Below are positions 1 through 32,664 of a stretch of DNA of 32,664 nt, piece by piece. How positions within the stretch are numbered: position 1 is the first letter of the stretch; each line of letters opens with the position of its first letter. Below the pieces are notes generated by a model. That model did no database searches. It was not told the origin of the DNA and saw only the letters and a program-made list of their open reading frames with translations. Made by a program: the position numbers and the translations under genes. This DNA comes from Methanothrix sp. (GTDB taxonomy: Archaea; Halobacteriota; Methanosarcinia; Methanotrichales; Methanotrichaceae): the NCBI GenBank assembly GCA_030372945.1, contig JAUCQD010000139.1, positions 1 through 32,664 of the forward strand, written 5' to 3'.

Positions 1-31
1 GGATTGACTCAACCACTGCATCTAGTGCCAT
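1..31 (-). CDS. atpE: A-type ATP synthase subunit E, N-terminal fragment (truncated by window edge)
   Basis: Minus strand reads ATG GCA CTA GAT GCA GTG GTT GAG TCA ATC (MALDAVVESI...) preceded by GAGAGG; position directly after subunit K fits the H-I-K-E operon order. Confidence 0.6.
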   Translation of the reverse strand, partial: MALDAVVESI

Positions 32-60
32 TGCCTCTCACCCTTTTGGAAATGGCCAAC

Positions 61-327
61 TTAGGGTGTCACTATGGCAGAGAAGGGTGTCCAGGCGAAC
101 ATCAGGATCAACGATACGGCGAGACCGAAGATGATCAGAGTCTCGGGCAGAAGCATGAGGAACAGACCCTTGCCGAGGAATCCGGGCTCCTCTGCCACGA
201 CGCCGACTACAGCCGCGCCGATGCCCTGCTCACCAACACCTGCACCAATGCCTGCAAGTCCTGTTGCGAGACCTGCACCAACAGCCAACAATCCGTACAA
301 TACTCCAGCATCTGCTACTACTGCCAT
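61..327 (-). CDS. atpK: A-type ATP synthase subunit K (c-ring proteolipid)
   Basis: 88 aa, two hydrophobic Gly/Ala-rich helices, carboxylate in helix 2 (LPETLIIFGL). ATG at 327 has GAGG just upstream, preferred over the TTG at 336. Confidence 0.92.
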   Translation of the reverse strand: MAVVADAGVLYGLLAVGAGLATGLAGIGAGVGEQGIGAAVVGVVAEEPGFLGKGLFLMLLPETLIIFGLAVSLILMFAWTPFSAIVTP

Positions 328-394
328 TTTCCTCAATCCTCCTATTTATGAATATCACATTTTGCGTTCAATCTTTTTATTCGAACAATCAGGT

Positions 395-2428
395 TCATGC
401 CTTCAAGAACCTCCGGACGTGTCCGAAGGGGCTGTACTCAACTCCACCACCATGCGCGCTGTAGAACTTGGTGAACATCTCCACATAGTGCAACCTGAGA
501 GGATGCATGAATGGAGAGAGTATTCCCAGCAGCATGTTGATGAAATGGACGACCGTCAGTACCAGTATACCGATGATGATCGCGGGTATCGAGAACTCTG
601 CGCTGTTCGTGGCCCCACCGCTCAGCATAGGCATTATGACGTAGAATGCCAGCTGATTGGCTGCGAAGGCCAGACCTACCGAAGCCAGGCCTATGGCCAG
701 CAACCTCAAGTAGGAGATCAAATTGCTCACATAGAAAGGCACGTGAGCAAGTCCCATTGGACCCTCTGGTCCCATGACCATCATCACTATGGAGACTACT
801 ACTATGAGGCCGCCCAGATATACCATCATCATCTGTCCCATGACAAGCCCCAGCAGGGCTATCGAGAAGAATATCTGGAAGAGCATCACAGGAAGCCTCT
901 CGAAGTAGGCGTGCTTCTTCTCACCATAGTTCAATTCCGTCTTAATGCCAAGGATTGAACCGACGCTACAATGGATCACGCCTATGAAAATGCTAGTACC
1001 GATCAACAACAGAACAGCGTTTGTTGCCAGACGATCCATGGGGAATATGCCCAGGGGACCGAGTCGCCCCAGCGATCCGAAAACACCCTCGCCGAAATAC
1101 AGACCCTCTTCCTTCAAAAGCTCTATCTGAGCCTCAGGCAAGTGTCCCATTATCCTGCCCCACAAACCCAGCGGGCCGAAGATCTCGCCGAAGAAGATGC
1201 CGAATATGATAGCCCAAACTGAAGCTATCAAAACTATGTTGGTAAGCTGCTGCCATCCTTCGGTTCTGAACTTCTTCTTGAGCAACAAGACGACCAGAAA
1301 TGTCATTATGCCATATCCGATATCGCCCAGGATCATGCCAAACATGATTGGGAAGAAGACGAATATGAGCAAAGACGGATCGAATTCCTTGTATTCGGGA
1401 ATTGCGAATAGCCTTGTGATCAGCTCATAGGGCTTGACCAGGCTTGGATTGTCTATCTTCGTTGGGATGTCTTCGCCCTGCTCTACCAGACCATCTGCTT
1501 CTTTGTCGTCGATAAGCTGAACGTCGACCTTGCCGCCTGCTGTGCTCTCTAGTTCGCCCTTGAGCCGCGAGAACTGATCCGATGGAACCCAGCCATCGAT
1601 GACAAAGGCATTATCCGTCTCAGCAAACCTGAGGGGTGCCTCGGTCTTTTGGGTCTGCATCGACAGATACTCATCGGTTGCGAGCATCAAGTCTTCGTAC
1701 TGCTTCTTCATGTCGGCCAGCTTCTTTTGGAGTGGCGCCTTTTCGCCTTCCAGTGATTTGATGCTGCCTTCAAGCGTCGCAATCGCAGAGTCTACGCTGC
1801 CCTCGAGCTTGGGCACAGACATCTCCGCGAACCCATGCTCAGATAGGACAGATGACACTTCGCCTGCCTTGTCTATGGGCACAAATACAGCTACAACAGT
1901 TGCATTCTTAGCGCTTCCGGAGTAGATCTCGTTTGTCGGAGAGACCTTTGCCACATCCGCATCGACCGGCGTTGCGACTGTGCCAACGAAGGTCGCGAGA
2001 GAATCATATCCATAATAAGCTCCCAGCGGCAGCGGCAATACAGCCAAAGGTTTAAGAACTTTGATCTGGTCCTGCTTGGACTTGACCTCTGCATCGATCG
2101 CAGTGATGCGCTCATAAGTAGCGGTGATGTCTGCCCCGACGTTATTTAGGAGGTTGTCCATCTCGGACAGAACCTGGCTCTCTGGATAGACCTTCTCCGG
2201 GGCCTTGTTCTTAATGTCAAGGTACCTGGTTACAGATCTGAGCTTTATGAGGTTCTCAGAGTATTCCCTGGCTTTGCCGATGGGCTTGCCCATCTCGAAG
2301 CTTGGCTGGTTGCCATTATAGTTGACAATGTGCAATAAGTGCAACTCATGAAGCTTTTCTACAACAGGAGCAATTACGTCCTTTGACCCGGCGACGACAA
2401 CACGACTCATCTTTACGGGTCTAAGCAT
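395..2428 (-). CDS. atpI: A-type ATP synthase subunit I
   Basis: 677 aa; soluble coiled-coil N-terminal half, C-terminal multi-TM half with FFPIMFGMILGDIGYG and SYLRLLAIGLAS typical of V/A-ATPase subunit I/a. Confidence 0.95.
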   Translation of the reverse strand: MLRPVKMSRVVVAGSKDVIAPVVEKLHELHLLHIVNYNGNQPSFEMGKPIGKAREYSENLIKLRSVTRYLDIKNKAPEKVYPESQVLSEMDNLLNNVGADITATYERITAIDAEVKSKQDQIKVLKPLAVLPLPLGAYYGYDSLATFVGTVATPVDADVAKVSPTNEIYSGSAKNATVVAVFVPIDKAGEVSSVLSEHGFAEMSVPKLEGSVDSAIATLEGSIKSLEGEKAPLQKKLADMKKQYEDLMLATDEYLSMQTQKTEAPLRFAETDNAFVIDGWVPSDQFSRLKGELESTAGGKVDVQLIDDKEADGLVEQGEDIPTKIDNPSLVKPYELITRLFAIPEYKEFDPSLLIFVFFPIMFGMILGDIGYGIMTFLVVLLLKKKFRTEGWQQLTNIVLIASVWAIIFGIFFGEIFGPLGLWGRIMGHLPEAQIELLKEEGLYFGEGVFGSLGRLGPLGIFPMDRLATNAVLLLIGTSIFIGVIHCSVGSILGIKTELNYGEKKHAYFERLPVMLFQIFFSIALLGLVMGQMMMVYLGGLIVVVSIVMMVMGPEGPMGLAHVPFYVSNLISYLRLLAIGLASVGLAFAANQLAFYVIMPMLSGGATNSAEFSIPAIIIGILVLTVVHFINMLLGILSPFMHPLRLHYVEMFTKFYSAHGGGVEYSPFGHVRRFLKA

Positions 2429-2747
2429 GCAACAACCCCATAAACTCCTTCATCAGATATTCGACTGCCTTGTCCAGCTTCGTACTGGCGCTGCCGCTCA
2501 TGGAACTGACGTTCTTAGCACCACTCTGAATGATCGACTGCTTCTTGGCTTTGACGTCTGCCTCTGCTTTGGCAACGCTCTTGTCGTAGTAATCCTGCGC
2601 ATCAGTTTCGGCGGATTTGACGAGGTTCACTGCTTCAGTAGTGGCAGCGGCTATCTTCTTCTCCTTTTCCTCCAAGGCTCGCTGGACTGCAGCCTTGGCT
2701 TCAGCCTCTGCCGCTTTGATTTTCGATAAGATATCGTCTCTTGCCAT
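2421..2747 (-). CDS. atpH: A-type ATP synthase subunit H
   Basis: 108 aa, Ala/Lys/Glu-rich coiled coil, overlaps the start of subunit I; operon position. Confidence 0.88.
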   Translation of the reverse strand: MARDDILSKIKAAEAEAKAAVQRALEEKEKKIAAATTEAVNLVKSAETDAQDYYDKSVAKAEADVKAKKQSIIQSGAKNVSSMSGSASTKLDKAVEYLMKEFMGLLHA

Positions 2748-2901
2748 CTGATCCCTCTACATGTTCCCTCTCTACACCTCTTCTGTTTTCAAACAGCGCT
2801 ACATCACTTTGGCTCGTGATAAACGCTTCAGACCATCCTCATCTACCAATATAAACTCTTCGGTTTTGCTTCAGGCGAAGCGCCCAATTCGATCCTCCTT
2901 T

Positions 2902-4065
2902 TTAAGATCCCCAATATTTTAAGGCTGTTTCGAGCTCTTTGTGATCTTTTGCGTATTCCTGAAGTGGGATTTTCTTCTGCCATGCCTCCACTGCCTGAAC
3001 CATGGCCCTGGCTCCGGCTGCAGTTCCGTCTGGATGGCCATGGACTCCTCCGCCTGCCTGGACTATGCAGTCTATGCCATAGCCGTCCAGGTTTCCGTGC
3101 ACCTTCGCAGGATAAATTCCGCCAGAAGCCACTGGGAAGACTCTCTTCAGGCCATGCCACTCATCTCGTAGCGCGTCTCTGGACATATCGTTCTCCTGCG
3201 TCTCTTTGGCCATCTTTCCCATGTAGCTTCCAGTATGCAGGTTGGTGCCCCCAGCCATGCGCACAAGCCTGGATATCACCACCATGGAGATGCCGTGCGC
3301 CTTGTCCCTGGTGAATGCGCCATGCATGGTCCTGTGAACATGCACGGGCACTTTCACATTTCGAGATAGCACTTCCAGGGCGGAAAAGCCTGCGGTGAGC
3401 ACGTCGATCATGACCATGTTTGCACCGTGGTCCACTGCTTCCTCGGCGCGCTCTAAAATCTGGTCCCCGCCAGTTGTGACGTTCACAGCATAAAATGCCT
3501 TCTTGCCTGTCTCCTTCTCAACCCTGTCAAGAGAGCTCATGACAGCCTCCAGCCTCGGGATAAGGGGGCAGAAGCTCTGATTGGTCAGGGTTTCATCATC
3601 CTTCACCAGGTCCAGGCCACCGAGAACTGCCTCTTTTGCCACGCGGGCGGTGCCCTTGGGGTCCAGCCCCACCTTGGGCTTGACGATCGTCCCGACCAAT
3701 GGTCGGTCGTAGACCCCCAGGATCCTTCTTGCGTCCTCCATGCCGAACCGCGGGCCCTTGTGCGCCCGCATCAGACTTTCGGGAAAGATGACATCTTGCA
3801 GGCGGACTTTTTTCAAAGCACCCAGGCCAAAGAGATTTCCCGCAACAACAGAGAGATATTGAGGGATGTTTCCAGGCTCAAAGAGCTCCTCTGGGAAACC
3901 AATCTCAACATCTGTCCCTTCTGCACGGATCACCCGGGCAGCCAGGGGGTTGTCTGAGCCTCGCACCTCGGTCCAGGTGCCAGTGGACTGCTCGGCAGCG
4001 ATGGCCTCGGCGGCCTTCGCGATGGGAAGGTCGGTTTCAACGTGATACTTCGCGATTAGTTCCAT
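2902..4065 (-). CDS. rbcL: Ribulose-1,5-bisphosphate carboxylase large subunit, type III-like
   Basis: 387 aa; GTIVKPKVGL, GGLDLVKDDETLTNQSF (carbamylated Lys motif), HRTMHGAF, GTNLHTGSYMGKM (loop 6 Lys), PVASGGI and QAGGGVHGHPDG all present. Confidence 0.92.
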   Translation of the reverse strand: MELIAKYHVETDLPIAKAAEAIAAEQSTGTWTEVRGSDNPLAARVIRAEGTDVEIGFPEELFEPGNIPQYLSVVAGNLFGLGALKKVRLQDVIFPESLMRAHKGPRFGMEDARRILGVYDRPLVGTIVKPKVGLDPKGTARVAKEAVLGGLDLVKDDETLTNQSFCPLIPRLEAVMSSLDRVEKETGKKAFYAVNVTTGGDQILERAEEAVDHGANMVMIDVLTAGFSALEVLSRNVKVPVHVHRTMHGAFTRDKAHGISMVVISRLVRMAGGTNLHTGSYMGKMAKETQENDMSRDALRDEWHGLKRVFPVASGGIYPAKVHGNLDGYGIDCIVQAGGGVHGHPDGTAAGARAMVQAVEAWQKKIPLQEYAKDHKELETALKYWGS

Positions 4066-4210
4066 AAAATAGCTCCATTAATTTGGGTTGTAAGTGCATG
4101 TCACTAGGAGGTGGTTCTCACAAATAAATTCTTTGGATCTTTTCCAAAAGCCTCAATGTTCATACCATATTTCCCAAAGAAATGGTTTGTAACGCTCCTG
4201 TATGATTTTT

Positions 4211-4226
4211 CCGCACCTTTGTGCGG
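4211..4226. repeat. Perfect GC-rich inverted repeat CCGCAC-CTTT-GTGCGG in the divergent RuBisCO/HD-IF2B intergenic
   Basis: 6-bp perfect arms with 4-nt loop in AT-rich surroundings. Confidence 0.6.
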
Positions 4227-4299
4227 TTATCAGTAAGTAAATATAAGACCTCGCACAAGGCTTCTAAAGTTATCTGTTCGATCAGGGTAGGGATTCGAA

Positions 4300-6318
4300 T
4301 TGAGCTGTGATCCATACGTAGATAGGATAAAAGATATGTTTTGTAAGCCTAATCAAGTGAGGTTGGAAAATATTCGAACAATTATTAAAAAAGAATGGGC
4401 AGATTCTACAACTGAGACATATCCATATACACCCCATGATGTCACTCACTGTAAAAAAGTTGAAGAGTTGCTCATTGAGCTAATCCCTGCGGATAGAATG
4501 AAAGATTTATTATCAGAAGAAGAGAGATTTCTGCTTATTGCTTCAGCATGGCTGCATGATATAGGAATGAATCCCGATTTATATAGAGATAAAAAGGATT
4601 CAAACGTACGCAATAAAGAAAAACTAGCAAAATGGAATAAGTCCGTACGGGATACGCATGCAGAAAGATCTGCTAGATATGTAGAAGACAAAAAAGGAGA
4701 ATTGAATTTAACGGATGATGAGTGCGACATTATTAAAAAGATGTGCTTGCTTCATAGGCAGAAAACATATAAAGAATTAGAGCAACAACCATGGGAAATA
4801 TCGACTATAAGAGTCCAATTATTAATAGCATATCTAAGACTTGCCGATGCCCTTCATATACCCCGTAAAGATGATCGAGAGTTTAAAACGTTTATGGCCC
4901 TAGGGCTAGATCCTGTATCCAGGTTGCATTGGTTTAAATCAAGATATGTTAACCAAGTAATAATTCATCCAGATAAATTCACAATAGTCATCGTTCTTAG
5001 AAAGCCAGATCCAGCAATATACCCTGAGAAATGGGATGAAAAATTAAAGCCTCTAAAAGAGATGCTAACGAGAATCGTTTATGATGAACTGGATCCAATC
5101 AAAGATATTCTGGCTAAAGGCGGTGTATCGGTTTATTTATCGATAGAATTGCGATCTGAAATTGATGCAACAATGTCAGAAAGCAACGTGCAAGAGCTCA
5201 AAGAATTGCTAAATAATATGGAACTGTTGGATACTACACTAACCCCAAATGCAGGCTCAGTTATTGGGACAGTACTAAAGCAAATCGAATTGTTTATTGA
5301 TATCGCTAGTCCAGAGATTAGCATAGAATATTTGAAGGATTATGATGAAAATATCTTAAAAGACATTGTTGAAAGGCGGCCTTGTCATGTATTTCTCTGG
5401 AAAGTTAAGAGGATGCTCGAAGATAAGATCAAGTCTAAAGAAAGTGCAGGAAAGGAAAAAGACACTATATTATCCATTCAGGAGACAATTAACTGTTGGA
5501 AAAGTAAAAGGCATCAAGCTATCAGCGAATTGACCAAGACTGCTTACCATTCAATCCTAAAAGATGGATTGACAATACTGGTTTATGGATATAGTGATAC
5601 CATCGTCGAATGTATAGATTACTATTTAACAGAAAAGAACAATTTGGACATATATATTTGTGAAGGTAGAACAAAGACGGAATATAGATACAATAACAGA
5701 TTAATTTATAGCGACGGATTAAAATATGCTGAAAGATTTAAAGAAGTGGAGAGAAAGAATAATGACAAAGTAAAAAGAGATATATTAGAAATCATGAGAC
5801 ATAAATACAATATGGATGAAACAAGTCTCGATGAAGAATTAAAGAATTGTGACGGAGAAATTAGGAAGGAATTCGATGAAGAAATGGAGAGAAGAGAGAA
5901 GAAATTAAAGCTATATTACGTGGCAGATTCTTGTGTTTCGAACTTATTTTCAAGAGAAATTGCCAAAAAAGTACTGTTTGGTGCAAATGGTATCGGCAAT
6001 AGCGGAATGGTATCACATACTTTAGGCCATTTGGCCATAGCGGATATGGCAAAACTGAATAAAATCCCAGTTTATGTGCTTGCAGAAACTATGAAAGTAG
6101 GTGATTTGCAAGTGAGACGCGAACTACAAAGATCAAACCAGTGGTTGACCACAGATATAAAGTTCGATTACTTAGTATCGGATTTAATTAATTACAATCC
6201 TCGGGAAGATATCATAACACCGGACAAAATTACCGCCTTTATTACGGAAAAGGGATCTATTCAACCGGCAACAGAGATCTGGAGATATAAGGATGATGAA
6301 TGTTATGCTTTGTCATGA
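4300..6318 (+). CDS. HD-domain phosphohydrolase fused to a C-terminal eIF2B/R15P-isomerase-like (IF-2B fold) domain
   Basis: 672 aa, TTG start. N-term: PHDVTHCKKVEELL, ASAWLHDIGM, CLLHRQK, LRLADALHIPR (H...HD...H...D). C-term: RRPCHVFLWKVKRML (IF2B helical region), LTILVYGYSDTIVECI, IYICEGR, VLFGANGIGNSGMVSHTLGHLAIADMAKLNKIPVYVLAETMK, YNPREDIITPDKITAFITEKGSIQP. Confidence 0.85.
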   Translation: MSCDPYVDRIKDMFCKPNQVRLENIRTIIKKEWADSTTETYPYTPHDVTHCKKVEELLIELIPADRMKDLLSEEERFLLIASAWLHDIGMNPDLYRDKKDSNVRNKEKLAKWNKSVRDTHAERSARYVEDKKGELNLTDDECDIIKKMCLLHRQKTYKELEQQPWEISTIRVQLLIAYLRLADALHIPRKDDREFKTFMALGLDPVSRLHWFKSRYVNQVIIHPDKFTIVIVLRKPDPAIYPEKWDEKLKPLKEMLTRIVYDELDPIKDILAKGGVSVYLSIELRSEIDATMSESNVQELKELLNNMELLDTTLTPNAGSVIGTVLKQIELFIDIASPEISIEYLKDYDENILKDIVERRPCHVFLWKVKRMLEDKIKSKESAGKEKDTILSIQETINCWKSKRHQAISELTKTAYHSILKDGLTILVYGYSDTIVECIDYYLTEKNNLDIYICEGRTKTEYRYNNRLIYSDGLKYAERFKEVERKNNDKVKRDILEIMRHKYNMDETSLDEELKNCDGEIRKEFDEEMERREKKLKLYYVADSCVSNLFSREIAKKVLFGANGIGNSGMVSHTLGHLAIADMAKLNKIPVYVLAETMKVGDLQVRRELQRSNQWLTTDIKFDYLVSDLINYNPREDIITPDKITAFITEKGSIQPATEIWRYKDDECYALS

Positions 6319-6338
6319 GCATCAGGGGGGCAATCTAA

Positions 6339-7454
6339 TTGAATAAAATAACGATCAGCCTAATCAAGGCCGATGTGGGTGGCTTTCCAGGCCACTCCTC
6401 AGTCCATCCCGCATTGATCGAGACCGCTGAGTCGAAGCTTCAAGAAGCCAAGAAGTCAGGCGCACTGATAGACTTTAGGGTGCTCTCCTGCGGCGACGAC
6501 CTGGAGCTGCTGATGAGCCACAAGAAGGGCTGCGACAGCGGCGACATCCATGCCCTGGCCTGGGAGACCTTCGAGGAGGCAACGGAGAAGGCCAAGAAGC
6601 TCAAGCTCTACGGAGCCGGCCAGGACCTGCTTGCGGATGCCTTCAGCGGCAACATCCGGGGAATGGGACCTGGCGTTGCCGAGATGGAGATCAATGAGCG
6701 CACCTCGGAGCCCGTAGTGGCTTTCATGATGGACAAAACTGAACCTGGCGCCTTCAATCTCCCTATCTTCAAGATGTTTGCAGATCCATTCAATACCGCG
6801 GGCCTGGTGATCGACCCTGCCTGCCATCACGGCTTCACCTTCGAGATCTGGGACATAATGGAGCACAAGAGGGTCTTCATGGACTGTCCAGCGGAGATGT
6901 ACGACATGCTGGCGCTGATTGGCGCAAAGAGCAGGTATGTTATCAAGAGGGTCTTTTGCAAGCCTGGCAGCAAGATCTCGGAGCAAGAGCCTGTGGCAGT
7001 TGTGAGCACTGAGAAGCTCTACCAGACTGCAGGAACATACGTTGGCAAAGACGACCCCGTGGCCCTGGTCAGATGCCAGTCGGGCCTCCCTGCGTTGGGA
7101 GAGGTGCTGGAGCCCTTCGCTCTGGGTCATCTGGTCAGCGGATGGATGCGCGGCAGCCACAACGGACCACTGATGCCCTGCTCCTTTGAGACCGCCCATC
7201 CCACGAGGTTTGATGGACCGCCCAGAGTCATTGCAGCAGGCTTCCAGATGGCTCATGGGAGCTTCGTCGGTCCCGCTGACCTGTTCGCAGACGTCGCCTA
7301 CGACCTGGCCCGCAAAAGATGCCTGGAGATCACGGACTATCTGCGTGCGCACGGACCCTTCGAGCCGCAGCGACTGCCCATGGAGGACATGGAGTACACC
7401 ACTCTGCCTCACGTCATGAAGGCTCTGGAGAACAGGTTCGTGAAAGTGGAATAG
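6339..7454 (+). CDS. fbp: Fructose-1,6-bisphosphate aldolase/phosphatase
   Basis: 371 aa; MNKITISLIKADVGGFPGHSSVHP, ACHHGFTFEIWD, RFDGPPRVIAAGFQ typical of archaeal bifunctional FBPA/P. TTG start with GGGGGG upstream. Confidence 0.95.
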   Translation: MNKITISLIKADVGGFPGHSSVHPALIETAESKLQEAKKSGALIDFRVLSCGDDLELLMSHKKGCDSGDIHALAWETFEEATEKAKKLKLYGAGQDLLADAFSGNIRGMGPGVAEMEINERTSEPVVAFMMDKTEPGAFNLPIFKMFADPFNTAGLVIDPACHHGFTFEIWDIMEHKRVFMDCPAEMYDMLALIGAKSRYVIKRVFCKPGSKISEQEPVAVVSTEKLYQTAGTYVGKDDPVALVRCQSGLPALGEVLEPFALGHLVSGWMRGSHNGPLMPCSFETAHPTRFDGPPRVIAAGFQMAHGSFVGPADLFADVAYDLARKRCLEITDYLRAHGPFEPQRLPMEDMEYTTLPHVMKALENRFVKVE

Positions 7455-7461
7455 ATCAAAA

Positions 7462-7492
7462 GGATCCTGCGATCCATTTTTTTTGGTTTTTT
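7462..7492 (+). terminator. Hairpin plus oligo-T terminator after fbp
   Basis: GGATC-CTGC-GATCC stem directly followed by A, T8, GG, T6. Confidence 0.6.
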
Positions 7493-7530
7493 GAATTGTG
7501 TCTTGATCACTCTTCTGGATGGTATGATGA

Positions 7531-7983
7531 ATGGTTGGCAATGTAAATGTCGAGGCAGAGATGAAAGAGCAAAAGAAGCGCCGCCGCCTGAAGGTAGCCC
7601 ATCCCGAGCGCTGCATCGGCTGCCTGGGCTGCATGTTCGCATGCAGCAGGACTCGCACAGGCACTGTCTCTCTGCAAAACAGCGCCATCAAGGTCCAGAC
7701 CCAGGGCGGAATTGAAGGCGACTTTCGTGTGGTGGCATGCCGCGGCTGCGATGACGCTCCGTGTGCCAGAGCCTGCCCTGTGGACGCGCTGGAGCAGAGG
7801 CCTGACGGTGCCGTGGTATTTCACAAGGATCTCTGCATAGGATGCGGCAGTTGCGAGAAGGCCTGCTTGGTCGGTGCCATCACCATGGGAAAAGATGCCA
7901 AGCCCATAAAATGCATACACTGCGGAGCGTGCGTTGCCTTCTGTCCGCATGATGTGCTGAGGCTCGAAGAGGTATCTGCGTAG
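7531..7983 (+). CDS. 4Fe-4S ferredoxin-type electron-transfer subunit (four cluster motifs)
   Basis: 150 aa; CIGCLGCMFAC, CRGCDDAPCARACP, CIGCGSCEKAC, CIHCGACVAFCP. Confidence 0.9.
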   Translation: MVGNVNVEAEMKEQKKRRRLKVAHPERCIGCLGCMFACSRTRTGTVSLQNSAIKVQTQGGIEGDFRVVACRGCDDAPCARACPVDALEQRPDGAVVFHKDLCIGCGSCEKACLVGAITMGKDAKPIKCIHCGACVAFCPHDVLRLEEVSA

Positions 7984-7997
7984 GGGGTGTAGAGAAA

Positions 7998-9740
7998 ATG
8001 CTGCGAAAAGTTCTGTACATCGATCTATCCAGTAGAGAGTCCTGGATCGAGGAGAGATTGGATCTCTTCGAAGACTGGATGGGTGGCACTGGTGTTGGAA
8101 TAAAGCTGCTGCAGGAGGAATGTCCCGCAGGCACAGATCCTCTTTCGCCCCAGGCGCCCATAATTCTCAGCATAGGCCCTCTCAATGGGTTCTTTCCCGT
8201 GGCCACCAAGACGGTGGCGACCTTCAAGTCGCCGCTCACAGGAGAGCTGGGCGAGTCCTATGCAGGGGGAAGGCTTTCCCTGGCCCTGAGGTTCGCAGGG
8301 CATGAGGCAGTGGTGATCCGCGGCAGGGCAGAGCGGCCTGCGTATATCTCCATCAACGACGCAGACGTCAAGGTCAAGGACGCCACATCGATTTGGGGCA
8401 TTGATGCCCAGACCACAGGGGTGATCCTGCGCGAGCACGAGACTGGCGTTGGCAGGAGGAGCATAATTCGCATAGGGCCTGCAGGAGAGAAGCTTGTTCG
8501 CTTTGCTGGCGTTGTCGTGGACACATACAGGCACTTCGGACGCCTGGGCCTTGGCGCAGTCTTTGGCTCGAAGATGCTCAAGGCGCTTGTGGTCTCAGGG
8601 ACGGAGCACGCCGATGTCCCCGACGCCAGGAGGTATCGTGAGGTTTACAGCAGACTTTACAGCACCGTTGTGAAGACTGATGTGATGGAAAAGTATCACG
8701 ATATCGGAACATCTGTAAACATCAATGTGCTCAACTGGCTAAAAGGCCTGCCTACCAAGAACTTCCTTCTATCCAGCTTCTCCGAAGGCGAGAAGATCAG
8801 CGGCGAGATGTTTGCGGACAACTACCTCTTCCGCCGTCTCTCCTGTGCTGGGTGTCCAATAGGTTGCGTGCATATCGCAGCTTTAAAGTCTGCCTTCTCG
8901 ACGCACCACGAGTTCGAGCTGAGAAAGGTCTCTTATGACTACGAGCCAATCTATTCCCTGGGCTCAAACCTGGGAGTCTCCACAGCAGAGGGGATACTGA
9001 GGTTGATAGATGTCTGCGAGAGGATGGGGATGGATGTGATGTCCGCTGGTGTGGTCCTCTCCTGGGCCACAGAGGCCATGGAAAGGGGGCTCATCACAAC
9101 AAAGGAGACCCTGGACATACCCTTCCAGTGGAACAATGTAGAGGGCTATTCAAGAGCACTGGAGAGCATCGTCAGGCCTCCTAACGAGTTCTACTCTGCC
9201 CTGGCTATGGGCGTGGATTATGCATCCACGAAATATGGGGGCCGTGAATTCGCGATGGCCCTTGGCAAGAACGAGGTCTCAGGCTACCACACCGGCCCCG
9301 CATCGATCGTGGGCCAGCTCGTGGGCGTGCGGCACTCACACCTGGACAACGCCGGATACAGCATCGACCAGAAGGCTGCCAAGAGATCGATGGATCCTGA
9401 GATGATGGTGGACGAGATCATCAAGGAGGACAACAGTCGCGGGGTATTCAACAGCCTTGTGGGATGTCTATTTGCCCGTGGAGTCTACACTGAGGAGAAT
9501 ATCATCGATGCCCTGGGAGCTGTCGGCATCACAAAGACGAAGGACGACCTGCAAAGCCTTGGAAGGAGGATCTTCGAAGAGAAATATAAATTCAAAATTC
9601 AGGAGGGGTTTGACCTTTCGCATGCGCATATTCCCAAGAGGTTCTACGAGACCGTATCCACCCTTGGAATTGTAGCGCCAGAGACCGTGGAGGAGATGCT
9701 GCGACAGTACAAGAAGAAGAGAGGATGGGAGCCGGGCTAA
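7998..9740 (+). CDS. Aldehyde ferredoxin oxidoreductase family (tungsto-/molybdopterin) enzyme
   Basis: 580 aa; MLRKVLYIDLSS, GGTGVGIKLL, SIGPLNG, KSPLTGELGESYAGG, RIGPAGE, GRLGLGAVFGSKMLKALVVSG, CAGCPIGC and a later Cys (LVGCLF) for the 4Fe-4S cluster. Confidence 0.92.
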   Translation: MLRKVLYIDLSSRESWIEERLDLFEDWMGGTGVGIKLLQEECPAGTDPLSPQAPIILSIGPLNGFFPVATKTVATFKSPLTGELGESYAGGRLSLALRFAGHEAVVIRGRAERPAYISINDADVKVKDATSIWGIDAQTTGVILREHETGVGRRSIIRIGPAGEKLVRFAGVVVDTYRHFGRLGLGAVFGSKMLKALVVSGTEHADVPDARRYREVYSRLYSTVVKTDVMEKYHDIGTSVNINVLNWLKGLPTKNFLLSSFSEGEKISGEMFADNYLFRRLSCAGCPIGCVHIAALKSAFSTHHEFELRKVSYDYEPIYSLGSNLGVSTAEGILRLIDVCERMGMDVMSAGVVLSWATEAMERGLITTKETLDIPFQWNNVEGYSRALESIVRPPNEFYSALAMGVDYASTKYGGREFAMALGKNEVSGYHTGPASIVGQLVGVRHSHLDNAGYSIDQKAAKRSMDPEMMVDEIIKEDNSRGVFNSLVGCLFARGVYTEENIIDALGAVGITKTKDDLQSLGRRIFEEKYKFKIQEGFDLSHAHIPKRFYETVSTLGIVAPETVEEMLRQYKKKRGWEPG

Positions 9741-10405
9741 TTTGCCTGCTTCCCACCATTGGGTTTCATATTATCACCCTTATTACCATCCTTGCTACCT
9801 TTACCCTTACTGTCTTTCTTGGATTTCTCGCTTGGATTCATCTTTTGACCCTTGATCATGCCCCTGCGAACCATTCGCTCCAGTATCATCCTCTTGACCT
9901 CGTCTTCGCCCACCGAAAATACCTCGCCGATCAAATCCATGGCCACCTCCAGCTCTCTTCCCACAAGATGATCGCTGTCGTTGGACCTTCCGGCAAGCCT
10001 GCATAGATGATCCAGGGGCTTTTCCACCAGCTCCGAGGAGTATTTGTCGGGCTCCTGCTTGTAGATCAATAGCATGCCAAAGATATGAGGATAAAGGGGC
10101 GTTGCTGGATTCAGACGAAAGAAGGTATTGGTCTTCTTCTTGGCCTCGGCGCGAGGCGAAGGCAGTATCCTGCGCTCCTTGATGACAACACCCAGACGTT
10201 CCAATTTATCCAGCTTGTTTACGAGCGTGGTCTGGTTCCAGAAAGGCCCCCCGCTCGTTGGCCCAAGCTCCCGCCAGATCGAATTGAGCTGAACAAAGCC
10301 GCCCTTTCGCTTCAGGTAGACCAAAAGAGATGCCAGCGCTGACTGGTCGCGCTGCATGGCACAGTATCTGGCAAACTCATCCAACATTGCACGTACTTCC
10401 TGCAT
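9737..10405 (-). CDS. Hypothetical winged-helix-like protein with Lys/Gly-rich C-terminal tail
   Basis: 222 aa; NKLDKLERLGVVIKERR resembles a winged-helix recognition segment; tail KSKKDSKGKGSKDGNKGDNMKPNGGKQAN. Same-length antisense ORFs are not competitive. Confidence 0.65.
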   Translation of the reverse strand: MQEVRAMLDEFARYCAMQRDQSALASLLVYLKRKGGFVQLNSIWRELGPTSGGPFWNQTTLVNKLDKLERLGVVIKERRILPSPRAEAKKKTNTFFRLNPATPLYPHIFGMLLIYKQEPDKYSSELVEKPLDHLCRLAGRSNDSDHLVGRELEVAMDLIGEVFSVGEDEVKRMILERMVRRGMIKGQKMNPSEKSKKDSKGKGSKDGNKGDNMKPNGGKQAN

Positions 10406-10472
10406 GCTGCTCTAAAGCCTTTTCGGTTTCTTTACAAAGCATATTTATTCCACAACGCACCCAAGGAAAAAA

Positions 10473-11699
10473 ATGGTAATCACCATGCAAGCAATAGTTC
10501 TGGCCGCGGGCGAAGGCAGCAGGATGCGGCCTCTGACCAAAAACCTGCCAAAAGTGATGCTTCCAGTGGCCGGAAAACCACTTCTGGAGCATATCATCGT
10601 CAGGGCGCACGCTGCCGGAATAGAGGATTTCGTTTTAGTAGTGGGCTACGGTGCCAATGCAGTAAGATCGCATTTCGGTGACGGCAGCCGTCTTGGCGTG
10701 AAAATCGAGTATGCTGTCCAGGAGAAGCAGCTTGGCACAGGTCATGCCCTGATGGCAGCAGAGAGCAAGGCAGCCGACAGGTTCCTAGTTTTGAATGGTG
10801 ATGTGCTTTTAGATGTTCAGCCTTTGAAGGAGATGATCGCCCAAGAAGCAGCAGTCTCTGCCATCAGAGTCGATGATCCGAAGAGATATGGCGTCTTTTT
10901 GGAGGAGAATGGATACTTCAAATCTGTAATTGAGAAGAGCCAGGAGCCCCCCTCGAACCTGGCCAATGCAGGCATCTATCTTCTTCCAAGGAGCATATTC
11001 GATGCTCTGCGCCTAGCGCCCATATCCGAGCGCGGCGAGTACGAGCTGACCGATGGATTGAACCTGCTCGCAGTAAAAGAAAAGCTCAAAGTCGTCCTGC
11101 TCCCCAGCTGGCTCGAGATAGGCAGACCATGGGACATCCTTGCAGCCAACGAGGTCCTCCTCAAGGAGATGGAGGCATGTGTCTTGGGAGAGGTCGAGCC
11201 GGGCGCCACCCTGAAAGGGAGGGTTTCCGTGGGCAAGAACACAAAGATCATGGCAGGCGCGTACATTGAGGGGCCCGTTGTCATCGGCGATAACTGCAAG
11301 ATCGGCCCGAACTGCTATATCCGCCCGTATACATGCATCGGAGATGACGTGCGAGTAGGCAATGCAGTAGAGGTAAAAAACAGCGCTATTTTCGATGGCA
11401 CCAAGATCGGACATCTGTCTTACGTCGGCGACAGCGTCATCGGACGGTGCTGCAACTTCGGGGCCGGCACAATATGCTCCAACCTGCGGCACGACAAGGC
11501 CACTGTCAAGTCATTCATCAAGGGCGATAGGGTGGATAGCGGAAGGCGTAAGCTTGGTGCGATCATTGGCGACGACGTCAATACGGGAATTCATACTACC
11601 ATTTACACAGGCACAGTCATCGAGTCAGGGTACTGGGGGCTTCCGGCTGCAGTGCTGAAGGGACTGGTAGCCCCTCAGAAGGAACAACACAATTGCTGA
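10473..11699 (+). CDS. glmU: Bifunctional sugar-1-phosphate nucleotidyltransferase / acetyltransferase (archaeal GlmU-like)
   Basis: 408 aa; MQAIVLAAGEGSRMRPLTKNLPKVMLPVAGKPLLEH, LNGDVLL; C-terminal left-handed beta-helix hexapeptides (VIGDNCKIGPNCYIRP, IGHLSYVGDSVIG, NFGAGTICSN). Confidence 0.88.
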   Translation: MVITMQAIVLAAGEGSRMRPLTKNLPKVMLPVAGKPLLEHIIVRAHAAGIEDFVLVVGYGANAVRSHFGDGSRLGVKIEYAVQEKQLGTGHALMAAESKAADRFLVLNGDVLLDVQPLKEMIAQEAAVSAIRVDDPKRYGVFLEENGYFKSVIEKSQEPPSNLANAGIYLLPRSIFDALRLAPISERGEYELTDGLNLLAVKEKLKVVLLPSWLEIGRPWDILAANEVLLKEMEACVLGEVEPGATLKGRVSVGKNTKIMAGAYIEGPVVIGDNCKIGPNCYIRPYTCIGDDVRVGNAVEVKNSAIFDGTKIGHLSYVGDSVIGRCCNFGAGTICSNLRHDKATVKSFIKGDRVDSGRRKLGAIIGDDVNTGIHTTIYTGTVIESGYWGLPAAVLKGLVAPQKEQHNC

Positions 11700-11749
11700 A
11701 ATTCACGATAAGGCTTTTCAATGAAGAGAAAACTAAAAAGGAGTTATTG

Positions 11750-12850
11750 ATGAGAGACATCATTTCCATAGCCAAGCCTGTTATTGGCGACGAGGAGATC
11801 CGTGCCGCTGAGGATGTGCTGCGGTCAGGGATGCTCACCCAGGGCGAGAAAGTCCTGCGGTTTGAAGAGGAGTTCTCAAAGTACCTTGGTGTGAAGCACT
11901 CCATTGCTGTGAGCAACGGCACCATAGCCCTGGACCTTGCCCTAAAAGCCTTCGACCTGTGTCCTGGCGATGAGGTGATCTCGCCCGCATTCACATTTAT
12001 CGCCACAGCCAACTGCGCCCTTTACCAGGGCCTCAAGCCGACTTTTGCAGATGTGGACCCCAGAACATTCAATATTGATCCCGAGGACTTAAAAGAGAGA
12101 ATAACTCCTCGAACACGAGCCGTGGTGGGAGTTCACCTCTACGGCCAGCCCTTCGATCTCTCGGCAGTTCAAGAGATCTGCGAAGACAACAACCTGATAC
12201 TCATAGAGGACTGTGCCCAAGCCCACGGTGCAGAGTTTGAAGGCAAGAAGGTGGGCGGATTTGGCACAGGCTGCTTCTCATTCTATCCGACGAAGAATAT
12301 GACGACAGGGGAGGGGGGCATGATAACCACGAACGATGACTCCCTGGCAGCACGTCTCCGCCTCCTGCGAAACCATGGAGACGCCGGAAAGTACAACCAT
12401 GTGACACTTGGCTACAACTATCGCATGATGAACATACAAGGAGCCATCGGCCTGGTGCAGCTCAAGAGGCTGGAGGATTTCACTGCCAAGAGGATCAGGA
12501 ATGCCGAGTTCCTAAACAAAAACATCAACATCGAGGGGATCACCACGCCCTTCAGGGCAAACAACGTTAGGCATGTCTATCATCAGTATGCGATAAAGGT
12601 TGAGGACGATCTTCCTGCAAAACGCGAAGAGCTCATTGCATACCTACAGGCAAACGGCATCGGATCTGCAGTGCACTACCCTAAAGCCGTGTACGAGCAG
12701 CCACTCTACAGAGAGCTCGGCTACACCGACGTATCGTGTCCTGTATCCGAAGATGTATCCCGCAGGGTCCTGAGCCTGCCAGTCCATCCCTCTTTGAATC
12801 AGGAAGATCTTGAGCGCATAGTGAGGGCCATAAACGGCTTTGAGGCGTGA
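11750..12850 (+). CDS. DegT/DnrJ/EryC1/StrS-family PLP-dependent sugar aminotransferase (WbpE-like)
   Basis: MRDIISIAKPVIGDEEI, SNGTIALDLALKAF, EDCAQAHGAEFEGKKVGGFGTGCFSFYPTKNMTTGEGGM (PLP Lys). ATG at 11750 with AAAAGGAG upstream preferred over the TTG at 11693. Confidence 0.92.
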   Translation: MRDIISIAKPVIGDEEIRAAEDVLRSGMLTQGEKVLRFEEEFSKYLGVKHSIAVSNGTIALDLALKAFDLCPGDEVISPAFTFIATANCALYQGLKPTFADVDPRTFNIDPEDLKERITPRTRAVVGVHLYGQPFDLSAVQEICEDNNLILIEDCAQAHGAEFEGKKVGGFGTGCFSFYPTKNMTTGEGGMITTNDDSLAARLRLLRNHGDAGKYNHVTLGYNYRMMNIQGAIGLVQLKRLEDFTAKRIRNAEFLNKNINIEGITTPFRANNVRHVYHQYAIKVEDDLPAKREELIAYLQANGIGSAVHYPKAVYEQPLYRELGYTDVSCPVSEDVSRRVLSLPVHPSLNQEDLERIVRAINGFEA

Positions 12851-13764
12851 GCATGGACGTTGGAGTAATAGGCGTCGGGGCCATGGGCAAAAACCATGTG
12901 CGCATCTACTCCGAGTTGAAGGGGGTTGGGAATGTATACGTCTTCGACCCAATTGCAGAGAACGCCACGCGCGCAAAGGAGTTCGCAACTATCTGCAGCT
13001 CTGCAAAAGAGCTTCTGGGGGTAGTTGACGCTGTCAGCATCTGCGTGCCCACGAAATATCACTTTGAGACTGCAAAGATGGCGTTAGACGCAGGCGTGAA
13101 CTGTCTTATTGAAAAGCCAATAACTCTGACGGTCAAGGAGGGAGAGGAGCTCCTGGGGCTCTTGAGGGGCAAAGAGATCGTAGTAGGAGTAGGACACATC
13201 GAGCGTTTCAACCCCATTGTTGAAGAGATCAAGAAGATCGCTGACCGTCCTGACTACGTCTCCATCAAGAGGCACAACCCCACATCAAGCCGCATCACAG
13301 ATGCATCTGTCGTCGAGGACCTGATGATCCACGACATCGACATCGTCTTCAATGTGCTCTTCAAGGGCGAGGAGGACTTCAAGATTTACAGCGCAGGAAA
13401 CAGGAACGTCTGCGAGGCCATGGCCGTCTTTTGCGACTCGGTGGTCAGCATCTCAGCCAGCCGCCTATCCTCAAAGAAGTTCAGATCTCTTTACGTTGAG
13501 GCCAAGGACTTCACAACTGAGGGAGATTTCATGACTCAAGAGGTCTATGTCTATCGAAAACCCGGGAAGTGGGGCCTTGAGAACGAGCGCTACATGCAGG
13601 AGAACATCATCGATAAGGTTTTGGTGAACAAAGTAGAGCCGCTGAAAGTGGAGCTCAAGGCCTTCCTTGACTCGGTCAGAAGCGGCAAGAGCTTTCCAGT
13701 CACGCCCAAGGAAGCCCTGAAAAACCTCATGATCTGCGATGAGATCAGGAAGGGACTCAGGTGA
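12847..13764 (+). CDS. Gfo/Idh/MocA-family NAD(P)-dependent oxidoreductase (WbpB-like)
   Basis: 305 aa; VGVIGVGAMGKNHVRIYSEL, CVPTKYHFETA, LIEKPITLT, GVGHIERFNP. GTG start, 4-bp overlap with upstream gene. Confidence 0.9.
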   Translation: MSMDVGVIGVGAMGKNHVRIYSELKGVGNVYVFDPIAENATRAKEFATICSSAKELLGVVDAVSICVPTKYHFETAKMALDAGVNCLIEKPITLTVKEGEELLGLLRGKEIVVGVGHIERFNPIVEEIKKIADRPDYVSIKRHNPTSSRITDASVVEDLMIHDIDIVFNVLFKGEEDFKIYSAGNRNVCEAMAVFCDSVVSISASRLSSKKFRSLYVEAKDFTTEGDFMTQEVYVYRKPGKWGLENERYMQENIIDKVLVNKVEPLKVELKAFLDSVRSGKSFPVTPKEALKNLMICDEIRKGLR

Positions 13765-14351
13765 TGAGTTACTATGCGCACCCCACAGCAATCGTCGAGA
13801 GCGAGGCAATTGGAGAGGGCACGAAGATCTGGCACTTTGCTCATGTACGAAAAGGCTCAAAGATCGGCAAGAACTGCAATTTAGGGAAGAGCGTTTACAT
13901 AGACATCGACGCTGAGATCGGAGACAATGTGAAGATCCAGAATTTTGTCTCCGTCTACAGGGGCGTTCGAATAGAGGACGATGTATTCATTGGTCCCTCT
14001 GCCACCTTTACCAACGACCTTTACCCTCGCGCGTTCATATGGGATGAGGATCATGTGGTCTCGACGCTCGTTTGCAGGGGCGCAAGCATCGGGGCAAACG
14101 CAACACTTGTATGCGGCATAACTGTAGGGGAGTACGCCATGATCGGAGCTGGGTCCACAGTTGCCGAGAATGTGCCGCCCTATGCATTGGTCCTCGGCAA
14201 TCCCGGCAAGAGGATCGGATGGGTCTGCTATTGTGGCAGAAGGCTGGGAGATGTTATAAGAGAGGACACAAACAAAACCGTTTATAAATGCGTTGCATGC
14301 GGAAGGGAAATAGAGATCGGGGGGTTTTCTCGAGATGATAAAAAGTCCTGA
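13761..14351 (+). CDS. Left-handed beta-helix sugar N-acetyltransferase (WbpD-like) with C-terminal zinc-ribbon-like segment
   Basis: 196 aa; hexapeptide repeats (KIGKNCNLGKSVYID, GASIGANATLVCGITVGEYAMIGAGSTV) and GWVCYCGRRL...YKCVACGREI. Confidence 0.9.
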   Translation: MMSYYAHPTAIVESEAIGEGTKIWHFAHVRKGSKIGKNCNLGKSVYIDIDAEIGDNVKIQNFVSVYRGVRIEDDVFIGPSATFTNDLYPRAFIWDEDHVVSTLVCRGASIGANATLVCGITVGEYAMIGAGSTVAENVPPYALVLGNPGKRIGWVCYCGRRLGDVIREDTNKTVYKCVACGREIEIGGFSRDDKKS

Positions 14352-15534
14352 TGCTATTGCGATCATAGGCCTTGGCAATGCAGGCCTGCCCCTGGCAGCA
14401 GTTGCTGCTGACAGCGGGGTCAAGGTCATTGGAGTGGACCTAAACGAGGAGCGGTGCGTTCGCATAAACCAGGGGATAAATCCCATTCCCGAGGAGAAGG
14501 GCTTGGAAGAGCTGATAATGCTACATGGCGGCAAGAGTCTCCTCGCCACGCCGCGCTTTGAGGATGCCAAGAATTGTAGCACATTTATTGTAATAGTACC
14601 TCTCTTCGTGGACGAGAGCTATAGCCCTGACTTCACCGTTATGGAGAGGGCAGTTCGATCTTTGGGCAGGATACTGAAGAAGGGAGACCTGGTTGTCCTG
14701 GAGACCACCTTTCCGCCAGGCACTACAGACACTAAGATCAGGGCATGGCTTTGCGAGTCCAGCGGCCTTGAGCCGTCAGATTTCTTCCTGGCCTACTCGC
14801 CTGAGAGGATCATGACAGGATACAGCATCTCCCGTCTGAGAGAGTTTCCAAAAGTTTTAGGCGGCACAGATGAAGAAAGTGGCTTTAGAGCCTTTCAGGT
14901 TTATTCGAAGTTCATTTCGAATCTACATCTGGTCTCGTCCGCGAAAGTCGCCGAGATGATAAAGGTTATGGAGGGCTGTTACCGCGACGTGAACATAGCT
15001 TTAGCCAACGAGCTTTACAAGATATGCGAGGAGATGGGAGTTGACTTCTTCGAGGCCAGGGAGAACGCAAACCACCAGTTCTGCCATATACATCTGCCCT
15101 CCACTGGCGTTGGCGGCCACTGCATACCAGTTTACCCGTGGTTCCTGATAAAAGAGATGGAGAGGCGCGAGGAGTTCAGTCGCTGCCGCCTGCTACGCAC
15201 CTCCCGCGAGGTCAACGATGAGATGATCCTCTACTGGGCGGAGAAGATCATTCTGGAGTGCATGAAGCTCGACAAACCCCTTTCCATGGTGAAGATCTGC
15301 ATCAAGGGCATCACCTTCCGCGAGGGTGTGAAGGAGTTCTACCACAGCCGCAACCTGGCACTGGCAAGGCTGCTTTCAGAGAAGGGATTGGACGTCTACG
15401 CTGCTGATCCTTTGCTGTCGGAGGATATGGTGAAAAGCAAGGGGCTGAGGTATATCAGACCAGAAGAGGCTGACCTGATCTTCGACCCATTTGAGCTGAG
15501 GTTAACAGTTGCTGGTGGCGATTCAACAAGATGA
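14335..15534 (+). CDS. UDP-N-acetylglucosamine/mannosamine-type nucleotide-sugar 6-dehydrogenase (WbpA/WecC-like)
   Basis: 399 aa; IAIIGLGNAGLPLA, YSPERIMTG, GVGGHCIPVYP (catalytic Cys). Confidence 0.9.
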   Translation: MIKSPDAIAIIGLGNAGLPLAAVAADSGVKVIGVDLNEERCVRINQGINPIPEEKGLEELIMLHGGKSLLATPRFEDAKNCSTFIVIVPLFVDESYSPDFTVMERAVRSLGRILKKGDLVVLETTFPPGTTDTKIRAWLCESSGLEPSDFFLAYSPERIMTGYSISRLREFPKVLGGTDEESGFRAFQVYSKFISNLHLVSSAKVAEMIKVMEGCYRDVNIALANELYKICEEMGVDFFEARENANHQFCHIHLPSTGVGGHCIPVYPWFLIKEMERREEFSRCRLLRTSREVNDEMILYWAEKIILECMKLDKPLSMVKICIKGITFREGVKEFYHSRNLALARLLSEKGLDVYAADPLLSEDMVKSKGLRYIRPEEADLIFDPFELRLTVAGGDSTR

Positions 15535-16619
15535 TAGTAGCATCAGTTGTAGGAGCCAGGCCTAACTTCGTCAAGCTTGCCCCGGTATCAAGAGAGCTGC
15601 GAAAGAGGCTCGATGAGGTGATAATCCACACTGGACAGCATTATGATTATGAGATGGACAGGATCTTCTTCGATGATATGGGCATAGCAACTCCGGACTA
15701 TCACCTTGGCATAGGCTCGGGCAGCCATGGCCTTCAGACAGGAGAGATGCTAAAGAAGGTAGAGGAGGTCTTGATACAGGAGAGACCGGATGTCGTTATG
15801 GTATTCGGGGACACCAACTCCACCCTGGCAGGAGCACTGGCAGCGGCAAAGCTGCACATAAAGGTTGCTCACATCGAAGCGGGTCTCAGATCTTACGACA
15901 GGCGCATGCCCGAAGAGATCAACAGGGTGCTTGTGGACCACTGCTCCGATATGCTCCTCTGTCCGACAAGGACTGCCGTGGAGAACCTGAGAAAAGAGGG
16001 CCTCGTAAAGAACGTTCATCTGACGGGCGACGTGATGGTGGACGCCCAGAGGGACTGTGCTAAGATCGCCGAGAGCAGGTCGCATATTCTATCAGACCTA
16101 GGACTGAAGAGCAAAGAATACTATCTGGCCACTGTTCACAGGGCATCGAACACCGATGATCCGGAGAAATTCAAAGCAATCATCGAGGCGCTGGAAGAGC
16201 TGGGGGACGTTGTATTTCCCTGCCATCCACGAGCAGAGAAATACTTGAGAAAGTTCGGCCTGTGGGAGGATCTGAGCCGAAAGGTGCGGTCCATCAAGCC
16301 CGTTGGTTACCTGGATATGATATTGCTGGAGAAGAATGCAAAAAAGATCCTAACCGACTCGGGCGGGGTGCAAAAAGAAGCCTATCTGCTGAATGTGCCC
16401 TGCATCACCCTGAGAGACGAGACCGAATGGGTCGAGACAGTCGAGGATGGATGGAATGTGCTCGCCGGCCCAGATAAGGATGAGATCGTTCGCCTGGCCA
16501 GGGACTTTGAGCCGAGCCAAGAGCAGCGTGATGTTTTCGGAAAAGGAAATGCAAGCGCAAAAACCGCAGAGCTGATTGAGATGCTGGCTTCCGGTTCGCT
16601 TGAGGGAGCAAGATCTTGA
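15531..16619 (+). CDS. wecB: UDP-N-acetylglucosamine 2-epimerase family (WecB/WbpI-like)
   Basis: 362 aa; VVGARPNFVKLAPVSREL, HTGQHYDYEMDRIFFDD, GDTNSTLAGALAAAKLHIKVAHIEAGLRSYDRRMPEEINR, TDSGGVQKEAY. Confidence 0.93.
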   Translation: MIVASVVGARPNFVKLAPVSRELRKRLDEVIIHTGQHYDYEMDRIFFDDMGIATPDYHLGIGSGSHGLQTGEMLKKVEEVLIQERPDVVMVFGDTNSTLAGALAAAKLHIKVAHIEAGLRSYDRRMPEEINRVLVDHCSDMLLCPTRTAVENLRKEGLVKNVHLTGDVMVDAQRDCAKIAESRSHILSDLGLKSKEYYLATVHRASNTDDPEKFKAIIEALEELGDVVFPCHPRAEKYLRKFGLWEDLSRKVRSIKPVGYLDMILLEKNAKKILTDSGGVQKEAYLLNVPCITLRDETEWVETVEDGWNVLAGPDKDEIVRLARDFEPSQEQRDVFGKGNASAKTAELIEMLASGSLEGARS

Positions 16620-17611
16620 AGATACTGCTCTTGGCCAACCAGCCGGAGAAGACCACTCGCCTGAAGATGTTCGGTAAGACTTTGCAGTCTCAGGGGCATG
16701 AGGTGATAATTCCCTCTTTTAAAACCAGGAACTGGATCACAATATCCGGCCTGGCAAAGAAGATTACGAAGGAGAAAAAACCGGACGTCGTGCACATCTT
16801 CAACGTTCCCGACGTGATCTATCACGACTTCGCAGCTCTACGAGGAGAAGCTTTCGAAAAGCTCATCTACGACTACAGATCCCCATGGGGCATCGAGGTT
16901 CAGCAGACCTTTGGAGCTCCCGGCAGAGCATTCGCTGAGCACTTCGAGAGAGAGCTGGCGGAGTGTGCGGACATCATCACAACAGTAAATGCTCCGCTGA
17001 AGAGGAAGGTCTCTGAGTATGCACCAGGAAAAGAGGTGCATGTGATTCCCAACTATCCATGCCGCTCTTTCCTAGAGGCGAGGGCCGGCTCCGATGGCCT
17101 GGAATTGGAAGTTGCGCCCGGAAGAGAGCCGATAGTATTCATAGGAAGGATCTGCACCCAAGAAGGGATAGAACAACTTCTGGAGGTTGCAAGAGCCTTG
17201 CCCGAACGGGAGTTCTGGATAATAGGCGGTGGGCCGTTTGCTCAGTGGTACCTCTGGAGAAAGCCCGCGAATGTGAGGGCGCTTGGCTGGCAGCCGCACG
17301 AGAGGATTGCAGCCATTTTGAGAAGAGCAGGGCTCTGCCTGATACCAAGAAAGGAGAACGCTCTGACTGCGTACTCGACTGAAAAAAGTGTCTGGAAGCT
17401 CAACGAGTACCTGGCACTCGGAAAGATCGTAGTTGCCTCTGGCGTGACAGCAGAAGAGCAAAGAAAGAACTTAGTGGTTGTGAAGAGCAGGGAATTGAAG
17501 GACGCGATATTGCAGAGCCTTGAGCGAGAACCAGAGAAGCTAGGAGAGAAGGACTACAGGTTCTGGGAGATGAACGAGAGGACAATCCAAAAGGTGTACG
17601 AAAGCCTCTGA
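16616..17611 (+). CDS. Glycosyltransferase family 1/4-like
   Basis: 331 aa; MKILLLANQPEKTTRLKMFGKTL, KPDVVHIFN, VIPNYPCRSF, FIGRICTQEGIEQLLEVARAL; 4-bp overlap with wecB (TTG start). Confidence 0.85.
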   Translation: MKILLLANQPEKTTRLKMFGKTLQSQGHEVIIPSFKTRNWITISGLAKKITKEKKPDVVHIFNVPDVIYHDFAALRGEAFEKLIYDYRSPWGIEVQQTFGAPGRAFAEHFERELAECADIITTVNAPLKRKVSEYAPGKEVHVIPNYPCRSFLEARAGSDGLELEVAPGREPIVFIGRICTQEGIEQLLEVARALPEREFWIIGGGPFAQWYLWRKPANVRALGWQPHERIAAILRRAGLCLIPRKENALTAYSTEKSVWKLNEYLALGKIVVASGVTAEEQRKNLVVVKSRELKDAILQSLEREPEKLGEKDYRFWEMNERTIQKVYESL

Positions 17612-17615
17612 TGTG

Positions 17616-17654
17616 AAAAAAAATTGCTGCCAGAGCCGCTACTTGCTGGGCAGC
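17616..17654 (-). terminator. Hairpin plus T8 downstream of the solute-binding protein gene (minus strand)
   Basis: On the minus strand GCTGCC...GGCAGC is followed by AATTTTTTTT. Confidence 0.45.
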
Positions 17655-18751
17655 TCCGGGTATACGAAGATCCTTCCCTCTGGATATTCAAGGCCCAGAC
17701 GCTTCAGGTATTCCTTATGAACGCTAATTGGGTCAAGATCCACGCTTGGATGGAGCAATTTTGCCAAATAGGTTATGCCCACGACCTGATCCAGGCCGTT
17801 CAGAACATCCCAGTCCATTATGTAAACTTTGTTCGCCTTGACAGCAGAGATGCCGCTTGCGCCTGAGCGGGACAGGATCTCATTTCTCACATTTTCAAGA
17901 GAGACGGTATCCGGAGAAGGCCCTTCTTGCCAGCCGATCTGTGTTTGGGTCGATGATTGAGTCTGCCTCTTGATTATTACTTCTGGATTTTGGGATATGA
18001 CCCACTCCCAGCCTACTTTAGGATATGCATCATTTAACTTCTTGGCAATATTGTATCCATTGGCCTTGCTCAAAACCTGATCAAAGCCTGAACCCGAGCC
18101 AAGGGTTGAAAGATCTCCTGCTGTAGAACTCCACTCAGCATAAACCTTGGGCTTGTTCTGGTCTTTCACAGCCTGCTCCACATCTGAGATCAAACTATCA
18201 TACCAGTTGATATAATCCAAAGCTGCATCCTCTTTGTTCAGGATCTTGCCCAAGATCTCAATCTCGCGGGTCATGTTCTCAGCCTTGTAAAAGTCCAGAG
18301 CTACTGCCTGGATATTCTTGAAGGGTTTCAATCCCTTCTCCACGGCATAGATGCCGTAGGGCTTGTCTGGATAGCTGTAGCCAATCACTATGATGTCGGG
18401 CTTGATGCTCTCTTCGCCACCCTTCGCGATCTCCCCTATCATCTCATAATCCGGTTGATTCCACTTGCCAACGCTCTGCTTCTTTTTGAGCTGTGGGAAG
18501 TAGTAGCCCTTTTTTGTCACTGTATCAGAGACCCCGACGACCTTGTCCGTTGCACCAAGCATTGTCACTGCCTCAGCAGCATCGGAGTTGAGCACAATCA
18601 CACGTTCCACGGGCACTGTGAAAGTGAGCTCTCTTCCTGCTGAGTCTGTGATGGTCAGGGGATAGTCTGCTCCTGATGCAGCAAATGCGCCCAGGAGGAT
18701 CAGCAATAACAGCGATGAGACTGCCGATATCAGTAATGTTCTATTATTCAT
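17639..18751 (-). CDS. ABC transporter periplasmic/solute-binding protein, iron-siderophore/cobalamin type (PF01497-like)
   Basis: 370 aa; N-terminal signal segment MNNRTLLISAVSSLLLLILLGAFAASGAD, then YPLTITDSAGRELTFTVPVERVIVLNSDAAEAVTMLGATDKVVGVSD. Confidence 0.88.
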   Translation of the reverse strand: MNNRTLLISAVSSLLLLILLGAFAASGADYPLTITDSAGRELTFTVPVERVIVLNSDAAEAVTMLGATDKVVGVSDTVTKKGYYFPQLKKKQSVGKWNQPDYEMIGEIAKGGEESIKPDIIVIGYSYPDKPYGIYAVEKGLKPFKNIQAVALDFYKAENMTREIEILGKILNKEDAALDYINWYDSLISDVEQAVKDQNKPKVYAEWSSTAGDLSTLGSGSGFDQVLSKANGYNIAKKLNDAYPKVGWEWVISQNPEVIIKRQTQSSTQTQIGWQEGPSPDTVSLENVRNEILSRSGASGISAVKANKVYIMDWDVLNGLDQVVGITYLAKLLHPSVDLDPISVHKEYLKRLGLEYPEGRIFVYPELPSK

Positions 18752-18807
18752 TTCAATCCCTCCTTTGATTAGTTAATAATACAGCAGCATAGTTACAACA
18801 TTATTCT

Positions 18808-18836
18808 TAATAACAATTTTGGTTAAATTATTATTG
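18808..18836. promoter_or_regulatory. Imperfect inverted repeat upstream of the solute-binding protein gene; candidate operator
   Basis: TAATAACAATTT-TGGTT-AAATTATTATTG, 10 of 12 arm positions complementary. Confidence 0.35.
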
Positions 18837-18907
18837 GGTGCATCAAATTCAAGGCACCGAGAGGCTAATTTACGCCTGACATCATCCATAACAATTTTGC
18901 CAGAACT

Positions 18908-19618
18908 TTACGGATGCCTGCTGATGTACAGATCCCCGAATATCTCTTCCTGCTCCAGCCATACCTGTTTTCTGTGTGCCATAAACAACAGTGAGATGTA
19001 GTTTGTAACACCATCCTCGCTCTTGCTGTTTATGTCCCGGAACAAGACCTTCTTTCTTCCAACAAACATGTCATCCAGTATGGGTCCTAACGCACGAATC
19101 CGATCTTCAATTCCCTCATCATGAGAAAGATCCAGAGCCTTTTCCTCAGTGCTCGGCCACCTCTCCCGCATCGCCTTCCTGCGGCCTACCATCTCCGCCT
19201 TCTTCAGCTCTGCGATGAGCTCATCCAGGGTTACGGGCCGTTTGGTATGCCGTCTCACAGGCGGCTGGGGAAGCGCATCTACCTGCAGCGTCTCTTGCGG
19301 TCCCAGCTCTTCTGGCTCTTGCTCGCAAGCTTCCTCCTTTTGCCCTTCCAGTGAGTCGGACTTCATGCGCAAAAGGATGCTAGCGTAAAGCAGCGTTCTG
19401 GCGGGGATTCTCAGGTCACGCTTCTGCAGAGAATCGATGTACTGCAGGAACTTCTCAGTGGTTTGAGCAATATCGATCTCCCATGGATCGATCTCGCCTC
19501 GCTTGGCAAGCTCCACCAGAACTTCCGCAGGCTCGCCAAACTCGAACTCATCCTGGCCTTTTCGAGTTTCGTCCGGAGTGGATGGATCTTCTGTCAAGGT
19601 CGCCTCTAGTTGGTACAA
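18908..19618 (-). CDS. scpA: Segregation and condensation protein A
   Basis: 236 aa; AEVLVELAKRGEIDPWEIDIAQTTEKFLQYIDSLQKRDLRIPARTLLYASILLRMKSDSL; overlaps the end of smc. Confidence 0.92.
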   Translation of the reverse strand: MYQLEATLTEDPSTPDETRKGQDEFEFGEPAEVLVELAKRGEIDPWEIDIAQTTEKFLQYIDSLQKRDLRIPARTLLYASILLRMKSDSLEGQKEEACEQEPEELGPQETLQVDALPQPPVRRHTKRPVTLDELIAELKKAEMVGRRKAMRERWPSTEEKALDLSHDEGIEDRIRALGPILDDMFVGRKKVLFRDINSKSEDGVTNYISLLFMAHRKQVWLEQEEIFGDLYISRHP

Positions 19619-22600
19619 ATGCCAGTTACAGTGGACAGGTTGTCCTCCTGCATGGTCACGCCCAGGGTAAACTTCGACTGCATGATCATGGGCTTTCGCA
19701 AGGAGACTACTATGAACTGGGCCCTGTTGGAGATCTTGCCTATCAGCTTGGCCACGCGCTCAACATTGGCCCCATCCAGAAACATATCGATCTCGTCCAT
19801 AGCATAGAAGGGCGCTGGCCGGTACATCTGGATGGAGAATATGAAGGAGAGGGCAGTCAGGCTCTTCTCGCCTCCTGACATGGCCTCCAGACGGTGGAAG
19901 GGCTTGCCTGCAGGCCTGGCCTTGATGCTCATGCCTCCTGAAAGTGGGTCCTCGGGATTTTCCAATATCAGGTCGCCTTCGCCATTGGAAAGCTCCTGGA
20001 ATATCTGCTTGAAGTTCTTGTTGATCTCTGTGAAGCTGGCAAGGAATGCATCTCTCTTCATCTGGTCGTATTTTTCGAGCTTGTCGATGATGGCCTCGCG
20101 CTCATCGCTCAGAGTCGTCCGTCTCTGCTGCAATATGTCGTGCCGCATCTTGACATGATCGTACTCCTCGATTGCCAGCATGTTCACAGGCTCGAGGTCC
20201 AACATGGCCTTTTCCAGGGCCCGGATCTTCTCTGCCACAGTCTCGCTCTGGGGCGGCTCCTCTGTGCAGTCCACGCCGCATGACTCAATCTCTGTGCGCA
20301 GGCCGTTTACCCTTGACTGGATGGCATCTCTGGCCAAGAGCGTGGCCGAAAGTCTGGCATCGATTCGGTCCATCTCCCGCTCTGCCTGATCCACATCCCT
20401 TTGCAGGCTGAGTATGACCTCCAGCAGCTCACCCCTCTCGCCCTTCAGGCCGTGCAGCTCAACCTCTATCTCAGCCTCGCGCTCCCGTGAAGCTTTGAGC
20501 TGCTCTTCCAAAGATAGAATCTCCGCTGCAGCTGCATCTTTGCGCTGCAGAGCATCCATCTTCTGCGCATCCAGAGCCTCCCTTCGAGCCTGAAGCTCCA
20601 ACAACTTCTCCTGGCCGCTCTCCTCCCGAAGCTTGTACTTGAGAATCTCGGCATCTATGCCTGCCAGCCTCTCCTGGAGACGCTTGATCTCCATCTGCGC
20701 GCCGTCGGCTTTTTTGTTCAGTTCTGGAATCTCAGAGCCCGAAAGATCGCCCTCGAGCCTCTCGATCTTCTGCTGCACCTCCCCCAAGACGTCCTCAGCC
20801 TTTTTGATCTCCACATCGAGCTGATCGAGCTTCTCTTTGAAGGTCAAAGACTCTCTCTCAATCTGCATCAGCCGCTCTCGCCTCTCCTGAATGGACTTCT
20901 GCAGCCTGGGCTTGGAGGCAGCGAGCTCGTCGAGCTGGAAGGTCTTCTTGGATATCGCCTTGTTCAGCTCTTCCACCTCCCTGGTAATGCGCGCGATCTG
21001 CTCCTCGACTCGATCCAACTTGTCAAGATTTGTGTTGCGCCCAGACTCTGCCGATGCGATCCTCTCTGACAATTCTTTCAACTTTCTCTCTTCTTCCGCT
21101 GCGAACTTCATCTTCGACCTAAAGTGGCCGCCTGTCATGGCTCCAGACTTCTCAACGAGATCGCCTTCCAGTGTTACCATCCGATATCTGCCCATGAGTT
21201 GCCTGGCATGATTCAGGCTCTCGACCACCAAGGTGTCCCGGAAGACGTACCAGAAGGCCGGCATGAACTTGCGGTCGAAGTCAACAAGGTTCAGGGCAAA
21301 GTCAACTACCCCAGGATGGTTTGGCTTGGATGGGAGGCTGCCCCGATCCAGCTTGTTGAGGGGCAGAAAGGTCGCACGACCGATCTGAGACCTCTTCAGG
21401 TATTCGATGGCATAAGCTGCATCAGCATCCGTGGCTGCAACGATGCTTTGCATTCGCCCTCCTGCTGCTACTTCAAGGGCAGCAGAATAGCGCGAACCCA
21501 CATTTCCAAGCTCAGCTACAGTTCCAAAGAGGCCCTGCAGCATCTGCCTTTTCATTGCCGATCTGACTGCATCCACTGCCCTGCTGTAGCCTGCCTTGTC
21601 CTCCGTTGCCCTCAGACGGCCGTCGGCACGGGCATACTCGCTTTGAAGCCGCTGTAACTCTCTCTCAGCTTCGGCAATCTCCCTGCGAAGGCGCAATCTG
21701 CCTGCTTCCAGGTCGTCCCTGTCGCGCTCCTGCTCCATGGCCTTGCCATTCAGAGCTGCCAGCTCTGTCCTGAGATGCTCTGATTCTTGGTCTGCGGTGC
21801 CCAAAGCATCCATAGCCTCCTTGATGCCCTCGGAGAGCTCCTCCCTCTCCAGGTCGCAGCGTCGCGTAGCATCCAGTAGCCTATCTCTCTCTCTCACCAG
21901 ATCGCTCAGCTTTGCTTTTTCCTCCTCCCGTAGACCACGCGCCCCTGAAAGTTCATCCCTTATGAGAGAGTACTTGGCATCGGCCAAGGCGAGCTTCTCC
22001 TGGGCCATGGAGAGCGTCTCCATCTGGTCGTCCAGTTCACCCTTCAGGCTCGCCCAGCGCAAACTGGCGTCCCTCACCATCTCTGCCAGCTCTTCTAGTT
22101 CCTGGTTTATGTTTCCGATCTGAATGAAGCAGGCCTTCTGCTGTCCCTCAGCCTCAGCAATAGCCATATCGGCCATCTCTCTCCTGCCAGCCTCGCGAGC
22201 TATCTCCCCTTTCAGCTCCTCAATCCTGCGCTTCACCTCAATCTGCTCATCCTCTCCCTTGTGAGTGATCATTGAGCTGAGATTTTGCAGTCGCTCATCG
22301 AGGGCAGCAAGCTTTGCCTTCTTGCCCTCCGACCTATGCAGAAGGTCTTCTTTCTTTGCTTTGAGAGTGAGAACCTCGTCCTCCAGTCCTGAAAGCTCAG
22401 TGGACGCTTCCTTCAGCCTGGCCAGCAGCAAGAAAGCCTCCTGCCTTCTCAATTCCTCGCGGTGGGCCTGGTAGGAGAGGGCTTTGTCGCGTTCTTCCTT
22501 CAACCTGGCAAGCTGCACGCTCACCTCCTCGAGGATGACGTCCACCCTTGCGATGCGCTCGCGCACTACATCCAGCTCATCCATCGCCTTCTTTTTCTTC

Positions 22601-23121
22601 TCGTCGAACTCAGAGACGCCTGCGATCTCATCCACGATCTTGCGCCGTTCCACAGGCGTCATCTCGATGATGCGAGTCACATCGCCCTGCATGACTATGT
22701 TATAGCTCTCTGGGGTGATGCCCGCCTTGGAGAGCTGATCCTGTAGTTCTGCCTGGCTGCATGCCTTTCCATTAAAATAATAAGAAGAAGCGTATTTATC
22801 GTGGTTTACCTTGATCTTCCTGGAGACCTCGATGGTGTCCTGGTCCAAAGGAAAAAGGCGACTCGTGTTATCCAGTCGAACTGTGACCTGGGCATAGTCC
22901 GGGTTCTTGCCGTTCTCTCCACGGTAAATCAGATCGGGAAGCCTCTCGGCACGCATGGCCCGTGAACTGGAGAGGCAAAGTGCAAAGAGCAGGGCATCGA
23001 CGACATTCGACTTGCCGCTACCGTTAGGACCTGTGATCGTCACGAAGTCGTTCTTCAGAGGGACCCTGATGCTCTTCCCAAAGGATTTGAAATTCTTAAG
23101 CTCAACCTCTTTGATGTACAA
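19606..23121 (-). CDS. smc: Chromosome segregation protein SMC
   Basis: 1171 aa; Walker A GPNGSGKSNVVDALLFALCLSSSRAMRAERLPDLI, hinge (GLFGTVAELGNVGSRYSAALEVAAGGRMQSIV), signature LSGGMSIKARPAGKPFHRLEAMSGGEKSLTALSFIFSIQ, Walker B PAPFYAMDEIDMFLD. Confidence 0.97.
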   Translation of the reverse strand: MYIKEVELKNFKSFGKSIRVPLKNDFVTITGPNGSGKSNVVDALLFALCLSSSRAMRAERLPDLIYRGENGKNPDYAQVTVRLDNTSRLFPLDQDTIEVSRKIKVNHDKYASSYYFNGKACSQAELQDQLSKAGITPESYNIVMQGDVTRIIEMTPVERRKIVDEIAGVSEFDEKKKKAMDELDVVRERIARVDVILEEVSVQLARLKEERDKALSYQAHREELRRQEAFLLLARLKEASTELSGLEDEVLTLKAKKEDLLHRSEGKKAKLAALDERLQNLSSMITHKGEDEQIEVKRRIEELKGEIAREAGRREMADMAIAEAEGQQKACFIQIGNINQELEELAEMVRDASLRWASLKGELDDQMETLSMAQEKLALADAKYSLIRDELSGARGLREEEKAKLSDLVRERDRLLDATRRCDLEREELSEGIKEAMDALGTADQESEHLRTELAALNGKAMEQERDRDDLEAGRLRLRREIAEAERELQRLQSEYARADGRLRATEDKAGYSRAVDAVRSAMKRQMLQGLFGTVAELGNVGSRYSAALEVAAGGRMQSIVAATDADAAYAIEYLKRSQIGRATFLPLNKLDRGSLPSKPNHPGVVDFALNLVDFDRKFMPAFWYVFRDTLVVESLNHARQLMGRYRMVTLEGDLVEKSGAMTGGHFRSKMKFAAEEERKLKELSERIASAESGRNTNLDKLDRVEEQIARITREVEELNKAISKKTFQLDELAASKPRLQKSIQERRERLMQIERESLTFKEKLDQLDVEIKKAEDVLGEVQQKIERLEGDLSGSEIPELNKKADGAQMEIKRLQERLAGIDAEILKYKLREESGQEKLLELQARREALDAQKMDALQRKDAAAAEILSLEEQLKASREREAEIEVELHGLKGERGELLEVILSLQRDVDQAEREMDRIDARLSATLLARDAIQSRVNGLRTEIESCGVDCTEEPPQSETVAEKIRALEKAMLDLEPVNMLAIEEYDHVKMRHDILQQRRTTLSDEREAIIDKLEKYDQMKRDAFLASFTEINKNFKQIFQELSNGEGDLILENPEDPLSGGMSIKARPAGKPFHRLEAMSGGEKSLTALSFIFSIQMYRPAPFYAMDEIDMFLDGANVERVAKLIGKISNRAQFIVVSLRKPMIMQSKFTLGVTMQEDNLSTVTGICTN

Positions 23122-23254
23122 AGGTTACCTCCGTTTGCTCGGATTCCTGTAGACTCTTGGCGATGATCAGGACCTCTGGGAGGCCTGCTAACCCGGGATT
23201 TAATGCTTTAACTTAAGTATGTATTCAAGGATGTATATATCATTTTCCTATTCG

Positions 23255-23266
23255 ATGACATGTCAT
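23255..23266. repeat. 12-bp perfect palindrome ATGACATGTCAT between smc and the antiporter gene
   Basis: Read directly; intergenic. Confidence 0.5.
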
Positions 23267-23323
23267 TAAACAGCATTCAATCATGACCAACATAAGCAAT
23301 ATATCTAGATAGATTATTATGGT

Positions 23324-24256
23324 ATGAGCCTCAAAAGGTGTGCTTTGATGCTGGAATACCTCATATTTTTCCTGAGCCTCCTGGCCCTTTTCTTGGGCGC
23401 GAAGTTCCTTACCGATAGTGCCCGACAGATAGCGAGAGCCGCTGGAGTCTCGGAATTCATTATCGGAGCGACCATCGTTGCCTTTGGAACATCCCTGCCT
23501 GAGTTGGCATCATCCATCATCGCAATGCTATCTGGCCATCCGAGCATCGTGGTAGGCAACGCTTTGGGCTCTAATGTTGCCAACATAGGCCTGGCGCTGG
23601 GATTGGCCAGCATGCTTTATCCCATTTATGTAAGCAGACAGATAACGGACATCGATATACCCTTTCTGCTCGCCTCAGTAGTAGCTACGTTCGTTGTATT
23701 CATAGACCTTAGCATAACATGGATTGAAGGCATACTACTGATATCGATGTATTTGGCTTTTATTTATCACGAGATCTCCCAGCATCGCGAACCAGATGAT
23801 ACAACGAATGGAGGGTTTGATTTCAGGCACCTGCTGGGCTTTGTTCTGGGATTGGCACTGCTCTACGTCGGCGCCAGATATCTGGTCTCATCCACACTCG
23901 CCATATCAGACAGCCTGGGCTTGAGTGAATCGCAAATAGCCTTCTTCTTCGTTGCTCTGGGAACATCTCTGCCGGAGATCGCCACTACTCTGATAGCCGC
24001 CAGAAGTGGAAGAGCAGAGATCGCAATGGGCAATGTTCTCGGCTCAAATACATTCAATTCCCTGATAATATTGGGCAGCAGTTCCTTATTTGGCGTGGTC
24101 TCTGCGGATAGTTCATTTCTCTATGCAACCCTCCCTGCCATGACCCTGCTCTCCATCCTTCTGGGTTTCATGTCCATTAATAACACTATCACACGCCTAG
24201 AAGGCACTCTTTTGCTTCTGATCTATTGCATCATCTCCCTAAATCTCATCAGATAG
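23324..24256 (+). CDS. CaCA-family Na+/Ca2+ (cation) antiporter
   Basis: 310 aa; duplicated alpha repeats IVAFGTSLPELASSIIA...GNALGSNVANIGLALG and FVALGTSLPEIATTLIA...GNVLGSNTFNSLIILG. Confidence 0.93.
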   Translation: MSLKRCALMLEYLIFFLSLLALFLGAKFLTDSARQIARAAGVSEFIIGATIVAFGTSLPELASSIIAMLSGHPSIVVGNALGSNVANIGLALGLASMLYPIYVSRQITDIDIPFLLASVVATFVVFIDLSITWIEGILLISMYLAFIYHEISQHREPDDTTNGGFDFRHLLGFVLGLALLYVGARYLVSSTLAISDSLGLSESQIAFFFVALGTSLPEIATTLIAARSGRAEIAMGNVLGSNTFNSLIILGSSSLFGVVSADSSFLYATLPAMTLLSILLGFMSINNTITRLEGTLLLLIYCIISLNLIR

Positions 24257-24296
24257 CCCAAAACCTATTTACCCTCTGCAGGATTCCAAATTCAGT

Positions 24297-25514
24297 ATGG
24301 AGATTCTCGCCGACGTCGGTGGAAGGCCAGGGCTGGACTGCAGAGGCTTTTGCAGCTACTGCTATTTCAGGGGAGTCAAGAGCATACAGCCCTTCGGCTG
24401 CAAGTTTTGCATGCCTTTTAAGAAGGGCTGCGACTATTGCTCCCGCGCCATCGTTGAAGGCTACCCAGGCTTCAAGCCCCTGGACGCAGTCGTCTTCGAG
24501 GTGGCCCAGAAGGCCTATGGCTCGATACCCGACAAGGTCACCATCAGCGGCGGCGGAGACCTGAGCTGCTACCCAGAGCTCTTGCCCCTGGCAAAGATGG
24601 TAGGTCAGGGATTTGTTCCCATCCACTTGGGGTATACCAGTGGCAAGGGCTTTACGCGGGAGAATGAAGCTGAGGCTCTGGTGGAGGCGGGAGTTCGAGA
24701 GGTCTCCTTTACAGTCTTCTCTACAAGGCCAGAGATGCGACGTAAGTATATGGGAGATAGGCATCCAGAGGTAGCACTCTCCAACCTCAAGATCTTCTGC
24801 GAAAGCTGCGACGTTTATTGTGCTGCTGTGTTGATCCCAGGCGTCAACGACGGCCCAGAGCTGGAGAAGACCTGTCGCGACCTGGAGGAGATGGGTGCGA
24901 GGGGGCTGATCCTCATGAGATTCGCCAACGTCCGCGAGCAGGGCTTGATCTTGGGAAATGAGCCCATAATCCCTGGCGTGACGCCCCACACTCTCGAAGA
25001 GTTCAGAAGAATAGTCTCAGAGACCGCAAGCCGGCATAGCTTCCGGGTTACGGGAACTCCTCTTTGGGACCCTGCCACAGGCGCACCATTCGCCCTGGCT
25101 GCGCACCCGGAGGATATCCATAGGCTGCCAGCTTTGCGAAGAGGCGCCACAGTCATCACCAGCAGCGTGGCCCGGCCCATGCTAGAAGCCATCTTTGGAC
25201 AACTTGGCGAAGATGTAAATGTGGTGGCTACATCAAAGGACGTTGGCTGCTTGATCACCATTGAAGATTTTCTGGATTTGGACCTTGCCCAGGTCAAGGA
25301 CACCGTCATCATTCCGGGCCGCACACTGGCCCACGATAAGGAGATAACGAAGATCCTCAGTCGCGACGGCAGGAAGAGGCTCGTGGTCAGGGGTCCGGAT
25401 ATGCTCACAGTCGACGGAGAGATGAGCATCTCCATGAATGCGCGAGAGGTATTGGACTTTGAAGTCGAAGCTTTCAAAGAACTGATCGAGGCCATCAATG
25501 CCCTTGGCGTTTAG
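24297..25514 (+). CDS. mmp10: Methyl-coenzyme M reductase arginine methyltransferase Mmp10 (methanogenesis marker 10, radical SAM)
   Basis: 405 aa; GGRPGLDCRGFCSYCYFRGVKSIQPFGCKFCMPFKKGCDYCSRAIVEGYPGF, matching the Mmp10 cysteine pattern. Confidence 0.88.
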   Translation: MEILADVGGRPGLDCRGFCSYCYFRGVKSIQPFGCKFCMPFKKGCDYCSRAIVEGYPGFKPLDAVVFEVAQKAYGSIPDKVTISGGGDLSCYPELLPLAKMVGQGFVPIHLGYTSGKGFTRENEAEALVEAGVREVSFTVFSTRPEMRRKYMGDRHPEVALSNLKIFCESCDVYCAAVLIPGVNDGPELEKTCRDLEEMGARGLILMRFANVREQGLILGNEPIIPGVTPHTLEEFRRIVSETASRHSFRVTGTPLWDPATGAPFALAAHPEDIHRLPALRRGATVITSSVARPMLEAIFGQLGEDVNVVATSKDVGCLITIEDFLDLDLAQVKDTVIIPGRTLAHDKEITKILSRDGRKRLVVRGPDMLTVDGEMSISMNAREVLDFEVEAFKELIEAINALGV

Positions 25515-25562
25515 CGTTCGAAGATGCGGGAAAATTATTAGTACTTTGATGAGGCCAAAAAA

Positions 25563-26723
25563 ATGATGCGTCAGAAAAGGCCTTTTCATGTCATGATCAT
25601 TCCGACGTTGGGCTGTCCCTCCAAATGCGCTTACTGCTGGAGCTCAGAGGTCGGATCTCCCGTAATGAGCATTGAGACTGTTAAAGATATTGTGGAGTGG
25701 CTCAGTGTTTTTCGGAATGATCCTGTCACATTCACATTCCATGGAGGCGAGCCGCTTCTTGCCGGAGCGGATTTCTATCGTATTGCTCTGCCTCTGCTGT
25801 CGGATCTGAAGCATCTTAGCCCGAACTTCGCCTTGCAGACCAACCTCTGGATGCTCACTCATGAGCTAGCCGAGGTTCTTGCCAAGTATCAGATTCCCAT
25901 CGGCTCCAGCCTGGACGGGCCGATGGAGATAAATGACCTCCAAAGGTCGGAGGGGTACTACGAGAGGACGATGCGGGGCTATGAGATCGCCAAAGAGCAC
26001 GGATTGCAGGTACAGTTTATATGCACATTTACATCGTATTCGGTCAAATTCAAAGAGGACATATTCAATTATTTCCTGGAGAACGGCTTGACATTGAAGC
26101 TGCACCCCGCGCTCCCGTCCTTGCGCAGCGACCAACCAGAAAAGTGGGCGCTTTTGCCAGAGGAATTTGGGGACCTGCTGGTCTATCTCATGGATAAGTA
26201 CCTGGAGAACATGGATCAGATCGAGGTCAGAAACATCAACGACTATTGCAGATGCGTCTTTACTGGCAGGGGAACCGTCTGCACCTTTGTCGACTGCATG
26301 GAGAATACCTTCGCAGTGGGACCTGATGGCAGAATCTATCCTTGCTATCGTTTTGTCGGCATGCCGCAGTATGTGATGGGAGATGTCCGGGACAGGCCAA
26401 GTCAGGCAGACCTGGCTGGATCAGAAGCCGGGATGCGCATGCTCCGGTTTAAGGATTACGTGGACAAGAACTGCAAGAGCTGCAGACACATCCGCTACTG
26501 CCGAGGAGGCTGTCCATACAACGCAATGGTCCCTGCGAGCGGAGAAATTAAAGGCGTCGACCCGCACTGTGTTGCCTACAAGAAGATATTCGATGAGATC
26601 TCCAACAGGTTCAACAGGGAGATGATGGGCTCCCTAGGAATGGAGATGGGGCTCAACAGCAGCTCCGAGATGGCCAGGAAGCCTGGGATCATGGCCCTGA
26701 TGCGAAAGCTGGCATCAAATTAA
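25563..26723 (+). CDS. Radical SAM/SPASM-domain protein, putative peptide/protein maturase
   Basis: 386 aa; IPTLGCPSKCAYCW (CxxxCxxC) and C-terminal SPASM cysteines (CFTG..CTFVDCMENTFAVGPDGRIYPCYRF...CKSCRHIRYCRGGCPYN...C). Confidence 0.88.
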   Translation: MMRQKRPFHVMIIPTLGCPSKCAYCWSSEVGSPVMSIETVKDIVEWLSVFRNDPVTFTFHGGEPLLAGADFYRIALPLLSDLKHLSPNFALQTNLWMLTHELAEVLAKYQIPIGSSLDGPMEINDLQRSEGYYERTMRGYEIAKEHGLQVQFICTFTSYSVKFKEDIFNYFLENGLTLKLHPALPSLRSDQPEKWALLPEEFGDLLVYLMDKYLENMDQIEVRNINDYCRCVFTGRGTVCTFVDCMENTFAVGPDGRIYPCYRFVGMPQYVMGDVRDRPSQADLAGSEAGMRMLRFKDYVDKNCKSCRHIRYCRGGCPYNAMVPASGEIKGVDPHCVAYKKIFDEISNRFNREMMGSLGMEMGLNSSSEMARKPGIMALMRKLASN

Positions 26724-26729
26724 GGAACA

Positions 26730-27350
26730 TCACGGACAGGGCAAGGTCAAGACGGAGCTGTTGCCCACGATGGTCTCGGATCTTATCTGCGCGTATCCAA
26801 CGTAAGTTCCGTGCATCATATAGGATGGCACTGTGTCAGCGTTCTTTTGCACACGTGTGCCGATCTTGGCAGTCCCCTGAATCTCTGAGCTGATCTGGTA
26901 GACAGACATGTTATCGTTCTGGTAGATGGTTGTGTCCTTGATGAGATCTTTGTCGATGTAATAGGTCTCTGAATAGACTGATCCGACCTGGTAGTTCTTG
27001 GCGCAGAGGGCATTTTTGAGGTCGCCTTGCGTAAGAGGAGGCGAATACGGCTTGTAATCATAGTCGGCCGAGATGGTCAGGGATGCTTCGTCCATATTCG
27101 AGTCTCTGTAGACTTCGGAGTCGATGGTCCTTGTAGCCATTCCGCTCCCTCTGGTTCCAAGGATGATCTTCTGGCCACTGAAACCTGACTGGGTCTGGAG
27201 GATCCTGGACTCATCCATGTAGCCATTGACGAAAACCCAGGAATGCTCAGTGAAGTTCTGTGCAAGGGTGTCCTCTGCTACAGTGGCCATCATGTTGGTC
27301 GTGAGACTTAAGGCGAATAGCAGCATCAATGAAAGTGTCCATCTCATCAT
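26730..27350 (-). CDS. Secreted hypothetical protein
   Basis: Signal peptide MMRWTLSLMLLFALSLTTNMMATVAED; beta-rich, N-glycosylation sequons. Start moved to 27350 because the ORF's upstream 27 aa precede the signal peptide. Confidence 0.65.
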   Translation of the reverse strand: MMRWTLSLMLLFALSLTTNMMATVAEDTLAQNFTEHSWVFVNGYMDESRILQTQSGFSGQKIILGTRGSGMATRTIDSEVYRDSNMDEASLTISADYDYKPYSPPLTQGDLKNALCAKNYQVGSVYSETYYIDKDLIKDTTIYQNDNMSVYQISSEIQGTAKIGTRVQKNADTVPSYMMHGTYVGYAQIRSETIVGNSSVLTLPCP

Positions 27351-27431
27351 GACGCCTCTAAGAGCGTAGACAACCAAATTGAGATATAAACCTGATCCTG
27401 TGAATGAAAGCTTGCATCTTCTCGCCACCAT

Positions 27432-27867
27432 CTAGAAAGAGCTAAGGGCAGGCCCTATGGAGTAATACGTCTCAGCAGGATACCCATAGATCATCCCATA
27501 GGCATTTGGTCGTGGTTGAGTTTCATAAAATGTCCTTGGCGTCTGGTTCCAGCTTGCATCGATTGAGTGCACAGGAGTGAAGCTTGCTGATGCTGTAAGG
27601 CTGCGCAAGCTCAGGTTCAGTGATATTTTTAAGCATCAAAGATTCATTCTCTCCGAATATGCTCTCGATCCAGGCATTGTATTTCAAAACTGCCTGGTTA
27701 TACGAGGCAATATCTCCTCCTCGGGCCTGATCGTACATTTGGGCCATGGACCAACCCTGTTTGAGGCCGTCCAGGACGCCCCTTTGATACTCAGTCAGAG
27801 CCAGGGAGGGTACCGTCAGCCCAATCACGATCAGAACTAGCGCAATTCTCCTCATATTGCATTCCAC
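27432..27867 (-). pseudogene. Secreted small hypothetical protein gene with apparent +1 frameshift at an A5 run
   Basis: ORF 27523-27867 (signal peptide MRRIALVLIVIGLTVPSLAL). Dropping one A of the run at 27626-27630 opens a further 64 codons ending ...NAYGMIYGYPAETYYSIGPALSSF at the stop 27434-27432. Confidence 0.55.
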
Positions 27868-27956
27868 CCAGACAACAGATCATAATGAAGGTCAAAGACA
27901 AAAGGATTTGGGTTGCAACGCTGGAGTGCATTCGATGCGAACAGCAACTGGAGGAA

Positions 27957-28016
27957 GGGCAAAGTCGATGATGAAGCACAGGGTATTTAGGACCGATGTT
28001 GTCTCGACCTTTGCCC
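27957..28016 (-). promoter_or_regulatory. Hairpin in probable leader of the minus-strand secreted protein gene
   Basis: GGGCAAAGTCGA (27957-27968) pairs with TCGACCTTTGCCC (28004-28016) with one bulge; minus-strand TATA-like GTTTATATC (28046-28038) is about 25 nt upstream. Confidence 0.4.
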
Positions 28017-28103
28017 GATTTTGGATCGGCGTTCGACGATATAAACATGTGGTACATCTCGACCGAATGGCTATTCTGCGAGGAGATTCATTCGAGACGA
28101 AAT

Positions 28104-28195
28104 CCTTAAATACGACCATTGACGTATGATGTGCTTGGCAAAAGTCGACTTACTCTTTTCTCCCTCCTACATCCAAGACTTTTGCCTCCCTCCTA
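28104..28195 (+). ncRNA. Candidate small RNA or structured leader (promoter, 10-bp hairpin, two CTCCCTCCTA motifs)
   Basis: TATA-like CCTTAAATAC at 28104-28113; perfect stem GGCAAAAGTC (28137-28146)/GACTTTTGCC (28177-28186); CTCCCTCCTA at 28160-28169 and 28186-28195. Confidence 0.3.
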
Positions 28196-28252
28196 ATTAT
28201 ATCGCAAGCCTTAATAGGACATGCATCACTTGAATTTCAAGGTTTTAGAAGC

Positions 28253-28933
28253 ATGAGATTCGCAACGCAGATTTTATGGTCATCGATCATACTCGTTTTG
28301 TTCGTCATCGATGCTCGCTCATTCTATGATACTACAGGCAAATCTGTGGACCAACTCATAAATGAAAGCATTGGAAGTTACGCCCATAACAGCGGCTTTC
28401 CCGAGAATCCCCGCGAATCCAGAGAGCTCTGGAGCAGGGAGACGGGAGTCAATTTTACAATGCCTGGGACTCAATCAGGAAACGTTACGAGCGCCATAAA
28501 ATCAAGCGACGCAATTGCCACTGATGCTGTCCAGTATCAGTCTGCGAGCAAAATGAGCGCGACCCAAACGAGCACAAGTGAAACAGAATCTGCAGAGGAA
28601 TCAACCACATCCTCGGCGACAAATTTAGCTGGAAACTGGTCGTTTGAGCTCAGAGACAGTAAAACAAGAGAGATGTCCCTGACCTTATTCCAGTCGGAAG
28701 ATGCGATCTTCGGAACGGGTAGCATGAATGATGGCGGTGATACTCTGGAGGTCTCCGCTTCTGGCTCTGTTGAGAAGGATAGATTGAACCTGGACATCAC
28801 CACATCGGAGATCGTAAGCCTCTACAGGCTTGTTCTGACGACAAACGGCGACTCAGTGTCTGGAAATTACAGAGCGTTCTCGGCTAGCAAAGAGCCCTGG
28901 ACTGGAATCGCCAATGGCATACGAAAGAAATGA
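28253..28933 (+). CDS. Secreted hypothetical protein with Ser/Thr-rich linker and C-terminal beta-barrel-like domain
   Basis: 226 aa; N-terminal signal segment, linker SKMSATQTSTSETESAEESTTSSATN, then GNWSFELRDSKTREMSLTLFQSEDAIFGTGSM... Confidence 0.7.
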   Translation: MRFATQILWSSIILVLFVIDARSFYDTTGKSVDQLINESIGSYAHNSGFPENPRESRELWSRETGVNFTMPGTQSGNVTSAIKSSDAIATDAVQYQSASKMSATQTSTSETESAEESTTSSATNLAGNWSFELRDSKTREMSLTLFQSEDAIFGTGSMNDGGDTLEVSASGSVEKDRLNLDITTSEIVSLYRLVLTTNGDSVSGNYRAFSASKEPWTGIANGIRKK

Positions 28934-28980
28934 CTTTCTTCCAGTCAAAGTTATAAACCAGAAATGCCTGAGGATCGACC

Positions 28981-29073
28981 ATGGACATCGCAACCATAAT
29001 ATTCTACATCATATTGTTCCTTATAGCCTTCATGATCGCACGGATCATAATGAAGATCATGCGCGGCTACTAG
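28981..29073 (+). CDS. Putative 30-aa single-pass membrane micropeptide
   Basis: ATG...TAG reads MDIATIIFYIILFLIAFMIARIIMKIMRGY; TATA-like TTATAAACC about 27 nt upstream and TGAGG 7 nt upstream of the ATG. Confidence 0.5.
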   Translation: MDIATIIFYIILFLIAFMIARIIMKIMRGY

Positions 29074-29130
29074 ACAAGGATTTCTTGCGAGGCGACAGGC
29101 TTAATATTTGTGCATTCAAACTCACAAGCC

Positions 29131-30399
29131 ATGTTTCCTCAAGTCCTTGCTACTGTTGGGGGCTCAGGAACACGGCTTTATCCCCTAACCCTGGATCAGC
29201 CCAAGCCCCTGGTAGAAATATGCGACACGGCGATCATTGCCAATCTCTTTCGAGTTCTGGCAAGTCAAGGTTGTCGCAGGTTCGTTCTGGGCAGCAAGGG
29301 CGCGAGCAATACCCTCAACCTCAGCAATTACTTCAAGGCTGGCGAGGGCTTCTTCAAGCGCCTGGGCATCACCGACCACCAGGACTTCAGCTATCAGCCG
29401 CTCTACAACGACACAGGTAGCGCAGATTCTATGCGTTATTGTATCAATTACTTCGACATCAAGGACGATCTGCTGGTGGTCTCGGGCGATAACCTCATCG
29501 ATATCGATCTTAAGGACTTCGTCGAGTTCCACCACAAGCACAAGCCAGTCCTCACAGTGGCCCTGAAGGAGCTGGGTCCCGAGGAGAACGTCTCACAGTA
29601 CGGTGTGGCCAGGTTAGACGATGAGATGCGCATTAAGGGATTTGTGGAAAAGCCAAAGATTGGGAGCGAGCCCAGCAGGATGATAAACACTGCTTTTTAT
29701 CTATTCTCTCCCGAGATTCGCGACGTTCTGCAGAGGATGGGCGATCGAGCCCGCGACATCGGCGGAGATCTTATACCTTATCTGACCGAGAACGGCTATC
29801 CCGTCTACGGCTACCCCATCTCTGGCTACTGGATCGATATTGGAACGCCAGAGAGACTGCACCAGGCGGCCATGGACTGCCTCTGTGGACGTGTTCGGCA
29901 TTTCGATCGCAAGTATCATTATCGTCCCAACCAGTGGATCCATCCCTCAACTCTTAGTAAGATCGAGAGATATCTGGACTCTGGAGATATCGAGCTGGTG
30001 GGGAATGTGTCCATCGGCAGAAACTGCCACATTGAGAAGGGCGTTGTCATCGGGAACTCTCATATCGGCCACACCAGCCTCATCGAGAGAGATGTGGAGA
30101 TTCGCGAGAGCATGATCATGAGCTTTGCCAATATCCAGCACATGACCTCAATTTATCGCACCATCGTGGGGCGACACACAACCATCGAAGAGCATAGCGT
30201 TTTGGGCGGAAATGGGGCAAATGGTGAAGGCCATGTAGCAGTCATTGGCGAGAACGTCACACTGCCTGCCGAATCTGTGGTAGCATCTGGGACCAGGGTT
30301 GCGCCGCTCAAGTACAGCCATAGCATCCTGGCCACAGGCAGGTTCATGGAACTGGGAATAGATGAAAGGAATATTTATTTCACAGAAAAGATTCATTGA
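29131..30399 (+). CDS. Sugar-1-phosphate nucleotidyltransferase with C-terminal beta-helix (NDP-sugar pyrophosphorylase)
   Basis: LATVGGSGTRLYPLTLDQPKPLVEI, VVSGDNLIDIDL, SGYWIDIGTPERL, C-terminal hexapeptide repeats. ATG at 29131 sits about 25 nt after a TTAATATTT box (leaderless-type); ORF track starts at 29110 (GTG). Confidence 0.88.
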   Translation: MFPQVLATVGGSGTRLYPLTLDQPKPLVEICDTAIIANLFRVLASQGCRRFVLGSKGASNTLNLSNYFKAGEGFFKRLGITDHQDFSYQPLYNDTGSADSMRYCINYFDIKDDLLVVSGDNLIDIDLKDFVEFHHKHKPVLTVALKELGPEENVSQYGVARLDDEMRIKGFVEKPKIGSEPSRMINTAFYLFSPEIRDVLQRMGDRARDIGGDLIPYLTENGYPVYGYPISGYWIDIGTPERLHQAAMDCLCGRVRHFDRKYHYRPNQWIHPSTLSKIERYLDSGDIELVGNVSIGRNCHIEKGVVIGNSHIGHTSLIERDVEIRESMIMSFANIQHMTSIYRTIVGRHTTIEEHSVLGGNGANGEGHVAVIGENVTLPAESVVASGTRVAPLKYSHSILATGRFMELGIDERNIYFTEKIH

Positions 30400-30403
30400 A
30401 GCG

Positions 30404-30640
30404 CTAGTAGTAGCGCTCCCACACGTTATCTGTCTTTTGGATCTTATATTTTCGGCCGTTCTCAAGCAAATATCTGTCCAGGTCCTGCGCATCCTGGAAA
30501 AAGCGCCTATCTCGGAGGTTATTGTAGATGTCCTCTGTGGTGAAGCCCATCAGCTCACCTTTGCCGTAAACGATCCTCTCGATGGTATAGTAGATATCAT
30601 CGAACTTCCTCAGGGGATAGGTCCACTCTGCGAACTGCAT
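30404..30640 (-). CDS. Small conserved-looking hypothetical protein
   Basis: 78 aa, aromatic-rich, no antisense competitor of quality; ends 4 nt from the convergent nucleotidyltransferase. Confidence 0.55.
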   Translation of the reverse strand: MQFAEWTYPLRKFDDIYYTIERIVYGKGELMGFTTEDIYNNLRDRRFFQDAQDLDRYLLENGRKYKIQKTDNVWERYY

Positions 30641-30721
30641 TCATGCAACCTCCTTATGAGGCATTAGGAGTTTTAAGCGAATAAGAACCTTTCGTTTTCA
30701 CCATGAGTTCTTCATCAGGGG

Positions 30722-31309
30722 ATGGTTCATAAACATGAAGGAAAATCAAATCGATTTGGTAGCATGAACCTATCTAAAATCGAGGATATAACATCCCTTC
30801 ACAGGAAAATCTGCTCTTGCAAGCTGTGCGATCTATCTTCAGGTCGCACCAAGGCAGTGCCTGGAGAGGGGCCTTGTCCTGCAAAGATCATGCTGATAGG
30901 AGAGGCTCCAGGCAGAGAGGAGGACCTCACTGGGAGGCCATTCGTTGGCCGAGCCGGGAGGTTGCTGGATCGCGCTCTATTCGATGCGGGCTTGCGCAGA
31001 TCAGAGGTGTTCATAACCAGCGTTGTGAAATGCCGCCCGCCAAAGAACAGAAAGCCCAAGCACAGCGAGATTGCGGCCTGCCATCCTTACTTGGAGGCTC
31101 AGATGAAGATGCTCAATCCAGAGGTTGTATGCTTGATGGGAAACGTGGCAGCTCAAGCAATCCTCGGGATGCAGGGAATTGCAGCTTTGCGTGGCAGGAT
31201 CCTGCATGATCGCTGCCTTGTGACTTATCATCCTGCAGCAGTTCTGCGCAATAAGAATCTCATGGATGATTTTGTCTCTGACCTCAAGAAGGCCAGCGGG
31301 CCATACTAA
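30722..31309 (+). CDS. Uracil-DNA glycosylase, family 4 type (4Fe-4S)
   Basis: 195 aa; CSCKLCDL, VPGEGPCPAKIMLIGEAPGREEDLTGRPFVGRAGRLLD, VVKCRPPKNRKP, TYHPAAVLRN. ATG at 30764 (MNLSKIED) is an alternative start. Confidence 0.92.
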   Translation: MVHKHEGKSNRFGSMNLSKIEDITSLHRKICSCKLCDLSSGRTKAVPGEGPCPAKIMLIGEAPGREEDLTGRPFVGRAGRLLDRALFDAGLRRSEVFITSVVKCRPPKNRKPKHSEIAACHPYLEAQMKMLNPEVVCLMGNVAAQAILGMQGIAALRGRILHDRCLVTYHPAAVLRNKNLMDDFVSDLKKASGPY

Positions 31310-31312
31310 AAG

Positions 31313-31825
31313 GTGTGTGTCTTGTTCTGCCTCACATATGATATCTGGAATGAGATCGTTGATGATGTGGTTGGTGCCTACGTAGATCTCTTCGAGGCCA
31401 TGCACCGCGCTTCAGAGCAGCTTCAGCTCTCAAAGCCCCTGATAGACGATCTGAAGAGCAGGGGCATGAAGGAAATTGGAACCGGCCCCGAAAGTCTCCT
31501 TCTGAAGATAGATCTCTTAGAGGACAAGATAGGAGGTTTCAGGATATACCTTCTGGCTGCAGAGGATGTCGAGGTCTTCGAGGAGCTCAAGGCGGAGGTA
31601 GCGTCGGATCATGGCTTCTGTATTGAGGAGATAGAGGGCTTTGAGCTAGAACATGGCCTGGATATGGACGAGGAGATCTTCGAAGAGATGAAAGAGAGTT
31701 ATGGGGTCGATGTCGAGATCGACGAGGACAAGCTCCTCTTCTCTCTGGTGGTATTCGACAGCCAAGATATTGATGACAGCCGGAAGATCGATGACGCATG
31801 GGAAGACAATGCCCAAGCAAATTAA
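31313..31825 (+). CDS. Acidic conserved-looking archaeal hypothetical protein
   Basis: 170 aa, very Glu/Asp-rich, tight downstream linkage to the UDG gene. Confidence 0.6.
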   Translation: MCVLFCLTYDIWNEIVDDVVGAYVDLFEAMHRASEQLQLSKPLIDDLKSRGMKEIGTGPESLLLKIDLLEDKIGGFRIYLLAAEDVEVFEELKAEVASDHGFCIEEIEGFELEHGLDMDEEIFEEMKESYGVDVEIDEDKLLFSLVVFDSQDIDDSRKIDDAWEDNAQAN

Positions 31826-32295
31826 TCGAAGTCAGAGCACCGCCCTTCACGGAACTTGTAGATGAGATAATCCTCGAAGACGCGCTCCACGCCATCCATT
31901 GCCAGGAACTCGCCTCTGTCCACCTCAGCTGCTGAGGCATCGATAAGGCTCTGAAGGTCTCCGCACTTTTTGACTATGAACAGAAGGGCTTCGTTTAAGA
32001 TCTCAGTGGATATATCCTCGCTGAGTATCTCACAGAGCCTCTCCACAAGCTGTGCATCGCTGGCATCCAGATGAGCCTTTGAGCCTATGAAGGCAGAATC
32101 AAGATCTCCTAGGTTGTGCTCGAAATAGCTGCGAATTCCGGCGTTTACCTCCTCTTTTGTGCCCACCAGGTAGAGGACCTTTCTCGCCTGCATGGTCGTG
32201 ATATCGTTTATGCGAGCAGAGCATACGGTTATCTCCTTGGGATCGACCTTCAGATAATCAGCAAGGGCCCGCTTGCGCTGCTCTATATTTACCAT
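31822..32295 (-). CDS. Hypothetical protein co-oriented with dodecin
   Basis: 157 aa MVNIEQRKRALADYLKVDPKEITVCSARIND...; directly abuts the dodecin stop codon. Confidence 0.65.
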   Translation of the reverse strand: MVNIEQRKRALADYLKVDPKEITVCSARINDITTMQARKVLYLVGTKEEVNAGIRSYFEHNLGDLDSAFIGSKAHLDASDAQLVERLCEILSEDISTEILNEALLFIVKKCGDLQSLIDASAAEVDRGEFLAMDGVERVFEDYLIYKFREGRCSDFD

Positions 32296-32538
32296 TTAGA
32301 GGGTCTCCGGCTCTATCTCGTGCTTGAAGGATACGCGGACCTTTGCGCGGTACTCCACGATCCTGCCGTCGGCCAGCTTCGTGTCCAGATCAACGACCTC
32401 AGCGATGCGAAGGTTTGTCAGTCTGTCAGATGCCATGTCCACTGCTCCTTTGACTGCCTCCTCCCAGCCAATGGGAGATGAACCAACCAACTCGATGGTT
32501 TTGTATACGCTCCCACCCACTTCGCGTTGCATAATCAT
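32296..32538 (-). CDS. Dodecin family flavin-binding protein
   Basis: 80 aa; VYKTIELVGSSPIGWEEAVKGAVDMASDRLTNLRIAEVVDLDTKLADGRIVEYRAKVRVSFK matches the dodecin fold signature, including the Trp. Confidence 0.88.
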   Translation of the reverse strand: MIMQREVGGSVYKTIELVGSSPIGWEEAVKGAVDMASDRLTNLRIAEVVDLDTKLADGRIVEYRAKVRVSFKHEIEPETL

Positions 32539-32664
32539 AATAACGATCTCATCCTAGATATCTTTTATCTCACCGTGGAAAGGCGAAGGACCCCGTGGCC
32601 GTCGGGGCCTGAGATGAAGCCACCAAGAAGATCCTGCAAGAGCAATCCTCAGCAAGAGGTGAGG

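Follow-up and report, generated by a model that had tools for sequence, protein, structure and literature searches.

What does a protein do that joins an HD-type metal-dependent domain to the fold of a sugar-phosphate isomerase, and whose gene lies back to back with that for RuBisCO? The question is raised by contig JAUCQD010000139.1 of a Methanothrix sp. assembly (GCA_030372945.1), of which positions 1 to 32,664 form the stretch analyzed here and called the window. The fusion gene occupies positions 4300-6318 of the forward strand and encodes 672 amino acids from a TTG start, with an in-frame ATG at 4336 as an alternative start; from the TTG, the 672 codons run without interruption. Because nine other genomes encode the same fusion in a single uninterrupted frame, an assembly chimera is ruled out. 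The preliminary description of this locus, made from the letters alone, had proposed an HD domain fused to an eIF2B/R15P-isomerase-like domain, and this architecture is borne out by Pfam matches, by both predicted folds, and by the recurrence of the single frame. The AlphaFold model of the whole protein, for which seven family members served as input, has a pLDDT of 77.8 and a pTM of 0.69. A charged helical insertion at residues ~484-532 (5749-5895, +) is absent from close relatives in the alignment. Pfam finds no P-loop domain in the protein, which thereby lacks the pairing of STAND NTPase and repeat sensor that characterizes NLR-like STAND proteins. At the fusion locus no structured RNA was found, and a scan for sigma-70-type promoters, a model not apt for archaea, returned fewer sites than did shuffled sequences.

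Residues 43-228 (4426-4983, +) match the HD-CE domain of Pfam family PF24391 with an E-value of 1.5e-24 and a score of 87.5 bits, exceeding the curated cut-off of 27 and upholding the assignment to HD-CE suggested in the preliminary description. The AlphaFold (AF2) model of residues 1-300 (pLDDT 84.1, pTM 0.85) is HD-like. Its nearest solved structure by Foldseek is the HD-like domain of GppA/PPX, a weak match (E 1e-4), followed at weaker E-values by cyclic-nucleotide phosphodiesterases, HD-GYP, and PgpH. Across ten aligned family sequences, all six candidates of an H..HD..H..H..D pattern are kept. These are H50 (4447-4449), the first metal ligand candidate; the HD pair, H86-D87 (4555-4560); two additional ligand candidates, H120 (4657-4659) and H152 (4753-4755); and the last candidate, D183 (4846-4848), all on the forward strand. 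The HD-like model and the invariant ligand candidates agree on a metal-binding HD pocket in this half. The preliminary description had recognized the metal motif correctly and yet understated it, as both H120 and H152 are among the invariant ligand candidates. A review of the HD superfamily assigns extra histidines between the HD pair and the last Asp to the second metal in YqeK, HD-GYP, PgpH, and Cas3 (PMC8177086); given such extra histidines, the HD-CE half is expected to be a bimetallic hydrolase. The HD regions of three relatives (L021, L022, and L027) weakly match parts of the PADLOC model RT_UG24, which suggests that UG24 reverse transcriptases carry an HD-CE-like domain. Another locus (L019, positions 395-2200) encodes an unusual pairing, HD-CE with an S-layer domain behind it, in a single 602-residue open frame.

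In the C-terminal half, the Pfam IF-2B model PF01008 matches residues 533-656 (E 6.3e-22; 78.5 bits against a cut-off of 22.4), while model secondary structure, Foldseek, and hmmsearch together delimit a complete eIF2B/R15P-isomerase-like fold at residues ~294-660 (5179-6279, +). By the secondary structure of the model, this fold consists of a helical part, ~294-420, and a Rossmann-like part, ~424-660. Foldseek aligns the whole model to R15P isomerase 3a9c_B over about 390 columns (E 2.6e-11) and to 5yft_A with a TM-score of 0.73 normalized to the target, and hmmsearch finds R15Pi at E 3.8e-14. Subunits of eIF2B are also among the structures that the model matches over this length. Among solved structures, archaeal R15P isomerase stands closest to this half; a library of viral structures yielded nothing at E below 0.001 for the model. 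The full IF-2B region announced in the preliminary description is therefore present, as AlphaFold model and Foldseek match agree. The "middle segment" set apart there is not a separate unit, since a match over some 390 columns makes it the N-terminal helical part of the complete fold.

Residue equivalences for the pocket were taken from alignments to human eIF2B-alpha and to R15P isomerases of known structure, and conservation was counted over ten members. G430 (5587-5589, +), Gly in nine members and Ala in one, stands where R15P isomerase has its catalytic Cys (A129 in eIF2B-alpha), and N563 (5986-5988, +), Asn in all ten, stands where the isomerase has its catalytic Asp (E198 in eIF2B-alpha), an exchange also present in the Pyrococcus horikoshii D204N mutant enzyme (5yft). 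The catalytic pair of R15P isomerase and MtnA is thus missing, and the NCBIfam isomerase models score far under cut-off (39.9 against 314 bits). In eIF2B-alpha, whose pocket binds sugar phosphates including F6P, the ligand is contacted by G196, A129, Y130, E198, N208, R132, and K234 (PMC8187479). Here Y130, G196, and the phosphate-contacting K234 are kept as Y431, G561, and K599 (6094-6096, +), the sugar-contacting N208 becomes H573 (6016-6018, +), and R132 corresponds to a variable residue. Y431, N563, H573, and K599 are invariant in all ten members, and from the sensor contact set E198, N208, R132, and K234 the K234 equivalent alone is retained. With its catalytic residues replaced and a different set of pocket residues conserved, the domain does not look like an enzyme of R15P metabolism. 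The alignments point to a pocket that is retained and rebuilt, as would fit a ligand sensor with a specificity of its own rather than an isomerase.

The large subunit of form III RuBisCO lies on the reverse strand at 2902-4065 (PF00016 E 4.9e-79; rubisco_III E 1.1e-118), divergent from the fusion gene just as first described. Absent from the earlier account is an FBP aldolase/phosphatase gene (FBPA/P; PF01950 E 2.8e-181, NCBIfam FBP_aldo_phos) at 6339-7454 on the forward strand, 20 nt 3' of the fusion gene. In Methanothrix, RuBisCO and FBPA/P form a divergent pair, and in eight genomes that lack the fusion gene just 133-253 bp separate them; RuBisCO, found in 19 of 26 Methanothrix genomes, is a fixed neighbor and lies outside the module. 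In three other genomes (loci L055, L061, and L066) we noted, by reading and with no profile search, genes resembling class-I FBPase and FBP aldolase inside the RuBisCO-FBPA/P gap, a second way in which this locus is laid out. An HD-CE::eIF2B gene occupies that gap only in the window genome and in one sister genome, G063. Proteins encoded on either side are 93-100% identical between the two genomes; the two copies themselves are 31% identical and oppositely oriented, the window copy being co-directional with FBPA/P and the sister copy with RuBisCO, at a distance of 68 nt. The window gene has a GC content of 35.3% (GC3 31.6%) against 56-58% for its flanking genes, and the sister copy has 35.1%. 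Upstream of the fusion gene, AAGTAAATATAAGACCT (4235-4251, +) shows a weak local resemblance to the sequence between the two genes in gene-free genomes and is a candidate remnant of the shared RuBisCO/FBPA-P promoter, so that the fusion gene may possibly have come to lie between this old promoter and FBPA/P.

Outside Methanothrix, neighbors read by eye include a KefB-like antiporter, hemB, purine-salvage-like genes, and others, with no RuBisCO in the flanks read. Judged by gene-free sister sites, foreign GC, and family members elsewhere that lack a RuBisCO neighbor, the window gene is a horizontally acquired accessory insertion of foreign composition, and its link to RuBisCO is probably positional. 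The presence of two members at one gap would be accounted for by a preferred site, by replacement of an older copy, or by a real metabolic link. RuBP in Methanothrix is made via phosphoribulokinase (PMC5241800), although the window genome also encodes two full-length IF-2B family genes. The idea that the fusion regulates nucleotide or RuBP salvage in connection with RuBisCO consequently found no support: the Cys and Asp are lost, sister sites are gene-free, members elsewhere lack RuBisCO, the GC content is foreign, and RuBP has its phosphoribulokinase route. A RuBisCO/R15P-salvage enzyme was rejected on the replaced catalytic residues and the gene-free sites. RuBisCO itself is interrupted in two other genomes of the genus, with a frame change and stops in L066 (genome G029) and a partial match containing a stop in L051 (genome G069), which suggests RuBisCO loss in some Methanothrix.

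Twelve loci encode the HD-CE::eIF2B architecture. Besides the window gene, they belong to Halobacteriota (L022 and L023, Methanosarcinales, Methanosaeta sp. PtaB.Bin018; L107 and L108), Zixibacteria (L021 and L109), SAR324 (L024), Acidobacteria (L027), and Bacillota (L025, L026, and L110). Two of the twelve are interrupted. In L107 (genome G214), the fusion gene at 6623-8593 has a single in-frame TGA just 5' of the codon for the H152-equivalent histidine. In L025, from the complete genome of Ca. Formimonas, a frameshift at a run of eight C (~8880-8910) separates the HD and eIF2B-like halves, and could be phase variation, decay, or sequencing error. Near full-length matches, counted with the seed genomes included, occur in 3 of 397 sampled Halobacteriota and, in other sampled sets, in 2 of 134, 2 of 75, 1 of 347, and 1 of 52 genomes. 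The distribution is patchy, with an incidence of about 3% or less across the sampled phyla and orders, and 51 plus 43 further related genomes added no member beyond the seed genomes. In a phylogenetic tree, the window copy clusters with the Zixibacteria and PtaB.Bin018 copies, and the two Methanothrix copies are not mutual sisters, although that fork is supported at only 84/86. No family match was found in plasmids, phages, or viral contigs, and a mobile-element or phage gene was rejected on that ground.

Company of another kind is kept by the HD-CE domain and by some family members. Loci L005, L006, L020, L071, and L073, from the same class and phylum, encode NB-ARC/nSTAND/NACHT-TPR proteins whose N-terminal module is HD-CE. 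The N-terminal position of NLR-like STAND proteins is usually that of the effector. By this comparison, the eIF2B-like domain of the fusion would occupy the sensor slot. The sister homolog of G063 (L023) has Trypsin_2 at the N-terminus of the same protein and an adjoining Trypco1 gene; Trypco1 and trypsin have been described as components that occur together in NTP-dependent conflict systems (PMC7159879). By eye, the trypsin-like domain (L023, 7200-7800) keeps the GxSGxP motif but reads ILTCGYII at the place where a His is expected in active relatives, so that its catalytic His seems to be replaced by Tyr. Neither a trypsin-like domain nor Trypco1 is present at the window locus. In L107, a TIR/ThsB-like gene (8594-9442) follows the fusion gene with zero gap, and in L022 the fusion gene is preceded by a gene for an nSTAND3-like NTPase that scores under the nSTAND3 family cut-off. 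Conflict-type neighbors are few and mixed, and the majority of family members are solitary. The window protein had no match in PADLOC 2.0 at E up to 10, and a named defence system was rejected accordingly. A search of mainly open-access literature found no paper that describes the HD-CE domain or a protein joining HD to IF-2B.

The reading that we favor, with a probability of about 0.6, is that the fusion protein is a horizontally acquired conflict effector, serving defence or a stress response. It draws on the HD-CE and IF-2B folds, the invariant metal motif, and the remodelled pocket; on the HD-CE proteins of STAND-TPR type and the Trypsin_2/Trypco1, TIR, and nSTAND3-like neighbors; and on foreign GC, gene-free sites in eight genomes, and low incidence. 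The HD-CE domain, a predicted bimetallic phosphohydrolase or phosphodiesterase, would act as the effector, and the eIF2B-like domain, its isomerase chemistry lost, as a ligand-binding and probably oligomerizing sensor. Binding of a small phosphorylated molecule (a sugar phosphate, a nucleotide, or a ribose-phosphate-derived signal) would switch on HD hydrolysis of a nucleotide-type substrate, and this hydrolysis would slow or stop the cell, making the protein a single-gene, metabolite-gated effector. We infer the hydrolase activity, the nature of substrate and ligand, which way the gating runs, and the role in defence. The folds and the metal motif lend support to the earlier proposal of a defence or stress effector that couples recognition of a ligand to hydrolysis by the HD domain. 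Counting against the conflict reading, most members sit among housekeeping genes rather than in defence islands, and two relatives in the same RuBisCO/FBPA-P gap hint at a metabolic tie. The lack of a PADLOC model for the window protein, the absence of the family from the phages, plasmids, and viral contigs searched, and the weakness of the best HD-like structural match, GppA/PPX, also weigh against it. A more specific version, in which evolution has turned the eIF2B/R15P-isomerase fold into a receptor for immune second messengers or metabolites, its non-catalytic pocket reading a ribose-phosphate-derived signal, for example from a TIR partner as in L107, and gating the HD effector, is tentative and less likely than not.

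That hint of a metabolic tie is the core of a different explanation, by which the eIF2B-like domain senses F6P, RuBP, or R15P and the HD domain responds by tuning the level of a second messenger or a nucleotide pool, so that the protein regulates RuBisCO or gluconeogenesis. The pair of members in the gap, each co-directional with one flanking gene, would then make sense, as would F6P binding by eIF2B-alpha (PMC8187479) and the archaeal R15P isomerase as closest solved relative. However, in eight or more Methanothrix genomes RuBisCO and FBPA/P lie side by side with no such gene, homologous loci outside Methanothrix have no RuBisCO neighbor, the catalytic pair is replaced and N208 and R132 of eIF2B-alpha are not kept, the sister copy carries Trypsin_2/Trypco1 modules, and the window gene is foreign in composition; we consider such a regulator unlikely.

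Placing the protein on the other side of a conflict, one may suppose an antitoxin-like, signal-terminating enzyme, whose HD domain breaks down the second messenger that a partner of TIR or cyclase type produces, while the eIF2B-like domain senses the same or a related molecule. The HD ligand pattern, the weak profile and fold likeness to cyclic-nucleotide phosphodiesterases, HD-GYP, and PgpH, and the TIR gene immediately 3' in L107 fit this proposal, but the window copy has no adjoining partner that would make a signal, and HD-CE in STAND proteins stands in the usual effector position, which leaves it less likely still. Least probable is a foreign gene that is neutral or decaying and at present functionless in this host: rarity, AT-richness, insertion between housekeeping genes at a place where relatives have no gene, and the two interrupted relatives would all agree with decay, whereas the window copy is full-length with every family-invariant residue intact, and nine other genomes have intact frames.

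Should the conflict effector be the correct reading, the fusion would be a conflict protein in which HD-CE is joined to a sensor half of a new kind: the eIF2B/sugar-isomerase fold would constitute a new sensor class among such proteins, and a metabolic isomerase fold would have proved convertible into a gate for a hydrolase effector. If the receptor version also held, it would offer a prokaryotic parallel to sugar-phosphate sensing by eIF2B-alpha, built into defence. The pocket residues N563, H573, and K599 are a directly testable target. Few defence systems with experimental support are known from archaea, and the fusion gene is a compact single-gene candidate. Its RuBisCO neighbor is a poor guide to function, in a neighborhood that looks like an insertion site.

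Several known systems lie close to the family. With Thoeris, which pairs the TIR protein ThsB with a nucleotide-sensing effector, it shares the TIR/ThsB-like gene directly 3' of the fusion gene in L107, a single case in which SLOG/ThsA is not seen; the window locus lacks that gene. The Trypsin/Trypco1 modules described for conflict systems that depend on NTP (Kaur et al. 2020, PMC7159879) have their counterparts in Trypsin_2 and Trypco1 at the sister homolog, but their vWA-MoxR-VMAP core is not seen beside it, and the window copy has neither module. Archaeal R15P isomerase and MtnA (PF01008) have the whole fold and the pocket framework in common with the fusion, in which, however, Cys has become Gly, Asp has become Asn, an NKIGT-type motif has become HxxGH, and an HD-CE domain stands in front. 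The sugar-phosphate sensor eIF2B-alpha shares the non-catalytic fold and the equivalents of Y130 and K234, whereas in the fusion E198 is replaced by N563, N208 by H573, and R132 is not conserved, and the translation-factor context is absent. The HD-CE::STAND/NB-ARC/NACHT-TPR proteins have the same N-terminal HD-CE domain with all of its ligand candidates; where they carry a STAND/TPR sensor half, the fusion carries a complete eIF2B-like fold.
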